From: Flavobacterium nitrogenifigens
GTDB lineage: Bacteria > Bacteroidota > Bacteroidia > Flavobacteriales > Flavobacteriaceae
NCBI RefSeq assembly: GCF_003254565.1
Contig: NZ_QJRI01000182.1
Coordinates: forward strand, 372,001 to 436,000
Direction: 5' to 3'
Length of the DNA: 64,000 nt
The position numbers and the translations under genes are program-made. Numbering within the stretch: the stretch's first letter is position 1; each line of letters starts with the position of its first letter. Positions 1-64,000 of the stretch are shown in pieces. The notes under the pieces are model-generated. The model was not told the DNA's origin. It did no database searches and saw only the letters and a program-made list of their open reading frames with translations.

Positions 1-257
1 GCTTTCATGTCGGCTTCGATTTTTGGATTTTTAGTAGTAAACACTTTTAAGTAATCCAATTTTTTGATAAGAGCAATATATTGCTGCGTCTCTTTATCTG
101 AAGCGTCAGTTTTTACTTTGCTCATTAAATCAAACATTTTTTTGTTTACAATTACTGAGGTTACATCATCTTGACCATCAAATTTATCGAAAGCACTTTG
201 TGCATAAAAAGTGGTAGAAACGAATGCGAAGACTAAAGTTATAATGAAATTTCTCAT
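1..257 (-). CDS. DUF4252 family protein, 3' end outside window
   Basis: This is the N-terminal ~85 residues of an exported protein. The ATG is at 257, and translation starts with a hydrophobic signal peptide (MRNFIITLVFAFVSTTFYA) followed by a segment typical of DUF4252 proteins (FDKFDGQDDVTSVIVNKKMF). The gene runs off the left edge. It lies 16 nt after the small membrane protein gene and the ECF sigma factor gene, the usual Flavobacteria order sigma / membrane protein / DUF4252, so the three are probably one operon. The molecular function of DUF4252 proteins is not known. Confidence 0.8.
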   Translation of the reverse strand, partial: MRNFIITLVFAFVSTTFYAQSAFDKFDGQDDVTSVIVNKKMFDLMSKVKTDASDKETQQYIALIKKLDYLKVFTTKNPKIEADMK

Positions 258-273
258 GATTATTTTTGTTTAA

Positions 274-735
274 TTACTGTTTAAAGATTTTGTTTTTTGA
301 TTGTTCGTATTCTTTAATGTAGTGTACACTTTCAATACCCACATTAACATTGTTTGATAATAAAGCCAAAGCTTTTTGAGTCGCTTTTAGCGCTTCTTCG
401 GGATCATCATAAGTTCCTAATTCTGTTTGCGAAGCTACTGCAGTAGTATCATTTTTTTCGCTAACAAAAAAGTAAGTTCCGATTCCGAGCAAAACAACAG
501 CAGAAGCTGCAATCGATAACCACGCCACATTTCGTTTCTTAGTTTGTAGTGGAATCTCATACGTTGATTTCTGTTCTTTTGCTTGAGAGAAATAGCCAAA
601 CATAGGTTTGTACTGCTCCAAATGCTGCGCAACATTTGATGAAGAAAAGTATTCTTTTAATTGATTTTCTTCAGCAATAGAAGTTTCTCCCTGAAAGTAT
701 TTTTCTAATATCTCTTCTATTTTATTTGGTTCCAT
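274..735 (-). CDS. Single-pass membrane protein, putative anti-sigma partner
   Basis: A 153-residue protein. Residues 1-65 are hydrophilic and acidic, a single transmembrane helix lies at about 69-91, and a ~60-residue tail follows. Its start overlaps the end of the sigma factor gene by 14 nt, which suggests translational coupling. The N-terminal half (EEILEKYFQGETSIAEE) resembles the short cytoplasmic segment of Bacteroidota anti-sigma factors. No FecR or zinc anti-sigma motif is visible, so the anti-sigma role is inferred from gene order and topology. Confidence 0.7.
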   Translation of the reverse strand: MEPNKIEEILEKYFQGETSIAEENQLKEYFSSSNVAQHLEQYKPMFGYFSQAKEQKSTYEIPLQTKKRNVAWLSIAASAVVLLGIGTYFFVSEKNDTTAVASQTELGTYDDPEEALKATQKALALLSNNVNVGIESVHYIKEYEQSKNKIFKQ

Positions 736-1231
736 AAAGGTGTGTATTTGTCATTGATTCTCTAATTTTTTTTCTTGCTCTCGAAAGTGCCACTCGTATT
801 GCGGTTTCGTTCATATTTACGATTTTGGCTATTTCTTCAAATTCATATTGTTCAACATCCCGCAGCTGAATTAATAGCTGCATTTGTTCGGGCATTTCGT
901 TTATAATTTTTTCAACCCATTCTAAACTGTCTTGATCCTCCAGTTTTTTATCCAATTGCGGCTGCCGATCGGTAAAATTATTATGAACAATTTGCAGATT
1001 ACTTGCTCTTTTAGATTTTAGCTGATCGAGACAATAATTTTTAGTCATTGTCATGGCCAATGCTTCGACGCTATTGTAGCTTTGCAGATTATCTTTTTTA
1101 TTCCATAATTTTACCATTACTTCCTGAGTTGCATCTTCTGCTTCTTCAGTGCTGGTAAGCAATCTTTTTGCCAGACGAAAAACTTTGTCTTTGAAAGGAT
1201 TTATTAATTCTATAAATACAACTTGGTTCAT
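722..1231 (-). CDS. RNA polymerase ECF sigma factor
   Basis: A 169-residue sigma-70 family factor of the extracytoplasmic-function group. Region 2 spans about residues 8-75 (EEAEDATQEVMVKLW is the typical core). Region 4 spans about 112-162 (FEEIAKIVNMNETAIRVALS is the helix-turn-helix). There is no region 1 or 3. It is first in a probable operon with an overlapping membrane protein (likely its regulator) and a DUF4252 protein. The regulon cannot be read from the sequence. Confidence 0.93.
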   Translation of the reverse strand: MNQVVFIELINPFKDKVFRLAKRLLTSTEEAEDATQEVMVKLWNKKDNLQSYNSVEALAMTMTKNYCLDQLKSKRASNLQIVHNNFTDRQPQLDKKLEDQDSLEWVEKIINEMPEQMQLLIQLRDVEQYEFEEIAKIVNMNETAIRVALSRARKKIRESMTNTHLYGTK

Positions 1232-1397
1232 TAATCTGATGGTTAATCGTTAGCTTATATATTCAAGACGAGGCACAATTCTATTTGTTACAAGAAAAAT
1301 TAAAATACTTTTTTATGTAAAAAAAATACTGCTTTAATGATGAAGCTAAAACTAAAGATAGTACTTTTACGTTTATACCACTAAGAATTAAAATAAT

Positions 1398-2855
1398 ATG
1401 AAAACAACTTTAAAGAGCGTTCTTTTTCTCTTTTTATTTACATTTTCTTTACAGTCTTGTGAAGATCAGGATGATGTTGCTGCTCCAGCAGATTTGCAGA
1501 TTAATAGTTTTATCTGGAGAGGATTGAATGAAGTTTACTTATGGCAGCAAGATGTGCCAAATCTGGCTGATGGACGTAATTTGCAACCAGATTTCGATCA
1601 GTTTTTGAGAGGATACTCTAATCCTGAAGATTTGTTTCAAAATTTATTGAATAAGCCAGTCAGCAAATATCCAAACGGAGATGCAATTGACCGTTTCAGC
1701 TGGATTGTTAACGATTATACGGTTCTTGAGCAGGAACTAAGCGGTGTTACAAAAAATAATGGTGTCGATTTTAGGTTGAGCCGAGTGGCTTCAGGATCAA
1801 ATGATGTGGTGGGTTTTGTGCGATACATTATACCAAATTCTGATGCTTCTACAAAAGCAATTAAACGCGGTGATTTGTTTACAAGTGTGAACGGAACAAA
1901 ACTTACTGTTTCTAATTATCAGCAACTACTATTAAATCAGGATAGTTATACTTTAGATTTGGCAGATTATAACGGAACGAGTTATGTTTTAAACGGAAAA
2001 TCGGTTGCCTTAACTAAAACTGTCTTAGAGGAAAATCCAATTTTTATTAATAAAGTGATTACTTCGGGAAGCCACAAAATTGGTTATTTAATGTACAATG
2101 GTTTTTATCCAGGCTATGATGATAAATTGAATCAGGCTTTTGGCGAATTGAAATCGCAAGGCATAACTGATTTGGTTTTAGATCTTAGATACAATGGGGG
2201 TGGAGCTGTTACATCTGCAATTAGGCTCTCTAGTATGATCACTGGACAGTTTGATACTCAGATTTTTGCAAAAACGCAATTTAATACTAAATGGATGAAA
2301 GATCTTACTTCTGAAGACATGGAAAGTTTGAATTATAGATTTGTTAATAATATTGATGGAAAAGCATTAAACAGTTTAAATTTAAGTACAGTCTATATTA
2401 TTACTACTGCGAGTACAGCATCTGCAAGCGAATTGATTGTAAATGGATTAAAACCTTATATTAACGTAGTTCAGGTTGGAGAAACTACAACGGGTAAAAA
2501 TGTTGGGTCGTATACAATTTATGATTCTGAAACTTTGTTCACTAAAAAAGGAATCAATCCAAATCATAAATATGCGATGCAGCCTTTAGTCTTTAAAATC
2601 TCAAACTCTGCAGGTTTTGGTGATTACCAGCAAGGTTTACAGCCAACGTATCAACAGTACGAAAGAGTAAGTACTTATGGCGTTTTAGGTGATGCCTCAG
2701 AGCCTTTGCTTAATTTGACTATTTCAAAAATTACGGGAACTACTGCCAAAAGAACTTTTGATGATGCGGTACCAAATACACCTTATTTGACAGATTCAAA
2801 AATTATAAATGGATTAAGACACGGAATGTATTTTCAAAATGGTCCAAAAAACTAA
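1398..2855 (+). CDS. S41 family peptidase, lipoprotein (C-terminal processing protease type)
   Basis: A 485-residue secreted serine protease. A signal peptide ends in the lipobox LQSC (Cys21), so it is probably an outer-membrane or periplasmic lipoprotein. The middle contains a PDZ-like region (about 95-200), then the S41 core: a YLMYNGF strand, the LVLDLRYNGGGA motif, the nucleophile region TASTASASELI (about 336-346) and the GETTTGKNVGS segment with the catalytic lysine (about 367). It is monocistronic, with a hairpin terminator at 2871. This is the standalone Bacteroidota S41 lipoprotein type; its substrate is unknown. Confidence 0.9.
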   Translation: MKTTLKSVLFLFLFTFSLQSCEDQDDVAAPADLQINSFIWRGLNEVYLWQQDVPNLADGRNLQPDFDQFLRGYSNPEDLFQNLLNKPVSKYPNGDAIDRFSWIVNDYTVLEQELSGVTKNNGVDFRLSRVASGSNDVVGFVRYIIPNSDASTKAIKRGDLFTSVNGTKLTVSNYQQLLLNQDSYTLDLADYNGTSYVLNGKSVALTKTVLEENPIFINKVITSGSHKIGYLMYNGFYPGYDDKLNQAFGELKSQGITDLVLDLRYNGGGAVTSAIRLSSMITGQFDTQIFAKTQFNTKWMKDLTSEDMESLNYRFVNNIDGKALNSLNLSTVYIITTASTASASELIVNGLKPYINVVQVGETTTGKNVGSYTIYDSETLFTKKGINPNHKYAMQPLVFKISNSAGFGDYQQGLQPTYQQYERVSTYGVLGDASEPLLNLTISKITGTTAKRTFDDAVPNTPYLTDSKIINGLRHGMYFQNGPKN

Positions 2856-2870
2856 AATACAATAAATAGA

Positions 2871-2900
2871 AAAGGCTTTCAGAAATGAAAGCCTTTTCCA
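2871..2900. terminator. Bidirectional hairpin terminator
   Basis: A 10-bp perfect stem (AAAGGCTTTC / GAAAGCCTTT) with a 6-nt loop lies between the convergent S41 peptidase and BtuG-like genes. T-rich or A-rich tracts flank it on both sides, so it can serve both directions. Confidence 0.85.
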
Positions 2901-2935
2901 TAAAAAAAAAACAAAAACTAATTCTAAAGGTAAAA

Positions 2936-4009
2936 TTAATCGTTAAAGTAGAATCCGTTTGGACCTAAACCAACAGTTAATTCTTTTAATAAGCTTCCGC
3001 TTAAGTTATAAATGTATGCTTTACTGCTTGAAGCGAAATCACCACCGTCTGCAACAAAGATTCTATCATTTTTTACTGCAAAACCGTACATTTTTCCATA
3101 CTGAGAAGTTGAGCTGTATTGGAAAATTGGAGTTGTAGAAGCTGAGGTTGCTGTGTAATCTATAGCGTAAACTGCAGTTTCTAGAGTATAGTATATTTTA
3201 TTGTTGTAAATGTCTAGGTTTTTAACACCATCAAGAGACTCAGGGAAAGTAATTTTGCTAATAGAATTGTCAGATAATTTTACTTTTACAATTTCACTTC
3301 TTTCTCCGTATGAACTTCTAATTGTGTATAAAATTCCATCTTTAATTTCCATCGTGTCTGCTCCTGCACCAATAGTTACAGGAGTTTCAAGCTTATTTGT
3401 CGCTGTATTCACTATAAGTAATTTGTCGTTGTTGTAAGGTTCAGTCACATATAGCTTATTGTTATAAATTTCAATATGATTAGCAGTTGTGTTTAGCGCA
3501 ATTGTAGATTCTACTTTGTTGGTCGCTAAATTGATCACAGCGATAAAATCATCGGTATTACCAGCTGGATTTGTTTTAGACCAATACGTATTGGCATTAG
3601 TCACATAAGCTTTTCCGTCTTTTACAACACCATATCTTGGAGTAATTAAACCAGTTTCAATTTTTGCTACAAGTTTAAATGTATAACGGTTTACTACATT
3701 TATTACGTTAGATCCACCAGCAATGATATATGCTTTGTCTCCATCAAAAAAGATATTTTGAAGATATTTTCCAACAAAATCAGAACCATTTACAGTATTG
3801 TATACATCTTTAGTGAAAGTATTTAAATCGTCGCTAACGAAAGAAACAGAACCTCCATCAGTAAAATTTCCCTCGTTTAAGATGAAAATTCCATTATCAT
3901 AAGCTCCTTTTGGATCATTTGAGACATCGTCATTTGAGTTATCGTCATTAGAACAAGAAACAAAAAGCGAAACGCTAAGTGCTACTAAAAATAATCTAGT
4001 TAATTTCAT
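2936..4009 (-). CDS. btuG: BtuG-like surface beta-propeller lipoprotein (DUF5074/YncE type)
   Basis: A 357-residue lipoprotein with signal peptide and lipobox VSCS (Cys19), followed by an acidic linker (NDDNSNDDVSND) typical of surface export signals in Bacteroidota. The rest consists of repeated propeller blades of the YncE type (e.g. AVINLATNKVEST, LIVNTATNKLETP). It lies directly downstream of the riboswitch-controlled TonB receptor gene. In Bacteroides, BtuG is a surface propeller that binds cobalamin very tightly and hands it to BtuB, so gene context supports the same role here. Propeller proteins are divergent, so orthology is inferred from fold and locus rather than from specific binding residues. 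Confidence 0.75.
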   Translation of the reverse strand: MKLTRLFLVALSVSLFVSCSNDDNSNDDVSNDPKGAYDNGIFILNEGNFTDGGSVSFVSDDLNTFTKDVYNTVNGSDFVGKYLQNIFFDGDKAYIIAGGSNVINVVNRYTFKLVAKIETGLITPRYGVVKDGKAYVTNANTYWSKTNPAGNTDDFIAVINLATNKVESTIALNTTANHIEIYNNKLYVTEPYNNDKLLIVNTATNKLETPVTIGAGADTMEIKDGILYTIRSSYGERSEIVKVKLSDNSISKITFPESLDGVKNLDIYNNKIYYTLETAVYAIDYTATSASTTPIFQYSSTSQYGKMYGFAVKNDRIFVADGGDFASSSKAYIYNLSGSLLKELTVGLGPNGFYFND

Positions 4010-4013
4010 TATA

Positions 4014-5867
4014 TTAAAATTTAAGGTTTAAGTACAAATTAAAATTTCTTCCTGGCATTGGTCTGTATTCTAGACTTTGATAAAATGTATTCCAAAGATT
4101 TAAAACCTGAAATCCTATTTTAAAAGAAGATAAAAGTTTAAAATCGTAATCAATTCCAATGTTTGACACGTTGTAGGCATCAACAATTTTCTCAGGATCA
4201 TTGTCAGATTGTGTATAGACAAAGCCATTATAAAGAAATTGATAATAGGCAGAAATGTTTTTTCTTGAATAAGCCACAGAAGCCGTAACTTTATTAAAAG
4301 GGACAAAAAACAACTGTTTTTTAGTTTCAACATTCTCTGAAACGGTATAAGCGTAAGTTGCATTTGCTGTCAGGTTGTTTTGTCCAAAACTTTTTTTCCA
4401 GCCTAACAATGTTTCTGCTCCATAGCTATTTACCTTGTCTGTGTTTTGTGGCATCCAAATTCCATTTGTTCCAGGAACCCATCTCAGCAAATCTTTTATC
4501 TTCATGTAATAAAAGGTCTGCGTTATATTAAAATTGTAAAAAGTAAAAACATTTCCTATTTCTGCCTGATACGAACTTTCAGGTTTTAAATCTGGATTTC
4601 CGCCTTCTTCCCAATACAAATCATTAAAAGTTGGAATCCTGAAATTTCGGGATGCATTCAGCTTCAGATTGTATAGTTTTCTAAACTGATAAGAAGACCC
4701 AACAGAAAATAGGAGTGGAGATTTATAGTTGTCTGTAAATTCTTTGCGAATGCCAAATTCATTTTTCCAATCAGGCGAAGCGTCTTGTTTAATAAGTAAA
4801 GCGGCAGAACTTATTTCTCTCACATTATCACCAAAGCCAGAACCATATCCTTTAGTTCGATTATAGTCTAAGATTCCGTTAACTTGCAATGATTTGAATA
4901 ACTGATATCCTAAATCTGCTTTTGTGATAAAGCTTTCGGTTTTTCCGTAAGTATAAATATTGCTCGAATTATCTGCATAATACTGATAGTTCTCAAAAAT
5001 ATATGCAGTTTTTAAATTGGTTGTAAACTTCCCAAAGTTACCGTCATATTCAAGTAAGTTCCGATTGAAGCCATTTACGTATTTGCTTTTCATTTCCGAT
5101 TCGGAAACTAAAGAAGTATTTCTATCTGTATTTGAGGTTTGCGTATATAATTTTAGAATATTTTTGGCATTAATTTTATAGCCCGCATTGGCACTTAGGG
5201 TAATAACATCATATTGGCCATTTTGATTCCAGCGCTGTTCGCCTTTCCAGTTGTATTGATTTAGATATTTATAATCGTTAGTCGAACTGTTTTTTGAAAG
5301 TCCGATTTGAGCGCTCCATTTTTTGTTAGAAATAGAAGTTTTGTAATTGACTCCAATTGTATTGAAACTTCCGTAGTCTAGTCTTAAATTATTCTCAAAA
5401 CGATTAGAAAATAACAAATCATTGTTTAAATGCACGGTTCCTCCAACTGCTCCACTTCCGTAAATAACACTTCCGCCACCTGCTTTTACACTTATCGAAT
5501 TGTAATCAGAACCCGATATGGTATTGAAATCAGTGCTTCCGTTCATCTGAGAATTAATGTTTATTCCGTTCCAGATTACTGCGGTTTGAGAAGAAGTCGT
5601 TCCTCTAAAAGCTACTGTAGATAACATTCCGCGCCCATATTCTTTAAAATAAATCGTAGAATTAAAGTTTAATAAATCGGTTAGGAGAGCTTCATTTTTG
5701 CCAATAACAGAATCGTTTAATTTTAAAACAGATTGTGAAACCGAATAGGATTTTAAATTTTTGTCTGAAACCAATACTTCTTTCAAACTGGTAATAGAAT
5801 CGTTTTGCGCCGAAATAATCTGGCACATCGCAAATAAACAAAAAGCAAAAAGTCGTTTTAAAGTCAT
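4014..5867 (-). CDS. btuB: TonB-dependent outer-membrane cobalamin receptor (BtuB type)
   Basis: A 617-residue outer-membrane receptor. It has a signal peptide (MTLKRLFAFCLFAMCQIISA), a plug domain (about 20-150, with VAFRGTTSSQTAVIWNGI and a GSGAVGGTVHL segment) and a ~460-residue beta-barrel ending in aromatic residues (LNLKF). The open frame extends upstream to 5990, but that extension lies inside the cobalamin riboswitch, so the ATG at 5867 is preferred. Riboswitch control and the surrounding cob genes argue for corrinoid rather than siderophore uptake. It is cotranscribed with the BtuG-like gene 4 nt downstream. Confidence 0.9.
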   Translation of the reverse strand: MTLKRLFAFCLFAMCQIISAQNDSITSLKEVLVSDKNLKSYSVSQSVLKLNDSVIGKNEALLTDLLNFNSTIYFKEYGRGMLSTVAFRGTTSSQTAVIWNGININSQMNGSTDFNTISGSDYNSISVKAGGGSVIYGSGAVGGTVHLNNDLLFSNRFENNLRLDYGSFNTIGVNYKTSISNKKWSAQIGLSKNSSTNDYKYLNQYNWKGEQRWNQNGQYDVITLSANAGYKINAKNILKLYTQTSNTDRNTSLVSESEMKSKYVNGFNRNLLEYDGNFGKFTTNLKTAYIFENYQYYADNSSNIYTYGKTESFITKADLGYQLFKSLQVNGILDYNRTKGYGSGFGDNVREISSAALLIKQDASPDWKNEFGIRKEFTDNYKSPLLFSVGSSYQFRKLYNLKLNASRNFRIPTFNDLYWEEGGNPDLKPESSYQAEIGNVFTFYNFNITQTFYYMKIKDLLRWVPGTNGIWMPQNTDKVNSYGAETLLGWKKSFGQNNLTANATYAYTVSENVETKKQLFFVPFNKVTASVAYSRKNISAYYQFLYNGFVYTQSDNDPEKIVDAYNVSNIGIDYDFKLLSSFKIGFQVLNLWNTFYQSLEYRPMPGRNFNLYLNLKF

Positions 5868-5905
5868 AATTTCTACACTCTTTTTCCCGAGAGTTCGATA
5901 AATTG

Positions 5906-6087
5906 TTACAAAGGCAGGTCTCCTGGCTTGCGTCTTGCTGTTTACCTTCCCATTCGCCGTGGCGTAACAGTGGTTTGTAGTTAACAGCAAGCATTCGTTA
6001 TGAACTTAGCTTACAGTTGCGGGTACAGCTCAAGAATTTACTTGATTCCCTTTTAATGCGTTTTTAAATCAAAAACACAACCTTAAT
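5906..6087 (-). ncRNA. Cobalamin riboswitch
   Basis: On the minus strand this leader contains the conserved cobalamin aptamer blocks in order: AAAAGGGAATC, GAGCTGTACCCGCAACTGTA, a GCCAC-type segment, TGGGAAGG, and the B12 box AAGCCAGGAGACCTGCC (plus-strand positions about 5913-5930). It sits in the 5' leader of btuB, ~40 nt upstream of the ATG. A small hairpin (ACTCT / AGAGT) between the aptamer and the start codon could form the expression platform by hiding the translation start. The exact ends of the P1 helix are approximate. Confidence 0.95.
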
Positions 6088-6093
6088 TTGCTG

Positions 6094-6126
6094 CAAAGAT
6101 AAAGTTAAAAATATTGATTATTCAAA
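6094..6126 (-). promoter_or_regulatory. Promoter of the btuB riboswitch transcript
   Basis: On the minus strand a Bacteroidota-type -7 box TATCTTTG (6101-6094) lies 21 nt downstream of a TTTG -33 element (around 6125). The predicted transcript would start about 6087, just ahead of the first riboswitch block. This indicates that the btuB-btuG unit has its own promoter and is not only read through from cobC. Confidence 0.6.
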
Positions 6127-6165
6127 TTTGTTTTGCGTTTCATGAAAAATTATAAATTATTTGCA

Positions 6166-6699
6166 TTAAAAATCGATTTTTATAACTTCTCCGAAATCAA
6201 CTTTATTATTGAAAGCTTCCTTTAATGGCAGTGAACTCTGGTGGCAAAGAATGCTTCTAATGATTCCTGCGTGAGCAACAATAACAATTGGCTGATTTAT
6301 TTTTGAAATGGTATCAGATAAAAATTGACCAACTCTTTCATGTAATTCAATAAAGGATTCTCCATTTGAAACTTTGATATTTACAAAATCTTCCATCCAT
6401 GGATTGAGTTCTTCAGACGGAATATCGTTCCAGCTTTTCAATTCCCAATCTCCAAAATTCATTTCTTTTAAGCGCTCGTCTTCCTGATAAGAAATGGTTT
6501 TGATATTATCTTGAATGTGCTTAGCTAAAATAACGCATCGCTTTAATGGACTTGAAAAAACAATTGCCTCAGAAGGAAGTTCAGAAATAATTCTGCTAAA
6601 AATTTCATCAAAAGGTTCAGCAATATCAACATCTGACTGCCCGTAACAGATTCCTTTTTCGCAGACAGTTTCGGTATGGCGAACTAAATAAATTTCCAT
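6166..6699 (-). CDS. cobC: Alpha-ribazole phosphatase (histidine phosphatase family)
   Basis: A 177-residue enzyme that removes the phosphate from alpha-ribazole-5'-phosphate or adenosylcobalamin-5'-phosphate in nucleotide-loop assembly. It carries the phosphatase signature near the N terminus (LVRHTE) and the second catalytic histidine in VAHAGIIRS. The start at 6699 (MEIYLVRHTE) fits the family; the longer frame to 6759 would run deep into cobS. With this start it still overlaps cobS by 16 nt, indicating coupled translation. General phosphoglycerate mutase relatives share this fold, but the cob context decides the call. Confidence 0.88.
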   Translation of the reverse strand: MEIYLVRHTETVCEKGICYGQSDVDIAEPFDEIFSRIISELPSEAIVFSSPLKRCVILAKHIQDNIKTISYQEDERLKEMNFGDWELKSWNDIPSEELNPWMEDFVNIKVSNGESFIELHERVGQFLSDTISKINQPIVIVAHAGIIRSILCHQSSLPLKEAFNNKVDFGEVIKIDF

Positions 6700-7469
6700 A
6701 AAAATAAAATGCTTAAATAAAATACCACTTCGCAAACCTGTTGTGTCGCTCCAAGACAATCTCCTGTATAACCGTCAATCCATTTTTGAAAATATCGCGC
6801 TAAAAAATATCGCGTTATAAAAACAGGAATTATAGCAAGAAGAAATTTCAAATTAAAATAAGAAAATACAAGTAACGGAATTAATCCAAAAAAGAATGAC
6901 CCAAAAACTTCTTTCCAACTGTATTGTTTTGCAATTGGCTTGCTTTTGCTTGAAGCATCATCACGAGAATATTCGTGTGTAAAAATAATGCTTATTGCTG
7001 CCAAACGGCTCAAAGAATGAACAGAAACAAATAAAAGGAAAACTAGTAAAATGTTATTAGTGAAAAGTAAAATGGATTCTGAAAGCAGTTTGAATTTTAA
7101 TAGAAAAAGTAAAACCAATCCGATTGCTCCATAGGCACCAATCGCGCTATCTTTCATAATCATCAAGATTTTTTCCTTGGTCCAGCCTCCACCAAATCCA
7201 TCACAGACATCGGCAAAACCGTCTTCATGAAATGCACCAGTAGTTAAAATAGAAGCAATAATCGCTAATATAACAGCAATTTCTGTTGAAAGAAAAAATG
7301 AAAAAAGATAAAAAGCCAGAAAGGAAATACTCCCGACAATCCATCCAATAAAAGGAAAATATCTTGTGGCTTTATTTAAATAATCTGGATGATGCGTAAT
7401 GTTTTTTGGACACGGAATTCTGGTGTAAAACATTAAGCAGGTGAAGAAAATGTGTAGTTCTTTTTTCAT
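6684..7469 (-). CDS. cobS: Adenosylcobinamide-GDP ribazoletransferase (cobalamin synthase)
   Basis: A 261-residue integral membrane enzyme that joins adenosylcobinamide-GDP to alpha-ribazole (phosphate). It has several hydrophobic helices and the characteristic acidic motif FHEDGFADVCDGFGGG (about 80-97), thought to bind metal, followed by KDSAIGAYGA. The C terminus includes DGYTGDCLGATQQ, another conserved family block. It sits between bluB-cobT and cobC in the same direction and overlaps cobC by 16 nt. Confidence 0.95.
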   Translation of the reverse strand: MKKELHIFFTCLMFYTRIPCPKNITHHPDYLNKATRYFPFIGWIVGSISFLAFYLFSFFLSTEIAVILAIIASILTTGAFHEDGFADVCDGFGGGWTKEKILMIMKDSAIGAYGAIGLVLLFLLKFKLLSESILLFTNNILLVFLLFVSVHSLSRLAAISIIFTHEYSRDDASSKSKPIAKQYSWKEVFGSFFFGLIPLLVFSYFNLKFLLAIIPVFITRYFLARYFQKWIDGYTGDCLGATQQVCEVVFYLSILFLWKFI

Positions 7470-7524
7470 TTAAAAGATTGATAATTATAATTTAAGACTG
7501 TAAACTGAGACCGAGACTGTTAAA

Positions 7525-9204
7525 CTATTTGCGACTTATCCCCGCGCTTTCAAAACTAGCCATTTCATTTAAAAAAGCCTCAGCCGATTTTAAAATCGGA
7601 AATGCAACAGCGCAGCCAGTTCCTTCTCCCAAACGTAAATCAAGATTTAAAATAGGTTTTGCTCCAAGATAATTCAATAATTCTGAATGCGCTTTTTCAG
7701 CAGAGCAATGACAGAAAACAGCATTTTGTTTGATATTCGGATTTATTTTAGAAGCAATTAAATATGCTACAGTACAGATGAAACCATCAACCAGAATCAG
7801 CATTTTATTTTCAAAAGCAGCAAGCATTCCGCCAGCCATTTGAAGAATCTCAAAACCTCCAAAATAGGAAAGTTGCGATAGTATTTCGGCTTGACCGGAA
7901 TAACTTTCAATTGCTTTTTTGAGTAAATTTTGTTTTAGGAGCAGTTTTTCGTTTTCAACTCCAGTTCCTTTTCCGACACAATCTTCAATAGGGACACCTG
8001 TTAAAATACTCATTAAAACAGAAGCGGTAGAAGTATTGCCAATTCCCATTTCGCCAAAACCAATACAGTTTGAGCCTGATTTTGCGATATTTTCAACAAT
8101 CGATTTTCCTTTCTCAAAACACAATTGGACTTCAGATTCACTCATGGCAGGAACATGAAGAAAAGATTGGGTTCCTTTGGCAATTTTGGCATCAATTAAT
8201 TTTGCATTGGTTGGAAAATCATAATTAACACCCGAATCTACAATTGATAATTCGATATTATTCTGATTGCAGAAAACGTTTATAGCAGCGCCGCCATCCA
8301 GAAAATTATTGACCATTTGTCGTGTAACATCTTGCGGATAATCACTTACGCCATGATTGGCAATTCCGTGATCGGCAGCAAAAACTACAATATTTGGTTT
8401 TATGATTTTCGGATTCAAAGTTTCAAAAACCGTTGCCATTTGAAAAGCCAATGCTTCCAAAGTTCCCAAAGAGCCAACGGGTTTGGTTTTAGAATCTATT
8501 TTGTCTTGCAAAAGAGTATAGAAATCGGATTTATCTTTGATTTTGTTTTCTGATCTTGAATTAAAAGAAGAAACATTTATTTGATGAATTTCTTTGATTT
8601 CTGTGGAAATGGGAGCTTCCGATTTCTGTTTCCAATGCAATTGCTGCAACATTGGCTGATTGTTATAATTGGTTGCTGGTTTCCCGATGCAGAAATAGCC
8701 AAGCGGTTCTATATTTTCGGGTAAATTGAGAATTTTTTTAAACTGATAATAGTTGAGAATTGAAACCCAACCCATTCCATAACCTTGTTCTGTCAGCGAA
8801 AGCCAGATATTCTGTGCCGCACAAACCGAACTGAATTTCACCGCTTCGTTACTGCCAATAGTTCCAATTGTGAATCGATTGAGAACAGAACGGTCATAAG
8901 CAATTATAAGTCCAATTGGCGCTTCTTCAATTGCTTCAAGTTTAAGCGATCTGTAAAGTTCTTTTTGTTCTGGATTGTCTGTAAGTTCTTCCGCTTTTTT
9001 ATTGTAATCTAAAAAAAGTTTTTTGATAGACGTTTTAACTTCATCTGATTTAATGAGATAATATCTAGTAGCATCGGTCAGTCCTACAGACGGAGCCCAA
9101 TGTCCAGCTTGTAAAGCTTTCTCAATTACGTGATCAGGGACTTCGTCGGCTGTAAAATGGCGTGTGTCGCGGCGGGATTTTAATATATCGTCTAAATTGC
9201 TCAT
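7525..9204 (-). CDS. cobT: BluB-CobT fusion: DMB synthase + NaMN:DMB phosphoribosyltransferase
   Basis: A 559-residue protein made of two enzymes. Residues ~1-215 are a BluB-type flavin-destroying nitroreductase fold (SRRDTRHFTADEVP, GHWAPSVGLTDA, EAPIGLIIAYDR), which makes 5,6-dimethylbenzimidazole from FMNH2 and O2. Residues ~225-559 are CobT (KPVGSLGTLE, ADHGIANHGVSDYPQDVT, IGFGEMGIGNTSTA, and RLGEGTGCAVAFP with the catalytic glutamate), which converts that base to alpha-ribazole phosphate. The ATG at 9204 was chosen because the upstream extension is a low-complexity intergenic repeat. Both halves keep full family length, so the fusion looks functional. Confidence 0.93.
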   Translation of the reverse strand: MSNLDDILKSRRDTRHFTADEVPDHVIEKALQAGHWAPSVGLTDATRYYLIKSDEVKTSIKKLFLDYNKKAEELTDNPEQKELYRSLKLEAIEEAPIGLIIAYDRSVLNRFTIGTIGSNEAVKFSSVCAAQNIWLSLTEQGYGMGWVSILNYYQFKKILNLPENIEPLGYFCIGKPATNYNNQPMLQQLHWKQKSEAPISTEIKEIHQINVSSFNSRSENKIKDKSDFYTLLQDKIDSKTKPVGSLGTLEALAFQMATVFETLNPKIIKPNIVVFAADHGIANHGVSDYPQDVTRQMVNNFLDGGAAINVFCNQNNIELSIVDSGVNYDFPTNAKLIDAKIAKGTQSFLHVPAMSESEVQLCFEKGKSIVENIAKSGSNCIGFGEMGIGNTSTASVLMSILTGVPIEDCVGKGTGVENEKLLLKQNLLKKAIESYSGQAEILSQLSYFGGFEILQMAGGMLAAFENKMLILVDGFICTVAYLIASKINPNIKQNAVFCHCSAEKAHSELLNYLGAKPILNLDLRLGEGTGCAVAFPILKSAEAFLNEMASFESAGISRK

Positions 9205-9353
9205 TTCTTTAAATTCCAATTTTTTAAATTCCAAATTCCAAATCTGAAAAAGGAAAGATTCTAGTAAAGATAAAGCATAGCTTTGAAATTTGGAGTTTAA
9301 AACTTGGAATTTCGTTTCAATTTATTGGAATTTGGAATTTTTTGTATTGGAAT
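9205..9353. repeat. AAATTCCAA-type intergenic repeat
   Basis: The spacer between cobU and bluB-cobT is built from repeated units of TTTGGAATTT and its complement, arranged so that the two ends can pair (AAATTCCAAATTCCAAAT against AATTTGGAGTTT / TTGGAATTT). The same word recurs near 27735-27770 and 38665-38760. No coding frame was seen in it. Confidence 0.6.
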
Positions 9354-9863
9354 TTATCCTTTTATTTTAACCGGAATTCCAGAAACCATCAATACAACTT
9401 CATCAGCATTTGCTGCAAGAAATTGATTCATCCAGCCTTGAAGCTCAACGAATTTTCTTCCGATATGTGTTTCCGCATGAACACCCATACCAATTTCATT
9501 TGTTACAATAATGATATTAGCATTTTCGTGTTTTGCAATGGCAAGAAATTCTTTTTTAGCTTCTTCCAAACTTAACTCTACATCATTTTTAGTATCGATA
9601 AAAAAATTAGTCAGCCAAAGCGTTATGCAATCAATTAGAGCCGTTTTTCCAGAAAAATCAATTTCGCTCAGATATTTCTCTTTTTCGATATTGGTCCAAT
9701 GTTCGTCTCTTTCTTTTTGATGGCGATCAATTCGATTTTGGAAGTCAGCATCCCATTTTCGGGCAGTTGCTACATATAAAGGTGAGTTGGAAAGTTCTAA
9801 AGCAAGTTTCTGTGCATAACCGCTTTTTCCAGAACGTTCGCCACCAGTTATTAAGTAAATCAT
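9354..9863 (-). CDS. cobU: Bifunctional adenosylcobinamide kinase / guanylyltransferase
   Basis: A 169-residue enzyme that phosphorylates adenosylcobinamide and then adds GMP to give AdoCbi-GDP, the substrate of CobS. The P-loop is at residues 7-14 (GGERSGKS), followed by VATARKWDADFQNRI and the RHQKERDEHW segment containing the guanylylated histidine. LIDCITLWLTN and VTNEIGMGVH complete the family signature. It leads the minus-strand cob gene run; 149 nt of repeat sequence separates it from bluB-cobT. Confidence 0.95.
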   Translation of the reverse strand: MIYLITGGERSGKSGYAQKLALELSNSPLYVATARKWDADFQNRIDRHQKERDEHWTNIEKEKYLSEIDFSGKTALIDCITLWLTNFFIDTKNDVELSLEEAKKEFLAIAKHENANIIIVTNEIGMGVHAETHIGRKFVELQGWMNQFLAANADEVVLMVSGIPVKIKG

Positions 9864-9871
9864 TTTTATTA

Positions 9872-9963
9872 ATTATGAGTTTTGAGTTATGAATTTTGTT
9901 TGGCAATTTATAAATTAAATTACGAGCTACTCACTCATAACTCATAATTTATAACTCATAACT
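9872..9963. repeat. ATTATGAGTT-type inverted repeat
   Basis: This A/T-rich spacer between cobU and the cysteine-rich protein gene carries AATTATGAGTTTTGAGTTATGA at one end and complementary ACTCATAACTCATAATT units at the other. The same word occurs at 14400-14425. It is one of several short repeat families in the intergenic DNA of this window. Confidence 0.55.
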
Positions 9964-9964
9964 T

Positions 9965-10327
9965 CTAATAAGGGCAATGTCGGCAATTATTTCCGCAGCA
10001 GGTTCCTCTTTTTAAATGAAACCAAGCCTTAAAAACATAATTGCCATTTTCGATATAATAGTCAATTCCCTCAATTAAATTATCAGTTTTAGGTAAAAGC
10101 ATTGCCTTATTATTAAGCGCTTTTTTGGGAGTTACGGTTTCGATATAAGCATCAATTTTATCTTCACAAGCTTCTTTAAAACATGCAGGACATAAGCAAT
10201 CGTTTCCTTCTGAAAGGTTGAAAATAGGAGGGTAATCATTACACCAGCACTTATTTTCAGGTGAAATGTCGCCACATGAAAAAGCGGCTTCACAACTGGA
10301 GCAAATTTTTGTTTTTGGTGTACTCAT
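9965..10327 (-). CDS. Cysteine-rich CWC / DUF5522 family protein
   Basis: A 120-residue protein with two cysteine clusters. The N-terminal CWC-type part has CSSCEAAFSCG, CWC and CLCPACFKEAC. The C-terminal DUF5522-type tail has KRGTCCGNNCRHCPY at the very end. The pattern suggests metal (zinc or Fe-S) binding, but no activity is established. The ATG at 10327 (MSTPKTKICSSC) is preferred; the longer frame to 10504 overlaps the btuF coding region. It lies between cobU and the divergent btuF and could share their promoter region. Confidence 0.8.
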   Translation of the reverse strand: MSTPKTKICSSCEAAFSCGDISPENKCWCNDYPPIFNLSEGNDCLCPACFKEACEDKIDAYIETVTPKKALNNKAMLLPKTDNLIEGIDYYIENGNYVFKAWFHLKRGTCCGNNCRHCPY

Positions 10328-10361
10328 TAAATAAAAGGCTATTTGTTTAAATTTGTACGAA

Positions 10362-10400
10362 TAAAGGTAAACAAAAAAAATAGAAATTGATTTACCTTTG
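10362..10400. promoter_or_regulatory. Symmetric divergent promoter region, btuF / CWC protein
   Basis: The 94-nt divergent spacer holds an inverted repeat AAAGGTAAA (10363-10371) / TTTACCTTT (10391-10399). Read outward, each arm contains a TAccTTT(G/A) -7-like box, so the palindrome may simply be two back-to-back promoters. No cobalamin aptamer blocks are present upstream of btuF. Confidence 0.45.
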
Positions 10401-10421
10401 TTGCCATACAAAACATAAAAT

Positions 10422-11564
10422 ATGAAATATTTTTTCCATAAATTACCAGTCGTTTTTTTACTTCTTTTAGTAATTAGCTGCAAAAAAAATGAAACGCAAA
10501 TCACTGTTAAATCTGATGTTTCGACAGAAAGTGTTGAATATGCTTCTGGTCTTTCTATTGTAAAAAAAGAAGGCTATTCGATTGTAAATGTGGTAAATCC
10601 GTGGCCAAATGCTAAGGGGGAATTTACTTATATTTTGGAAGAAAAAGGCGTGCAAATTCCAGACAGTTTAAAAAAGTATCCCTCAATAAAAGTTCCATTA
10701 GAAAGTGTTGTTGTAACTTCAACAACAAATATTCCTTTTCTGGAAATGCTCGAAGTTGAGAATAAATTAGTCGGATTTCCGCATACCGATTATATTTCTT
10801 CAGAAAAAACAAGAGCATTAATTGACAAAGGTTTTGTGAAAAACGTTGGACAAAATGAAAAATTGAACATTGAACAATTAATAGAATTGTCACCAGATTT
10901 GATCGTTACGTTTGGTGTCGATAATAATAATCCGATGCTGGATAATTTGAAAAAAAGCGGTTTAAAAGTTCTTATTCAAGGCGATTGGATGGAACAGTCT
11001 CCATTAGGAAAAGCAGAATGGATTAAGCTTTATGGCGCTTTATTTGGAAAAGAAGAAAAAGCAAAAGAACTTTTTGATAAAATCGTAGAAAGTTATAATC
11101 AAGCAAAAAAACTAGTAACCGATAAACCTGCCACTTCAAAAGTGTTGTATGGTTCTATGTACGAAGATGTTTGGTATGTTGCCAAAGGAAATAGTTGGGT
11201 GGCGCAGTTTATGAAAGATGCAAAATCTAATTATTTATGGGCCGACTTGCAAGGAACGGGAAGTGAAGGATTGTCTTTTGAACAAGTATTAGATAAGGCA
11301 AAAACCGCTAATATATGGATTGCTTCTGGATCTTTTAAAAGTTTGGATGAATTGCAAAAAGCAAATCCGCATTATGCAGAATTTGACGCTTTTAAAAATA
11401 AAACGGTATATAATTTTGAAGGGAAAATGGGAGCAACAGGCGGAACAGTTTATTATGAACTCGCACCAAGCCGTCCCGATTTAGTTTTAAAAGATTATAT
11501 CAAGATTTTTCATCCAGATTTACTGGCAGGTTACGAATTTACTTTTGCATCAAAACTGAATTAA
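10422..11564 (+). CDS. btuF: Cobalamin ABC transporter substrate-binding lipoprotein (BtuF type)
   Basis: A 380-residue periplasmic binding protein of the BtuF/FepB class. A signal peptide ends in lipobox VISC (Cys20). Core segments include VVVTSTTNIPFLEML, GFPHTDYISSE, LIELSPDLIVTFG and a C-terminal ATGGTVYYELAPSRPDLVLKDY. It is first in a plus-strand btuF-btuC-btuD unit beside the cob genes, so a corrinoid ligand is likely. The family also binds ferric siderophores and sequence alone cannot exclude that. Confidence 0.82.
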   Translation: MKYFFHKLPVVFLLLLVISCKKNETQITVKSDVSTESVEYASGLSIVKKEGYSIVNVVNPWPNAKGEFTYILEEKGVQIPDSLKKYPSIKVPLESVVVTSTTNIPFLEMLEVENKLVGFPHTDYISSEKTRALIDKGFVKNVGQNEKLNIEQLIELSPDLIVTFGVDNNNPMLDNLKKSGLKVLIQGDWMEQSPLGKAEWIKLYGALFGKEEKAKELFDKIVESYNQAKKLVTDKPATSKVLYGSMYEDVWYVAKGNSWVAQFMKDAKSNYLWADLQGTGSEGLSFEQVLDKAKTANIWIASGSFKSLDELQKANPHYAEFDAFKNKTVYNFEGKMGATGGTVYYELAPSRPDLVLKDYIKIFHPDLLAGYEFTFASKLN

Positions 11565-11565
11565 A

Positions 11566-12591
11566 TTGGCGAATAAAAAACGAAATACGATTTTATTTGT
11601 CGTTTTGGCTTTAGGATTTTTGCTAATGTTTTTTGCGAGCATTAGTTTAGGGTCGGTTACAATTCCACTAAAAGATGTTGTAGCCAGTTTAACAGGAGGT
11701 CAAGCAACAAAATCGACTTGGGAATATATTATTATTAATTACCGTCTTCCTAAAACCATCACCGCAGTTTTAGCAGGAACAGGACTTTCAATGAGCGGAC
11801 TTTTGATGCAGACTTTGTTCCGAAACCCGCTAGCAGAACCTTATGTTTTAGGGTTAAGTTCTGGAGCCAGTCTAGGTGTTGCTTTTGTAATTTTGGGAGC
11901 AGGATTTCTGCCTTCATTTTTAAGTGTAATTGCATTGTCTTCTTACGCCATTGTTTTGGCATCTACTTTAGGAAGCACATTGGTTCTTTTTTTAGTTCTA
12001 ATTGTTTCGCAAAGATTACGGAATACAATGGCAATCTTGATTGTGGGACTGATGTTTGGAAGTTTTAGCACGGCAATCGTAAGCATTCTGACTTACTTTA
12101 GCACGGCAGAACAGCTTCAGAAATTTACTTTTTGGACAATGGGAAACCTCGGAAATCTTTCATGGACAAACATTGGAATTTTAATTTTCTGCGTTGGAAT
12201 TGGATTACTTTTGAGTGCCAAAAGTATCAAACCATTAAACGCTTTGCTGCTTGGAGAAAATTATGCCAAAAGCATGGGATTGAATTTTAAACAGGCTAGA
12301 TTAATAATTATATTGGCGACCAGTTTATTATCTGGGGCTATCACTGCATTTGTAGGGCCAATTGCATTTATCGGTTTGGCAGTGCCCCATATTGCAAAAC
12401 TGACTTTTCAGACTAGCAATCATACTATTTTATTTTGGAGTACTTTATTTTTTGGCTCCATAATAATGCTATTTTGTGATATTGTTTCTCAAATGCCTGG
12501 TTATGATGTCACACTTCCAATAAATGCAGTTACCTCTATTATTGGTGCGCCGGTTGTTATTTGGCTGGTAATGAGAAAAAGAAATTTTTAA
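11566..12591 (+). CDS. btuC: ABC transporter permease, FecCD/BtuC family
   Basis: A 341-residue permease with about ten hydrophobic helices. It has the FecCD hallmarks RLPKTITAVLAGTGLSMSGL, QTLFRNPLAEPYVLGLSSGAS and FVGPIAFIGLAVPHIAKL. The reading frame opens with TTG at 11566, one base after the btuF stop. The first ATG in frame lies inside the first membrane helix, so the TTG start (MANKKRN) is preferred. It is probably coupled to btuF and works with the ATPase that follows. Confidence 0.9.
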   Translation: MANKKRNTILFVVLALGFLLMFFASISLGSVTIPLKDVVASLTGGQATKSTWEYIIINYRLPKTITAVLAGTGLSMSGLLMQTLFRNPLAEPYVLGLSSGASLGVAFVILGAGFLPSFLSVIALSSYAIVLASTLGSTLVLFLVLIVSQRLRNTMAILIVGLMFGSFSTAIVSILTYFSTAEQLQKFTFWTMGNLGNLSWTNIGILIFCVGIGLLLSAKSIKPLNALLLGENYAKSMGLNFKQARLIIILATSLLSGAITAFVGPIAFIGLAVPHIAKLTFQTSNHTILFWSTLFFGSIIMLFCDIVSQMPGYDVTLPINAVTSIIGAPVVIWLVMRKRNF

Positions 12592-12599
12592 TAATTTTT

Positions 12600-12640
12600 T
12601 TAGCCACAGATTAAAAAGATTAACACAGATTTTTTAATTA
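12600..12640. repeat. ACAGATTAAAAAGATTAACACAGAT repeat
   Basis: The btuC-btuD spacer contains two near copies of ACAGATT flanking AAAAAGATTAAC. This word is familiar from intergenic DNA of many Bacteroidota genomes (recalled, not searched). No gene is present; it separates two genes of one operon by 89 nt. Confidence 0.45.
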
Positions 12641-12680
12641 TTAGACAAAGAAAAAACTTAGAACCTTAGCACCTTTAAAA

Positions 12681-13457
12681 ATGAAAAACATCTTAACAAC
12701 TTCTAGTCTAAACATTGGATACAAATCCAAGAAAGGTGTTACGACTATTGCTGAGAATCTTAATCTTAATCTTGAAGCGGGTAAATTAATTACTTTAATA
12801 GGAGCAAACGGAATTGGAAAGTCAACTTTACTGCGAACGATTACTGGAATTCAGAAGCCTTTATCGGGAAATGTTTATTTGAACGAAAGAAAAATTTCAG
12901 ATTATCAGCCTTTAGAATTGGCGCAAAATCTAAGTTTGGTTTTGACCGAAAAACTGCCACCAAGTAATCTTTCTGTTTTTGAATTGGTCGCTCTGGGGCG
13001 TCAGCCGTATACCAATTGGGTCGATATATTATCTCAAGAAGATATTCTAAAAGTTCAAGAAGCAATGAATTTGACGCAAATCGAACATTTAGCTTCAAAA
13101 AAACATTTTCAAATTAGCGATGGACAATTGCAGAAAGTCTTAATTGCGCGAGCTTTGGCACAAGATACGCCGTTAATTATTCTAGACGAACCAACAACAC
13201 ATCTTGATTTATTGCATAAAGTTTCTTTATTTAAATTATTAAAGAAACTAACACAAGAAACTCAAAAATGCATTTTGTTTTCGACACATGATATTGATTT
13301 GGCTATTCAGTTAAGTGATGAAATGATTATGATGACACCAGAAAGCATAATTCAAGATCAGCCTTGTAATTTAATTTCGAATGGAAGTTTCAGCAATTTA
13401 TTCAAAGATGAACATATTGTTTTTGATGCTGAAAAAGGGAAGTTTATTGTAACTTAA
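12681..13457 (+). CDS. btuD: ABC transporter ATP-binding protein (BtuD type)
   Basis: A 258-residue ATPase. Walker A is GANGIGKST (about 37-45), Walker B LIILDEPTTHLD (about 167-178), and the H-loop STHDID follows. The signature motif is degenerate (ISDGQLQK instead of LSGGQ), which is tolerated in FecE/BtuD-like proteins. It energises the BtuC permease; the gene is 89 nt after btuC, across a short repeat. Its end overlaps the end of the convergent membrane protein gene. Confidence 0.88.
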   Translation: MKNILTTSSLNIGYKSKKGVTTIAENLNLNLEAGKLITLIGANGIGKSTLLRTITGIQKPLSGNVYLNERKISDYQPLELAQNLSLVLTEKLPPSNLSVFELVALGRQPYTNWVDILSQEDILKVQEAMNLTQIEHLASKKHFQISDGQLQKVLIARALAQDTPLIILDEPTTHLDLLHKVSLFKLLKKLTQETQKCILFSTHDIDLAIQLSDEMIMMTPESIIQDQPCNLISNGSFSNLFKDEHIVFDAEKGKFIVT

Positions 13458-13936
13458 GTTATGCTATTTTCTTTCTTAAATCTGTTTCGTTGAACATTCA
13501 ATACAATACTTAATTCGCTTACATCTGTACTTAATTCATTAAGATTGAATTTCATTATTTGACCAGGATCAATGATATAATAAATGAAATAATCTGTAGT
13601 GTCATCTTTATAGCCATTATGTTCTGAAAAAGCTCTTTCGTTTTCGATATTATTCCACGGAATTAAAAGATTATCTCTATACTGAATTCCCTTAGAATTA
13701 ATTCTAAATTGAATTTCATCGATTCTTTTTACAGATTTAATAAGTAGAGGAATTTGAAAAATAAAAAGGCTCAATAATGCAGAAAATACAAAAAGTTGGT
13801 TTTGCATATAAAAATAAATAGAACCTGTAAAAGCTCCAATTACTAGGACTGCTCTCACAAGAATTTTCCCCCTTGTGTGGTAAATTAAGAATTCTTTAGA
13901 ATAGCTTAGATTATTTTCATCAATGAGCGGTCTCAT
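13454..13936 (-). CDS. Small membrane protein of unknown function
   Basis: A 160-residue protein with two closely spaced hydrophobic helices (about 28-65) followed by a soluble C-terminal part (IDEIQFRINSKGIQYRDNLL, IPWNNIENE) that resembles bacterial PH/YcxB-like domains. The ATG at 13936 (MRPLIDENNL) lies 1 nt after the trmL stop and is preferred to the start at 13975 inside trmL. It is likely cotranslated with trmL. Function unknown. Confidence 0.7.
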   Translation of the reverse strand: MRPLIDENNLSYSKEFLIYHTRGKILVRAVLVIGAFTGSIYFYMQNQLFVFSALLSLFIFQIPLLIKSVKRIDEIQFRINSKGIQYRDNLLIPWNNIENERAFSEHNGYKDDTTDYFIYYIIDPGQIMKFNLNELSTDVSELSIVLNVQRNRFKKENSIT

Positions 13937-13937
13937 C

Positions 13938-14393
13938 TTATTTCTTTGAACTAATTTGTCTCTTTGCTTCACCAACTACAAAAGCAACCGAATTAGCAAT
14001 ATTAAAGCTGCGAATAAGCGGTGACATCGGAATAGTTAAATGATTTTCGAATCTTGCCATAAATGCTGCGCTCAAACCAACGCTTTCTTTTCCGAAAACC
14101 AGCCAGTCACCATCTTGAAATTCGTTTTCTAAATAAGATTTATCAGAATGTGAACTCATTAAAAAGACGCGAGATTGATCTGGAATCTGTGCAATCCATT
14201 CTTCTACATTTTGATATTCCGTCACATCAAGATGAACCCAATAATCCAATCCGGAACGTTTTAAGTTTTTGTCATTAATTACAAATCCGAAAGGATGAAT
14301 TAAATGAAGACGGCTTTCTGTGCCTACGCACAATCTGCCAATATTTCCAGTATTATTTGGTATTTCTGGTTCTACAAGAACAATGTTTAGCAT
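13938..14393 (-). CDS. trmL: tRNA (cytidine/uridine-34 2'-O)-methyltransferase
   Basis: A 151-residue SPOUT methyltransferase that methylates the wobble ribose in leucine tRNAs. The family blocks are all present: VLVEPEIPNNTGNIGRLC at the N terminus, GLDYW, LVFGKESVGL in the knot, and IPMSPLIRSFNIANSVA near the C terminus. Length matches TrmL (about 155). It is followed directly by a small membrane protein gene. Confidence 0.93.
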   Translation of the reverse strand: MLNIVLVEPEIPNNTGNIGRLCVGTESRLHLIHPFGFVINDKNLKRSGLDYWVHLDVTEYQNVEEWIAQIPDQSRVFLMSSHSDKSYLENEFQDGDWLVFGKESVGLSAAFMARFENHLTIPMSPLIRSFNIANSVAFVVGEAKRQISSKK

Positions 14394-14397
14394 CTTT

Positions 14398-14461
14398 TTG
14401 AGTTATGAATTATAAATTATGAGTTTCTGAAAATTATCTAATTGGCACATTTTCTAATTAA
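14398..14461. repeat. ATTATGAGTT / TAATTATCTAATT low-complexity spacer
   Basis: The trmL-rluE spacer contains GAGTTATGAATTATAAATTATGAG (a near palindrome related to 9872-9963) and tandem CTAATT units. No coding potential was seen. Confidence 0.45.
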
Positions 14462-15034
14462 CTAATTATCTAATTGAAAATCGGAAACTTCTAAAACTTG
14501 ACCTGCTTTAAGGTTTTGCAAATATACATTTCCTATTCGAACGCGAACTAAACGTAGAGTCGGAAAACCAACTGCAGCGGTCATTTTTCTAACTTGACGA
14601 AATTTTCCTTCTCTTACTGTGATGGATGCCCAAGAAGTTGGACCATGACGTTCGTCTCTTATTTTTTTGGCTCTTGCTCCAAAATCTGGAATTTCGGTAA
14701 CAATAAATGCTTTACAGCGTTTCGTTTTGTATTTTCCACCGTCAAGTCCAATTTCGACACCATTTTGTAATTGTTCAATTGCTTCTGGCGTAATTAATCC
14801 GTCAACCTGAACATAATATTCTTTTTCAACTTTTTTACTTCTTACGAGTTCGCTCATGTTTCCATCAGTTGTCAAAAGAAGCAAACCTTCAGAATCTTCG
14901 TCCAATCTTCCAATTGCCATTGTACCTTCTGGGAAATCGTGCAATTCGCCCAAAAGCTTTTTCTTTCTTTTTAATTCATAAATAAATTGGCTTAAGTAAC
15001 CGTAAGGTTTAAAAAGAATGAAGTGTTGATGCAT
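14462..15034 (-). CDS. rluE: 23S rRNA pseudouridine synthase, RluE type
   Basis: A 190-residue RsuA/RluB-E family pseudouridine synthase. It starts HFILFKPYGYLSQF, carries the catalytic aspartate in AIGRLDEDSEGLLLLT, and ends with SWASITVREGKFRQVRKMTA and VGFPTLRLVRVRIG. The short length without an S4 domain, and the PYGYLSQF and PTSW blocks, fit RluE (U2457 of 23S rRNA) better than RluB or RsuA. Target specificity is by homology only. Confidence 0.88.
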   Translation of the reverse strand: MHQHFILFKPYGYLSQFIYELKRKKKLLGELHDFPEGTMAIGRLDEDSEGLLLLTTDGNMSELVRSKKVEKEYYVQVDGLITPEAIEQLQNGVEIGLDGGKYKTKRCKAFIVTEIPDFGARAKKIRDERHGPTSWASITVREGKFRQVRKMTAAVGFPTLRLVRVRIGNVYLQNLKAGQVLEVSDFQLDN

Positions 15035-15070
15035 TTTTAATTTTTTGCAAAGATAGTTTCTTTCTTAGAA

Positions 15071-15286
15071 CTAAATCTTAGAACTGTTTTCAGATTTCAT
15101 TTTTTTTAGCCATTGGTAAACAAACCAAATTACGGTCACGGCAAAAATGACAATTAAAATAGGATAGTAGTTTTCGAAAAATTCATGAAAATAACTTCCA
15201 ATTAAAATATAAATAGAAGCCATACATAATTTGATCGGGATAAATTCGGCATTAGACCAGCTGGTTTTGATTTTGAAGAAATTCAT
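15071..15286 (-). CDS. Small two-helix membrane protein
   Basis: A 71-residue protein from ATG 15286 (MNFFKIKTSWSNAEF) with two predicted helices (about 18-34 and 40-60) and a basic C terminus (QWLKKMKSENSSK). The frame also allows a start at 15346, but that adds a sequence unlike a membrane protein N terminus. No family recognised. Confidence 0.6.
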   Translation of the reverse strand: MNFFKIKTSWSNAEFIPIKLCMASIYILIGSYFHEFFENYYPILIVIFAVTVIWFVYQWLKKMKSENSSKI

Positions 15287-15434
15287 AATAATTAAGGTTG
15301 TTAAGTTGCTTTGAATAAAGGTAATAAATAAAAAATCAGATGGCAATTATAAAAGAAAAGCAATACGAAGTCATAATTTTTTCACGCTTAGAATTCGTAA
15401 TATTATAAAGTTGAATGTAAAAAAGAATAATGCC

Positions 15435-15809
15435 ATGGAAACGAATAATTTAGGAACAAAAAAGATAAACGGAACGCAGAAAAATATGGATGAATCTAAA
15501 GGGAAAAACGTTTCGCACGATAAAGAGTTAAAAGATGCCAAATTGAATAAAGAATTGGTAACTGATGCAGATGGGGATAAAAAGATTGTAGAAAGAGCCC
15601 GAAACGAAAATGAAGATATTAATAAAGCGCTCCACCAAATAAATCCGGATAATCCAAATGCAAACCGCGGAGTCGAAACAGAAGAAGAGGCAAATAAAAC
15701 AGTGGAGAATAAAGATCGTAATTCTGATATAACACCAAATAGATATCCGAACTCACATCCAGATAATCATAAAGACCGCGGGAATATGAAATTGGATGAG
15801 GAGGAATAA
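15435..15809 (+). CDS. Highly charged hydrophilic protein
   Basis: A 124-residue protein rich in K, D, E and N, without hydrophobic segments, cysteine or recognisable domain. It looks intrinsically disordered, like small stress-associated proteins of soil Flavobacteria. ATG 15435 (METNNLGTKK) is preferred over the TTG at 15411. It ends in acidic LDEEE. No function can be assigned. Confidence 0.6.
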   Translation: METNNLGTKKINGTQKNMDESKGKNVSHDKELKDAKLNKELVTDADGDKKIVERARNENEDINKALHQINPDNPNANRGVETEEEANKTVENKDRNSDITPNRYPNSHPDNHKDRGNMKLDEEE

Positions 15810-15858
15810 GACAATACGAAATTTAAAACAAAATTGAGTCAATAAAATGTCAAATAAC

Positions 15859-15887
15859 ATAACATTAGCGGTTCGAGTTAATGTTAT
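15859..15887 (+). terminator. Hairpin after the charged-protein gene
   Basis: ATAACATTA (15859-15867) pairs with TAATGTTAT (15879-15887) around an 11-nt loop. A long T run is absent, so it may be a weak terminator or a regulatory palindrome ahead of the dehydrogenase gene. Confidence 0.4.
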
Positions 15888-15964
15888 TGTAAACTCATTT
15901 TAAAGCTTCTGTATCGGTTATGATCTTCGTAAATTAGAGGTATCAATTTAAAAACATATATAAA

Positions 15965-16717
15965 ATGGCACTTTTAGAAAACAAAGTAGCTTTTGTATCT
16001 GGCGGAGGATCAGGAATCGGACGTGCAGTGGCAAAAGCCTACGCTCGAGAAGGGGCAAAAGTAGTAGTAGCTGATATAAATGTAGAACACGGTGAAGAAA
16101 CCGTAAAAATGATAAAGGACAAGGGCGGAGAAGCTTTTTTCATAAAAGGAGACTCGTCGAGCGCAGCCGACAATAAACATATGGTTGAGGTGACGGTTTC
16201 TAAATATGGCCGATTGGATATTGCCTGTAACAATGCAGGAATGGGTGGGCCAGCAAAACCAACTGGAGAATATGAGCCAGAAGCTTGGGATAAAGTGATT
16301 GCATTAAACTTAAGCGGTGTTTTTTATGCCTGCCGTTATCAATTGGAACAAATGGAGAAAAATGGAGGTGGAAGCATTGTAAATATTGCTTCAATTCACG
16401 GACAAGTAGCCGCGCCAAATAGTGTTGCCTATACAGCAAGTAAACATGGTGTGGTTGGTTTGACTAAAAATATTGCCGTGGAATATGCTCAGAAAAATAT
16501 TCGTTGTAATGCTGTGGGACCTGGTTATATTGAAACAGCACTTTTAAAAGATAATTTAAATAAAGAAATGATGCAGGCCGTTGCAGCAAAATCTGCAATG
16601 AATCGTTTAGGAACCGCAGAAGAAGTTGCCGAATTGGTAGTTTTTCTAAATTCTGACAAATCTTCATTTACAACAGGAAGTTATATTATTGCCGACGGTG
16701 GTTATACCGCGGTTTAA
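15965..16717 (+). CDS. Short-chain dehydrogenase/reductase
   Basis: A 250-residue classical SDR oxidoreductase. The cofactor motif is SGGGSGIGRA (about 11-20), NNAG follows at about 88-91, and the catalytic triad is in IASIHGQ (Ser), YTASK (Tyr, Lys). An aspartate at the end of beta-2 (VVADINVE) suggests NAD(H) preference. The C-terminal TGSYIIADGGYTA is typical of glucose-1-dehydrogenase-like SDRs. Substrate unknown; monocistronic. Confidence 0.92.
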   Translation: MALLENKVAFVSGGGSGIGRAVAKAYAREGAKVVVADINVEHGEETVKMIKDKGGEAFFIKGDSSSAADNKHMVEVTVSKYGRLDIACNNAGMGGPAKPTGEYEPEAWDKVIALNLSGVFYACRYQLEQMEKNGGGSIVNIASIHGQVAAPNSVAYTASKHGVVGLTKNIAVEYAQKNIRCNAVGPGYIETALLKDNLNKEMMQAVAAKSAMNRLGTAEEVAELVVFLNSDKSSFTTGSYIIADGGYTAV

Positions 16718-16748
16718 TATTGGTTTGAGAATACTATTTTGAATTAGT

Positions 16749-16782
16749 AAAAAGCAGTAAGCAGAAAGTTTGCTGCTTTTTT
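16749..16782 (+). terminator. Hairpin terminator after the SDR gene
   Basis: AAAAAGCAG (16749-16757) pairs with CTGCTTTTT (16773-16781), ending in a T run. Confidence 0.7.
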
Positions 16783-16901
16783 AGTTTTTAAACCGATCTT
16801 AATAGTTGAAAAAGAGGTGCAGTAAAATGATTTTTAAAGATAAAATCCAAAAATAAAAATTGGTTGTAAAAGAGAAGAGTCAGTGCAATATGAAGTCCTT
16901 T

Positions 16902-17411
16902 TTATATAAATACTTTTTTCAATTTCTCTAAATCAATTTTGCTTTGATCTGAAAAGTTAAAAAAATGATCCAATTGCCATTTCTGCGTTTTCTGTGCCTG
17001 CTTGCTTGTAGTTTGATCCCAAGCTGGATAAACTCTTGTAGCTCTGATTCCTTCTTTACTTTCAGTCGAAAAAATGCCTTTTTCTAATAATGTCTTTTTG
17101 GGAAAGATAAACTGTCCCCAATTTTGATCTTTTCGAACAGTCACAATTACAAAATCAATATTGTCAGAATAATCAAAAGGTTCGATTGTGCCTGATTGAT
17201 TTCGTTTCCACAATGTGACGAATTGTCCCGTTTTGGTTGGGGTAATTTTCGCTTCTCGATAACAAATGTTTTTATTGTCTAGATCAAAACGAAATGCGCT
17301 GTATTCCTCACTTTCGTTTTCTTTTTTTAAAGAAGTCATCTGTAAAGCAGCTTTGTCAAAAATACTTTCTTTACTTAATAATAAATCAGGCGAACCAATA
17401 GTAAAACTCAT
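16902..17411 (-). CDS. MepB family protein
   Basis: A 169-residue cytoplasmic protein matching the MepB family, named from the staphylococcal mepRAB operon. Visible family blocks are EYSAFRFDLDNKNICYREAKITPTK, a GQFVTLWKR segment, and DNIDFVIVTVRKDQNWGQF / FPKKTLLEKGI. The family has no proven activity. The gene stands alone here, not near an efflux pump. Confidence 0.85.
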   Translation of the reverse strand: MSFTIGSPDLLLSKESIFDKAALQMTSLKKENESEEYSAFRFDLDNKNICYREAKITPTKTGQFVTLWKRNQSGTIEPFDYSDNIDFVIVTVRKDQNWGQFIFPKKTLLEKGIFSTESKEGIRATRVYPAWDQTTSKQAQKTQKWQLDHFFNFSDQSKIDLEKLKKVFI

Positions 17412-17455
17412 AAAATCTATTCTAAAAATAGTTTTAAAATTACTGCAAATTTACT

Positions 17456-19108
17456 TTAGAAATTAACATTCAGTCCAAAATTTAGTCCCCATTGGAACTG
17501 GTTGAAAGACTGACTGTTTAACGGATTGATATAATAATTTACGGCAGGTTCAACAAAAACATTGGTTTTTTTATACACGCGATATTGAACCGTACTGCTC
17601 AAAGTAGAACCATAAACGTAATCGTTAGCATTTGTGTTTTCTCCAATAGAATGCCCGTCTAAAGCCACATTGTTAGAGATTAATTTACCGACAAAGCCGC
17701 CAGTATTTAAGTTAATGCTGGCTTTGTTTTTAGTTAAAATAGAATATGAAACCTCAAGTGGCATTTCTACATATCTTAAATTTTGATCTAATTTGCCAGT
17801 TTGTACATTTTCATTTTTCAAAGCTTCTTTTGTGCTATTCGAAATCAAGAGATATTCCTGAGTAGGAGAATTAGCCGATACAACAGGATAGCTGTCAGAA
17901 GTAAAAAAAGCATTTCCTTTGGTGCTTACATATGATACATTGGCAACGCTTTGCCCTAACTCGCTAATTTTTAATCCAGAACCTACAGCCCATTTTTTGT
18001 TAATGCTGTATTTAGTTTTTACACCATAAGAATTAGATTGTTTAGAATCGTTTACGTTTCCTAAAGTTTTATCGTTTTTAGTATTTTCAGAACTTGCTAC
18101 ACCTGCAAAAACGGCCACGGCCCATCTTTCTTTTTTATTGATGAGATTGTCTTTTTTCTCTTTTTCTTCTTTTTCCTTTTCTGGAGATAAAATTCCTTTT
18201 TCTAAATTCTGAAGCTCAGCCAATTGCATAGAGTCGGTTTTGCTCAAACTATTAGCAATTTTTATATCGTCTTTTATGATAACCGCTTTGTCAGTTCGTT
18301 TTGTCTCATTTTTACCCGAAATTAAATTCTTCGAATTATATGTATTGCTATTTGCAACAGGGTTATTATTTGCAGAATAGTGTTGATTATTAAAAGCAAT
18401 ATTTTTATTGTTTTTTGAAGCAAGCTGTTCTTCAAAAATAGAATTTGAAAGCTGTTTTTTTGCAGTTGAGTTAAATTTACTTTGTTTTCCAAATGCAATT
18501 CGTTCTTCATTAATTCCTTTATTAGAAGAATTTGAAGACTTAGGCTTGTTTTCTAAAATAGATTTTTGAGAAGATTTTATGCTAGATTTTTCTTCTGATG
18601 AACCTGAGTTTTGAAATGCAACAGATTGGGTCGGAGCATTTGCAGGAGTTATAATATTAGATTTAGAATCTTTTTTACTGGTTTTGTTCTTAGAGTTTGT
18701 TTCTACTACAGAAGTTTCTTGAATTTGAATTTGTGGGTCAATGTTGAACTGATTCTTTGTAGCATTTTCATGTAATGAATCTATCGCTTTGCCAGTATTT
18801 TTATTTTGATTTAAATTCTTGTTTTTATGAATGTCATTTTTTTCTTTATCAATAACAACAGTATTTCTGCTGTTTTCTAAATTGTCATTGTTGAGGTTTG
18901 TATTTTTAGATGAATCAGTAAAATGTAAAATTGAAGGGAGAAGTAGCCCTAATAATAAGCATGCTGCAGCCGACCACCAAAGAACAACTCTCTTCTTCTT
19001 TTTAGGTTTGTCTAATTTTTCTTCAATCTGACTCCATAACTCTGGAGGCGGAACACTTGAAAAGTCTTCCATTGATGAAAAAATATCTTCTATTTTTTGC
19101 TTCTTCAT
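17456..19108 (-). CDS. Sigma-linked membrane protein with C-terminal outer-membrane-type barrel
   Basis: A 550-residue protein. Residues 1-42 are a cytosolic anti-sigma-like segment (SSVPPPELWSQIEEKL), 43-62 one transmembrane helix, about 63-325 a linker very rich in S, N and K, and about 330-550 a beta-rich domain (WAVAVFAGVASS, YVEMPLEVSYSI, FQWGLNFGLNVNF) like small OmpA/OMP_b-brl barrels, ending in phenylalanine. It overlaps the upstream ECF sigma gene by 4 nt (ATGA). Such proteins next to ECF genes are probably sigma regulators; the barrel assignment is from pattern only. Confidence 0.78.
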   Translation of the reverse strand: MKKQKIEDIFSSMEDFSSVPPPELWSQIEEKLDKPKKKKRVVLWWSAAACLLLGLLLPSILHFTDSSKNTNLNNDNLENSRNTVVIDKEKNDIHKNKNLNQNKNTGKAIDSLHENATKNQFNIDPQIQIQETSVVETNSKNKTSKKDSKSNIITPANAPTQSVAFQNSGSSEEKSSIKSSQKSILENKPKSSNSSNKGINEERIAFGKQSKFNSTAKKQLSNSIFEEQLASKNNKNIAFNNQHYSANNNPVANSNTYNSKNLISGKNETKRTDKAVIIKDDIKIANSLSKTDSMQLAELQNLEKGILSPEKEKEEKEKKDNLINKKERWAVAVFAGVASSENTKNDKTLGNVNDSKQSNSYGVKTKYSINKKWAVGSGLKISELGQSVANVSYVSTKGNAFFTSDSYPVVSANSPTQEYLLISNSTKEALKNENVQTGKLDQNLRYVEMPLEVSYSILTKNKASINLNTGGFVGKLISNNVALDGHSIGENTNANDYVYGSTLSSTVQYRVYKKTNVFVEPAVNYYINPLNSQSFNQFQWGLNFGLNVNF

Positions 19109-19668
19109 GCTGTCTTAAAATTTTTTATGCTCAAAATTCGCTTTTGTAATATGTGTTTGGCGCGATTTAAATTTGATTTTGATGTTCCTTCGGAGATTTT
19201 TAATAGTTCGGCGATTTCTCTGTGTTTCATTTTTTCAAATACATACAAGTTAAAAACCGTTCGATATTGATCGGGTAAATCCCGAATGTACTCCAGCAGT
19301 TTTTCTTGTTCTATCGGAATAGCTTCCAGTTCCTCTTCTTCAATAAAATCGGTATCAGGATCAAAAACATCCAAAAAGAAACTCTCTTTTTTCTTTTTAT
19401 TTAAAGTTTCGATGAGCTTATTGATAAAGATTCTTTTTAGCCAGCCCTCAAAACTTCCTTCAAATTTATATTGGCTTATTTTCTGAAAGGCAATTACAAA
19501 TGCTTCCTGAAAAACATCTTTCGCGTCATCTTCGTTCTTCATATACTTCAAACAAATACCATATAAAACAGGAGAGAACAACTGATAAATTTTCAGTTGT
19601 CCCTCTCTGTCATTTTTGATGCACAGTTTGATATATTTTTCTAAATCGTCTTTCAAGAAATGGTTCAA
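19105..19668 (-). CDS. RNA polymerase ECF sigma factor
   Basis: A 187-residue ECF sigma factor. Region 2 has NEDDAKDVFQEAFVIAFQ and the SFEGWLKRIFINKLIE segment; region 4 has LPDQYRTVFNLYVFEKMKHR and the helix-turn-helix EIAELLKISEGTSKSNLNRA. It is cotranslated (4-nt overlap) with the barrel-containing membrane protein, its likely cognate regulator. Target genes are not evident. Confidence 0.94.
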   Translation of the reverse strand: MNHFLKDDLEKYIKLCIKNDREGQLKIYQLFSPVLYGICLKYMKNEDDAKDVFQEAFVIAFQKISQYKFEGSFEGWLKRIFINKLIETLNKKKKESFFLDVFDPDTDFIEEEELEAIPIEQEKLLEYIRDLPDQYRTVFNLYVFEKMKHREIAELLKISEGTSKSNLNRAKHILQKRILSIKNFKTA

Positions 19669-19707
19669 ATTTGATTTTGCAAAAATAGTTTTAAATAGTT
19701 TACAAAA

Positions 19708-19866
19708 CTATCGTTTAAAAATAGTTTGAGTACCGTCTAGACTGTTGCTTGCAATGGTTAGGTTTTGATTGTCAAGGTTTTCTATTGCGTAAGTTTCGCC
19801 TTCAAAAGTGATTGGTTCACGTTCTGATTGGTCAACGTAACTCTTTCCCTTTTCTATCTGATAGAA
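19708..19866 (-). pseudogene. In-frame coding-like tail after the PrcB-family stop codon
   Basis: Reading on in the same frame past the TAA at 19869-19867 gives 52 clean sense codons up to a TAG at 19710-19708, with protein-like composition (e.g. EREPITFEGETYAIENLDNQ, ending DGTQTIFKR). There is no start codon within it. It may be the decayed 3' end of another gene, such as a lipocalin-like protein, or the former C terminus of the PrcB-like protein cut off by a stop. Confidence 0.45.
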
Positions 19867-20745
19867 TTATTTTAAGGCTGTAATTTTTTCCTGAATTGCT
19901 TTTTTGAAAAGTTTTATTTCTGCACTTTGGTCTGCAGTATCATTATTATCAATGTAAATTCTGGTAACGCTTGCTCCTTGACGAAGCTCAAAATAAATTC
20001 CGCCCTGATCTGCAGCATCTGGAGAGCCATAAGTTTTAGTTTGTCCTTTTAAAGCCAGAATTTCTGCAGGAACACTTTTTAATAATAAACTATATTCACC
20101 TCTCTTAATTGTCGGAGTATATTTGTATTGTCCAAAATCATATTTACCAGCTTCAACTTTTAAGAATTTTAAAATGTTGTAATCGTTAAGCTGATAGAAT
20201 TTTTGGCAGTCCGCACCTGTACATTGATTAGAGAAACTTCCAATTATTATATTATCAGCGACTTCTACGGTTCTATTGAAAATCATTCCTTTTGTTGTTT
20301 TAGGAATCAAAATAAAATCAGAAGGATAAGTAGGAGCTTGGGTTACGTTTTCACCTTCAGCAGGAGCTTTTTCGTAGTAATTAACAACGATTTCGCAATT
20401 GTTTTCTATAATCGAAGTAATTTTGATCGTATATCCGCTTGTAGGTTTGGCACCAGCAAAAATTCCAACTAAGTATTCTTTTGTAAAATCAATATTTGGA
20501 TCACTTGCAACTTGACAACTGTTTGCATGTTTTGTAAAATACTGATCCATTTTTTCTTGAGATACAATAACAAGAGCAGCAGGATTATTAGGCATCGATT
20601 TTACATTATAATTACATGCGAAAGGAAAACCAGTAAAATTTACAAGTGTGTTAGCTCCACAATCTACATAATTATTATTTCCGTCACTAAGCGAACAAGC
20701 ACTGAATCCAAAGGCTACAAACAAGCCAAGTATTAATTTTTTCAT
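19867..20745 (-). CDS. PrcB family lipoprotein
   Basis: A 292-residue lipoprotein with lipobox FSAC (Cys17). Residues about 55-165 match the PrcB C-terminal domain of the Treponema dentilisin complex: VIVSQEKMDQYF, DFTKEYLVGIFAG, GYTIKITSI, TQAPTYPSDFILIPK. Residues 170-292 are a second region (EYSLLLKSVPAEILALKG) of unknown type. In Treponema, PrcB is needed for a protease complex, but no protease gene is next to it here. A coding-like tail continues after the stop. Confidence 0.8.
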   Translation of the reverse strand: MKKLILGLFVAFGFSACSLSDGNNNYVDCGANTLVNFTGFPFACNYNVKSMPNNPAALVIVSQEKMDQYFTKHANSCQVASDPNIDFTKEYLVGIFAGAKPTSGYTIKITSIIENNCEIVVNYYEKAPAEGENVTQAPTYPSDFILIPKTTKGMIFNRTVEVADNIIIGSFSNQCTGADCQKFYQLNDYNILKFLKVEAGKYDFGQYKYTPTIKRGEYSLLLKSVPAEILALKGQTKTYGSPDAADQGGIYFELRQGASVTRIYIDNNDTADQSAEIKLFKKAIQEKITALK

Positions 20746-20930
20746 AATTATTTTAATAGGTTTATATTTTGTAGATGGCGTATTTAAAAAAAGGTTGCGT
20801 AGAGGTTAAAATTTTTTTTTGAAAATAAAATGTTGGTTTAGTTGGATTTGAAAATGAATTAGTGAAATTTCTATTTTAAAAACTAAGCACTACGTATTAT
20901 TGCGTACTTTTACGTAAAATTAACTTAGTT

Positions 20931-22304
20931 ATGACTGATTATATACCGTTTTTATTAGGCTTTGTTGTGGCGCTTTTTGCTGGAATCTACGTAGGCAGAA
21001 TGCTTTCTGTATCAAAATTTCAGTCAGAAAAAGTGATTTCTGAAGAGAGATTAAATGCGTTAAATAGTCAATTGCAAATGTTAAAAGAGCAGTTTGAAAG
21101 TGAAAAAAATAATTTTCAGAAACAATTGCAGCTTAGTATTTCTGAAAAAGAAAACATTCGAACAGAAAAAGATAGTTTGGCAATTCAGCTTTCTAAAAAA
21201 GAAGTAGATTTTGAAAATTTATGGGAACGTCATAAGGAACAAAAAAGTGAAATCAACGAGCTTCAGGAAAAATTCACTAAAGAATTTGAAAACCTTGCCA
21301 ATAAAATCCTAGAAGAAAAATCGGCAAAGTTTACCGAACAAAATACTGTAAACATGAAAAATATCCTAACGCCGTTGCAGGATAAAATTCAGGTTTTTGA
21401 GCAAAAAGTAGAGCAGACCCATAAAGAAAGCATCGATTACCATGCGGCGCTTCGACAGCAGATTATTGGTTTGAGCGAAATGAACGCGCAAATGAGCAAA
21501 GAAACCTTAAATCTTACCAAAGCATTAAAAGGGGATAGTAAAATGCAAGGAAATTGGGGCGAATTGGTTCTGGAACGTGTTCTAGAAAAATCGGGATTAG
21601 AAAAAGGAAGAGAATACGAAGTACAGCAGAGTTTTACAAATAGTGAAGGAAATAGAGTTCTTCCAGATGTGGTAATTAATCTTCCTGATGGCAAAAAAAT
21701 GATTGTTGACTCTAAAGTTTCACTTGCTGCTTATGAAAAATGGGTAAATGAAGAATCAGAGCTTTTAAAAATAGAATTTCTTAAAGAACATGTCATTTCT
21801 ATAAAAAGACATGTTGAACAGTTGGGCAACAAAAACTATTATGATTTATATCAAATGGAAAGTCCAGATTTTGTTTTGCTTTTTATTCCGATGGAGCCAG
21901 CTTTTGCCGTTGCTTTAAACGAAGATCCTACATTGTATACCAAGGCTTTTGACCGAAATATTGTGATTGTTACGCCAAGTACGCTTTTGGCTACTTTACG
22001 TACTATTGACAGTATGTGGACCAATCAAAAACAGCAGGAAAATGCCTTTGAAATAGCAAGACAAGCCGGTGCTTTATATGACAAATTTGAAGGTTTTGTA
22101 TCTGATTTAGTTCGAATTGGAAATAAAATAAAAGACACCAAAACTGAATATGAAAGTGCAATGAATAAATTGGTTGACGGAAAAGGAAATCTGATTTCGA
22201 GCGTAGAAAGATTAAAAAAAATGGGGGCAAAAGCAAAGAAATCGCTTCCGGATAATATTATTGCAAGAGCCATAAATTCAGATGAAAACGAATTATTAAA
22301 CTAA
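20931..22304 (+). CDS. rmuC: DNA recombination protein RmuC
   Basis: A 457-residue protein: N-terminal membrane helix (about 5-22), long coiled coil (about 30-185) and the RmuC nuclease-like domain (about 190-400) with MQGNWGELVLERVLEKSGL, VLPDVVINLPDGKKMIVDSKVSL and FVLLFIPMEPAF. It is thought to limit inversions at short inverted repeats. Monocistronic; a 131-bp inverted-repeat element follows it. Confidence 0.95.
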   Translation: MTDYIPFLLGFVVALFAGIYVGRMLSVSKFQSEKVISEERLNALNSQLQMLKEQFESEKNNFQKQLQLSISEKENIRTEKDSLAIQLSKKEVDFENLWERHKEQKSEINELQEKFTKEFENLANKILEEKSAKFTEQNTVNMKNILTPLQDKIQVFEQKVEQTHKESIDYHAALRQQIIGLSEMNAQMSKETLNLTKALKGDSKMQGNWGELVLERVLEKSGLEKGREYEVQQSFTNSEGNRVLPDVVINLPDGKKMIVDSKVSLAAYEKWVNEESELLKIEFLKEHVISIKRHVEQLGNKNYYDLYQMESPDFVLLFIPMEPAFAVALNEDPTLYTKAFDRNIVIVTPSTLLATLRTIDSMWTNQKQQENAFEIARQAGALYDKFEGFVSDLVRIGNKIKDTKTEYESAMNKLVDGKGNLISSVERLKKMGAKAKKSLPDNIIARAINSDENELLN

Positions 22305-22317
22305 AAAAAAAATTTAA

Positions 22318-22448
22318 ACACATAGAAACATAGATTTTATTTTTCTGTGATAGAATTAAAAAAAGAAACTAGTTACTAACACATAGCTATGTTTGTTAAT
22401 GAAAGTGAAACGCCTTTAACGACATAGAAAAACTATGTTTCTATGTGT
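22318..22448. repeat. 131-bp terminal-inverted-repeat element, copy A
   Basis: The ends are perfect 16-bp inverted repeats: ACACATAGAAACATAG (22318-22333) and CTATGTTTCTATGTGT (22433-22448). The core contains GAAACTAGTTACTAACACAT followed by the palindrome ACATAGCTATGT and AAGTGAAACG. A second copy with the same core lies at 30451-30580. There is no coding capacity; it resembles a non-autonomous palindromic element (MITE- or REP-like). Confidence 0.8.
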
Positions 22449-22489
22449 TGAAAAAAAAAACAACTAATCAAAATACCAAAAACAAAAAC

Positions 22490-23038
22490 ATGAGTACAGA
22501 TTTTAAGCCCGTTTCTTCATCAAAAGTTAGTATATCAGAATTAATGCTGCCATCGCACACTAACTTTAGCGGAAAAATTCACGGAGGATATATATTACTA
22601 TTATTAGATCAGATTGCTTTTGCATCGGCATCAAAATTCAGCGGAAATTACTGCGTAACTGCTTCTGTAGATACGGTAAACTTTCTTAAGCCAATTGAAG
22701 TTGGAGAATTGGTGACTATGAAAGCTTCTGTAAATTACGTCGGAAGAAGCTCTATGGTTGTTGGTATTCGTGTCGAAGCAGAAAACATTCAGACTGGAGT
22801 TATCAAACATTGCAATTCGTCTTATTTTACAATGGTTGCCAAAGATAAAGAAGGGAAGAGCGTCCAGGTGCCAGGATTAATTTTGTCAAACTTAGAAGAG
22901 GTGCGCCGTTTTAGAAAAGCAATAAAACATATCGAAGTAAGAAAAGAAGTAGAAGAACACGAAAAATTGGCTAATATAAACTCTATTGAAGATTTGGCAA
23001 GCCTAGAAAAATATAATGTTCTTTTAGAAATTAGCTAA
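22490..23038 (+). CDS. Acyl-CoA thioesterase, hotdog fold
   Basis: A 182-residue thioesterase of the cytosolic acyl-CoA hydrolase (YciA/BFIT) type. The hotdog core is SHTNFSGKIHGGYILLLLDQ (aspartate in the central helix), then YCVTASVDTVNFLKPIEVGELV and VNYVGRSSMVVGIRVEAE. ATG 22490 (MSTDFKP) is used because the frame upstream (from 22445) runs through the repeat end. Substrate chain length cannot be told. Confidence 0.9.
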   Translation: MSTDFKPVSSSKVSISELMLPSHTNFSGKIHGGYILLLLDQIAFASASKFSGNYCVTASVDTVNFLKPIEVGELVTMKASVNYVGRSSMVVGIRVEAENIQTGVIKHCNSSYFTMVAKDKEGKSVQVPGLILSNLEEVRRFRKAIKHIEVRKEVEEHEKLANINSIEDLASLEKYNVLLEIS

Positions 23039-23080
23039 ATTTTCTTATATTTATTTGGTGCACATTAAATATTTGAAATT

Positions 23081-23476
23081 ATGCTCAAGTTTGGATATAC
23101 TATTTTATATGTTGAAAATGTCGAAGAATCTATTACGTTTTATGAAAACGCCTTTGGTTTTTCGAGAAAATTTGTCACACCAGAAGGCGATTATGGAGAA
23201 TTGATTACAGGAGAAACAACACTTTCGTTTGCTTCCAAGAAATTAGCCTCAAAAAGTTTACCCGATGGTTTTATAGAAAGCCGTCTGGAAGACAAGCCTT
23301 TTGCTATAGAAATTGGTTTTATAACAGACAATGTGCCTGAAGTTTTGCAGAAAGCAACTTCTTTTGGAGCAGTTATAGTTTCAGAACCTATAGAAAAACC
23401 ATGGGGGCAAATTGTGGCTTATGCAAGAGACTTAAATGGATTTTTGATTGAAATTTGTACAGAGGTAAAAGGTTAA
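23081..23476 (+). CDS. VOC superfamily (glyoxalase-like) protein
   Basis: A 131-residue single-domain vicinal-oxygen-chelate protein: LYVENVEESITFYENAFGF at the start, IEIGFITDNVPEVLQKA in the second half, and a conserved end KPWGQIVAYARDLNGFLIEI containing the metal-site glutamate. It could be a glyoxalase, a dioxygenase-like enzyme or an antibiotic-binding protein; nothing nearby decides this. Confidence 0.88.
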   Translation: MLKFGYTILYVENVEESITFYENAFGFSRKFVTPEGDYGELITGETTLSFASKKLASKSLPDGFIESRLEDKPFAIEIGFITDNVPEVLQKATSFGAVIVSEPIEKPWGQIVAYARDLNGFLIEICTEVKG

Positions 23477-23496
23477 TCATAAGAAGTTTTTTGGGG

Positions 23497-23949
23497 ATGA
23501 ATTATATAAAGAAAAAACCTTATGTTTTATTTTTAGCACTAATAGTGATTCTTTTAGGCTTTGGCTTTTATAAGGGAAATGAAATACTGGATATTAATAT
23601 TCATGATACTTATTTTGTGATTTCGTGGAAACATTTAATGATTCTTATTTCTATAATTTATGGATTATTGGCTTTAACTTATTTCTCAATTTTGAAATTG
23701 AATTTCAGTCTTATAAACTGGATGACGATTTTTCATGTTTTGATAAGTATAATTGGTCTATTAGCGATTTTCATTTTGCCTAGATTGATGCGAGATGATC
23801 TTCCGATGGATTTCTCAGTCGTAATGGAAAATGCAAAATTCAATGAAAGAATAGGGTATGGAATTGTAGTTTGTATTTTTGCCTTACTTGGAGCTCAAAT
23901 TTTATTTTTCATCAATTTAATTTGTACTTTAATTAAAGGTCGATTTTAG
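23497..23949 (+). CDS. Four-helix membrane protein with a COX1-like HDTYF motif
   Basis: A 150-residue membrane protein from ATG 23497 with about four helices. Residues ~33-41 read INIHDTYFV, which resembles the HDTYYVVAH segment of cytochrome oxidase subunit I, but the histidines that bind heme and copper after it are not present (ISWKHLMIL). The open frame begins earlier (23455) inside the VOC gene. Related hypothetical proteins occur in Flavobacteria; function unknown. Confidence 0.65.
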   Translation: MNYIKKKPYVLFLALIVILLGFGFYKGNEILDINIHDTYFVISWKHLMILISIIYGLLALTYFSILKLNFSLINWMTIFHVLISIIGLLAIFILPRLMRDDLPMDFSVVMENAKFNERIGYGIVVCIFALLGAQILFFINLICTLIKGRF

Positions 23950-24180
23950 ACATTTTACATCTTACATTTCTCAATTCAGAAAAAAAAATTCACAAATTTT
24001 TAGCATTACGCTCAGAACTTTTAAAGGAGAAATTTCGTAACTTTAAGTGTAATTATTGGGTTACGGAATTTTTTCACTGAGTATTGCCGTTCGATTTTTC
24101 AGATGAATCAGAATCTGATTTTTTTATTTTCTCTAAGTCAGAATAAATTGAATGACATAATTGTTTAAATGTAGACGATT

Positions 24181-24747
24181 ATGAAAACAACTACCTTACT
24201 ATTTTTATTTTTTACCGCCTTTTCTGTCATTGCCCAAGACAAGTTTTTTACTAATACAGGAACAATAAATTTTGAAGCCTCTGTTCCTATGTTTGAAGAA
24301 GTGAAAGCAGTAAATAGACAAGTTGCCATACTTTTGGAACCTAAAACAAGTACTTTTATCTGTACAGTTATTGTTAAAAATTTTCGCTTTAAATTGGATC
24401 TCATGCAAGAACATTTTAATGAAAATTACATGCTGAGCAATCGCTATCCTAAAGCTGTATTTAAAGGAAAAATTGAAAAATTTGATTTAAAAGATATTAA
24501 TGAGGTTGAAAAGCAATATCAGATAAAGGGCAAACTTAATTTACGCGGAAAATCAAAAGAGATTATTGTAAACGCTTTGATTAAAAGAGTGCCAGAAGGG
24601 ATTCAGGTTATTTCAGATTTTCCAATTTTGGTATCTGATTTTAATATTCATATTCCAAGCTCTATAGCGTCAAAAATTGCTACAACAGCCAATACAGAAC
24701 TGACAGGTATTATTCGCAGTGATGAGACAATGCTGACTTTAAAATAA
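24181..24747 (+). CDS. YceI family secreted protein
   Basis: A 188-residue exported protein with signal peptide (about 1-19, ending SVIAQ) and a YceI-type lipocalin-like barrel: INFEASVPMFEEVKAVNR, FICTVIVKNFRFKLDLMQEHF, NRYPKAVFKGKIEKFDL. Family members bind polyisoprenoids or lipids in the periplasm. It lies beside an island with carotenoid genes, which may or may not be relevant. The 230-nt upstream region has only A/T-rich DNA and a small CAGAT..ATCTG hairpin. Confidence 0.88.
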   Translation: MKTTTLLFLFFTAFSVIAQDKFFTNTGTINFEASVPMFEEVKAVNRQVAILLEPKTSTFICTVIVKNFRFKLDLMQEHFNENYMLSNRYPKAVFKGKIEKFDLKDINEVEKQYQIKGKLNLRGKSKEIIVNALIKRVPEGIQVISDFPILVSDFNIHIPSSIASKIATTANTELTGIIRSDETMLTLK

Positions 24748-24750
24748 GAG

Positions 24751-25662
24751 TTATTTTATACAATTGATAAGCGTCTTTTCTAAATCGGTAAATTGAAACT
24801 CGAAACCTGCTTTCTGAATTTTCTCTGACGAAACACGCTGTCCGGTTAAAACTGCTACGCTCATTTGCCCAAGCATAATTTTTAATACAAAAGGCGGAAC
24901 TTTGGGCAACCATATAGTGTAATCGTACAGTTTAGCCAAAGTTTTAGAAAATCTGGCATTTGTTGTATTATCTGTTACACAAGCATTGTAGGCACCTTCT
25001 AATTTTGTGTCTTCAATGCTTTTTAAATAAATCTGGCACAGATCTTCAATATGAATCCAAGGCAGATATTGTTTGCCAGAACCCAAAATAGCGCCAAAAC
25101 CAGATTTAAATGATGGAGTCATTTTTTTTAAAAAGCCTTCGTTTTTACCTAAAACAATACCAGTTCTAATTTTGACTGTTCGAATATTTAAAGAACCGAT
25201 TTTATCTGCCGCACTTTCCCATTTCTGGCAAGTTGTGCCTAGAAAATCATCGGCAGGAGGCGTATTTTCAGTACATATTTTATGGCTTGTCATAGCGCCA
25301 TAAATTCCGATACCAGAAGCAGAAACAAAAGCTTCTAGTTTTTTATTATTCATTTCTAAAACGGAATAAATCATTTCGACTGGTCTAACACGACTTTCGA
25401 TAATGGCTCTTTTACGTCTTTTGGTCCATCTTTTTTCAACTATTCCTTCGCCAGCTAGATGAATGATGTAATCGGCATTTAGAATTGCATTTTTGTCAAT
25501 ATAGTTTTTCTTAATATCCCATTTGTAATAGGTAACTCTTGGAGTATCTTCTCTATTAGAACGGCTCAAAACAGATACAGAAAAACCCGCTTCGATCAGG
25601 ACATCTGTCAAATGTTTTCCAATGAAACCACTTCCACCTGTCAATAGAACATTTTGAGCCAT
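24751..25662 (-). CDS. TIGR01777 family epimerase (SDR39U1)
   Basis: A 303-residue extended SDR. The nucleotide motif is TGGSGFIGKHL (about 8-18); family blocks are VTYYKWDI, IIHLAGEGIVEKRWTKRRK, SASGIGIYG and a C-terminal DUF1731-like part (PPFVLKIMLGQMSVAVLTGQRV). Its biochemical role is unknown. Members often sit in light-induced clusters with photolyase and SRPBCC genes. It is transcribed divergently from the TetR gene across a palindromic spacer. Confidence 0.9.
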   Translation of the reverse strand: MAQNVLLTGGSGFIGKHLTDVLIEAGFSVSVLSRSNREDTPRVTYYKWDIKKNYIDKNAILNADYIIHLAGEGIVEKRWTKRRKRAIIESRVRPVEMIYSVLEMNNKKLEAFVSASGIGIYGAMTSHKICTENTPPADDFLGTTCQKWESAADKIGSLNIRTVKIRTGIVLGKNEGFLKKMTPSFKSGFGAILGSGKQYLPWIHIEDLCQIYLKSIEDTKLEGAYNACVTDNTTNARFSKTLAKLYDYTIWLPKVPPFVLKIMLGQMSVAVLTGQRVSSEKIQKAGFEFQFTDLEKTLINCIK

Positions 25663-25692
25663 AATAGTTTATAATATATTTAACAGTCTTGC

Positions 25693-25736
25693 TTGTTTAA
25701 GGATTAGTAAAGGTACTTAAACAATGTTTACCTTTA
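25693..25736. promoter_or_regulatory. Palindromic operator/promoter between tetR and the epimerase gene
   Basis: TTGTTTAAG (25693-25701) and CTTAAACAA (25716-25724) form a 9-bp perfect inverted repeat with a 14-nt spacer, a plausible TetR-type operator. An overlapping pair TAAAGGTA (25708-25715) / TACCTTTA (25729-25736) gives outward-facing -7-like boxes for both genes. Confidence 0.5.
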
Positions 25737-25760
25737 TGGCAAATTCTAAATTTTAATAAG

Positions 25761-26423
25761 ATGGCGACTAAAAAAAAGGTAATTACCAAAGATGATATCG
25801 TTTCAAAATATATGGAAGAGGTTCTGGAAAAAGGTCAAAAACCAAAATCGGTTTATCATTTTGCCAAAGAAAATGATTTTACAGAAGCTGAGTTTTATGC
25901 TTTTTTTGGAACATTAGAAGGTTTAGAAAAAGAAATATTCCGACTTTTTTTTGAAAACACAGTTAATCTTCTTCACAAAAATGAAGAATATCAGGGATAT
26001 GATATGAAAAATAAAATGCTGAGTTTTTATTTTACTTTTTTCGAAATCCTAACTGCCAACAGAAGCTATGTTTTACAATCGCTAAAGATGGACAGAAATC
26101 CGCTTAAAAATTTAGTTCAGCTAACTGCTCTGCGAAATAGTTTTAAAGAATACGTTTCTGAAATCCTGACAGATGATTACAGATTGGAACAGGAAAAATT
26201 TCAAAAGTTTCAGGAAAAAGCCATTCAGGAATCTTCTTGGGTGCAATTAATGATGACAATCAAATTCTGGATGGAAGACGAATCTCCTGCTTTTGAGAAA
26301 ACCGATATTTTCATTGAAAAATCAGTTAATGCCTCATTCGAATTGATGAATGTTGCGCCAATGAATCATCTGATAGATTTCGGAAAATTTTTGTTCAAAG
26401 AAAAAGTATATAGCAGACAATGA
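25761..26423 (+). CDS. TetR family transcriptional regulator
   Basis: A 220-residue regulator. An N-terminal helix-turn-helix (about 10-55: VYHFAKENDFTEAEFYAFFGTLEGL, unusual in sequence but with TetR spacing) is followed by an all-helical ligand/dimer domain. It overlaps the downstream ABC1 kinase gene by 4 nt (ATGA), so the two are cotranslated; a palindrome in its upstream spacer may be its own operator. Confidence 0.82.
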   Translation: MATKKKVITKDDIVSKYMEEVLEKGQKPKSVYHFAKENDFTEAEFYAFFGTLEGLEKEIFRLFFENTVNLLHKNEEYQGYDMKNKMLSFYFTFFEILTANRSYVLQSLKMDRNPLKNLVQLTALRNSFKEYVSEILTDDYRLEQEKFQKFQEKAIQESSWVQLMMTIKFWMEDESPAFEKTDIFIEKSVNASFELMNVAPMNHLIDFGKFLFKEKVYSRQ

Positions 26424-27724
26424 AAACAATAGACTATATCCCAACTTCAAAAATTGAGAGAGCGGGTAAATTGGTTCAGACGGGTGCTAAAATTGGCGTA
26501 AATTATGTGAAGCATTATGCCGAAAAAATAGTCAATCCGGATCTGAGCCGAGATAAGCTAAATGAGAATAATGCCGAAGATATTTATGACGGACTAAAAA
26601 GCTTAAAAGGAAGCGCCTTGAAAGTAGCTCAAATGTTAAGCATGGATAAGAACTTTCTTCCGCAGGCCTATGTAGAGAAGTTTTCTTTATCTCAGTTTTC
26701 TGTTCCGCCACTTTCTGCTCCGTTGGTTTTAAAAACATTCAAAAGCAATTTTGGGAAAACGCCTTATGAGATTTTTGACGAGTTCAACCCAAATTCTGTA
26801 AATGCGGCGAGTATTGGTCAGGTACATTTGGCAAAGAAAGGCGACAAAAAACTGGCAGTTAAAATTCAATATCCAGGTGTTGCCAATAGTATTTCGTCAG
26901 ATTTGGCTTTAGTAAAACCTATTGCTATTAGAATGTTTAATCTGCAAGGAAAAGATTCTGATAAATACTTCAAAGAAGTTGAAGACAAACTGATTGAAGA
27001 AACAAACTATTTGTTAGAATTACAACAAAGCCAAGAAGTGGTTGATGCGTGCAGTAAAATAGAAAATATTACTTTTCCGAATTATTATCCAGAGTTTTCG
27101 TCAGAGAAAATCATCACAATGGATTGGATGACTGGAATTCATCTTTCTGAATTTACAGCTATAAATAAAGATCAAGAAGCTGGTGACAAACTAGGTCAGG
27201 CGCTTTGGGATTTTTATATGTATCAAATTCATGTTTTAAGAAAAGTTCATGCAGATCCACATCCAGGGAATTTCTTGGTTGATGATCAAGACCAATTAAT
27301 CGCTTTGGATTTTGGCTGTATGAAACAAATTCCAGACGATTTCTATACACCGTATTTTGAGCTGATCAATAAAAATGTCATTACAGACGAAAAGCTTTTC
27401 AATCAGAAATTATTCGAATTAGAGATTCTTCGTCCAGATGATACACCAGCAGAGATCGAATATTTCACCGAAATGTTTCACGATTTATTGTCTCTTTTTA
27501 CAAAACCTTTCCAAAACGAAACTTTCGATTTTGCCGACGAAGAATTTTTCGATGCAATCGCACAATTAGGAAAACGATTCTCAGAAGATACCAACTTGAA
27601 AAAAATGAACGGAAGTCGCGGTTCTAAGCATTTTATTTACATGAACCGTACTTTCTTTGGTCTGTATAATTTAATGTTCGATTTGAAAGCTAAAATTGTA
27701 GTTGATAATTATTCGAAATACTAG
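26420..27724 (+). CDS. ABC1/UbiB-type atypical protein kinase family protein
   Basis: A 434-residue member of the UbiB/COQ8 family. Seen are ALKVAQMLSMDKNFLPQAY (position of the KxGQ motif, here K-V-A-Q), NAASIGQVHLAKKGDKKLAVKIQYPG (alanine-rich loop and lysine), HVLRKVHADPHPGNFLVDD (catalytic loop) and IALDFGCMK (metal aspartate). Family members support isoprenoid-lipid biology such as quinone synthesis. No C-terminal membrane helices are obvious. It forms a pair with the TetR gene and ends at a strong terminator. Confidence 0.9.
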   Translation: MKTIDYIPTSKIERAGKLVQTGAKIGVNYVKHYAEKIVNPDLSRDKLNENNAEDIYDGLKSLKGSALKVAQMLSMDKNFLPQAYVEKFSLSQFSVPPLSAPLVLKTFKSNFGKTPYEIFDEFNPNSVNAASIGQVHLAKKGDKKLAVKIQYPGVANSISSDLALVKPIAIRMFNLQGKDSDKYFKEVEDKLIEETNYLLELQQSQEVVDACSKIENITFPNYYPEFSSEKIITMDWMTGIHLSEFTAINKDQEAGDKLGQALWDFYMYQIHVLRKVHADPHPGNFLVDDQDQLIALDFGCMKQIPDDFYTPYFELINKNVITDEKLFNQKLFELEILRPDDTPAEIEYFTEMFHDLLSLFTKPFQNETFDFADEEFFDAIAQLGKRFSEDTNLKKMNGSRGSKHFIYMNRTFFGLYNLMFDLKAKIVVDNYSKY

Positions 27725-27777
27725 AAGTTTAGAAATTCCAAGTTTTTTAAAAATCCAAATTCCAATTTAACACATAG

Positions 27778-27817
27778 ACCTTTGTCAAAGTTCAAAACTT
27801 TGACAAAGGTTTTTTTA
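27778..27817 (+). terminator. Strong intrinsic terminator
   Basis: A perfect 15-bp stem ACCTTTGTCAAAGTT (27778-27792) / AACTTTGACAAAGGT (27796-27810) has a CAA loop and a 7-T tail. It follows the ABC1 kinase gene. Confidence 0.9.
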
Positions 27818-27824
27818 GTTTAGT

Positions 27825-27926
27825 TTGTTATCCTGAGGAACGAAGGATCACACTCGCAAATCGACAAAGGTTGGCGGCATTCTGTATGGAGTTTCTAGTG
27901 TGATCCTTCGTTCCTCAGGATGACAA
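27825..27926. repeat. Long palindromic repeat (TCCTGAGGAACGAAGGATC type)
   Basis: The left arm 27831-27854 begins TCCTGAGGAACGAAGGATCA and the right arm 27897-27920 is its exact complement, 24 bp with a 42-nt loop. With one mismatch the arms extend to about 27825 and 27926. This word is familiar from intergenic DNA of Bacteroidota. It lies between the convergent ABC1 and photolyase genes. Confidence 0.85.
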
Positions 27927-27963
27927 AAATGAGTATAAACCCGAAACTTGAAACAAAAAAACT

Positions 27964-29259
27964 TTATTTCAAAATCCCAGCCTTGTAAGTCGCAATAGCA
28001 CGATCTCTTGCAAAGGTGTGATCAATCATGGGTTCGTTGTAGCTGAGATCAAATTCAGGAATCCATTTGCGGATGTATTCTCCTTTCGGGTCAAATTTCT
28101 TTTGTTGAATTTCAGGATTAAAAACTCTAAAATAAGGCGCGGCATCGCAACCTGTTCCTGCTGCCCATTGCCAGTTTCCTACATTTGAAGCCAATTCAAA
28201 ATCTAAAAGTTTTTCTGCAAAATAAGCTTCACCCCATTGCCAGTTGATCAGTAAATGTTTGCATAAAAAACTCGCCACAACCATGCGAACGCGATTGTGC
28301 ATATATCCTGTTTCATTCAACTGACGCATTCCGGCATCAACCATCGGATATCCGGTTGTTCCAGAACACCATCGTTTGAAATCTTCTTCATTATTTCGCC
28401 ATTGAATTCCGTCATAATTAGACTTAAAATTATGATTGACACAATTCGGGAAACTAAACAAAATCTGAATAAAGAATTCTCTCCAGATTAATTCACTTAA
28501 AAATGTCTGATTTTTTCTATTTGCCCAATTTACTAATTTTCTAATGCTAACGGTTCCAAATCGTAAATGTGGCGAAAGATAAGAAGTGCTGTCTAAAGCT
28601 GGAAAATCTCTTGTTTCTTTATAATTAGCAATTTGTGTTAAGTTGTGAGGAAGAACTTTTGTAGAGCTTCTTTCAAAACCAATTGCAGTTAAATCTGGAA
28701 ATATAAATTTATTTTTTCCAAAATTAGATTGATGTGAAGTAGAATCATATTCTGGAACTGATCCTAAAAAATGATATTTCTCTAGCCATTTATTTTTATA
28801 AGGCGTGTAAACCGTATAAGGAAGCCCGTCTGCTTTTGTGATTTCTTTTTCTTCAAAAATTACATGATCTTTATAAGAGAAAGTTTCAATTTTGTTTTCT
28901 TTTAATAAAGCAGTTATCGTTGTGTCACGTTTGATAGCAAAAGGTTCGTAATCTTTGTTAAAGAAAACCGATTGAATATCAAATTCTTCAATAAGCGATT
29001 TCCAAACGTCAGTAGTTTTTCCTTTTTTAATTAAAATGGAAGAATCAAGTTGATTCAATTCTGAGTTTATCTTTTCTAATGAATCATAGATAAAAGTTAC
29101 TCTAGCGTCGTTTTTAGGAAGATGTTCTAGAATGTCATCGTCAAAAATGAATAATGGAACAACAGGAAAGTTAGATTGCAAAGCATGAAATAATCCCGTA
29201 TTGTCTTCTAAACGTAAATCACGTCTGAACCAGAATAAAGTAACTTTTTGTTTTGTCAT
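27964..29259 (-). CDS. phrB: Deoxyribodipyrimidine photolyase / cryptochrome
   Basis: A 431-residue flavoprotein. The photolyase N domain begins TLFWFRRDLRLEDNTGL; the FAD domain contains SPHLRFGTVSIRK, LIWREFFIQI, WCSGTTGYPMVDAGMRQL, HNRVRMVVASFL and the C-terminal WQWAAGTGCDAAPYFRVFNP block. These match class I photolyases that repair cyclobutane dimers; a (6-4) or cryptochrome role cannot be excluded. It lies in a minus-strand series with SRPBCC and carotenoid genes. Confidence 0.95.
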   Translation of the reverse strand: MTKQKVTLFWFRRDLRLEDNTGLFHALQSNFPVVPLFIFDDDILEHLPKNDARVTFIYDSLEKINSELNQLDSSILIKKGKTTDVWKSLIEEFDIQSVFFNKDYEPFAIKRDTTITALLKENKIETFSYKDHVIFEEKEITKADGLPYTVYTPYKNKWLEKYHFLGSVPEYDSTSHQSNFGKNKFIFPDLTAIGFERSSTKVLPHNLTQIANYKETRDFPALDSTSYLSPHLRFGTVSIRKLVNWANRKNQTFLSELIWREFFIQILFSFPNCVNHNFKSNYDGIQWRNNEEDFKRWCSGTTGYPMVDAGMRQLNETGYMHNRVRMVVASFLCKHLLINWQWGEAYFAEKLLDFELASNVGNWQWAAGTGCDAAPYFRVFNPEIQQKKFDPKGEYIRKWIPEFDLSYNEPMIDHTFARDRAIATYKAGILK

Positions 29260-29310
29260 TGTTTTATCTTAATAAAGTAATTTAAAGGTTTTTTGTTTGG
29301 CATCGAATGG

Positions 29311-29390
29311 CTCGCAAAGACGCTAAGTCGCAAAGCAATTCTTTCATAAGCCTTTGTAAATAAAAAATTGCGACTTAGCGTCTTTGCGAG
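29311..29390. repeat. Palindromic repeat (CGCAAAGACGCTAAGTCGC type)
   Basis: A 23-bp perfect inverted repeat, left arm 29311-29333 and right arm 29368-29390, with a 34-nt loop. It lies between the SRPBCC and photolyase genes and could fold into a long hairpin in their shared transcript. It is a common intergenic word in Flavobacteria as far as recalled. Confidence 0.85.
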
Positions 29391-29407
29391 ATTCAAAAAT
29401 TTGTGGC

Positions 29408-29875
29408 TTACTTTTTAGAATTAAATAACTCTTCGATTTTGTTATATCGGTAATCGAAAATGTTTTTCAGTTTGTTTTTTACGACTAAACGGTTTATGAT
29501 TCTTCCTAGAATTCCGAGTGGGAGAACGTAATGAACAATGTCGGTCATTTTTGTTCCTCCATCTGATGTTGGTTCAAAGAAATGTTTGTGATGCCAAAGT
29601 TTATAAGGCCCGTATTGCTGAATATCTACAAAATACTCATTTTCTTGGCAAGCCGTAATTTCGGTAATCCAAGACATTTTGATTCCAAAAAGTGGTTTTA
29701 AGGTGTAGGTAATAATCTGTCCGTGATACATGCGTTTGCCGTCATAATCCTGAATTTGGAAATTGATGGTATCTAGTGTAATAGTTTGCAGGTTTATCGG
29801 ACTTGAGAAAAAATCCCAGCAATCTTCTACACTTGCATTTATATGCTGTACGGTCACTATTTTGTATAATTTCAT
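29408..29875 (-). CDS. SRPBCC family protein
   Basis: A 155-residue START-like (SRPBCC) protein: HINASVEDCWDFFSSPINLQ at the N terminus, then ITYTLKPLFGIKMSWITEI and GGTKMTDIVHYVLPLGILG near the end. The ATG at 29875 is favoured over 29938, which lies in the preceding crtZ gene. This subgroup is often encoded beside photolyase and carotenoid genes and is sometimes mis-annotated as a cell-division inhibitor. Ligand unknown. Confidence 0.85.
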   Translation of the reverse strand: MKLYKIVTVQHINASVEDCWDFFSSPINLQTITLDTINFQIQDYDGKRMYHGQIITYTLKPLFGIKMSWITEITACQENEYFVDIQQYGPYKLWHHKHFFEPTSDGGTKMTDIVHYVLPLGILGRIINRLVVKNKLKNIFDYRYNKIEELFNSKK

Positions 29876-29909
29876 AATCAAATTGTTCTTGAAAAACGCC
29901 CAAATAATG

Positions 29910-30350
29910 CTACATTTTATAATATTTGAATGGAACAAACAACATTCCGAAACATTCTCCTTTTTCTTTTTCTAAGTGTTTGTGGTGTATTTTATGAGCT
30001 TTTCTGAGTCCGATGAGGTATTTGTTTTTGGTGTTTTTAAACCATTTAAATCGCTGATGGATTAAAACATCATGGATTAGAAAATAACAAGCGCCATAAA
30101 GTGTAATGCCGCATGCGATAAAAAAAAGATAATTGAATCCGCCTTCGACACCAAAATAGAATAAGATAATACTCGGAGTGGCAAAAATGACAAAGAAAAT
30201 ATCGTTGCGCTCAAAGGTGTTTTCATATTTCGGCTGATGATGATCGGCGTGAAAATACCACATAAAACCATGCATGACGTATTTGTGCGTAAGCCACGTA
30301 ACACATTCCATGAACAGAAAAACGCCTAAAAAGATTAGAAAAGAAACCAT
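29910..30350 (-). CDS. crtZ: Beta-carotene hydroxylase
   Basis: A 146-residue membrane di-iron hydroxylase that turns beta-carotene into zeaxanthin. Histidine motifs are visible in order: THKYVMHG (H22, H27), FHADHHQP (H34, H37, H38), an internal FLIHDVLIHQRF, and KAHKIHHKH near the C terminus. Four hydrophobic segments fit the family. It lies downstream of crtB across a 130-bp repeat element. Confidence 0.93.
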   Translation of the reverse strand: MVSFLIFLGVFLFMECVTWLTHKYVMHGFMWYFHADHHQPKYENTFERNDIFFVIFATPSIILFYFGVEGGFNYLFFIACGITLYGACYFLIHDVLIHQRFKWFKNTKNKYLIGLRKAHKIHHKHLEKEKGECFGMLFVPFKYYKM

Positions 30351-30450
30351 TTTGTAATGTTGATGTTTTAAAATTATCGTTTTATTGTTTTTGAGTTTTG
30401 CTTTAAATTATAAAAGATTGACTCAAAAAGGTTTTTGTTTGTATTTTTAA

Positions 30451-30580
30451 ACGCATAGAGACATAGATTTTTGTTTTCTTGAAAAGATTGTTGAAAGAAA
30501 CTAGTTTCTAACACATAGCTATGTTTGTTTATGCAAGTGAAACGTCTTTTGTAGATTTAGCATTCTATGATTCTATGTGT
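30451..30580. repeat. 130-bp terminal-inverted-repeat element, copy B
   Basis: The left end ACGCATAGAGACATAG (30451-30466) and right end CTATGATTCTATGTGT (30565-30580) match as inverted repeats at 13 of 16 positions. The core shares GAAACTAGTT, CTAACACATAGCTATGTTTG and AAGTGAAACG with copy A at 22318, in the same orientation. It sits between crtB and crtZ inside the carotenoid gene run. Confidence 0.8.
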
Positions 30581-30587
30581 TTAAAAA

Positions 30588-31427
30588 TTAAACCAACTTC
30601 AATTTATAAGTCACAAAAGACTGCGCCAAAAGCCCTGCTTTTGTATAATTAGAAACTCGAATCCTAGCATTTCCAATTTCGTAATACGGGGTATTTTTTA
30701 GCTTTTTGAGTAATTTTTTGTAATATATATAGGCAGTATAAACTCCGAATTTAGCTTCTATAGGCAGCTTTACAATTCCTTGATAGGCAATTCTGAAATC
30801 TTCTTCAATTTCTTTGATAATCTGATTTTTTGAATCTTCGTTAAAATTATTCAAGTTTATGCCTGGGAAATAAGAACGGTTTAAGATGGTATTATCGTCT
30901 TTTAAATCTCTAAGGAAATTGACTTTCTGAAAAGCCGATCCTAATCGCATGGCTTCATATTTCAGCTGTTCGTATTTGTGCTCTTTTCCAGTCACAAAAA
31001 CTTTTAGGCACATTAAACCCACAACATCTGCAGAGCCATAAATGTAATCGATGTATTCGGTTTGTGTTTGGTAATTTGATTTTATAAGATCCATTTTCAT
31101 GCTTTTTAGAAAAGCCTGAACCAAATCGTCGGTGATATTATATTCTTTTACCGTTTGCTGAAAAGAATTCAAAATCGGGTTTAAGCTGATGCCCAATTCC
31201 ATTGCTTTGTAATACTCTTTTTCAAAATCTTCAATTAGATATTCTTTTTCGTAACCGTGAAATGAATCTACAATTTCGTCGGCAAAACGTACAAATCCGT
31301 AAATGCTGTAAATAGCATCACGAATGCTTGGCGAAAGCATTTTTACAGCAAGAGAAAATGAAGTGCTGTAATTTTTGGTAACCAATTTGCTGCATTTGAA
31401 AGAAACGGCGTCGAATAGTGATTTCAT
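30588..31427 (-). CDS. crtB: Phytoene synthase
   Basis: A 279-residue trans-isoprenyl diphosphate synthase condensing two geranylgeranyl diphosphates. The first acidic motif is YGFVRFADEIVDS (about 43-55). The second region reads LGSAFQKVNFLRDLKDD (about 160-178), with the conserved ARG-type block replaced by GLMCLKVF earlier. It starts 3 nt after crtI, indicating tight coupling. Confidence 0.94.
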   Translation of the reverse strand: MKSLFDAVSFKCSKLVTKNYSTSFSLAVKMLSPSIRDAIYSIYGFVRFADEIVDSFHGYEKEYLIEDFEKEYYKAMELGISLNPILNSFQQTVKEYNITDDLVQAFLKSMKMDLIKSNYQTQTEYIDYIYGSADVVGLMCLKVFVTGKEHKYEQLKYEAMRLGSAFQKVNFLRDLKDDNTILNRSYFPGINLNNFNEDSKNQIIKEIEEDFRIAYQGIVKLPIEAKFGVYTAYIYYKKLLKKLKNTPYYEIGNARIRVSNYTKAGLLAQSFVTYKLKLV

Positions 31428-31430
31428 TTT

Positions 31431-32897
31431 TTAAGATCTAAAAGATTTTTGAATTAATTCAGCTGCTAGTTTTCCTGAAATTAAAGCAGGCGGAACACCT
31501 GGACCAGGAACGGTTAATTGTCCTGTAAAATATAGATTTCTGACTTTTTTACTTTTCAATTTTGGTCTCAAAAAAGCCGTTTGCAATAAAGTATTGGCCA
31601 TTCCGTAAGCATTTCCTTTGTAGGCATTGTAATCGGCGACAAAGTCATTTTTACAGAATGATCTCTTAAAGATAATGTTATTTTTAATTTTTTGCTGGGT
31701 AAGTTCTTCAAAACGAGAAATGATTTTTTCAAAATACTCTTCTCTCAGTTCTTCAGTATCTTCAATTCCGGGAGCAAGCGGAATCAAGAAAAATCCAGAT
31801 TCCATTCCGTCTGGCGCTGCAGTTTTATCTGTTTTAGAAGGAAAGTTGGCGTAGAACAACGGAGATTCTGGCCACTTGGGTTGATCATAAATAGCTGCTG
31901 CATGCTGATTGAAATCGACATCAAAGAACAAAGCATGATGCGAAATGTTCTCTATTTTTTTATCAAAACCAATAAAAAATAGGAGAGAAGAAGGGGCAAA
32001 AACTCTATTCTCCCAATATTTTTCAGAATACATTCTGTGTTTGTTTTCTAGTAAAGTCTCAGAATGCTGATAATCTGCTCCGCTTAAAACAACATCTGCT
32101 TTTATTGTTTGTCCGTTAATCACAATTCCAGTTGCTATTTTATTTTCGACAAGAATCTTTTCTATTGGCGAATTGGTTTTAATGGTTACGCCAAGTTCCA
32201 AAGCCAGTTTTTCGATTCCTCGAATGACATCAAACATTCCTGTTTTTGGATGCCAAGTTCCGAGACCGAAATCGGCATAATTCATAAAATTGTAAAATGA
32301 AGGCGTTTTGTCCGGTTTTGCTCCAAGAAATAAAACCGGAAATTCAAGAATCTGAACTAATCTTTCATTTTTAAAATTTTTTCGAATATCAGCACTAACA
32401 TTTTTAAAAAACTGATCTAGCTTTAAAGCAGTTTCTTTAGTGATTAATTCGAGAGGGGAAACCCCTGGGCGGTAAACCAAATCCTTAATAGCAATGTCAT
32501 AGTTGCTTTTAGCTTGGTCAATAAAATTCTGCAGTTTTATACCGCTTCCTTTTTCTATGGTTTCAAAAGTGTATTTTATTTCTTCTAAATTATCATAAAT
32601 ACTGATAAAATCATCGATTCCGAAATAAACCCTGTAGGCTGGATTTAATTTTATCAGTTCGTAGTAATCAGAAGGTTTTTTATTGAAGTCCTGAAAAAAG
32701 CGTTCAAAAACGTCTGGCATCCAATACCAGCTTGGTCCCATGTCAAAAGTGAAGCCATCTGCTTTAAACTGTCTCGCACGTCCGCCAATTGTATTGTTTT
32801 TTTCGTAAACAGTTACCTCGTTTCCTTGTTGGGCAAGGTAACATGCGGCTGCTAAAGAAGAGAAGCCTGAACCTATTATTTGAATCGTCTTTCTCAT
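31431..32897 (-). CDS. crtI: Phytoene desaturase
   Basis: A 488-residue FAD-dependent desaturase converting phytoene to lycopene. The N-terminal dinucleotide fold is IIGSGFSSLAAACYLAQQG with VYEKNNTIGGRAR; FTFDMGPSWYWMPDVFERFF follows. The C-terminal signature is TGQLTVPGPGVPPALISGK. It is followed by crtB and preceded (40 nt) by the CarH-like regulator gene. Confidence 0.95.
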   Translation of the reverse strand: MRKTIQIIGSGFSSLAAACYLAQQGNEVTVYEKNNTIGGRARQFKADGFTFDMGPSWYWMPDVFERFFQDFNKKPSDYYELIKLNPAYRVYFGIDDFISIYDNLEEIKYTFETIEKGSGIKLQNFIDQAKSNYDIAIKDLVYRPGVSPLELITKETALKLDQFFKNVSADIRKNFKNERLVQILEFPVLFLGAKPDKTPSFYNFMNYADFGLGTWHPKTGMFDVIRGIEKLALELGVTIKTNSPIEKILVENKIATGIVINGQTIKADVVLSGADYQHSETLLENKHRMYSEKYWENRVFAPSSLLFFIGFDKKIENISHHALFFDVDFNQHAAAIYDQPKWPESPLFYANFPSKTDKTAAPDGMESGFFLIPLAPGIEDTEELREEYFEKIISRFEELTQQKIKNNIIFKRSFCKNDFVADYNAYKGNAYGMANTLLQTAFLRPKLKSKKVRNLYFTGQLTVPGPGVPPALISGKLAAELIQKSFRS

Positions 32898-32936
32898 TTG
32901 TTTAACAAATATACGAAAAACTTAAACAAAAATAAA

Positions 32937-33836
32937 TTAAAGCATGTTAATAGTCTCTTCCATAGAATCAAAAATGCGGATTCTGTCTGTAATGATTTTT
33001 TGGTCGATATGTTCCACCATTTTGCCCATAAGCCAGATTTCGTTGTTTTCCTGCAGCAATTTCTGTCCCATAGATTTAACATATTGATTAATTACGCTTC
33101 TATCAGGCTGAACAGTCATGAACGAAATAAACGTAATATTCTCAAAGTGTTTGGTTAAATCTTGGAGATTTTCAATTGGCATGCTTTCTCCTAGATAAAT
33201 GGTTTTGTAACCTTTATCAAGGATTTCGTATTGCAGGTATAATAATCCGATCTGATGAATTTCGTTTAGCGGAAGTGATAAAACAAAAATTCGATCGGTT
33301 TTTATGGGTTTTCTAATTTGAAGACTTTCTGTGTAAATCAATATTTTCTGCTTAATCAAATGACTCATGAAATGCTCATTGGCAGGAGTGATGGTTTCAG
33401 ATTGCCATAATAATCCCAGCTCTTTTAAAAGAGGTAAAAAATGTTCTTTAAAAACTTCTTTAAATGTTTTTTCTGTAATAAGCCAATCGAATGTGTTGAA
33501 GAATAGCTCTTGATCAAAGTTCATCATTGCCATTTTAAAAGATGTAATGGCATAGTTTTGAGAGTTTTTCTTCGAAATTATTTCGCGTACCAATTGTGGT
33601 ATCTTTTCTTCAGGATATGTTGCAATTTTGGAAATCTTATAACCGTATTCGTGCAGTAACGTAATGTTTAAAAGTTTCTGCAAATTGTGAAGATTGTAAA
33701 ATCTGATATTAGTATCAGTTCGCATAGGTTCAAGGATGTTGTATCTCTTTTCCCAGATGCGTATGGTATGCGCTTTTATTCCAGATAAGTTCTCAAGATC
33801 TTTAATGCTGAAAACAGTTTTTATATTGTTTATCAT
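32937..33836 (-). CDS. MerR family regulator with cobalamin-binding domain (CarH/LitR-like)
   Basis: A 299-residue regulator. Residues 5-75 are a MerR DNA-binding domain (VFSIKDLENLSGIKAHTIRI). Residues about 100-175 are a four-helix B12-capping bundle with W144-x9-E154-H155, the CarH W-x9-EH motif. Residues 180-299 are a Rossmann B12 domain with E192-x-H194-xx-G197, the lower-ligand histidine motif. CarH-type proteins repress carotenoid genes in the dark with AdoCbl bound and release on light. Its place ahead of crtI-crtB-crtZ fits this. Confidence 0.9.
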   Translation of the reverse strand: MINNIKTVFSIKDLENLSGIKAHTIRIWEKRYNILEPMRTDTNIRFYNLHNLQKLLNITLLHEYGYKISKIATYPEEKIPQLVREIISKKNSQNYAITSFKMAMMNFDQELFFNTFDWLITEKTFKEVFKEHFLPLLKELGLLWQSETITPANEHFMSHLIKQKILIYTESLQIRKPIKTDRIFVLSLPLNEIHQIGLLYLQYEILDKGYKTIYLGESMPIENLQDLTKHFENITFISFMTVQPDRSVINQYVKSMGQKLLQENNEIWLMGKMVEHIDQKIITDRIRIFDSMEETINML

Positions 33837-33854
33837 TTTTTGCGATTAAGTCAA

Positions 33855-33879
33855 CAAATGTAAAATAAAATCTTAGATT
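33855..33879 (-). promoter_or_regulatory. Promoter and candidate operator of the merR-crt genes
   Basis: On the minus strand a -7-like box TACATTTG (33862-33855) lies 19 nt before the merR ATG. Just upstream, in the position of a promoter spacer, is the palindrome AATCTTAGATT (33869-33879), where MerR-type regulators commonly bind. No clear TTG -33 box was seen. Confidence 0.4.
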
Positions 33880-33995
33880 GGACCTTAAAACTACATTAAA
33901 AAGATAGAGGATTAGAGGTTTACGTATTTAAAGTATATTTTTTACCTAAAATCAGGTATATAATTTTTAAGAAATATATTACTTTAATAAAAAAG

Positions 33996-34027
33996 AACGG
34001 TCTGCATATTTTAATATGCAGACCGTT
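33996..34027 (-). terminator. Intrinsic terminator of the TPR gene
   Basis: AACGGTCTGCATATT (33996-34010) and AATATGCAGACCGTT (34013-34027) form a 15-bp perfect palindrome with a T-rich tail on the minus strand. Confidence 0.85.
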
Positions 34028-34046
34028 TTAAGTTTTTTAAGTCTTG

Positions 34047-34547
34047 TTACTTGCAGAAAGTAGCTTTGTTTTTTATAGCGCTCTGGCTTCCAAGTTCAAT
34101 TGCTTTTGTGAAATCTTTGCAAGAATTTTTCTTATCGCCGATTTTGTTATAAGCTAATCCTCTTAAATTATAAGCGATATAATCTTTCGGATTTAAACCT
34201 AGAGAGGCTGTACAGTCGTCAATTGTTCCCTGATAGTTTTGCAGTTTGTAATTAACATTTGCTCTGCCTGTAAAAGCATCCGCATTCATGCTGTCCAATT
34301 CGATTGTTTTGCTAAAGTCTGCTTGAGCGCCTTTTAAATCGTTTAGTTTGAATTTTGCGACACCACGATTCTGATATGCTTCGACAAATTTAGAATTCAT
34401 GCTGATAGCTTTGGTGTAGTCGGCGATTGCGCCTTTTGTGTTGCCAGCTTCAGCTTTTTTCATGGCTTTGTCAAAATAGCCAGTTGCAGATTGTGCCCAG
34501 ATAGAGCATGTAATCATCATAAATGATGCTAATAGTAGGTTTTTCAT
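34047..34547 (-). CDS. Secreted tetratricopeptide-repeat protein
   Basis: A 166-residue exported protein: signal peptide (about 1-18, ending SIWAQ) and about four TPR units (AIADYTKAISMNSKFVEAYQ, AQADFSKTIELDSMNADAF, TIDDCTASLGLNPKDYIAY, SCKDFTKAIELG). It is a periplasmic scaffold by family; partners are unknown. Monocistronic with its own terminator. Confidence 0.88.
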   Translation of the reverse strand: MKNLLLASFMMITCSIWAQSATGYFDKAMKKAEAGNTKGAIADYTKAISMNSKFVEAYQNRGVAKFKLNDLKGAQADFSKTIELDSMNADAFTGRANVNYKLQNYQGTIDDCTASLGLNPKDYIAYNLRGLAYNKIGDKKNSCKDFTKAIELGSQSAIKNKATFCK

Positions 34548-34710
34548 AAAACTAATTTGGGATTAGTGATTTTGTTATTCGTCAACGAATTTAAGAAAGT
34601 TTTTATTTTGTAAGAGGATTTCTTTATCTAAATAAAGAAATAGTAAGAAAAAATTAATGGGAGGTTTTCTAAAATCCTGTTTTTGAGATTTGAATATTTT
34701 GTAAAAATAA

Positions 34711-34743
34711 AAAAGGCCAAGTAAAATAATTACTTGACCTTTT
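34711..34743 (-). terminator. Terminator after tRNA-Lys copy 1
   Basis: AAAGGCCAAGTA (34712-34723) pairs with TACTTGACCTTT (34732-34743 region) with one G-U pair in the minus-strand RNA, ending in U-rich sequence. Confidence 0.75.
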
Positions 34744-34744
34744 G

Positions 34745-34817
34745 TGACCCGACTGGGGCTCGAACCCAGGACCCCATCATTAAAAGTGATGTGCTCTACC
34801 GACTGAGCTATCGAGTC
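34745..34817 (-). tRNA. tRNA-Lys (UUU), copy 1
   Basis: A 73-nt cloverleaf on the minus strand: acceptor GACTCGA/TCGGGTC plus discriminator A, D-arm TAGCTCAGTCGGTAGAGCA, anticodon loop with TTT (CACTTTTAATG), and T-arm TTCGAGC. The CCA is not encoded. Identical in sequence to the copies at 37309 and 37422. Confidence 0.97.
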
Positions 34818-34838
34818 TTCATTTCTTCAATGAGGGTG

Positions 34839-34868
34839 CAAATATAAGGACTTTATTTAGCTTAACAA
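34839..34868 (-). promoter_or_regulatory. Promoter of tRNA-Lys copy 1
   Basis: On the minus strand: TTG (34868-34866), 19-nt spacer, TATATTTG (34846-34839), followed by GCACCC. This matches the Bacteroidota consensus well. The same -7 region precedes the tRNA-Lys pair at 37518. Confidence 0.75.
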
Positions 34869-35167
34869 GTCTTTTTTTAATGAATTTTTGAATAAAATTT
34901 AATTATTGTTTTAAGTGCTTGTTTTGTAGTGAAATATGTTTTTATATTTTGTAAAGACTTCAATAACGAAAAAGAAATGTTTTAGAAAGATTTGGGGTTA
35001 TTTAATTTGCGGGATATTTTTTAAACTCACTGATTGTGCGGAAGGAAATTATTTTACCTCAAAAATAGTTTTATATTAGCTATATAAATTGTGTCCTTTT
35101 TCTTTTCGAAATAGAGAAGAATTGAAGGTTATGCAAGTAATGTGAATTTTATAATATTAGTCCTCGA
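34869..35167. other. A/T-rich spacer
   Basis: This stretch between the tRNA-Lys promoter and the lipoprotein gene shows no coding frame, hairpin or RNA gene that I can support. Confidence 0.5.
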
Positions 35168-35926
35168 ATGAATAGAATCTTAATGCTTCTAATTTTTGCA
35201 GTAAGTTTGGTTAGTTGTCAAAACTCAAAAAAAGAAATATATGTTGCGCTTGAAAAATTTGATAATTCTTTAGATTCATTAATTGTTGGGAAAGTTTATA
35301 ATGAACCCAAAATGTTGATTTTTCAAGGGGATACTTTGTATGGTAATCCGAAAGGGATTAATGAAACTTGTTATCAAATTGTTGGATCTGATTCTATAAA
35401 AGTAGATGCCAATTGTCATATTTATAAGTTTAAAAATAATCAATTAGTAATAAATTCAAGTGAAAACTTTCTTGGGGAAAAATTTGTGCAAAAGTTTATT
35501 TATTTTAAAGATAAGGTTGATAATAGATTGGTTGATGATTTAAGGAAAGTTAAATCGGATACAGTTTACTTTGGTTGTCTTAAGAAATATGATGAAATGG
35601 GGAATGTTGTAAAAAAAGTAACTAACAGTACTTGGAAAGAGATTCAAAAAGGTGGAACAGTAGTCATTAATGAAAATCGTATTCTGGAAGTTTCTAATTA
35701 TAGTAGCAATAATAAAGTGACTATATGGCGAAAAGAATACTTCAATAAACAATATAATATAGATAGCTTAAAGAATACAGATGTAGAAAGAATTGCTTCA
35801 AGTAAGTCTAATGGTTTGGATGAAGCTAATTATTTATATAAAAGGGATAAGCATGGCAATTGGGTGGTTAAAAAAAGCAATAGAAAAGAAAATCCAGATG
35901 TGTATTATAGAGAAATAATCTATTAA
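35168..35926 (+). CDS. Lipoprotein of unknown function
   Basis: A 252-residue lipoprotein: signal peptide with lipobox VSC (Cys18), then a mixed sequence without recognised domain. Near the C terminus LYKRDKHGNWVVKKS resembles the Y-x-Y-D-x-HGNW motif found in some Bacteroidota secreted proteins related to wrap/YD-repeat sequences. It lies in the tRNA hotspot between tRNA-Lys copies, is A/T-rich and may be acquired DNA. Confidence 0.7.
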   Translation: MNRILMLLIFAVSLVSCQNSKKEIYVALEKFDNSLDSLIVGKVYNEPKMLIFQGDTLYGNPKGINETCYQIVGSDSIKVDANCHIYKFKNNQLVINSSENFLGEKFVQKFIYFKDKVDNRLVDDLRKVKSDTVYFGCLKKYDEMGNVVKKVTNSTWKEIQKGGTVVINENRILEVSNYSSNNKVTIWRKEYFNKQYNIDSLKNTDVERIASSKSNGLDEANYLYKRDKHGNWVVKKSNRKENPDVYYREIIY

Positions 35927-35999
35927 AGCGTTTATGATTATTTAAAATTTTGAATCAAACTTTAATAGAAATTAATTCAGTAAGAAGGAAGCGAGATAA

Positions 36000-36085
36000 A
36001 AAAAGCCTATTTTAATTACTAGACTTTTTGAATTTTAAAGTGACCTTGGCGGGGCAGAATTCGAACTATCTTCTAGAAGATTTGA
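36000..36085 (-). pseudogene. tRNA 3'-half remnant 1
   Basis: On the minus strand AGTTCGAATTCTGCCCCGCC and AAGGTCA look like a T-loop, 3' T-stem strand and acceptor end, but the 5' partner strands are gone. The DNA after it (ACTTTAAAATTCAAAAAG and a hairpin-like AGGCTTTTTTT) resembles the terminator region after the tRNA-Leu gene at 37184. Confidence 0.5.
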
Positions 36086-36273
36086 GAATTTTAAATGATG
36101 TTTAGTTTTTTGACTCGACTTTAATATTACTATTGATTAATCATCACTGTGTTTATTCAATAAAGCATTAAGTCTACTGAATTTCATATCCATGTTAGTA
36201 CCAAAAGCATCAACGAATTAAAAGTTTATTTGATTATTTATAAGTTTATTATTATATATTTGATAACAAATAA

Positions 36274-36389
36274 ACCCTAACCTTTGTCAGGCATATCTAC
36301 CCAATTTTGCGGTAATAAATCTGATGTTATCAGTAGTATATGCTAGTTATGGGCAATTAGATAAAAATGGTAAAGCAAGGAAAACATGA
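36274..36389 (+). other. Open fragment and inverted site upstream of the small gene
   Basis: A short frame ending YGQLDKNGKARKT stops with a TGA (36387-36389) that overlaps the next ATG, as in coupled genes, but no convincing start was found. The stretch also contains GTTATGGGCAATTA (36347-36360), whose inverted counterpart lies after the next gene. Confidence 0.35.
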
Positions 36390-36856
36390 ATGAAATATCA
36401 AAAATAGAGGATCGAATAAAGGCTTTGTATATATATATTGAAGGTAATGCATCAGGCACTGAAGGTGATTCTTGGTATTACGGACATAATCCAATAATAG
36501 TTTCTCACATAAATAATTTATCTAAAAAAGATTGCGAAAGATTAACATCTGAAGTATGGAATTGGAAAGAAGAAATTCTTGTAAATTTAGCCGATCCATT
36601 TCTTGGAATAAGGAATCCAAATTTGAACGGTTATTTTTTGTATTGTAAAATCTTTATGGAAATAAACGACATTGAAAATGAGGAATATTTACTCGGCAAT
36701 ATACATCTCGTCAATGCTATTCCAAAGGGAAGTCAGCCATTGAGTTTTTATGTTGAGTTAGAAAATAAAATTACAAAACTAAACGAAAAACTAAACGGAA
36801 ACTATAAATATTCTGTCGAACAAATAAAACTAAAAATCGATACTGAGAATAATTAA
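36386..36856 (+). CDS. Small cytosolic protein of unknown function, cassette-like setting
   Basis: A 156-residue soluble protein (MNEISKIEDRIKALYIYIEG, EGDSWYYGHNPI, VWNWKEEILVNLADPF, DIENEEYLLGNIHLVNAIPK) with no signal peptide. Composition and size resemble immunity-type or orphan proteins of polymorphic toxin loci, but no family was recognised. It is flanked by imperfect inverted sites ending GTTATGGGCA on one side and TGCCCATAAC on the other, and lies in a tRNA hotspot. After its stop the frame stays open for 28 codons. Confidence 0.65.
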   Translation: MNEISKIEDRIKALYIYIEGNASGTEGDSWYYGHNPIIVSHINNLSKKDCERLTSEVWNWKEEILVNLADPFLGIRNPNLNGYFLYCKIFMEINDIENEEYLLGNIHLVNAIPKGSQPLSFYVELENKITKLNEKLNGNYKYSVEQIKLKIDTENN

Positions 36857-36943
36857 CTGCCCATAACAGACACAACAGATTTGGGTAATTGGCTTAATGA
36901 AAAAAATGGTTTTGTATTTGGTAGCTCTGAAGAATGGGCTTAA
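36857..36943 (+). pseudogene. In-frame 28-codon tail after the small gene
   Basis: Following the TAA at 36854-36856 the same frame reads protein-like sequence ending NGFVFGSSEEWA and a TAA at 36941. It may be a decayed gene end or chance; the downstream inverted site TGCCCATAAC (36858-36867) lies at its start. Confidence 0.3.
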
Positions 36944-37047
36944 TTTAGTGCCAAACCCGCTGTAGTACCAGAACGTTAATCATGACTTTGAACTTAAAAA
37001 AAGAGAGAAATCTAAAATGATATCAACTACATAAATCTATGCGAAAA

Positions 37048-37105
37048 AAAATCCTTGATGGGATTCGAACCAAAATTACCTGTAAACAGTAGCTTTGTGA
37101 AAATT
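37048..37105 (-). pseudogene. tRNA 3'-half remnant 2
   Basis: The minus strand reads GGTTCGAATCCCATCAAGGA followed by a T run: an intact T-loop and 3' T-stem plus acceptor-like end, while the upstream strand (GTAATTTTG) no longer pairs. Confidence 0.5.
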
Positions 37106-37134
37106 AAAAAATTATGAAAGGATTTTCGATTCAT

Positions 37135-37172
37135 AAAAAAGCCTGCAAAATAAAATAGACTGCAGGCTTTTT
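37135..37172 (-). terminator. Terminator after tRNA-Leu
   Basis: GCCTGCA (37141-37147) / TGCAGGC (37161-37167) with A6 and T5 flanks forms a hairpin of about 12 bp. Confidence 0.85.
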
Positions 37173-37183
37173 AAATTTTATAG

Positions 37184-37266
37184 TGACCATGGAGGGATTT
37201 GAACCCTCACGCCCTTGCGAGCACCACCCCCTCAAGATGGCGAGTCTACCGTTTCTCCACATGGCC
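37184..37266 (-). tRNA. tRNA-Leu (GAG)
   Basis: An 83-nt class II tRNA: acceptor GGCCATG/CATGGTC with discriminator A, anticodon stem CCATC/GGTGG around loop TTGAGGG (anticodon GAG), a variable arm GTGCTCGCAAGGGCGT, and T-loop TTCAAAT. It follows the tandem tRNA-Lys genes and their terminator on the minus strand. Confidence 0.95.
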
Positions 37267-37273
37267 TAAAAAG

Positions 37274-37307
37274 AAAAAGGTCGAGTAAAATAAATTACCC
37301 GACCTTT
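37274..37307 (-). terminator. Terminator after tRNA-Lys copy 2
   Basis: AAAGGTCGAGTAA (37276-37288) pairs with TTACCCGACCTTT (37295-37307), closely related to the terminator after copy 1. Confidence 0.75.
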
Positions 37308-37308
37308 G

Positions 37309-37381
37309 TGACCCGACTGGGGCTCGAACCCAGGACCCCATCATTAAAAGTGATGTGCTCTACCGACTGAGCTATCGAGTC
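37309..37381 (-). tRNA. tRNA-Lys (UUU), copy 2
   Basis: A 73-nt cloverleaf identical to copies 1 and 3, with anticodon TTT. It lies 40 nt downstream of copy 3, so the two form one transcription unit. Confidence 0.97.
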
Positions 37382-37421
37382 ATTGCTTTCAAGAAATTTA
37401 ATTTGTTAATCACAAAATTTG

Positions 37422-37494
37422 TGACCCGACTGGGGCTCGAACCCAGGACCCCATCATTAAAAGTGATGTGCTCTACCGACTGAGCTATCGAGTC
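37422..37494 (-). tRNA. tRNA-Lys (UUU), copy 3
   Basis: First gene of the tandem pair, identical to the other copies. Its 5' flank (CACCCGCATTCAAGAAAT) resembles the 5' flank of copy 1, showing that promoter plus tRNA were duplicated together. Confidence 0.97.
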
Positions 37495-37517
37495 ATTTAA
37501 TTTCTTGAATGCGGGTG

Positions 37518-37549
37518 CAAATATAAGGAGTTTTTTTTGAAGTTTCCAA
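37518..37549 (-). promoter_or_regulatory. Promoter of the tRNA-Lys pair
   Basis: On the minus strand TTG (37549-37547), a 21-nt spacer containing A8, and TATATTTG (37525-37518) followed by GCACCC. Confidence 0.7.
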
Positions 37550-37620
37550 GCTATTTTATCATAAATTTGTCTTTTTTTTGGAAAAATCTCCAATTGCTTA
37601 GTTTATAAGGTTTTATTAAT

Positions 37621-38139
37621 ATGAAAAAAATTGTACTGTTAGGTTACATGGGTTGCGGAAAGTCAACAATTGCCCAAAATTTGTCAAAAATTACAAATAT
37701 TCCGTTCTTAGATTTGGATAAATGTATCGAAGAAAGAGCAAATTTATCCATAAATGAGATTTTTGAGAAGCACGGAGAAGTGTATTTTCGAAAATTAGAG
37801 CACGAAATGTTTGTCGAATTGCTGCAGTCTTCCGAAAATAACATTATAGGATTAGGAGGAGGAACTCCGTGTTATGCCAATAATCATGAATTATTAAAAG
37901 GAGATGACGTTGTATCTATATATTTAAAAGCATCAATTGATACTTTATATAATAGATTGGTACATAATAAAAGCAAACGCCCTTTGATTGCTAATATGAA
38001 TGAAGAGGAAATGAAAGAGTTTATCGCGAAACATTTATTCGACAGAAGTTATTATTACAATCAAGCAAAACATAAAGTTTCGGTAGATGATAAATCTGTC
38101 GAAGAAACGGTTCAGGATATTTTAGAAATATTAGCTTAA
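37621..38139 (+). CDS. aroK: Shikimate kinase
   Basis: A 172-residue kinase of the aromatic amino acid pathway (shikimate to shikimate-3-phosphate). P-loop GYMGCGKST (8-16), shikimate-binding FLDLDKCIEE, IFEKHGEVYFRKLE and GLGGGTPC, and lid-domain RPLIAN are all present. It overlaps the end of the convergent phosphoribosyltransferase gene by 9 nt. Confidence 0.95.
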   Translation: MKKIVLLGYMGCGKSTIAQNLSKITNIPFLDLDKCIEERANLSINEIFEKHGEVYFRKLEHEMFVELLQSSENNIIGLGGGTPCYANNHELLKGDDVVSIYLKASIDTLYNRLVHNKSKRPLIANMNEEEMKEFIAKHLFDRSYYYNQAKHKVSVDDKSVEETVQDILEILA

Positions 38140-38631
38140 AAAAGCATAGTCGCCGTTTTCTGAATTGAAAACTACTTGAACATGCTCTAATAAAGAAGTT
38201 GAAAGTGAAATTCCTTTGAAATCTGCCTTTACAGGATATTTTTTATGATTTCGGTCAACAAGTACTGCTGTTTTAAATTTTTTAAGCGGAACGTCTAAGA
38301 AATGACGAACAGCATATATTAATGTAGTGCCTGAGTTTAAGACGTCATCAACTAGAACAAGACCTTTGTTTTTATATTCGTCAGGGCTTAATGAAGTTTG
38401 TATCGCTTCTTGCGGATTTTGTTTGTTTATTTTGACTTCGCAGATGGAAACCTTTAAGGTAGAAATACTGCTGAGTGCCGAAGCAACTTTTTCGGCAAAA
38501 ACAAATCCGTTAGAAGCAATTCCGGCAATAACAACTTCATCTTCGTCTACAAAAGTCTCGTAAATTTGATAAGCGATACGTTTTATTTTATGTTCGATTT
38601 CCTGATGTGTTAGTATAATATTGCTGCTCAT
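38131..38631 (-). CDS. Phosphoribosyltransferase family protein (PyrR-like)
   Basis: A 166-residue type I PRTase. The PRPP-binding loop is VLVDDVLNSGTTL (about 96-108), preceded by a VAGIASNGFVFAEKVA segment. It resembles PyrR/uracil PRTase-type proteins of Bacteroidota; RNA-binding regulation of pyrimidine genes is possible but no pyr gene is near. Substrate base uncertain. Confidence 0.85.
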   Translation of the reverse strand: MSSNIILTHQEIEHKIKRIAYQIYETFVDEDEVVIAGIASNGFVFAEKVASALSSISTLKVSICEVKINKQNPQEAIQTSLSPDEYKNKGLVLVDDVLNSGTTLIYAVRHFLDVPLKKFKTAVLVDRNHKKYPVKADFKGISLSTSLLEHVQVVFNSENGDYAFLS

Positions 38632-38767
38632 AATGTATTTTTTTTTGCTAAGATAATTAATTTAAAATCCAATATAGAAAATCCAAATTTCAAATTTTTA
38701 AGGGAAGTTTGTTTTGTTTTTCTGTTTGGAATTTGATTGTTTTTTGAAATTTGGGATTTAATAAAAT

Positions 38768-39175
38768 TTAGATTTGTTCGGTTTCATTTTCTTCGTCATC
38801 CTCATCATAAATTTCGTCTCCATAATCATCAATGTCTCTTCTGTCTTTTTTAGTCGGACGCCCGGTGCCACTTCTTCTGTAATGTTCTTTGGAAAGTTTT
38901 AATAACTCTAAATGTGCATAAGCTTCTGGCGGAGTTTCATTTTTTCGGTAAATATCAACCAATTTTGCTCCAACACGATTTTGCGGAATATCTAAAACCG
39001 TTATAATTTGTGTAATTTGATCTTTTCTAAAAGTAATTCGGTCTGTAGGAAAAACTTCTTTTGAAGGTTTTGCAATCTGTCCATTTACAGTGATCTGATT
39101 CTTTTTGCAAGCTTCAGTAACCATGTTTCTGGTCTTGTAATAACGAACGCACCACAAGTATTTATCTATTCTCAT
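38768..39175 (-). CDS. S4-domain RNA-binding protein (HslR/Hsp15-like)
   Basis: A 135-residue protein with an S4 domain at the N terminus (MRIDKYLWCVRYYKTRNMVT, then ITVNGQIAKPSKEVFPTD). The C terminus has a basic RRSGTGRPTKKDRRD and an acidic tail (DDYGDEIYDEDDEENE). ATG 39175 is chosen since S4 domains of this type start MRIDKYL. Hsp15 recycles stalled 50S subunits in E. coli; the same role is likely but unproven. Confidence 0.85.
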   Translation of the reverse strand: MRIDKYLWCVRYYKTRNMVTEACKKNQITVNGQIAKPSKEVFPTDRITFRKDQITQIITVLDIPQNRVGAKLVDIYRKNETPPEAYAHLELLKLSKEHYRRSGTGRPTKKDRRDIDDYGDEIYDEDDEENETEQI

Positions 39176-39254
39176 AATTTTTCTAAAATCCAAGTTAATT
39201 TCTTTACAAAAATAAATCAATATTGTATCTTGCGCACCTAAAAAAATGATAATA

Positions 39255-40469
39255 ATGAATAAATTTAAATATTATTTTGTTTTATTGCTTGCTGGTCTTG
39301 CCATCGTTTCTTGTAATAAAAAAGATGAGGATGATCCGGTGATTGTTCCTTTAAGGGATTATCAAGAACAATTTAATACTGATAATGCAGATATTGAAGA
39401 ATATTTAAAGACCTACTACATCACAGTTTCTGCAAATATGGATGTTACTTTTACTAAAATAACAGATCCAGCGACGCAGCCTTCTATAATGTCGTACTTG
39501 AATAGTCCAACCTTTCCAAAACTACTTTTAAGAGAAATTCCGTATGTACATGGAATAACTTATAAGATGTATTATTTGGTTTTAAGAGAGGGTGTAGGTT
39601 CTGCTCCAATGAATACTGATGGAGTTGTGACGGCTTATAAAGGAGAATATATGAAACGTGTTGATGCAACAGTTAAGGATCCGTCATATGTAACAACTAC
39701 ATTTTTTGAACAAGTAGTGTATCCGAAAGTAAGTTTGGATTTATTTACAACTATTATGGGCTGGAGTGAAGCTTTTCCTCAATTTAAAACAGGAACCACT
39801 ACTTATAATGCTGATGGAACTGCCAATTATCAGGATTTTGGAGCTGGAGTTTTATTTATTCCTTCAGGTTTAGGATATTATGCTGGTGGATCGAGCTCAA
39901 TTCCAGCTTATTCTCCATTAGTTTTTACGATCAAATTATATGATATTAGAAGAATGGATCATGAAAATAATGGATATAGCAGTGTTGGTGAATTAATATT
40001 GAATCCTGATGGTGTTTTTGATTATCAGGAAGATCTAAATGGGGATGGTTATGTGCGTGATTACAGAAATACAACTTTGTACCCAAACCCTCCAGCAAAC
40101 CCTGACGACAGCGATAAAGATGGAATTCCTGACTTTTTGGATCAAGATGATGATGGAGATGGTTATACAACTCGATTTGAAATTACAAAGCCTAGCGATC
40201 AGGTGGGTTGGGGAACACTAGATGGAAATGCTTTCTATTTTGGAATAAGAAACTATTATCCTTGGGATCCATTGACGGATGATGCTACTACGCCAAATGT
40301 TGATGAAACAGAGCCAAGAGGAATTCCTAGAAGGCCTACGGGTAAACTTAAAGATGAAAATGCGGCTGAATCAATAGATAATCCTAGAAGTTTTGTTCCG
40401 GAAGATTATACAGCATCTGGACGATTAAGAATTCATTTGGATAAAACGTATCCTTATCAAAAGAAATAA
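39255..40469 (+). CDS. FKBP-type peptidyl-prolyl isomerase-like lipoprotein with acidic Ca-binding repeats
   Basis: A 404-residue lipoprotein: lipobox VSC (about Cys20), acidic linker, and an FKBP-like domain split in two (YYLVLREGVGSAPMNTDGVVTAYKGEY; GWSEAFPQFKTG; GVLFIPSGLGYYA; LVFTIKLYDI). Residues about 275-300 carry thrombospondin-3-type aspartate repeats (DSDKDGIPDFLDQDDDGDGY). Related Flavobacterium proteins include gliding-linked FKBP lipoproteins, but there is no gld gene next to it here. Start at 39246 (ATG ATA ATA ATG) is also possible. Confidence 0.82.
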   Translation: MNKFKYYFVLLLAGLAIVSCNKKDEDDPVIVPLRDYQEQFNTDNADIEEYLKTYYITVSANMDVTFTKITDPATQPSIMSYLNSPTFPKLLLREIPYVHGITYKMYYLVLREGVGSAPMNTDGVVTAYKGEYMKRVDATVKDPSYVTTTFFEQVVYPKVSLDLFTTIMGWSEAFPQFKTGTTTYNADGTANYQDFGAGVLFIPSGLGYYAGGSSSIPAYSPLVFTIKLYDIRRMDHENNGYSSVGELILNPDGVFDYQEDLNGDGYVRDYRNTTLYPNPPANPDDSDKDGIPDFLDQDDDGDGYTTRFEITKPSDQVGWGTLDGNAFYFGIRNYYPWDPLTDDATTPNVDETEPRGIPRRPTGKLKDENAAESIDNPRSFVPEDYTASGRLRIHLDKTYPYQKK

Positions 40470-40489
40470 ATAAATAAAACAGAAAAATG

Positions 40490-40522
40490 AAAGCCTCGAA
40501 ATGTAATTTTCGGGGCTTTTTT
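40490..40522 (+). terminator. Terminator after the FKBP-like gene
   Basis: AAAGCCTCGAAA (40490-40501) pairs with TTTCGGGGCTTT (40508-40519) with one G-U pair, followed by T7. Confidence 0.88.
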
Positions 40523-40580
40523 TATGCGAAAATCCAGATTTTTGATCTTTCAGTTTTCAAAAAAAAACAGGGTCAATAAA

Positions 40581-40610
40581 AAAACCTCGAAATCTAAATT
40601 TCGAGGTTTT
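40581..40610 (-). terminator. Terminator of the transketolase genes
   Basis: A 13-bp perfect stem AAAACCTCGAAAT / ATTTCGAGGTTTT with a 4-nt loop (40594-40597). Confidence 0.88.
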
Positions 40611-40635
40611 TCTATAAAGTAAGAAAGTTTAAAGA

Positions 40636-41589
40636 TTACTTTCTTTTAATTACTCTTTCTACAGCTTCAACAATCGCTTGGTTGTTTAATTTGTATTTTT
40701 CCATTAATTGTTCAGGAGTTCCAGATTCTCCGAAACTGTCTTTAACAGCTACAAATTCTTGTGGAGTTGGATTGTTTAAAGCTAATACTCCTGAAACACT
40801 CTCTCCAAGGCCTCCAAGGTAGTTGTGCTCTTCTGCAGTAACTACACATCTTGTTTTAGCAACCGATTTAAGAATAGCTTCTTCATCAAGAGGTTTGATA
40901 GTGTGGATGTTGATTACTTCAGCAGAAATTCCTTTTGCTTCCAGTTTTTCAGCAGCGATAAGAGCTTCCCAAACTAAGTGTCCTGTTGCAATGATAGTAA
41001 CATCTGTTCCTTCGTTTAATAAAATTGCTTTTCCAATTACGAAAGGTTCGTCAGCAGGAGTAAAGTTTGCTACCACTGGACGTCCAAAACGTAAGTAAGC
41101 AGGACCATGGTGATCTGCTAATGCGATAGTTGCAGCTTTAGTCTGGTTGTAATCGCAAGTATTGATTACAGTCATTCCTGGCAACATTTTCATTAATCCT
41201 ATATCTTCTAGGATTTGGTGAGTTGCACCGTCTTCTCCTAAAGTTAAACCAGCGTGAGAAGCACAGATTTTTACGTTTTTATCTGAATAAGCAACAGATT
41301 GACGGATTTGATCGTAAACTCTTCCTGTAGAGAAGTTAGCGAAAGTTCCAGTAAAAGGAATTTTTCCTCCAATTGTTAAACCTGCCGCAATTCCAATCAT
41401 GTTTGCTTCAGCAATTCCGATTTGGAAAAAACGCTCTGGGTGATTTTTCTTGAAATCATCAAATTTTAATGATCCAATTAAGTCGGCGCATAATGCAACA
41501 ACATTTTCGTTTTTTTGACCTAGTTCAGTCATTCCCGCTCCAAAACCAGAACGAGTGTCTTTACTTCCTGTATTTTCGTATTTTTTCAT
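40636..41589 (-). CDS. Transketolase, C-terminal subunit
   Basis: A 317-residue protein holding the pyrimidine-binding and C-terminal domains of transketolase: SGFGAGMTELGQKN, RFFQIGIAEANMIGIAAGL (catalytic glutamate), CASHAGLTLGEDGATHQ, HGPAYLRFGRP and VVTAEEHNYLGGLGE. The first half is encoded by the upstream gene, a common split in Bacteroidota. ATG 41589 (MKKYENTGS) is preferred. Confidence 0.93.
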   Translation of the reverse strand: MKKYENTGSKDTRSGFGAGMTELGQKNENVVALCADLIGSLKFDDFKKNHPERFFQIGIAEANMIGIAAGLTIGGKIPFTGTFANFSTGRVYDQIRQSVAYSDKNVKICASHAGLTLGEDGATHQILEDIGLMKMLPGMTVINTCDYNQTKAATIALADHHGPAYLRFGRPVVANFTPADEPFVIGKAILLNEGTDVTIIATGHLVWEALIAAEKLEAKGISAEVINIHTIKPLDEEAILKSVAKTRCVVTAEEHNYLGGLGESVSGVLALNNPTPQEFVAVKDSFGESGTPEQLMEKYKLNNQAIVEAVERVIKRK

Positions 41590-41660
41590 TTTGTTTTTTG
41601 CTATACGCAATAGGCTGTAGGCAATAGGCTTAAAGCTTAATGCTTACTGCTTAAAGCTTT

Positions 41661-42509
41661 TTAATAATCTGCTAAAGTTGAAACGTTTTGAGCTAAAGCA
41701 CTAGCCAACTGATCGTTGTTTGGTGCTTTACCATGCCATGCATGAGTGTGCATCATGAAATCTACACCGTTACCCATTTCTGTATGTAATAAAATGCAAA
41801 CTGGTTTTCCTTTTCCTGTTCTTGATTTAGCATCAGTTAAACCGGCGATGATAGCGTCAATGCTGTTTCCTTCTTTAATTTCTAAAACATCCCAGTCAAA
41901 AGCTTCAAATTTAGCGCGAAGACTTCCCATTGGTAAAACTTCATCAGTTGTTCCGTCAATTTGTTTACCGTTAAGGTCAATTGTTGCAATGATGTTGTCT
42001 ACTTTTTTAGCAGAAGCATACATGATAGCTTCCCAGTTTTGACCTTCTTGTAGTTCTCCGTCTCCGTGTAGACTATATACAATATGATTGTCTTTGTTTA
42101 ATTTTTTAGCTTGAGCAGCCCCCAAAGCTACAGATAAACCTTGTCCTAATGAACCAGACGCAATGCGAACTCCAGGTAAACCTTCGTGAGTTGTTGGGTG
42201 TCCTTGTAAACGAGAATCTAATAATCTGAATGTAGCTAATTCTGAAACTGGAAAGTAACCACTACGTGCTAGAACGCTATAAAAGACAGGTGAGATGTGT
42301 CCGTTCGAAAGGAAGAACAAATCTTCTCCAATTCCGTCCATATCAAAACCTTCTTTACGGTCCATTATATTCTGATATAATGTTACCAAAAATTCAGTAC
42401 AACCTAATGAACCACCTGGGTGTCCAGAGTTTACAGCATGTACCATTCTAAGAATATCTCTTCTTACTTGGATCGTTAAATCGCTTAATTGTTGTGTGTT
42501 AGGCTTCAT
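41661..42509 (-). CDS. Transketolase, N-terminal (ThDP) subunit
   Basis: A 282-residue thiamine diphosphate-binding half: VHAVNSGHPGGSLG, LSNGHISPVFY, SGSLGQGLSVALGAA, and the ThDP/Mg motif GDGELQEGQNWEAIMYA ending in IDLNGKQIDG. Together with the next gene it forms an intact enzyme of the pentose phosphate pathway. A 71-nt spacer with short TAGGCTGTAGGCAATAGGCT-type repeats separates the two. Confidence 0.94.
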   Translation of the reverse strand: MKPNTQQLSDLTIQVRRDILRMVHAVNSGHPGGSLGCTEFLVTLYQNIMDRKEGFDMDGIGEDLFFLSNGHISPVFYSVLARSGYFPVSELATFRLLDSRLQGHPTTHEGLPGVRIASGSLGQGLSVALGAAQAKKLNKDNHIVYSLHGDGELQEGQNWEAIMYASAKKVDNIIATIDLNGKQIDGTTDEVLPMGSLRAKFEAFDWDVLEIKEGNSIDAIIAGLTDAKSRTGKGKPVCILLHTEMGNGVDFMMHTHAWHGKAPNNDQLASALAQNVSTLADY

Positions 42510-42534
42510 TTTATATGTAAAAGTTAAACTGGAG

Positions 42535-42565
42535 CAAAAGTAATCGTTATTTTGCGGGGAGACAA
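42535..42565 (-). promoter_or_regulatory. Promoter of the transketolase operon
   Basis: On the minus strand TTG (42565-42563), 20-nt spacer, TACTTTTG (42542-42535), about 25 nt before the ATG; good consensus match. Confidence 0.65.
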
Positions 42566-42948
42566 ATGATTTTTTGCTTTAGTTTTATTGCAATTGTTAA
42601 ATTTTGCTGTTTTTTTTATGTTTTGAAAAAAAATATAACGCATGTTTTTGTTTTTTGTTCTTTTAAAGTGTGTTTTTTACATTTAATAAAAAGGTTTTGC
42701 TTGATGAAGCAATTTAATGCAGTTAAATAAAGAAAAACTTTCTAGGGAATTTCTTAGGATTTATTGATTTTTGATATATCTGTTGTTAGCGTAATAAATC
42801 TTAAAAAAGGATCTGAGGCATATCCTAAAACAATTATATTTGCCCAAATTTTTTAAAACGAAAATCTTTTATTTAACAGGGAAAAATTTTACTGACAATG
42901 ATTTTTAAATAGAAAATCTAAAATAACAAATACCATATAGGAACTAAA
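42566..42948. other. A/T-rich divergent spacer
   Basis: No gene seen. A TATATTTG -7-like box at 42835-42842 could start the glycosyltransferase transcript, but no matching -33 box was found. Confidence 0.4.
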
Positions 42949-43662
42949 ATGAGCCAAAAACTATCAATCATTATACCTGCTTATAATGAAGAAAAAACCA
43001 TAAATTTTATATTAGACAAAATTAAAAAAGTTGAATTAATAGAAAATATTGAAAAAGAGATTATAATTGTAGATGATTGTTCTTCAGATAATTCTTTAAA
43101 AGCATTTAATGAATATAAAGCAGCCAATAGTGAATTAGATATTGTAATTTTAACGCATTCTATAAATAAAGGAAAAGGAGCTGCTCTTCATTCTGGAATA
43201 AGTAAGGCAACAGGAGATATATTAATAATTCAAGATGCCGATTTAGAATACGATCCTGCTGAATATAATATATTGCTTAGACCGATTGTAGAGGGATATG
43301 CGGATGTAGTATATGGAAGCAGATTTATGGGAGGTAAGCCTCATAGAATATTGTTTTTTTGGCATAGTATAGGGAACAAGTTTTTGACATTTTTGAGTAA
43401 TATGTTTACTAATCTTAACCTTACTGATATGGAAACCTGTTATAAAATGTTTAAAACTGAGATTATTCAAAATGTAAAACTTTGTGAAAAAAGATTTGGT
43501 TTTGAACCTGAGGTTACTGCAAAAATTTCTAAAATTAGTGGTATCAGGATTTATGAGGTTGGAATTAGTTACTACGGAAGAACATTTGAAGAAGGAAAAA
43601 AAATAAGTTGGAAAGATGGCTTTAGAGCTATTTATTGTATTCTTAAATACGCAATTAGATGA
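42949..43662 (+). CDS. Family 2 glycosyltransferase (DPM1/polyprenyl-phosphate type)
   Basis: A 237-residue GT-A enzyme. It begins LSIIIPAYNEEKTINFIL, has IIVDDCSSDNS, GKGAALHSGISKATGD and the metal-binding IIQDADLEYDP, and ends with a SWKDGFRAIYCILKYAI segment without membrane helices. Such enzymes charge polyprenyl phosphate with a sugar for a GT-C partner. It overlaps the next gene, a probable GT-C enzyme, by 4 nt. Confidence 0.92.
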   Translation: MSQKLSIIIPAYNEEKTINFILDKIKKVELIENIEKEIIIVDDCSSDNSLKAFNEYKAANSELDIVILTHSINKGKGAALHSGISKATGDILIIQDADLEYDPAEYNILLRPIVEGYADVVYGSRFMGGKPHRILFFWHSIGNKFLTFLSNMFTNLNLTDMETCYKMFKTEIIQNVKLCEKRFGFEPEVTAKISKISGIRIYEVGISYYGRTFEEGKKISWKDGFRAIYCILKYAIR

Positions 43663-45071
43663 AAAAGGTTTGTTTGTTTCTTTTAATTTCAGGTATAATA
43701 CTAAGATTTGTAATTCAATTTGTTTTTCCTGTTTTTAATGGTGATGAAATTTCATTGGGAAACAATATTAAGAACTCGGGTTTTGTAGAATTACTCTATC
43801 CATTAGATTCGTTTCAATCGGCGCCACCTTTATATTTATGGATTCAAAGGTTTATTGTTCAGACTTTTCCATTTAGTTTTTGGATAAATATTAAAATCTT
43901 AAGTTTTATCTTTTCAATAAGTGGTTTAGTTTTGTTTTATGTCTTTATAAAAAGAAATAAGTTTAATCCAATATTTTTATTGTTATTTATTGTGTTGATT
44001 TTCAATCCGTTTATTGTTAATAATTCATTGACGGTAAAACAATATACTATTGACTTAACGGGAAGTATCTGTTTATTGGTATGTTTTCAATCAGAGAAAT
44101 TTAAGAAGTACAATTGGGTTTTCTTTTTGATTTGGAGTTTGATGTCAAATATTGGTTTGTTTGCTTGCTGTGGGTATTTGATTTATAATTTATTCAAATC
44201 GAATTCATTCAATAATTTTAGCTTGTTTTTGAAATTTATAAAAAATAATATACTTACGATTCTTGTCCCTATTCCATATGTTGTTTATTTTTTATGGTTT
44301 ATGAAGCAAAAAGGAGCGGCAGAATTAAAGTCTTATATGGTTCAATATTGGAGTGATACATTTATACCGCTTAATAGTTCAATTTTTAAATATTTGGTTT
44401 TTACTATTCACGGTTTGTGGACTTCTATCTTTAATGCTTTTGAAATTTGGGGAGTTTTTATGATGCTTCTTATAGTTCCTTTTTTTATTTTCTATAGAAA
44501 GCAATCATTATTTAAAGAAGAAATTTTGTTGCTTTTTTGCGTTGTTTTAGTGCATTTAATATTGAATGTTTTTCAAATGTATCCTTTCTCAGATAGGCTA
44601 TACCTTTACATTGCTCCTTTTTTTATTTTGATTTTAGGATCATCTCTCAATACTCTTTCAGGTTTTGCAATTATTAAAAAACATTTTCAAAAAATAAATA
44701 TAGTTATTTCGATTAGTACATTGTTTTTGTATGTTTTATATATACCTTCAAATGATAATAATGTATGTCTGTTGTATAAAAAGCTAAATAATTTAGAAGC
44801 TAATCAAGTTTATGTGACGGGAAAGTCTCTTGAGACAATAAATTCTTTCGATAAATTTACAGATAACAAATTTACTACCAATAAAAAGATTTTACTTCTT
44901 GACACCGAATTAGATAAGTCAAGTTATATAGTTTCTAGAGTGAGTAAAAAACTGAAATTGAACTCAACGAGCCCTCCTGAATCTGAAATTCAAAATCTAA
45001 TAAAATCTAACAGAATCAAAAGAATTGATCAGGTGAATGGATACGATATTTATGAAATTAAGAATAGGTAA
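43659..45071 (+). CDS. Polytopic membrane protein, probable GT-C (GT39-like) glycosyltransferase
   Basis: A 470-residue protein with about eleven hydrophobic helices and a ~90-residue soluble C terminus. The first loop contains FNGDEISLGNNI (acidic GT-C motif) and SFQSAPPLYLWIQRF, reminiscent of GT39-type enzymes. Coupled by ATGA overlap to the GT2 gene; together they may glycosylate a lipid or protein. A/T-rich compared with neighbours, possibly acquired. Confidence 0.7.
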   Translation: MKKVCLFLLISGIILRFVIQFVFPVFNGDEISLGNNIKNSGFVELLYPLDSFQSAPPLYLWIQRFIVQTFPFSFWINIKILSFIFSISGLVLFYVFIKRNKFNPIFLLLFIVLIFNPFIVNNSLTVKQYTIDLTGSICLLVCFQSEKFKKYNWVFFLIWSLMSNIGLFACCGYLIYNLFKSNSFNNFSLFLKFIKNNILTILVPIPYVVYFLWFMKQKGAAELKSYMVQYWSDTFIPLNSSIFKYLVFTIHGLWTSIFNAFEIWGVFMMLLIVPFFIFYRKQSLFKEEILLLFCVVLVHLILNVFQMYPFSDRLYLYIAPFFILILGSSLNTLSGFAIIKKHFQKINIVISISTLFLYVLYIPSNDNNVCLLYKKLNNLEANQVYVTGKSLETINSFDKFTDNKFTTNKKILLLDTELDKSSYIVSRVSKKLKLNSTSPPESEIQNLIKSNRIKRIDQVNGYDIYEIKNR

Positions 45072-45080
45072 AAACAAAAA

Positions 45081-45108
45081 AAAAGTCCTCAGAATGAGGG
45101 CTTTTTTT
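45081..45108 (+). terminator. Terminator after the glycosyltransferase pair
   Basis: AAAAGTCCTCA (45081-45091) pairs with TGAGGGCTTTT (45095-45105) with one G-U pair, followed by T's. Confidence 0.85.
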
Positions 45109-45130
45109 ATATCTTCATAAATAAGCAATT

Positions 45131-45430
45131 TTACTCAGTATCACCTTCACTATAATAATTATTTTCTTCGTCTTCCGAACCTATTTCCTCTTGATCATCG
45201 TCTAGCTCAGCACCTGGAATGTCTAAATCATTTCCAATTTTGTCGCTGTTTTGTTCCCACTCATTACTATTTTGAATGATGGTTTTGTCAGTAGAAATGT
45301 TTTCTGGGTCGATATTGTCTAACTTATCTTCACGATTGTAAATATCTTCACTTGCTGGATAATTTAAATTTTCCAGATTTCTTTCTATCTCATTTTCTTT
45401 TGCTGTATTTTTATCTTCTGAATTTATCAT
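45131..45430 (-). CDS. Small acidic protein
   Basis: A 99-residue strongly acidic, probably disordered protein without hydrophobic segments. The C-terminal part (DLDIPGAELDDDQEEIGSED followed by EENNYYSEGD) resembles a tail conserved in small Flavobacterium proteins of unknown function. Confidence 0.7.
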   Translation of the reverse strand: MINSEDKNTAKENEIERNLENLNYPASEDIYNREDKLDNIDPENISTDKTIIQNSNEWEQNSDKIGNDLDIPGAELDDDQEEIGSEDEENNYYSEGDTE

Positions 45431-45549
45431 ATTGCCAATATTTAATATTATTAAACAGATACTTTATCTACTATAAAGTTATGAAATCTATGCTTTCAAT
45501 GCTTATGTTTTTAAAATCAGTATGTTATAATGTTTTCGCAAAAAAAATC

Positions 45550-46428
45550 TTATTCTCTATTTGACAAATTCTCTAATTGCCTAATTTGTTTCCAAGTAAT
45601 TAACTGAATGTTATTTTCTTTTAGTTTTGCTTCACATTTGTCACTTGTAAAAAAATCGAAGTCTATTTGACGCCATTCTGAGCCAAAATTAGGATGATTT
45701 ATTGTGATGCCTTGCATTTCAAAATCGTCAAAGGCAGGATGAAGCAGGAAAACATTAAATCCAGAAACTATACTATCTAAAGCTCTTTCATACGATTCTT
45801 TAAGTTCTCCTTTTTCAAAATCAGTATAGTATCCAATTAAAAGGTTGTCAGCCAAAAGTGTATCATCAAAATTATATTTTTCATTAGATAAAGAAATAGA
45901 TTCTACAAAGCTTTTGTTAATAAAAACAGGTAAGTTGTATGATTTTCCTAGCTCTTTATAGATTTCTAAAATTTCAGGAGTAACCCCAACACTGCACATA
46001 TGCGAGTCGAGATGCGTCGGCTGAATGCCAAATTGCAAAGCTTTTTCTATTTGGGCGATAAGTTCTTTTTTGATTTCTGAAGGTTTTGCGTTGTTTTTGA
46101 AATTTTGTCTGGTTTTATAAAAATAGCCATTTTGATCTACTAGACTTGAAACTTCGGAAATGGGAAGAACTGGACCAAACTTATAATTCTCCCATTCGCA
46201 AGTAAGAGTCAAGTGAATTCCGCAGTCATAATTTGGATTGTTTTTTGCGAAAGTTGCTATTTCAAAAAACCATGGACATGGCACCATGATACTATAAGAG
46301 TTTACAGATCCGTTTTGAAGTGCTTTTATCGTTGCCTGATTTTCTGAATGAGACAGTCCGGCATCATCGGCATGAATGATTAATAATTTGGCGTTTTTAG
46401 GATATCCGAGTTTTTGTGCTAAGTTCAT
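45550..46428 (-). CDS. YdjC/ChbG-type carbohydrate deacetylase
   Basis: A 292-residue protein of the ChbG/HpnK family. Metal-site motifs are [19 protein letters not shown] (Asp-Asp), [10 protein letters not shown] and [18 protein letters not shown] (His-x-x-x-His); the end has [13 protein letters not shown] 46428 is preferred over 46470. Members deacetylate chito-oligosaccharides or related amino sugars; the substrate here is unknown. Confidence 0.88.
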
Positions 46429-46650
46429 TTGAATTTTTATTATTGTGAATATGCTGTGTGTGTACTCCAACTTCGCTCAGTCTGACAGTGCAATATTTCA
46501 TTTATAGTAGATTTTATTCAAATTTAAAAAAATCTCAAGTTTAGGTTTTGTATTGTTTTTGAATTAACTCAATTTTATAATTCACAATTTTTCTAATTAA
46601 TAAAATTTCCCTGAAATTAGCTTATCTTTGCCGACTGAAAAAAGAAAGAA

Positions 46651-47781
46651 ATGAAGTTCGATTTATTACAAAAAGATCCGCAGTCTAAAGCAAGAGCGGG
46701 AAGTATTACTACTGATCACGGCGTAATTGAAACGCCTATTTTTATGCCCGTTGGAACGGTTGCTTCTGTAAAAGGAGTGCATCAGCGCGAATTGAAAGAA
46801 GAAATAAATCCGGATATTATTCTTGGAAATACATACCATTTATATTTACGCCCACAGACTGAGATTTTAGAAAAAGCAGGTGGATTGCATAAATTCATGA
46901 ACTGGGATCGTAATATTTTGACTGATTCTGGAGGATATCAAGTGTATTCTCTTTCTTCAAATAGAAAAATTAAAGAAGAAGGAGTGAAGTTTAAATCGCA
47001 TATTGACGGTTCTTACCACTTTTTTACACCAGAAAATGTAATGGAAATTCAGCGTACAATTGGTGCCGATATTATTATGGCATTTGATGAGTGTACGCCT
47101 TATCCTTGCGATTACCGTTATGCACAGCGTTCTATGCATATGACACATCGTTGGTTAGACAGATGTATCAATCATTTAGAAAAAGTACCTTATAAATACG
47201 GATACGAACAAACGTTTTTTCCAATAGTTCAAGGAAGTACCTACAAAGATTTGCGCCGTCAGTCGGCTGAATATATTGCAAACGCTGGTCAGCAAGGAAA
47301 TGCAATTGGAGGACTTTCTGTTGGTGAACCAGCTGAAGAAATGTATGCGATGACCGAAGTGGTTTGTGAGATTCTTCCTGAAGATAAACCTCGTTATTTA
47401 ATGGGGGTTGGAACTCCAATTAATATTTTAGAAAATATCGCGTTAGGAATTGATATGTTTGACTGTGTTATGCCAACTCGTAATGCTAGAAACGGTATGT
47501 TGTTTACAGCAAACGGAACTATCAATATCAAGAACAAAAAGTGGGAAGCCGATTTCTCTCCAATCGATGAAATGGGACACACTTTTGTTGATACAGAATA
47601 TACAAAAGCCTATTTACGCCACTTGTTTGCTGCCAACGAATATTTAGGAAAACAAATTGCTACTATTCATAATCTTGGTTTCTATATGTGGTTGGTTCGT
47701 GAAGCTAGAAAACATATCTTAGCAGGCGATTTTAGACCATGGAAAGAAATGATGGTTAAAAATATGAGTCAAAGACTTTAA
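46651..47781 (+). CDS. tgt: tRNA-guanine(34) transglycosylase
   Basis: A 376-residue enzyme that inserts preQ1 into tRNA. Catalytic features are present: LTDSGGYQVYSLS, ADIIMAFDECTPYP, GNAIGGLSVGEP and FDCVMPTRNARNG. The CxCxxC zinc motif expected after this block is missing; SPIDEMGHTFVDTEYTKAYL stands in its place. A -7-like TATCTTTG is at 46623-46630 ahead of the ATG. Confidence 0.95.
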   Translation: MKFDLLQKDPQSKARAGSITTDHGVIETPIFMPVGTVASVKGVHQRELKEEINPDIILGNTYHLYLRPQTEILEKAGGLHKFMNWDRNILTDSGGYQVYSLSSNRKIKEEGVKFKSHIDGSYHFFTPENVMEIQRTIGADIIMAFDECTPYPCDYRYAQRSMHMTHRWLDRCINHLEKVPYKYGYEQTFFPIVQGSTYKDLRRQSAEYIANAGQQGNAIGGLSVGEPAEEMYAMTEVVCEILPEDKPRYLMGVGTPINILENIALGIDMFDCVMPTRNARNGMLFTANGTINIKNKKWEADFSPIDEMGHTFVDTEYTKAYLRHLFAANEYLGKQIATIHNLGFYMWLVREARKHILAGDFRPWKEMMVKNMSQRL

Positions 47782-47791
47782 AAGGGTTTAA

Positions 47792-47854
47792 GTTTCAGGT
47801 TTCAAGTTTCAGGTTCTGGTAAGAATCGAATCTAACAAACTTGAAACCTGAAAC
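47792..47854. repeat. GTTTCAGGTTTCAAGTTT inverted repeat
   Basis: An 18-bp perfect inverted repeat (47792-47809 and 47837-47854) with a 27-nt loop, between tgt and the LptF/G permease gene. Similar short units continue to 47870. It might act as a terminator or processing hairpin. Confidence 0.7.
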
Positions 47855-47878
47855 AAGAAAAACTTGAAACAAAAATCT

Positions 47879-48967
47879 ATGTTAACAATAATAGATAAAT
47901 ACATCTTAAAAAGATATCTGGGAACTTTCTCTGTCATGCTGCTTTTGTTTGCACCGATCGGAATTGTAATTGACGTTTCTGAAAAGGTGAATAAAATGCT
48001 TGAAAACAAGATTCCGTTTGGAGATATTGCTTTCTATTATTACAACTTTACAATCTACTTTATTAATTCGCTATTTCCGATATTTTTGTTCTTGTCGGTA
48101 ATCTGGTTCACATCAAAATTGGCCAATAATACAGAGATTATTGCTATTTTGAGTTCTGGAATTTCGTTTACACGTTTCTTACGTCCTTATATTATTGGTG
48201 CAACAATTGTTTCGATTTTTGTATTGCTTATGGGGTTTTTTATTGTTCCTGCAGCCAGCGAAGGCTACAATAATTTTAGGTATACTTATCTGAAAGGAAA
48301 TGGAAAAGAACTCATGCGTGGTGAAAATACCAATGTTTTTAGACAAATCAATGACCATGATTTTATATTTGTAAACAGCTTTAATGAAGAATCAAAAACA
48401 GCTTTCAATTTTTCTTTAGAACATTTCGAAAAAGAAAAACTGACTTATAAAATTACTGCAAGCCGTATTAAATGGGATCCTAAAAAAAAGATTTACGTTT
48501 TATATGATTATACAAAAAGAACAGTAGGAGAGTTGAACGACGTACTTGAAAAAGCTCCCGAAAAAAATGTTGCCTTCAAATTTGAATTGGCAGATTTAAC
48601 GCCAGTAGTGTATATTGCCGAAACATTGACTTTAGGAAAATTAATTGATTTTATTGAAAAAGAAAGAAAAAGAGGTTCAGGAAATATCAATACTTATTTG
48701 GTTGTTCTTTACAAAAAATACAGCATACCAGTTTCAGCATTTATTTTGACGATTATTGCGGTTTCGGTTTCTTCTATGAAACGCCGTGGCGGAATGGGAA
48801 TGAACCTTGCCATCGGAATTGCGATTGCGTTTTCATTTGTATTCTTTGATAAAATCTTTGGTACACTTGCCGAAAAATCTACATTCTCACCTTTATTAGC
48901 TGTCTGGTTCCCGAATATTGTTTTCGGAATACTAGCAGTTTACTTATTACGTAATGCGAAACGATAA
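47879..48967 (+). CDS. LptF/LptG family permease
   Basis: A 362-residue inner-membrane component of the lipopolysaccharide export ABC transporter. It has three N-terminal helices (MLTIIDKYILKRYLGTF; LFPIFLFLSVIWFTSKLANN, EIIAILSSGISFTRFLRP), a periplasmic domain, and three C-terminal helices (KYSIPVSAFILTIIAVSVSS, GMGMNLAIGIAIAF). The ATG at 47879 is chosen. Its end overlaps the transporter gene by 14 nt. Confidence 0.92.
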   Translation: MLTIIDKYILKRYLGTFSVMLLLFAPIGIVIDVSEKVNKMLENKIPFGDIAFYYYNFTIYFINSLFPIFLFLSVIWFTSKLANNTEIIAILSSGISFTRFLRPYIIGATIVSIFVLLMGFFIVPAASEGYNNFRYTYLKGNGKELMRGENTNVFRQINDHDFIFVNSFNEESKTAFNFSLEHFEKEKLTYKITASRIKWDPKKKIYVLYDYTKRTVGELNDVLEKAPEKNVAFKFELADLTPVVYIAETLTLGKLIDFIEKERKRGSGNINTYLVVLYKKYSIPVSAFILTIIAVSVSSMKRRGGMGMNLAIGIAIAFSFVFFDKIFGTLAEKSTFSPLLAVWFPNIVFGILAVYLLRNAKR

Positions 48968-49844
48968 TTTAAAAAGTTATTTAAATCTTCACTTAATTGT
49001 TTTTATCTGGGGTTTTACAGCCATTTTAGGCGCTTTAATTACCATTGATGCCGAAAATTTGGTTTGGTACAGAATGTTAATTGCGATGATTTTCCTAGGC
49101 GGATTTATTGCGTTTAAAAAACAGTCATTTCAAGTCCCGATAAAAGAATTTTTCAAATTGATTTTTGTCGGATTATTGATTGCGCTTCATTGGATTTTCT
49201 TTTTTAGGGCAATTCATGTTTCTAATGTTTCAATTACACTTTCCATATTTTCATTAGGAGCATTTTTTGCTTCTTTATTAGAACCGTTATTTTATGGAAG
49301 AAAAGTGCTTTGGTATGAAGTTCTCTTTGGACTTATAATTATAGCCGGTTTAGGGTTGATTCTTCAGGTAGAAATAAAATACCTCGAAGGCGTTTATTAT
49401 GCCTTAGCAGCAATTATTTTAGGTGTTTTATTTACTTTAATGAATGGAAAATTGATTTCAGATCACGAACCTTCAGTAATTACATTTTATGAATTTGGAG
49501 CGGGAGTTTTCTTTATTACAGTTTATTTTTTATTTCAAGGAAAATTTACAGCAGATTTTTTCCAAATGTCTTTAAATAACTGGGTTTTATTATTAGTTTT
49601 AGCTTCAATCTGTACAGCTTATGCCTTTACTGCTTCGGTAAAAGTAATGCAGAGATTGACGCCTTATACCGTAATGTTAACCACTAATTTAGAGCCAGTT
49701 TACGGAATAGTTTTGGCTTATTTTATATTAGGAGGAAAAGAAAAAATGAGTGTTGAGTTTTACATCGGAGCTGTTATAATCATCATAACAGTTATTCTAA
49801 ACGGTGTATTCAAGCATTATCAGAACAAGAAAGAAAACTTGTAA
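48954..49844 (+). CDS. EamA/DMT family transporter
   Basis: A 296-residue transporter with ten predicted helices in two EamA repeats (HLIVFIWGFTAILGALITID, and AAIILGVLFTLMNGKLISDH). The end of the second repeat has LTTNLEPVYGIVLAYFILG. Substrate unknown (metabolite export is usual). Overlaps the LptF/G gene by 14 nt. Confidence 0.9.
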   Translation: MRNDNLKSYLNLHLIVFIWGFTAILGALITIDAENLVWYRMLIAMIFLGGFIAFKKQSFQVPIKEFFKLIFVGLLIALHWIFFFRAIHVSNVSITLSIFSLGAFFASLLEPLFYGRKVLWYEVLFGLIIIAGLGLILQVEIKYLEGVYYALAAIILGVLFTLMNGKLISDHEPSVITFYEFGAGVFFITVYFLFQGKFTADFFQMSLNNWVLLLVLASICTAYAFTASVKVMQRLTPYTVMLTTNLEPVYGIVLAYFILGGKEKMSVEFYIGAVIIIITVILNGVFKHYQNKKENL

Positions 49845-49956
49845 TAGTTTCCTTATTATTAAAATGCATTTTTATACTTTAAATAACAATTAACTTCGCC
49901 AATGATATAATATTTTTATATTTGCGGTTCGATTTACAAACAAAATTCAAAAATCC

Positions 49957-50910
49957 ATGGAATATTTAGATTTTGAGCTTCCAATTAAAGAACTTGAAGA
50001 ACAGTTAGAAAAGTGCGTTATTATTGGAAAAGAATCTGACGTTGACGTAACGCCGACGTGCAAGGAAATCAACAAAAAATTAGTAGAGACTAAAAAAGAA
50101 ATATATAAAAACCTTACGGCTTGGCAGAGGGTACAATTGTCAAGACACCCAAATAGACCTTATACTTTAGACTACATTAGAGCAATCTGTGGAGATACTT
50201 TCTTAGAGCTTCACGGAGATAGAGGTTTTAAAGATGATAAAGCAATGGTTGGTGGTCTTGGTAAAATAAACGGACAGTCGTTTATGATTATCGGTCAGCA
50301 AAAAGGTTTTAATACAAAAACACGTCAATACCGTAATTTCGGTATGGCTAATCCAGAAGGATACCGTAAAGCTTTGCGTTTGATGAAAATGGCTGAGAAA
50401 TTCGGAGTTCCTGTTTTAACTTTAGTAGATACTCCAGGTGCATATCCAGGACTTGAAGCTGAAGAAAGAGGGCAAGGAGAAGCTATTGCTAGAAATATCT
50501 TTGAAATGGTTCGTTTGCAAGTGCCGATTATTACCGTTATTATTGGTGAAGGTGCTTCTGGTGGAGCTTTAGGGATTGGTGTTGGAGATAAGGTTTACAT
50601 GCTTGAAAATACGTGGTATTCTGTAATTTCTCCAGAATCTTGCTCTTCTATTTTATGGAAAAGCTGGGAGTATAAAGAGCGTGCAGCAGAAGCTTTAAAG
50701 CTGACTTCTTCTGATATGAAAAAACAAAAATTAGTTGATGATGTGATTCCAGAACCACTAGGTGGAGCGCACTACGACCGCGAAACAACTTTCAAAACGG
50801 TTGCAGAATACATCACTAAAGGATATAATGAATTGAAAGACTTATCAACAGCTGACTTAATTGCCCAAAGAATGGACAAATACAGTAATATGGGCGAGTA
50901 TAAAGAGTAA
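49957..50910 (+). CDS. accA: Acetyl-CoA carboxylase carboxyltransferase subunit alpha
   Basis: A 317-residue subunit producing malonyl-CoA with AccD. Conserved are [81 protein letters not shown] and [16 protein letters not shown]. The length matches the family (about 319). A TATATTTG -7-like box lies at 49917-49924. Confidence 0.97.
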
Positions 50911-50928
50911 ATTCATAAAAAAAGACTT

Positions 50929-50960
50929 AAAATCCGAAGCCTTACAGTTTCGGATTTTTT
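50929..50960 (+). terminator. Terminator after accA
   Basis: AAAATCCGAA (50929-50938) pairs with TTCGGATTTT (50949-50958), followed by T's. Confidence 0.88.
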
Positions 50961-51050
50961 TTTGGTTATGAACAAATCAGAATTATTTATAAACAATTAT
51001 TAGTTATAACTAGATAGCAGATTTTTTTTAAATTTTGCTACTTTCGCTAT

Positions 51051-52595
51051 ATGGAAAATTTCAAAAACTTAAACCCTGTTAAGGTCGACAAAACCACAAT
51101 TATCAACTTAGAAAAAGGAAAGTTGCCACCGCAAGCTCTTGATTTGGAGGAGGCTGTACTTGGTGCGATGATGATTGATAAAAAAGGGGTAGATGATGTA
51201 ATTGATATTTTGCAGGCCGAAGCTTTTTACAAAGACGCACACAAACATATTTTTGAAGCGATTTTGCAACTTTTTACTGAAACTCAGCCAATCGATATCT
51301 TAACAGTTTCGACTCAGTTAAAGAAAAATGGAAAGTTGGATTTAGCGGGCGGAGATTTTTATTTGATTCAGCTTACGCAGAAAATTGCTTCTTCGGCGCA
51401 TATCGAATTTCACTCGCGTATCATTCTCCAAAAATTTATTCAAAGAAGTTTGATTAGAATTTCATCAGAAATTATTGAAGCATCATATGATGAAAGTGCA
51501 GACGTTTTTGATTTATTGGATCAAGCTGAATCTAAATTATACGAAGTTACACAAGGAAACATTAAGCGTAGTTCTGAAACCGCACAGAGTTTAGTTTTAC
51601 AAGCTAAAAAGAAAATTGAGGAGATTTCTAAAAAAGAAGGATTAAGTGGTGTAGAAACTGGTTTTCATAATTTGGATAAGCTAACGTCTGGATGGCAGCC
51701 TAGTGATTTAATTATTATCGCGGCCAGACCAGCGATGGGAAAGACAGCATTTGTACTTTCTATGGCCAGAAACATTGCTATTCAATATGGGCATGGGGTA
51801 GCTTTATTCTCTCTTGAGATGGCATCTGTTCAGTTAATTACAAGGCTTATCTCTTCTGAAACTGGATTGTCTTCAGAAAAATTGCGTACAGGTAAATTAG
51901 AAGCTCATGAATGGACCATGTTGAGTACTAAAGTAAAAGATTTAGAGAAAGCGCCTTTATTTATTGATGATACACCATCACTTTCTATTTTCGATTTAAG
52001 AGCAAAATGCCGTCGTTTAGCTTCGCAACATGGTATTAAAATTATCATTATAGATTATTTGCAGTTGATGACAGCGGGAGGAAATGCTAAAGGAGGAGGA
52101 AATCGTGAGCAGGAAATTTCGACAATTTCCCGAAACTTAAAGGCTTTAGCAAAAGAACTTAACGTTCCGGTTATTGCACTTTCTCAGTTGTCGCGTGCCG
52201 TTGAGACGCGTGGTTCTAGTAAAAGACCTTTACTTTCGGATCTTCGTGAATCTGGAGCAATTGAGCAGGATGCTGATATTGTTTCATTTTTGTACCGACC
52301 AGAATATTACAAAATTGAGGAATGGGATGATGAGGAGGCTTCGCCAACTGCTGGGCAGGCTGAAATTATGATCGCTAAACACCGTAATGGTGGTATTGAA
52401 AACATTCGTTTGAAATTTTTAGGTCACTTAGGAAAATTTGATAATCTTGATGAATTTTCAGGTAGCTATGATGATTTGCCTTCAAAAATGAATCATGATG
52501 ATAGTCCGTTTATTACTAATAATCTGCCTTCAGCTAATGAAGCCTTTGGAAGTAATTTAAATGATGACGATGATGATAGCGATGTTCCATTCTAG
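51051..52595 (+). CDS. dnaB: Replicative DNA helicase
   Basis: A 514-residue hexameric helicase. The N-terminal domain begins LPPQALDLEEAVLGAMMIDK; the RecA-like ATPase has Walker A AARPAMGKTAF (about 225-235), LFSLEMASVQLITRLISSE, Walker B IIIIDYLQLM and ISRNLKALAKELNVPVIALS with SDLRESGAIEQDADIV. The tail is acidic (NDDDDDSDVPF). Monocistronic with its own terminator. Confidence 0.97.
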   Translation: MENFKNLNPVKVDKTTIINLEKGKLPPQALDLEEAVLGAMMIDKKGVDDVIDILQAEAFYKDAHKHIFEAILQLFTETQPIDILTVSTQLKKNGKLDLAGGDFYLIQLTQKIASSAHIEFHSRIILQKFIQRSLIRISSEIIEASYDESADVFDLLDQAESKLYEVTQGNIKRSSETAQSLVLQAKKKIEEISKKEGLSGVETGFHNLDKLTSGWQPSDLIIIAARPAMGKTAFVLSMARNIAIQYGHGVALFSLEMASVQLITRLISSETGLSSEKLRTGKLEAHEWTMLSTKVKDLEKAPLFIDDTPSLSIFDLRAKCRRLASQHGIKIIIIDYLQLMTAGGNAKGGGNREQEISTISRNLKALAKELNVPVIALSQLSRAVETRGSSKRPLLSDLRESGAIEQDADIVSFLYRPEYYKIEEWDDEEASPTAGQAEIMIAKHRNGGIENIRLKFLGHLGKFDNLDEFSGSYDDLPSKMNHDDSPFITNNLPSANEAFGSNLNDDDDDSDVPF

Positions 52596-52604
52596 GAAAA
52601 AATC

Positions 52605-52632
52605 AAAAAGCCTTATTTTTAAGGCTTTTTTT
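52605..52632 (+). terminator. Terminator after dnaB
   Basis: AAAAAGCCTTA (52605-52615) pairs with TAAGGCTTTTT (52620-52630) with a 4-nt loop and T tail. Confidence 0.9.
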
Positions 52633-52736
52633 GTGTTTAATTGTTAATTTTCTAATAAAAATCAGTAGTTTAGCGAAACCAATTATAAACTATCAAAGTT
52701 TTTTTAAATTATTAACCAATAAACAAAATTTAAATT

Positions 52737-53087
52737 ATGAATGAAGAAACCTTTCCTGGACCTATTCAGATTTCAGTTGCTACTGCAAATGAATGGGAAA
52801 AGAGATATCATGATGATAACTCAATCGAAGACTCTAAGAACAAAGTAAAAGCTTTCTTAATACCAAGAGAAAGTTTGGAAAAAGTGTTAAAACTTGAGAC
52901 AGAGGCTGTTTGGGCATATTTAGGTATAAACGACCAAAAAGAAAAAACATTACTTTTTGTAGGTGCCGAATATGATAAAGAAGCTGAAAAATGGATTAAT
53001 GTCTACGGTATAGGTGAAGGAGCAGATGGTGAAGTAGGCGGTGGTGATGTGGTATATGATGGAATACGTCCTAGTCCACCGTATTAA
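52737..53087 (+). CDS. Small soluble protein of unknown function
   Basis: A 116-residue protein without signal or helix: ISVATANEWEKRYHDD, FLIPRESLEKVLKLETEAVW, TLLFVGAEYDKEAEKWINVY, and a glycine-rich C terminus (GEGADGEVGGGDVVYDGIRP). It is followed 25 nt later by a seven-helix membrane protein, possibly its partner. No family recognised. Confidence 0.7.
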   Translation: MNEETFPGPIQISVATANEWEKRYHDDNSIEDSKNKVKAFLIPRESLEKVLKLETEAVWAYLGINDQKEKTLLFVGAEYDKEAEKWINVYGIGEGADGEVGGGDVVYDGIRPSPPY

Positions 53088-53112
53088 TATAAAACATACA
53101 TCGCAAAATTAA

Positions 53113-53742
53113 ATGAATAATTTTTTAATATACGGCACTTATTTGGTTTTATTACTAAATTTAATAGCCTACTCATTTAGCTTTTTCCGAAAGGGGAAAG
53201 CTAATGTTTTTTTTGTCTCTTACTTAGCATTTTGTTGCCTAATGCAGTATTCAATGGAGTTGTTATATCAGTTAGGAATGACTAATTTAATCATTGTCAA
53301 TATTTATTTTATTGGACAGATGATACTATTAGGAATTTTTTACAACTCATTGATAAAAGTAAGAAGCCAAAAAATATTTATTAAAACCAGCTTAGCAATC
53401 GCATTATTAGTTTTAGCAATACAATTTTATAGGACTCCAAGCGAATTTCTTAAATTTAATTTGTTTGAAATTACTATAACAAATTTACTCATCGTTATTT
53501 TTGCTTTGTTTCATCTCTATAATATGCTCACAGGAGACAAGATATATTATTACACCAGTATAGGTTTAGTCTTCTATCTATTAGCAAGTACTGTATTTTA
53601 TTTAATTGGAAATCTTTCTATTGGATTAAGTGATGATTTGAAGCTCTTAACATGGATGATAAACAATTTCCTGATTCTGGGTTTGCAATTTTTTATTTTA
53701 TACGATTGGATAAAAAACTTCTCAAAAAAAACAGTTTTTTAG
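53113..53742 (+). CDS. Seven-helix membrane protein of unknown function
   Basis: A 209-residue protein with about seven hydrophobic helices (roughly 3-24, 33-51, 57-80, 88-105, 117-135, 140-165, 177-200) and very short loops. Topology resembles small 7TM sensor modules, but no conserved motif was identified. It precedes a kinase gene that itself lacks a large sensor domain; a terminator hairpin at 53891 lies between them. Confidence 0.7.
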   Translation: MNNFLIYGTYLVLLLNLIAYSFSFFRKGKANVFFVSYLAFCCLMQYSMELLYQLGMTNLIIVNIYFIGQMILLGIFYNSLIKVRSQKIFIKTSLAIALLVLAIQFYRTPSEFLKFNLFEITITNLLIVIFALFHLYNMLTGDKIYYYTSIGLVFYLLASTVFYLIGNLSIGLSDDLKLLTWMINNFLILGLQFFILYDWIKNFSKKTVF

Positions 53743-53890
53743 AATTGAATATTTATTAACCTTAATAAAACTTTACTTTGAAAAAATGTTTTTTTTAATA
53801 GTAATAGTTTTAGTTTCGTGTCAAAATCTAACGACTCGTAAAGATAAGATTAATTTAAGGGCAACTTTTTTATTAATAGAGTTAAAATTA

Positions 53891-53929
53891 ATCTCTATCA
53901 AAAATTTGTTTTTGATAGAGATCTTTTTT
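53891..53929 (+). terminator. Terminator between the 7TM and kinase genes
   Basis: ATCTCTATCAAAAA (53891-53904) and TTTTTGATAGAGAT (53909-53922) form a 14-bp perfect stem with a TTTG loop and a following T6. Confidence 0.9.
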
Positions 53930-54018
53930 GATAGCAATTTTGAAGAACTGATAACATTCAAAATAAATAATTATATCTTTGATTTTATGATCAATATTGA
54001 TTTATTTAAAATTATATA

Positions 54019-54813
54019 ATGATGAAGATTCATGCAATTTCGGAAAAAGAACTTGTCGCCATTATATTATACATTTCTCTTTTTTTTATAGTGGTTGCCG
54101 TAGTGTTAATCGTTTTCTTTTATTTCTCCAGAAAAAAAATAATTCAACAAGAGCTCGAAAAATTAGATTTAATATTACAATATCAAAAAGAGCAGCTTCA
54201 TGCCATAATTTTTACGCAGGAAGAGGAACGTAAGAGAATTGCGCAAGATTTACACGATGATATCAGTTCAAAATTAAATATAGTATCACTGAACACGCAT
54301 CTGCTTACAGCTCCTAATCTTACTGAAGCAGAAACTGCAGAAATTACAGAAAATATAATCGCTTTGACAACAAAGGCATTAGATAATTCTAGAAAAATTG
54401 CGCACAATTTGTTGCCACCAGTTTTTGAAAAATTTGGTTTAAATGCTGGTATCGAAGAATTATGTGAAGAATTTGAAAGTAGCAAATCGGTCAAAACGCA
54501 TTATAAAAATGAGATCGATTTTGACGAGAAAGATATAGACAGGCATTTGCATGTGTTTAGAATTTTGCAAGAACTTATGAATAATTCTATTCGCCACGGA
54601 AAAGCATCGCAAATATGGATTTCTTTTGCAAATAATGAAGGAATTAACACTTGTTATTATGAAGATAACGGGGTTGGCTTTGATAGTTCAAATGCCGAAA
54701 ATCAAAAAGGCTTGGGAATGAAGAATATTGATAGCCGTATATCATTTTTGGAAGGAACAATAGAAATTAACTCTGAAATTAATAAAGGTATTGTTGTAAA
54801 TTTTACTTTTTAG
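54019..54813 (+). CDS. Sensor histidine kinase, NarX/HisKA_3 type
   Basis: A 264-residue kinase with one N-terminal membrane helix (about 13-37) and no large sensor domain. The dimerisation/phosphoacceptor motif is ERKRIAQDLHDDISSKLNIV (His of LHDD). The ATPase domain has NNSIRHGKA (N box), YEDNGVGFD (G1) and GLGMKNIDSRI (G2). Start could be 54019 or 54022 (ATGATG). The LuxR-type response regulator gene lies 115 nt downstream. Confidence 0.93.
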   Translation: MMKIHAISEKELVAIILYISLFFIVVAVVLIVFFYFSRKKIIQQELEKLDLILQYQKEQLHAIIFTQEEERKRIAQDLHDDISSKLNIVSLNTHLLTAPNLTEAETAEITENIIALTTKALDNSRKIAHNLLPPVFEKFGLNAGIEELCEEFESSKSVKTHYKNEIDFDEKDIDRHLHVFRILQELMNNSIRHGKASQIWISFANNEGINTCYYEDNGVGFDSSNAENQKGLGMKNIDSRISFLEGTIEINSEINKGIVVNFTF

Positions 54814-54928
54814 GTAGAATTATGTGTTTTATTAAGGTTTTTAGTCAATAAAATGGGGTATGTAGACTTTTTCTAAATCATATTTTGTAATTTCGATAAA
54901 CCAAATTAAACGACCAAAAACAAATAAG

Positions 54929-55594
54929 ATGAATGCTGCTATAAAAATTGCCCTAGTAGACGACGAGATTTTGTTTCGAAAAGGAATTTCTTTTTTATTA
55001 CAGAGAGAAGAAAACATTGATGTTATTTTTGAAGCTTCAAATGGCGATGAACTTATTTCGGAATTAAATGAAAGCGAAATAAAGCCGGATATAATAATAA
55101 TGGACTTGAAGATGCCGGTCTTAAACGGAGTTGAAGCCACCAAAATTATTAAAAAACTCTTTCCCGATATTAAGATTATTGCATTGACCAGTTATGACAC
55201 CAAATCTTTCATTGCAAATATGATTCAAGTTGGTGCAGTAGCGTACTTAATAAAAAATACTACTCCAAAGGATCTAATTCATACCATTAACGAAGTAGCA
55301 AAAAAAGGTTTCTATTACAACGAAAATGTTTTAAAAACTATTCAAGAAACCATAGTTTCTCCTAAAAATGCAAGAGGAGGGTTAGAAACTAATTTTCTTT
55401 CTCCACGCGAAATCGAAATTCTACAGTTAATTTGCCAGCAGAAAACTACCGCAGAAATTGCAGAACATCTTTTTTTGAGCCCTCGAACTATAGAAGGGCA
55501 CAGAAATAATTTATTGCTTAAAACAGAATCGCGTAATATTGCTGGGTTGGTTGTTTATGCTATACAGAATGAATTGGCGGTTTTAACAATTTAA
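54929..55594 (+). CDS. NarL/LuxR family response regulator
   Basis: A 221-residue regulator. The receiver has acidic pocket ALVDDE, phospho-Asp in IIIMDLKMPVLNG (about 57), switch ALTSYD and lysine in YLIKNTTPKD. The C-terminal HTH is LSPREIEILQLICQQKTTAE followed by LFLSPRTIEGHRNNLLLK. It pairs with the preceding kinase. Confidence 0.95.
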   Translation: MNAAIKIALVDDEILFRKGISFLLQREENIDVIFEASNGDELISELNESEIKPDIIIMDLKMPVLNGVEATKIIKKLFPDIKIIALTSYDTKSFIANMIQVGAVAYLIKNTTPKDLIHTINEVAKKGFYYNENVLKTIQETIVSPKNARGGLETNFLSPREIEILQLICQQKTTAEIAEHLFLSPRTIEGHRNNLLLKTESRNIAGLVVYAIQNELAVLTI

Positions 55595-55597
55595 AAG

Positions 55598-55723
55598 TTA
55601 TGCTGTTAAAAACTGAATCGACAAAACATAGTATAATATGATTGTTATTACAAGAACACATAATCCTATTTTCTGAATCATATTCAAACCCTTTTGCTGG
55701 TTGTTACTTTCATTAAACTTCAT
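55598..55723 (-). CDS. 41-residue single-helix protein
   Basis: A small minus-strand frame from ATG 55723: hydrophilic N terminus (MKFNESNNQQKGLNMIQK) then one hydrophobic helix (IGLCVLVITIILYYVL) and stop at 55598. The topology fits small membrane proteins, but with 41 codons chance cannot be excluded. It lies tail-to-tail with the response regulator. Confidence 0.45.
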   Translation of the reverse strand: MKFNESNNQQKGLNMIQKIGLCVLVITIILYYVLSIQFLTA

Positions 55724-55942
55724 AGTGGCTATTTTTTTACAGCGATTAGTTTTGTGAACCTGGGATAGCAAATTTAGAGAGAAAATTCTATCAGAGTACA
55801 GGTGTTTTTACCTGTTTTTTTTATCGTCGATAATCTCTTTTTTTTCGCACTTTTCTTATTTAACATTCTATTGTGTCAGAAAAGGTTGTAGGCATTCTTT
55901 TTTTGTTGCTACCTTTTATATCTTTACTAAAATAATTTTCTG
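55724..55942. other. Spacer before the glutamine-amidotransferase-like gene
   Basis: No gene seen. The stretch holds T-rich runs (e.g. CAGGTGTTTTTACCTGTTTTTT, a short CAGGT/ACCTG hairpin at about 55799-55816) that may be a terminator or leader element. Confidence 0.4.
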
Positions 55943-57202
55943 ATGAATAAGAGTTTACTCTATATTTTTATACTAATAGCAACATTTAATGCTAGAGCTT
56001 CGTTTATCTTACTTCCGATGGACGAAACAACGCAGCAAAATCATTTAAAAGCATACGGAATTACTTATTGGTGTTTGAGTAGAGATTATAAAGCAAGTTG
56101 GCTTTTGAATTATCGCGGAGGTTCTTTTTTGCTTCCAGACGCGGATGAAATTAGAAAAGAATGTAAAATACGAGGAGTTAGTTTTGAAGTAATTTCCGAT
56201 AGTGAACAAGCTTCTATTTTAAATGAAATTTCGAGTCCTTCTCAAAATATGGAATCGGTGATTTTAGAAAAAGCTCCTAAAATAGCAGTTTATACTCCAA
56301 AAGGAAAGCAACCGTGGGATGATGCTGTGACTTTGGTTTTAACTTATGCCGAAATTCCGTTTACACCAATTTACGATGAAGAAGTTTTAAGCGACCAATT
56401 ATTAATGTATGATTGGCTCCATCTACATCATGAAGATTTTACGGGGCAATATGGAAAATTTTACGCAGCATATAAAAATACGCCCTGGTATATTGATCAA
56501 AAAAAGGATGCAGAAGCTTTGGCTGCAAAACTAGGATATGCAAAAGTATCTCAGGAAAAAGGAGCGGTCGCAAAAAAAATTAGAGATTTTGTAATTGGTG
56601 GTGGCTTTATGTTTGCGATGTGCTCAGCTACAGATAGTTTTGATATTGCACTTGCAGCAGACGGTGTAGATATCTGCGAAACAATGTTTGATGGAGACCC
56701 AAGTGAGTCTAACTATCAGTCAAAATTAAATTATAATAATTCTTTCGCTTTCAAGAATTTTACTCTAGAAAGAAGACCTGAAGTTTATGAATTTTCAGAT
56801 ATCGATATGACAACAAAAAGAAGGATATTGATGGAGAAAGATTACTTTACTTTAATGGAATTTTCTGCAAAATGGGATCCAATCCCGAGTATGTTATGCC
56901 AAAATCATACACAATTGGTAAAAGGTTTCATGGGGCAAACCACTTCGTTTGATACTTCATTAATAAAATCTAATATCTTGATCATGGGAACATGCGAGTT
57001 AAACGGTGAGTCAAGATATATTCATGGAGAAAAAGGAAAGGGTATGTTTACTTTTTTTGGCGGACATGATCCAGAAGACTTTCAGCATCAGGTTGGAGAT
57101 CCACCAACGGTTTTAGATTTACATCCTAATTCACCAGGATATAGATTGATTTTGAATAATGTGCTATTTCCAGCAGCTAGAAAAAAGAAGCTTAAAACTT
57201 AA
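55943..57202 (+). CDS. Secreted conserved protein (often labelled asparagine synthetase B)
   Basis: A 419-residue exported protein with signal peptide (about 1-19). It lacks the N-terminal Cys glutaminase and the ATP pyrophosphatase motif of true asparagine synthetases. Instead it shows class I glutamine-amidotransferase-like elements: IAVYTPKGKQPWDDAVTLVL, DFVIGGGFMFAMCSATDSFD and FTFFGGHDPEDFQHQVGDPP. It is conserved in Bacteroidota; activity unknown. Confidence 0.75.
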   Translation: MNKSLLYIFILIATFNARASFILLPMDETTQQNHLKAYGITYWCLSRDYKASWLLNYRGGSFLLPDADEIRKECKIRGVSFEVISDSEQASILNEISSPSQNMESVILEKAPKIAVYTPKGKQPWDDAVTLVLTYAEIPFTPIYDEEVLSDQLLMYDWLHLHHEDFTGQYGKFYAAYKNTPWYIDQKKDAEALAAKLGYAKVSQEKGAVAKKIRDFVIGGGFMFAMCSATDSFDIALAADGVDICETMFDGDPSESNYQSKLNYNNSFAFKNFTLERRPEVYEFSDIDMTTKRRILMEKDYFTLMEFSAKWDPIPSMLCQNHTQLVKGFMGQTTSFDTSLIKSNILIMGTCELNGESRYIHGEKGKGMFTFFGGHDPEDFQHQVGDPPTVLDLHPNSPGYRLILNNVLFPAARKKKLKT

Positions 57203-57203
57203 A

Positions 57204-58007
57204 TTAGTTTAGAGAAAATTCAAACCAGATCGGAATATGATCGGATACTTTTCTTGCATTTTGAAGTGAATCAAAATCTTCGTAAAATTTGATAATTCCC
57301 GAATTGATGACTTTTAGGTTTGATGTATTGTAAAAGATATTGTCGAATTCGGATGCTAGACAGATATTGTCTTTGCATTTATATTTAAGGGTTGTTTTCT
57401 GGTTTTTTAACACAGGAGAATATCCCATTTTTTTTAATGGATTAAAAACGGAATGTTTTTCAGGGCAATTAAAATCACCTAAGAAAACGAGGTTTAAATC
57501 GGGATATTCGTTTGGCAGAAATTTGAAATATTTGATTTCGGTTTCGGGTTGTTTTTTCTGTGTTATGGCATGAAAGTTAACTAGTGTGATTGCCCTTTTA
57601 TTAATCTCAAAAGTGGCAAAGTAGGGTTCCCTATCAATCTCTAAGTTGAATTTTTTCTCCAACCAAGGCTTGTTTTTTAATTTGGCTTTATGGGTTTTCC
57701 AAATAAATGCATAACGTTCTGTTTTGTAACTGCTACTAGAAGTAGGATCACTTATTCTGTAATCCCATTTACTTCCTTTTTCATTAAGTAATGACGCCAG
57801 TTTTGCAACAGTTTGAGCACCTCCATTTCCAGCAACAACTTCTTGAATTGCAATGATATCGTAATTAGAAATTGTTTTGGCGATATAATTTAGATGCGCG
57901 TCTGATTTAGATTTTCCAAAGTTTTCTATATTCCATGATACTACTTTGGTTTGTGCAAAAGATAAAAATGTAAAAAATAATAAGAAAAGGCAGAATTTTT
58001 TTTTCAT
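57204..58007 (-). CDS. Secreted endonuclease/exonuclease/phosphatase family protein
   Basis: A 267-residue protein with signal peptide (MKKKFCLFLLFFTFLSFAQ). EEP fold motifs: KVVSWNIENFG, IIAIQEVVAG (metal glutamate), YAFIWKT, NLVFLGDFNCPE (Asp-Asn) and ARKVSDHIPIWFEF (Ser-Asp-His). Likely an extracellular or periplasmic DNase or phosphodiesterase. ATG 58007 gives a clear signal peptide; the longer frame does not. Confidence 0.9.
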   Translation of the reverse strand: MKKKFCLFLLFFTFLSFAQTKVVSWNIENFGKSKSDAHLNYIAKTISNYDIIAIQEVVAGNGGAQTVAKLASLLNEKGSKWDYRISDPTSSSSYKTERYAFIWKTHKAKLKNKPWLEKKFNLEIDREPYFATFEINKRAITLVNFHAITQKKQPETEIKYFKFLPNEYPDLNLVFLGDFNCPEKHSVFNPLKKMGYSPVLKNQKTTLKYKCKDNICLASEFDNIFYNTSNLKVINSGIIKFYEDFDSLQNARKVSDHIPIWFEFSLN

Positions 58008-58075
58008 GTAAAAAAGTAATGGAACAAGATACAAGTTTTCTTTTCCAGCAATAATCAAGCCCTTCTTAAAATTGA

Positions 58076-58243
58076 TTAATGTTTTTTGTATCGATTTTTC
58101 AGGGCAGTCCCAATAATTATAATTTGCAATACTAATAATGCTGGAATAAATATTAATTTCCAATCAACTTCTAGCCAGCCAGTTTTTTCGGAAACAAAAG
58201 CAAAACTAATTGATAAAAAAAGGCACAGAAACATTGTTTTCAT
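58076..58243 (-). CDS. Small two-helix membrane protein
   Basis: A 55-residue protein (from ATG 58243) with two hydrophobic segments (FLCLFLSISFAFV and LIFIPALLVLQIIIIGTAL) and a basic end (KNRYKKH). A start at 58309 would add 22 polar residues. No family recognised. Confidence 0.5.
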   Translation of the reverse strand: MKTMFLCLFLSISFAFVSEKTGWLEVDWKLIFIPALLVLQIIIIGTALKNRYKKH

Positions 58244-58387
58244 AATGATTTTATTTTGTGTAGTATTAATTTTGGAGAATATAATACTCGCTTTACTTTT
58301 CGGTTTCATGGTCGCTTAATAGATTATCACAAATTTAATGGTATCAAAAGTGTAATCCTTACGGAAACCCGTAAAGCGCTATAAAAA

Positions 58388-59056
58388 TTACACCAATCCG
58401 AAATCTTTTGCGATTGCAATCAAATGCACATTGTTGTTGGCTTTAAAGTAGATTTTCAGTTTGTTTATTCTTTTTTCAATACTGCTTGTTCCGTTAGGTG
58501 TTATAGATAAATCTTTAAATTCTTTAGAAATACTTTCTAAAATATATCCTTGCGATAAAAGCTTTAAAATAGAAATGTCATAAGATTCAATTTCAATTAG
58601 AGCCTTGTCAGTAAAATTAAAAGACAAATCAGAAGACAGTATTTTTTCTTCATTATTATATGTACTTTTAATAGCATTTCTTAACTCAGCAATACTATTT
58701 CTACCTTTAGAAACATATGCATTAATACCTAATTCGTTAAAAAGAGTTTTAATTCTATAACTTTTATCTTCTATCGAAAAAACAATCTTTTTTAAATTTG
58801 GCTGTACTTTGTTTGCAGCTTCTATAAGTTCGTCTCCACTATTTAAATTTACTTTTCTATGATCTGATTTAAATGATAAATCTGTAATCAACAAATCATA
58901 AGGTTCTTTGTCAGCCAATGCTTTTTTTATTTTAAGCAGACCTTCGTCACAATATTTCACATGATGAATTACTGAAACTTGTAACTCTTCAAGTACTTGA
59001 ACAACTGCAATGCTGATACTATCTAAATCTTCGGCAACTAAAACTTTTTTAAACAT
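58388..59056 (-). CDS. Response regulator with receiver and HTH domain
   Basis: A 222-residue regulator. Receiver: VLVAEDLDS acidic pair, phospho-Asp in DLLITDLSF, lysine in YVSKGRN. The C-terminal part (SYDISILKLLSQGYILESIS, TSSIEKRINKLKIYFKANNN) is a LuxR-like HTH with an extended loop before the recognition helix. It lies 8 nt after the TPR pseudokinase gene and is probably the output of the kinase pair. Confidence 0.88.
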   Translation of the reverse strand: MFKKVLVAEDLDSISIAVVQVLEELQVSVIHHVKYCDEGLLKIKKALADKEPYDLLITDLSFKSDHRKVNLNSGDELIEAANKVQPNLKKIVFSIEDKSYRIKTLFNELGINAYVSKGRNSIAELRNAIKSTYNNEEKILSSDLSFNFTDKALIEIESYDISILKLLSQGYILESISKEFKDLSITPNGTSSIEKRINKLKIYFKANNNVHLIAIAKDFGLV

Positions 59057-59064
59057 ATACTGGG

Positions 59065-60852
59065 TTATATAGGGAATTTGAAACTTATTTTAAAACCACT
59101 TTCTGAATTTGTATCAAAATTAAAGGTTCCTTTTATTGTTTCAATACGGTTTTCCACATTTTGTAGTCTTTTTTCTAAAATAGCATGCTCTTCGTTAACT
59201 TTTGTGCCATTATCTGTGTAGGTTATAAAGATATTTTTCTCATTTTTTTTAAACGTTATACTTGCTAGAGAAGGATTGTTTAATGTTTTCATTTGGTCAA
59301 GAATTTCCTGGAGAACTCTAAAAACTGTAATTTTTTTTGCCCGATTTATTTTATACCACGAAAAAGTATTTAAGCCATTTATTATGATATTTAGATTAGA
59401 TGTTGTGTAGCTGGAAATCATTTCTTTTAAGTTCTTACCATAATTATGATCTGTATGAATAATGCTATTTTCTCGTGAAATGTTTCTTGTTTTGGAATAA
59501 ATATCATTTAAGTTAGAAAGGAATTTTTCTTTGTTTCCTAAATCTTCCAATTCATTACTTTTTGTAAATTCCAGTATTTGATGAATATCTTTCGTTAATT
59601 CATTCTGAAGCTTATCCGAAATGCGCATTTCACTTTTAAAAACAGCATCATTCTTTTCTTTTTTTGCTTTATGGGTAATATAAAGAGTAAGAAAAATTAA
59701 AACGAAAGCACTAATAGATATTACGACATACAAAATATAACTCCTGTTTTTTTGTCTTTGAAATTGTAATTCATTTTCTGCTTTTTGATTTTTGAGTTCT
59801 AAATTTTCTTCTTTATCCTTCTTTGAGTTATATATAATGTCGGCAAATTGATTTTTTGCTTTTTTCCTGCTTATAGTAAGACTATCTACCATTCTAAAGT
59901 AAATACGAGAATGTTTTTTTGAATTTTCAGCATCATCAGCTTCTATTAAAGCAGCTAGCATATTAATTTCATTTGTTGTAGATCTTGCTTTTTTCGCGCA
60001 GATATAAGCCTTCTCAGCATTAATTTTTTTCAATATGGGATTATTGTATTTTTTATAATATTGATAAAAAGCATAATAGTTGCCAATTAGTTCGTATTCA
60101 TTATTTAAGGTTAGACCTATTTCCAAACTTTCGTTAAAACAGTCCAATGCCTCTTTTTTATGATTTCCAAGATAAAAGTAAGAAAGTCCCAAATTATATA
60201 ATTTGCTGCTGCGCAGAATATCTGTATTTGAAGGGGTGATTTTGTCTTCAATTTTTAGCCTAGCTATGGGTTCTAATAAATCTACAGCTTCTTGGTATTT
60301 TCCTTGTTGCATGTAGATAAACGCAATTTCCGATATTATTCTTGATTTTCTGAATGTAGAGACTGCATTTTTTAATGCTTTTTTATGATAAAATAATGCT
60401 TTTTCATTGTTGTAAGTGTAGTAATAGTTAAAAGCCATAAACGTGTAAGCATTAGTGGCATGCTTTTTATTAGATGTTTTTTCTAGATAAGGAAATGCTT
60501 TTATAAGCTTAACTTCTGCTTCGTAATAATCACCATATCTTTGTAAAATTTCTACCATATAGTTTAATGAACCCACGTATTCATCTGCATAATCTTCTTT
60601 TGGCTCGCATAATAATTGTGTTTTATTGAAGTAAAGAAAAGCACTGTCATATTTTCCTGAATCAAAAAAAGTAAGTGCTTTTTCCATCGTTTGCTTTATT
60701 TCAGCTGAGCGATCGCGTTTACTATGATGTAAATCTAAATTTTTTGCCTGAGAAAACTGTATAGCATAAAGGGACGCCAAAATTGTAATGAAGATTAGCA
60801 AGTAAAAAACAATATGTCTTTTCTGAAAAATGAAAAACGAGTTCTTAGGCAT
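59065..60852 (-). CDS. TPR membrane protein with degenerate histidine kinase domain
   Basis: A 595-residue protein: N-terminal hydrophobic segment (12-32), about seven TPR-like units (to ~330), a coiled segment, one membrane helix (around 370-392) and a HisKA_3-plus-ATPase-shaped C terminus. Key residues are lost: the phosphoacceptor block reads RISDKLQNELTKDIHQ (Gln416 instead of His), the G1 box reads DNGTKVN, the G2 box RLQNVENRI, and the N-box Asn is Asp. It starts on the stop of the intact paralogue (TAATG). Probably a pseudokinase partner. Confidence 0.88.
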   Translation of the reverse strand: MPKNSFFIFQKRHIVFYLLIFITILASLYAIQFSQAKNLDLHHSKRDRSAEIKQTMEKALTFFDSGKYDSAFLYFNKTQLLCEPKEDYADEYVGSLNYMVEILQRYGDYYEAEVKLIKAFPYLEKTSNKKHATNAYTFMAFNYYYTYNNEKALFYHKKALKNAVSTFRKSRIISEIAFIYMQQGKYQEAVDLLEPIARLKIEDKITPSNTDILRSSKLYNLGLSYFYLGNHKKEALDCFNESLEIGLTLNNEYELIGNYYAFYQYYKKYNNPILKKINAEKAYICAKKARSTTNEINMLAALIEADDAENSKKHSRIYFRMVDSLTISRKKAKNQFADIIYNSKKDKEENLELKNQKAENELQFQRQKNRSYILYVVISISAFVLIFLTLYITHKAKKEKNDAVFKSEMRISDKLQNELTKDIHQILEFTKSNELEDLGNKEKFLSNLNDIYSKTRNISRENSIIHTDHNYGKNLKEMISSYTTSNLNIIINGLNTFSWYKINRAKKITVFRVLQEILDQMKTLNNPSLASITFKKNEKNIFITYTDNGTKVNEEHAILEKRLQNVENRIETIKGTFNFDTNSESGFKISFKFPI

Positions 60853-62579
60853 TATGAAGGAAATTTTATTAAAACCTTAAAACCTTTTCCTGAATCTGAA
60901 TGAATTTCTAGTTCACCTTTAATGTCGTGAATTCGATTCTCAATATTATGCAAACCATTTTTTAAAACCATTTTATTTGTATCAATGCCTTTTCCGTTAT
61001 CAGTATAATTAATCATTACAACATTGTTATGTTCCTTAAAAGTAATTGCAACTAAGGTTGCGTTACTATGTTTTTTCATATTCACAAGTAATTCCTGAAT
61101 CGAACGGTAAACTGCTGTTTTTTTAGTTTTATCAATTTTGTCCCAAGAGATAGTATCAAGACCATTTATCAAAAGATTTATGCTAGAAACATTAAATCCG
61201 GAAATCATTTCTTTGAGAGAAGCTTTATAATTTTGACAGTCTAAAAACGGAGTGTTGTCCTTCGAAATATTTCTACATCGGGAATAAATATCGTCCAATT
61301 TTTGCATTAATTGACTTTTGTTTTCTTCAGAAGTAAGGTTTCTGCTTTCTACAAATGCCATTGAGTGGTAAATATCATTAGCTAGTTCATCATGTAATTT
61401 TTTCGAAATTCTAGTTTCACTCTGATAAGTTGCTTCAATTTTTTGCTGATTAGCCCTTACTGTGAGGAAAAAATATAGAAAGACAATTAGACTTAAAGCC
61501 AATATGATTATGACATAGGAAGCAATATTCTTACTTTCTTGTTTAGCTAGTCGAAGTTCATTTTTAATTTTTTGAGCCTTTAATTTTAAATTTTCATCCT
61601 TTTCTTTCTTAGAATCGTATTTAATTTTTGCAAATTGATTTTTAGCTTTTTGTCTAGCTACAAAAATACTATCATTCAATTTTATATAAATAAGAGTATT
61701 TTTTTTTGACTCAATATTTGAACTGTTTTCAGCTATGAATTTTAAGGCAAGTAAACGATCGTCAGTATTGTTAGATAGTGTATAGTTTTCGTAGCTTAAT
61801 TTCGCATATTTCATCACTAGATTAGGATCTTTTTTGTTGTGATAGTATTCCGCTAGATTGTAGTATGTTCTTCCTAAACCATCATTATAATTGACTTGAC
61901 GTTTTAATTTTATACTACTTTCAAAATATGATAATGCTTTTGGGTCTTTGAGTTTATAATAGCAATAACCTATATAGTCTAGTGTTTTAGAATAATTTTC
62001 AGGATTTTCTTTAACTATTTTCTCTTTACTAATAGAAAGAAAAATAGGAAGCGCTTTATCGAACTTTTGTTGTTTTATGTAGATAACAGCTATATTATTT
62101 TTTGCTTCAAGTTTGTTTATCCTATCAGTGCTTAAAATAAACGCTTTGGAATAATAGTAAATAGCAGTTGGATAGTCATACGTGAAATAATAATTTCTTC
62201 CTAAAACACTATAGATGTTCCATACATAATTAGAATTTTTTATTTGGCTTAAAAACGGAAATGTTTCGTTTGCTGTTTTTATACTTCCTTGAAAATCTCC
62301 CTGTGCTTGTTGAATTTCTGCCATGTAATACATGCAGTAAATATAATGTTTAGCATCTTCTTTAGGTTCACAATAGGTTCGTGCTTTATTATAATAAAAA
62401 AAGGCACTATCTGTATTCTTGTAGCTATTATAAAATTTGTCGGCTTTGCTAATTAATTTAAGGATTTCTGTATCATTTTTTGCTTTTTTAGAACTGTCAA
62501 TGTTTTCTTTTTGGCAAGAAAAAAACGCGAGTAAAAGAGCTGCTAAAAAGGTAAATATTTGTATTCTTTTTGGTATCAT
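60852..62579 (-). CDS. TPR-containing sensor histidine kinase, lipoprotein-like
   Basis: A 575-residue kinase. The N terminus looks like a lipoprotein signal (LLLAFFSCQKE, Cys22), then about seven TPR units, a charged coiled segment, one membrane helix (around 352-374) and an intact HisKA_3 motif RISKKLHDELANDIYHS (His396). The ATPase domain keeps DNGKGID (G1) and GLHNIENRI (G2). ATG 62579 is chosen because it gives the signal sequence. It is first in the operon with the pseudokinase and response regulator. Confidence 0.9.
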   Translation of the reverse strand: MIPKRIQIFTFLAALLLAFFSCQKENIDSSKKAKNDTEILKLISKADKFYNSYKNTDSAFFYYNKARTYCEPKEDAKHYIYCMYYMAEIQQAQGDFQGSIKTANETFPFLSQIKNSNYVWNIYSVLGRNYYFTYDYPTAIYYYSKAFILSTDRINKLEAKNNIAVIYIKQQKFDKALPIFLSISKEKIVKENPENYSKTLDYIGYCYYKLKDPKALSYFESSIKLKRQVNYNDGLGRTYYNLAEYYHNKKDPNLVMKYAKLSYENYTLSNNTDDRLLALKFIAENSSNIESKKNTLIYIKLNDSIFVARQKAKNQFAKIKYDSKKEKDENLKLKAQKIKNELRLAKQESKNIASYVIIILALSLIVFLYFFLTVRANQQKIEATYQSETRISKKLHDELANDIYHSMAFVESRNLTSEENKSQLMQKLDDIYSRCRNISKDNTPFLDCQNYKASLKEMISGFNVSSINLLINGLDTISWDKIDKTKKTAVYRSIQELLVNMKKHSNATLVAITFKEHNNVVMINYTDNGKGIDTNKMVLKNGLHNIENRIHDIKGELEIHSDSGKGFKVLIKFPS

Positions 62580-62748
62580 GCGCCAAAAATAAAAAATATG
62601 AATTCTTATGAAAGAGTACAAATACCTGTTTTTGCAAAAAGTATGTTTTTTTTATTTTCTAGTATTCATTTACAATGATATACAAACAAACCCTCAGTTA
62701 GAGGGTTGTTAAAATTTTAGAATGTTGTAAAATTTATCTTTATAAAAC

Positions 62749-63183
62749 TTAAACGGCTCTCATTCCAGTAGTAATTGCGAGTCTATTCCAAGAGTTAATT
62801 GTAATGATGGCTAAAAGTATTTCAGCAAGGTATTTTTCGTCAAATAATTGAGCAGCATTTTGGTAAACTTCATCTGAAACATGATTGTTAATTAGAGTTA
62901 CTTGTTCTGTTAAAGCTAAGATTGCTTTTTCTTCGTCAGTATAAAAATCAGCTTCGCGCCAAGCGCTGATTAAATAGATTCTTTGTTCAGAAATACCAAG
63001 CTTTCTTGCGTCGGCAGTATGCATATTGATGCAGTATGCGCAACCATTAATTTGTGAAGCACGAATTTTGATTAATTCTTTATGAATGGGAGTTAATGAG
63101 GTTGATGAAATATATTTTTCTAAATTCATTAATGCTTGATAAGCCTCTGGAGCAACTTGCGGAATAATAATTCTTGATTTCAT
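62749..63183 (-). CDS. AhpD-like carboxymuconolactone decarboxylase family protein
   Basis: A 144-residue all-helical protein with the AhpD redox motif CAYCINMHTADARKLG (Cys-x-x-Cys and the following His). Members act as peroxidase partners or lactone decarboxylases. The gene lies downstream of the Crp-type regulator gene in the same direction, 78 nt apart. Confidence 0.93.
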   Translation of the reverse strand: MKSRIIIPQVAPEAYQALMNLEKYISSTSLTPIHKELIKIRASQINGCAYCINMHTADARKLGISEQRIYLISAWREADFYTDEEKAILALTEQVTLINNHVSDEVYQNAAQLFDEKYLAEILLAIITINSWNRLAITTGMRAV

Positions 63184-63261
63184 TTTTTATGTTTTAAAAG
63201 TTCATTACAAAGGTCAGTAATGTATGCTTTCAAAAACTTGAACTACTTCAAGAAATTCAAA

Positions 63262-63834
63262 TCAGACTTTTCCAGCCCTTATTTTACTCATAAATTCTGC
63301 AGAAAAATCTAAATAGGAGGCAATCATGTATTGAGGAACACGCTGTACAAATTCTGGAAAATTGTCATTAAAATGATGATATCTTTCTTCGGCCGACATT
63401 GTAAACAAGAATTTGATACGCATTTGCATAGCGCCAAAAGTTTTTTGAGTAACAATTCTGAAATACCTTTCTAGGTTTGGAATTTCAATTAGTAGTGATT
63501 CTAATACCGTTTTATCAATAGCAATGACTTCTGAATTTTCGACTGCCTGCAAATAAAAACTTGAAGGGACATGATTGTGGTAGCTCAAATAATCAGTAAT
63601 CCACCAATTTTCGATCGCAAACTGTAAGGTTTGCTCAGCTCCTTTAGAATTGATTATAAATTGCCGCATACAGCCTTTAACAACAAAATACATAGTGTTG
63701 CATATTTGACCTTCTTCTAAAATATGTTCTTTCTTTTTTACTTTAGAAATTTCTAGGCATGATTCTAATTTATCAATATCTGAAGGTTCAAGAGAAATGA
63801 ATTTTTGAATATGATCAAAAAGAGGTTTATGCAT
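63262..63834 (-). CDS. Crp/Fnr family regulator
   Basis: A 190-residue cAMP-receptor-type protein. The nucleotide-binding fold has VKKKEHILEEGQICNTMYFV, VKGCMRQFIINSKGAEQTLQ and AVENSEVIAIDKTVLESLL. The C-terminal HTH (VPQYMIASYLDFSAEFMSKI) is short and ends soon after the recognition helix. It probably regulates the AhpD-like gene next to it. Confidence 0.88.
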   Translation of the reverse strand: MHKPLFDHIQKFISLEPSDIDKLESCLEISKVKKKEHILEEGQICNTMYFVVKGCMRQFIINSKGAEQTLQFAIENWWITDYLSYHNHVPSSFYLQAVENSEVIAIDKTVLESLLIEIPNLERYFRIVTQKTFGAMQMRIKFLFTMSAEERYHHFNDNFPEFVQRVPQYMIASYLDFSAEFMSKIRAGKV

Positions 63835-63911
63835 AAAGTTTGTTTGGTTTATGCAAAGTTACTTTTTAAATTTTGTTCTGCGGAGAGAGAGATTTAAAAT
63901 TTCTTGAAAAC

Positions 63912-63944
63912 AAAAAACCATTCGCGTTAACGAATGGCTTTTTT
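63912..63944. terminator. Hairpin terminator near the right edge
   Basis: CCATTCG (63918-63924) pairs with CGAATGG (63931-63937) with A6/T6 flanks, so it can terminate transcription in either direction. It probably belongs to a gene entering from the right, whose end is not recognisable. Confidence 0.75.
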
Positions 63945-64000
63945 TATAATAAGTAAGTAATCTTAAATTGAGTTTATAAAACGTTTTATTTTACTTTATT

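Follow-up and report, generated by a model that had tools for sequence, protein, structure and literature searches.

Tandem TPR sensor kinases in Flavobacterium: an intact kinase, a pseudokinase under purifying selection and a response regulator promoter embedded in the last kinase gene

Introduction

Why should a bacterium keep, beside an intact sensor histidine kinase, a second full-length kinase gene from which catalytic residues have been lost? The question is raised by a locus of Flavobacterium nitrogenifigens, which we analysed within a window of 64,000 nucleotides (contig NZ_QJRI01000182.1; all coordinates below are window positions). Three genes on the minus strand, all with open, full-length reading frames, make up one Flavobacterium operon: K1 (60852..62579) encodes an active-type TPR sensor histidine kinase of 575 aa, K2 (59065..60852) a TPR pseudokinase of 595 aa, and RR (58388..59056) a response regulator of 222 aa with a receiver and a small C-terminal domain. 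K1 and K2 have one base in common, within the TAATG at their junction, and the preliminary description of the pair as two paralogous TPR-TM kinases joined by such an overlap holds. Downstream of RR lies a small gene (58076..58309, minus strand) that was absent from that description; its product of 77 aa has two hydrophobic stretches and matched no Pfam family above its cut-off. We found no description of this two-component system in the literature searched.

Results

Architecture of the two kinases and the response regulator

From N- to C-terminus, K1 comprises a signal peptide with a lipobox cysteine (Cys22), a TPR array, a coiled coil, a TM segment, a DHp domain with His396 and a CA domain, while K2 runs through a hydrophobic N-terminal segment, a TPR array, a coiled coil, a TM segment, a DHp-like part with Gln416 and a degenerate CA domain (TM segments and the lipobox were called by eye and from predicted helices). 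AlphaFold models reached a mean pLDDT of 84.3 for K1 and 82.0 for K2 and gave the same kinds of structure matches, which for K1 were DesK, LGN-TPR and Rap-Phr. The DHp-CA part of each is predicted to fold like DesK (Foldseek probability 1.00), and the CA fold is still predicted in K2. The HisKA_3 label first given to both proteins stands at the level of this predicted fold but not at that of Pfam, whose HisKA_3 family matched neither protein at E ≤ 1 and no member of alignments A1 and A2 at 1e-3; HATPase_c matched 42 of 43 A2 members and 35 of 59 A1 members. The Pfam matches of RR were Response_reg (3.7e-5) and DUF5932 (5.6e-4), both below the Pfam cut-offs, and with no GerE match at E ≤ 1 the protein does not qualify as having a LuxR/NarL-type GerE HTH output.

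The lipoprotein-like start of K1 had been presented as a puzzle of that protein. The start is real, since all 43 sequences of alignment A2 (K1, 21 single-type kinases and 21 of the 41 further first-position kinases available) carry the cysteine of the Cys22 column, but it is common to first-position and single-type kinases rather than specific to K1. A strict lipobox pattern, matched by 32 of 42 first-position and 9 of 21 single-type kinases, was discarded as a test since it proved too narrow by eye and some starts lie too far upstream; the Cys column of A2, invariant across the subset of kinases aligned there, is the better lipoprotein test. The His396 column is likewise invariant in A2, and K1 has the full DesK-type set of residues (the phosphoacceptor His followed by an acidic residue, the N-box, G1 and G2), which bears out the earlier statement that K1 keeps His396 and its ATP motifs.

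K2 lacks this set. Gln416 (codon at 59605..59607, minus strand, assigned by alignment with the coordinate computed from the ORF) sits in the aligned column of K1 His396, the N-box Asn has become Gln, the second G1 glycine Lys and the G2 glycine Arg. Still in place are the Asp-Asn and first glycine of G1 and the final glycine of the third box, so that the G1 and G2 boxes, which had been listed as lost along with the His and the N-box Asn, are gone only in part. Where the HisKA_3 phosphatase motif would have its Asp and Asn, K2 has N and K. With catalytic residues lost and the predicted fold kept, K2 can be classed as a pseudo-histidine kinase.

Catalytic cores in first, later and single kinases

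Two samples were compared, 60 neighbourhoods picked by hand and 80 named loci that overlap partly with them in species. In the former, the catalytic core is complete in 42/42 first-position kinases, 21/21 single-type kinases and 14/54 later copies; in the latter, in 53/53 first-position kinases and 19/89 later copies. Later copies all fall in one clade of the tree (SH-aLRT 100) and first copies all in another (99). Among the neighbourhoods fetched, 39 of the genus have two or three kinases ahead of RR, and later copies overlap the preceding copy or start no more than 12 nt after it at 44 of 52 junctions, a tightness that would suit coupled supply. F. johnsoniae strain CI04 (L310) is among the carriers of the locus.

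The later copies are disabled in varied ways. Their His is replaced by Q, E, D, N, R, S or K, with at least 16 changes at this site on the tree. Of 54 later copies, 13 have the His but no ATP site, 13 the ATP site but no His, and 14, K2 included, neither; the two kinds of loss (14/13/13/14) are independent (Fisher p = 1), which rules out a pattern of complementary lesions with the His retained where the ATP site is lost. Both phosphatase-motif residues are kept in just 19 of the 54. Such independent, varied lesions would be expected if catalysis was relaxed while the sensor was kept, but slow decay would produce them as well.

Whether the second gene always lacks the His had been proposed as a check by alignment of orthologues. 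Within the K2 clade (14 members, K2 included) it does not: six members keep the His and have lost ATP-site residues instead. Since none of the 14 has a complete core, the conserved trait is the loss of some part of catalysis, not of the His, and orthologues with the His, named beforehand as evidence against a pseudokinase, do occur but without an intact core. Decay, the other such sign, is found in some loci (the middle copy of L054, the third copy of L057, and L075, L076 and L094 have decayed or missing later copies) but not in the K2 clade, whose 14 members are full length; the K2 gene itself is open, without the frameshift whose absence was reported at the outset.

An RR promoter element inside the last kinase gene

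Going beyond what the preliminary description claimed, we find a new element, an RR promoter that lies within the last kinase gene at its 3′ end. In K2 this region holds an operator-like imperfect palindrome TGTGGAAAACCGTA (59145..59158, minus strand; P2) followed by a −7 box TAATTTTG (59115..59122, minus strand; numbering follows PMC6847099), which would place the start of the RR mRNA within K2, some 54 nt ahead of the RR ATG. A similar pair, P3, lies between RR and the small gene, with the palindrome TACGGGTTTCCGTA at 58360..58373 and the −7 box TAAATTTG at 58330..58337, both on the minus strand. The −7 box of K1, TATTTTTG (62584..62591, minus strand), is immediately 5′ of the start codon, which implies a leaderless K1 mRNA; a −7 box ahead of the K1-type start was also seen in the tandem-type loci inspected. 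As for the small gene, the string IPALLVLQIIII occurs 3′ of RR in 42/42 tandem-type loci versus 0/16 other loci of the genus.

The composite site, TGTGGAAAACCGTA and then TAnnTTTG at exactly 36 nt, is locked to the position of the kinase gene, being present in 0/40 first, 0/14 middle and 39/40 last copies. The operator is found in 77 of the 80 named loci and in 57 of 58 RR loci of the genus, every one of the latter with TAnnTTTG at 36 nt, and in L075, L076 and L094 the element is kept as noncoding DNA without a second kinase. Synonymous codon identity across 37 last copies rises to 0.86–0.91 at codons 557–584 from a mean of 0.557 (sd 0.059) in the body of the gene, and no 3′-end synonymous peak was found in 38 first or 13 middle copies. 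Codons 1–20 of first copies, beside their own promoter, also show high synonymous constraint (0.91), separate from the 3′ peak.

This genome has 12 copies of the composite site. Across genomes, 490 sites were counted in 79 that bear RR (333.5 Mb) versus 26 in 71 without it (202.1 Mb), a density 11 times higher with this RR family; with up to one mismatch, the own genome has 21 matches versus 6 in the control. Enrichment is limited to the longer palindrome or to the composite with TAnnTTTG: the loose palindrome ACGGnnnnCCGT is not enriched in the own genome (37 versus 35 in the reversed control), nor is the 19-mer TTACGGnnnnCCGTAAGGA at up to three mismatches (81 on both strands versus 149 in the control). 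In its exact form, this 19-mer is present in 46/150 genomes and absent from the control (0).

Selection on K2 and its possible roles

By a simple counting method, applied to kinase copies that recombine and with dS partly saturated (K2 values finite in 28 to 54 of 55 pairs, depending on domain), median dN/dS is 0.156 for K2 and 0.136 for K1. The K2 estimate covers residues 36–560 and therefore leaves out the embedded promoter element. K2 lies slightly above K1 in each domain compared (TPR 0.172 versus 0.139; CA 0.189 versus 0.123), and over 55 species pairs the K2/K1 ratio of mean dN is 0.96 for the TPR part, 1.79 for coil plus TM, 1.96 for DHp and 2.04 for CA; the kinase half of K2 thus evolves at about twice the rate of K1, its TPR half at about the same rate. 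Within the limits of the counting method, K2 is under purifying selection, and the proposal of a selected, non-catalytic partner is supported by this value together with a full-length clade in which no member has a complete core.

Given the observed gene order, lesions, selection on K2, position and spacing of the promoter element and its co-occurrence with the RR family, we lean, by a modest margin over doubt, towards the operon as a three-protein signalling unit with K1 as its enzyme, K2 as a co-receptor and RR driving several promoters, its own among them. K1 would be the sole catalytic kinase, sensing through a TPR array that is lipid-anchored and probably periplasmic, and phosphorylating RR. 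K2, which probably goes back to an old duplication of such a kinase and has lost catalysis, is most likely a TPR co-receptor of K1: it may pair with K1 or sit in the same membrane complex, and its effect, whichever the direction, would be to set the kinase/phosphatase balance of K1. Phosphorylated RR would bind TxxGGnnnnCCGTA at about −41.5 and activate promoters that may include its own in the K2 3′ end and that of the downstream small membrane protein; the link between RR and the palindrome is proposed from co-occurrence and position. In some lineages the second kinase is gone while K1, RR and the promoter persist, and these can do without K2.

A slowly dying K2 gene, in which selection maintains the RR promoter held by the 3′ end and the rest is carried along, strikes us as unlikely, though it accounts for much: the lesions are numerous, varied and independent, the His site has changed repeatedly, some loci have truncated or missing copies, and K2 dN/dS slightly exceeds that of K1 throughout. 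Against it, constraint is measured over residues that exclude the promoter element, dN in the TPR half equals that of K1, all 14 clade members are open, and the promoter outlives the gene in L075, L076 and L094, so that the gene is unnecessary for keeping the promoter. A little less probable again is a negative partner that damps output by binding RR or K1, through sequestration or a phosphatase-type activity, as RetS acts on GacS (a precedent cited in the available text of PMC12675982); the retained DHp-CA fold prediction and the adjacency of K2 to RR would suit it, but loss of the phosphatase-motif Asp and Asn, both kept in 19/54 later copies, makes an enzymatic phosphatase role unlikely; simple sequestration may still apply. 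A half-enzyme, in which a heterodimer takes its ATP site from one partner and its histidine from the other, as proposed for FasB/FasC, draws on the 13 His-only and 13 ATP-site-only later copies but is improbable, and unlikely for this K2 in particular, given the independence of the two losses and the 14 copies, K2 among them, that lack both.

Comparison with known systems

The closest solved structures to the K1 DHp-CA part are of DesK/VraS type (VraS by sequence, DesK and VraS by fold), from which K1 differs in its lipid-anchored TPR sensor and in being unmatched by Pfam HisKA_3. The TPR halves of K1 and K2 match Rap-Phr* (6t46), and Pfam RNPP_C matched 1 of 43 first-position or single-type kinases; Rap/RNPP TPR regulators are cytoplasmic, whereas the array here is predicted to lie outside the membrane, fused to a kinase, and since LGN and designed TPRs match better than Rap-Phr*, the likeness is weak. 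The NCBIfam FimS model (Porphyromonas gingivalis) aligns with K1 over residues 6–380, its TPR-TM part (7e-8), but far below the family cut-off (31 of 600 bits), and does not match K2.

DivL and RetS differ from K2 in sensor domains and gene contexts. These two, cited in the available text of PMC9491836, and a ChrS variant of Corynebacterium glutamicum are dead kinase relatives that tune an active kinase, as K2 would; according to the same text, the ChrS pseudokinase arose by a frameshift during laboratory evolution, in contrast to the natural K2. The nearest operon layout is that of FasB/FasC/FasA in group A Streptococcus, an operon that likewise combines a tandem pair of sensor kinases with a single response regulator, one kinase being a proposed pseudokinase and FasB–FasC interaction seen by two-hybrid (PMC12675982). 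The available text of that paper gives FasB and FasC six putative TM segments and names no TPR, and it has RetS inhibiting GacS in heterodimers. FasC keeps its phosphoacceptor His (H246; same text), whereas in K2 the His is gone along with residues of the ATP site, and a K1–K2 heterodimer is hypothetical.

Candidate regulon and wider reading

Targets were sought at 48 composite sites, the 40 foreign ones being taken from among the matches listed; for ten of the 48, no 55-aa ORF began within 420 nt. The 39 target ORFs gave 29 non-redundant targets after seven YD-type lipoprotein paralogues, two other paralogues and one 74-aa ORF were dropped. PADLOC models at 1e-25 or better matched 4/29 predicted targets (DRT2, LmuA, PDC-S71 and a Ser/Thr kinase, the kinase match being generic) versus 1/58 genes of the window (RmuC), and a dynamin-like target matched LeoA/LeoBC at 1e-8 only. 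In a reverse test, PDC-S71 was present in 8/299 genomes, with a composite promoter upstream of two of seven full-length genes, one of the two having prompted the test. At such small numbers, an antiphage link of the RR targets is a lead.

A wider reading, which we offer as speculative and on the whole doubtful, is that in large-genome Flavobacterium a family-wide system of small lipoprotein, lipid-anchored TPR kinase and RR became an evolvable receptor array. A single enzyme would be kept, while extra TPR receptors arise by tandem duplication and are repeatedly stripped of catalysis, and the −41.5 promoter of RR stays at the end of the final kinase gene, whichever copy that is. The regulon would be small, made up of genes for secreted lipoproteins joined in several genomes by antiphage or conflict genes, and the TPR receptors might read the lipoprotein, or peptides that lysis releases, as an alarm. 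The conflict genes meant here are a DRT2 reverse transcriptase, a Lamassu-type Cap4 nuclease, PDC-S71 and an HsdR_N-type nuclease.

The locus suggests how bacteria may reuse dead enzymes as extra receptors. Its relatives form a natural series, the first kinase always intact and later ones disabled in many ways, in which comparing orthologues that keep just the His, just the ATP site, both or neither would allow the role of a dead sensor kinase to be tested. For this widespread two-component system the position-locked promoter also supplies a reporter ready for use and a predicted regulon. In the small-lipoprotein test, one of the 13 family hits (L150) is no lipoprotein by eye; applied to control genes, the pattern matched 17/154 in tandem-type loci and 0/75 and 6/92 elsewhere.

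Organization of the operon and its proteins

The operon lies on the minus strand and consists of an active-type TPR sensor kinase (K1, 60852-62579), a TPR pseudokinase (K2, 59065-60852) and a response regulator (RR, 58388-59056). The two kinase genes are fused by TAATG, as the preliminary description stated, with the K2 start lying within the K1 end. K1 is composed of a signal peptide, a lipobox with Cys22, a TPR array, a long coiled coil, a transmembrane segment, a DHp domain with His396 and a CA domain. K2 has a hydrophobic N-terminal segment in place of the lipobox, followed by a TPR array of the K1 kind, a coil, a transmembrane segment, a DHp-like part carrying Gln416 and, last, a CA domain. 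The losses initially ascribed to K2 were somewhat overstated: the histidine (Gln416), the N-box Asn, the second G1 Gly and the G2 Gly are gone, but the G1 Asp-Asn and the first G1 Gly are still present. In predicted models of fair confidence (mean pLDDT of 84.3 for K1 and 82.0 for K2), most CA secondary structure is retained in K2, and both proteins match DesK and TPR structures. Pfam finds TPR in both kinases, HATPase_c in K1 only, at the cut-off, and HisKA_3 in neither.

At the K1 start (62579-62591, minus strand), the promoter's –7 box ends four bases before the ATG, so that the predicted mRNA start coincides with the start-codon A and the mRNA would be leaderless. Such mRNAs are uncommon in flavobacteria, at 5.5% in F. 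psychrophilum (PMC9723704). A NarL-like second response regulator is encoded 3 kb from the operon (54929-55594, plus strand), directly preceded by a weak kinase match (54532-54813).

Incomplete catalytic core in most later copies

Using K2 as query at 1e-30, relatives were found in 175 of 299 genus genomes, and 60 neighbourhoods, two from the window's own genome, were hand-picked from this list as a non-random sample. Two or three kinases precede RR in 39 of these loci, with three in 14. The neighbourhoods contain 118 kinases of at least 340 aa, and the tree includes 117 after dropping the truncated row L095_2of2. Under midpoint rooting, first-position kinases form one clade (42 rows, SH-aLRT 99), later copies a second (54 rows, SH-aLRT 100), and the remainder, termed single-type, a third (21 rows from 17 loci, two each in four loci; SH-aLRT 99). 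Among the contigs of L037-L077, 31 of 32 draft loci have a contig end 3-8 kb away from the K1 start, as if a long repeat adjoined, such as an rRNA operon.

The core was scored as the His, N-box Asn, G1 Asp, first G1 Gly, second G1 Gly or Ala, and G2 Gly. It is complete in all first (42/42) and single-type (21/21) kinases, in 3 of 14 middle and 10 of 38 last copies, and in one of the two from L060, a locus truncated at a contig end. On the tree, the His site must have changed at least 16 times, the residue being replaced by Q, E, D, N, R, S or K among later copies. Losses of the His and of the ATP site are independent: both were kept in 14 later copies, one or the other lost in 13 each, and both lost in 14 (Fisher p = 1). 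Of the 14 members of the K2 clade, eight lack the histidine and six have it. The six are orthologues of the kind named as counter-evidence to the earlier pseudokinase reading, but they are not intact kinases (whole core 0/14).

A second sample, whose species are partly the same, took 4.5 kb upstream of the 80 best RR-relative loci (RR 75-96% identical), all from Flavobacterium except two labelled Flavobacteriaceae bacterium and one [Flexibacter] sp. Here the core is intact in 53/53 first and 19/89 later copies, with the His present in 44 of the 89. The RR-adjacent gene is of the first type in six loci; in one other, truncated at a contig end, no kinase is present. In F. johnsoniae strain CI04 (L310), the first kinase is intact and the second has the His without the ATP-site residues.

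Selection on K2

Substitution rates were compared in 55 pairs from 11 species, covering two-kinase loci of the K2 clade (the three-kinase loci L040 and L041 and the divergent L049 were excluded). Relative to K1, mean dN in K2 is 0.96 for the TPR part, 1.79 for coil and transmembrane segment, 1.96 for DHp and 2.04 for CA, with the embedded promoter element described below excluded. For K2 and K1, median dN/dS comes to 0.156 and 0.136, respectively; by domain, where saturation made dS unusable in some pairs, the values in the same order are 0.172 vs 0.139 (TPR), 0.131 vs 0.125 (coil and transmembrane), 0.136 vs 0.121 (DHp) and 0.189 vs 0.123 (CA). The closest pair, L047/L048, gives 0.122 and 0.117. 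Taken together, the sensor half of K2 is nearly as constrained as that of K1, and its catalytic half is relaxed, not free. The claim that K2 is selected is supported. Other loci do show decay: in L054 the C-terminus of the middle copy is broken, the third copy of L057 is a 103-aa remnant, and in L075, L076 and L094 the sole kinase is first-type. Among 52 junctions of consecutive kinases, 16 overlap by 1 nt, four by 4 nt and three by more, while 21 have gaps of 0-12 nt and eight are wider.

A promoter element embedded in the last kinase gene

Over its final 40 codons, the last kinase gene is more conserved than the protein requires. For codons 557-584 of 37 last copies, synonymous codon identity (same amino acid) is 0.86-0.91, against a body mean of 0.557 (sd 0.059, highest window 0.718), and no such peak was found at the 3′ ends of 38 first or 13 middle copies. 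This conservation is explained by TGTGGAAAACCGTA followed by TAnnTTTG, an element we term P2 in K2. Of 58 genus loci in which RR is clear, 57 have the motif within 160 nt upstream of it, in each case with TAnnTTTG at exactly 36 nt from the first base of the motif; the same spacing is seen in 77 of the 80 loci of the second sample; one of those missed, L324, has only 34 nt upstream. TAnnTTTG is described as the Bacteroidetes –7 element (PMC6847099, PMC9723704), and the T of the box is numbered –12 in one of these reports (PMC6847099). On that numbering the palindrome centre falls at –41.5. This is a class II activator position.

Excluding L060, L078, L087, L092, L093 and L095, the element is in the kinase 3′ end of 0/40 first, 0/14 middle, 39/40 last and 10/14 single copies. 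The sole last-copy miss (L057) and three of the single misses (L075, L076, L094) retain it upstream of RR, so that the element outlives the kinase gene; in the fourth single miss, L090, it is absent upstream of RR too. The TPR parts of middle copies are nearest to last copies in 11 of 13 cases and their tails nearest to first copies in 9 of 13, and from this parting of bodies and tails the element seems to have stayed fixed in place while kinase bodies were duplicated in front of it.

The main rival reading is that K2 is a mere carrier of the RR promoter. It is weakened by the protein-level constraint on K2 and by the loci that retain the promoter after losing the gene. We favor a reading in which K1 would be the enzyme of the operon, K2 a receptor without catalysis, and RR an activator regulating its own promoter. 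K2 may well pair with K1, as suggested by their common ancestry, tight gene coupling, the retained predicted DHp-CA fold, and precedent in the reported FasB-FasC interaction (PMC12675982) and in ChrS and HrrS (PMC9491836). No description of the operon, its operator or its regulon was found in a literature search that covered few subscription journals.

Further composite sites and predicted targets

A second element, P3, lies directly after RR, with a better palindrome (58360-58373) than that of P2 and TAnnTTTG again at 36 nt; downstream is a gene for a 77-aa membrane protein (58076-58309). P3-like composites follow RR in 49 of 58 loci. Without mismatch, GGnnnnCCGTA-N22-TAnnTTTG occurs 12 times in the window's own genome (reversed control, 0): the P2 and P3 of this operon, their counterparts at a paralogous kinase-RR locus on contig C172, three sites before tandem YD-type lipoproteins on contig C129, and five more, of which the one on C66 has no nearby ORF. 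The three neighbouring YD-type genes (C129, 150914-154735) each have one composite promoter of the RR family.

Across 150 genus genomes we counted 516 exact sites, vs 13 for the control. Genomes with an RR relative hold 490 sites (79 genomes, 1.47 per Mb), of which up to two per RR copy belong to RR itself, and those without hold 26 (71 genomes, 0.13 per Mb); a size-matched subset gives 1.41 vs 0.17, and the Mann-Whitney p of 8e-24 is not to be taken literally because the genomes are related. Of 30 YD-type lipoprotein loci, 26 belong to kinase-bearing genomes, and 11 of these have the composite upstream; the four from other genomes lack it. Judged by the K2 search and the loci retrieved, all 11 positive genomes have a tandem-type locus (in G091 the second kinase is lost), and in three more tandem-type genomes the site is degenerate (G006, G063) or absent (G201). 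Predicted targets elsewhere include DRT2, an LmuA-type Cap4 nuclease, PDC-S71, an HsdR_N-type protein and a dynamin-like GTPase; such antiphage-type genes are a lead, no more. A perfect TTACGGnnnnCCGTAA stands upstream of one gene in two genomes (L165, L174). The gene presumably encodes a protein like release factor 1.

Related loci in the family

With RR as query, relatives were found in 117 of 299 family genomes (97/236 genera). From this list 20 loci were taken as a non-random sample, one of them (L146) from the window's genus. A TPR-kinase relative adjoins RR in 18 of the 20, and in nine the position that P2 takes in the genus loci (–90 to –109 from RR) is occupied by ATACGGAAAACCGTAT-like or GTGGAAAACCGTA sequences.

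A small lipoprotein-like gene (~50-65 aa) with an acidic or proline-rich C-terminus is directly upstream of 8 of 21 single-type kinases in the genus and of 13 of 19 kinases in the family loci (one doubtful), and of none of 95 kinases in tandem-type loci; the same pattern matched 23 of 321 control genes overall. The window's own genome encodes two further TPR kinases (L078; contig C172, 7.6-10.0 kb and 16.2-18.0 kb), and in front of each lies a gene for a small lipoprotein that ends in a proline-rich stretch. One of the two kinases is accompanied by an RR of its own (49% identical) and by the same promoter element, with an HsdR_N-type gene following. In eight family loci (L142, L147, L148, L152, L153, L155, L156 and L158), an opposite-strand gene of ~180-250 aa lies upstream of the kinase-RR set, and the N-termini of these eight appear similar by eye.
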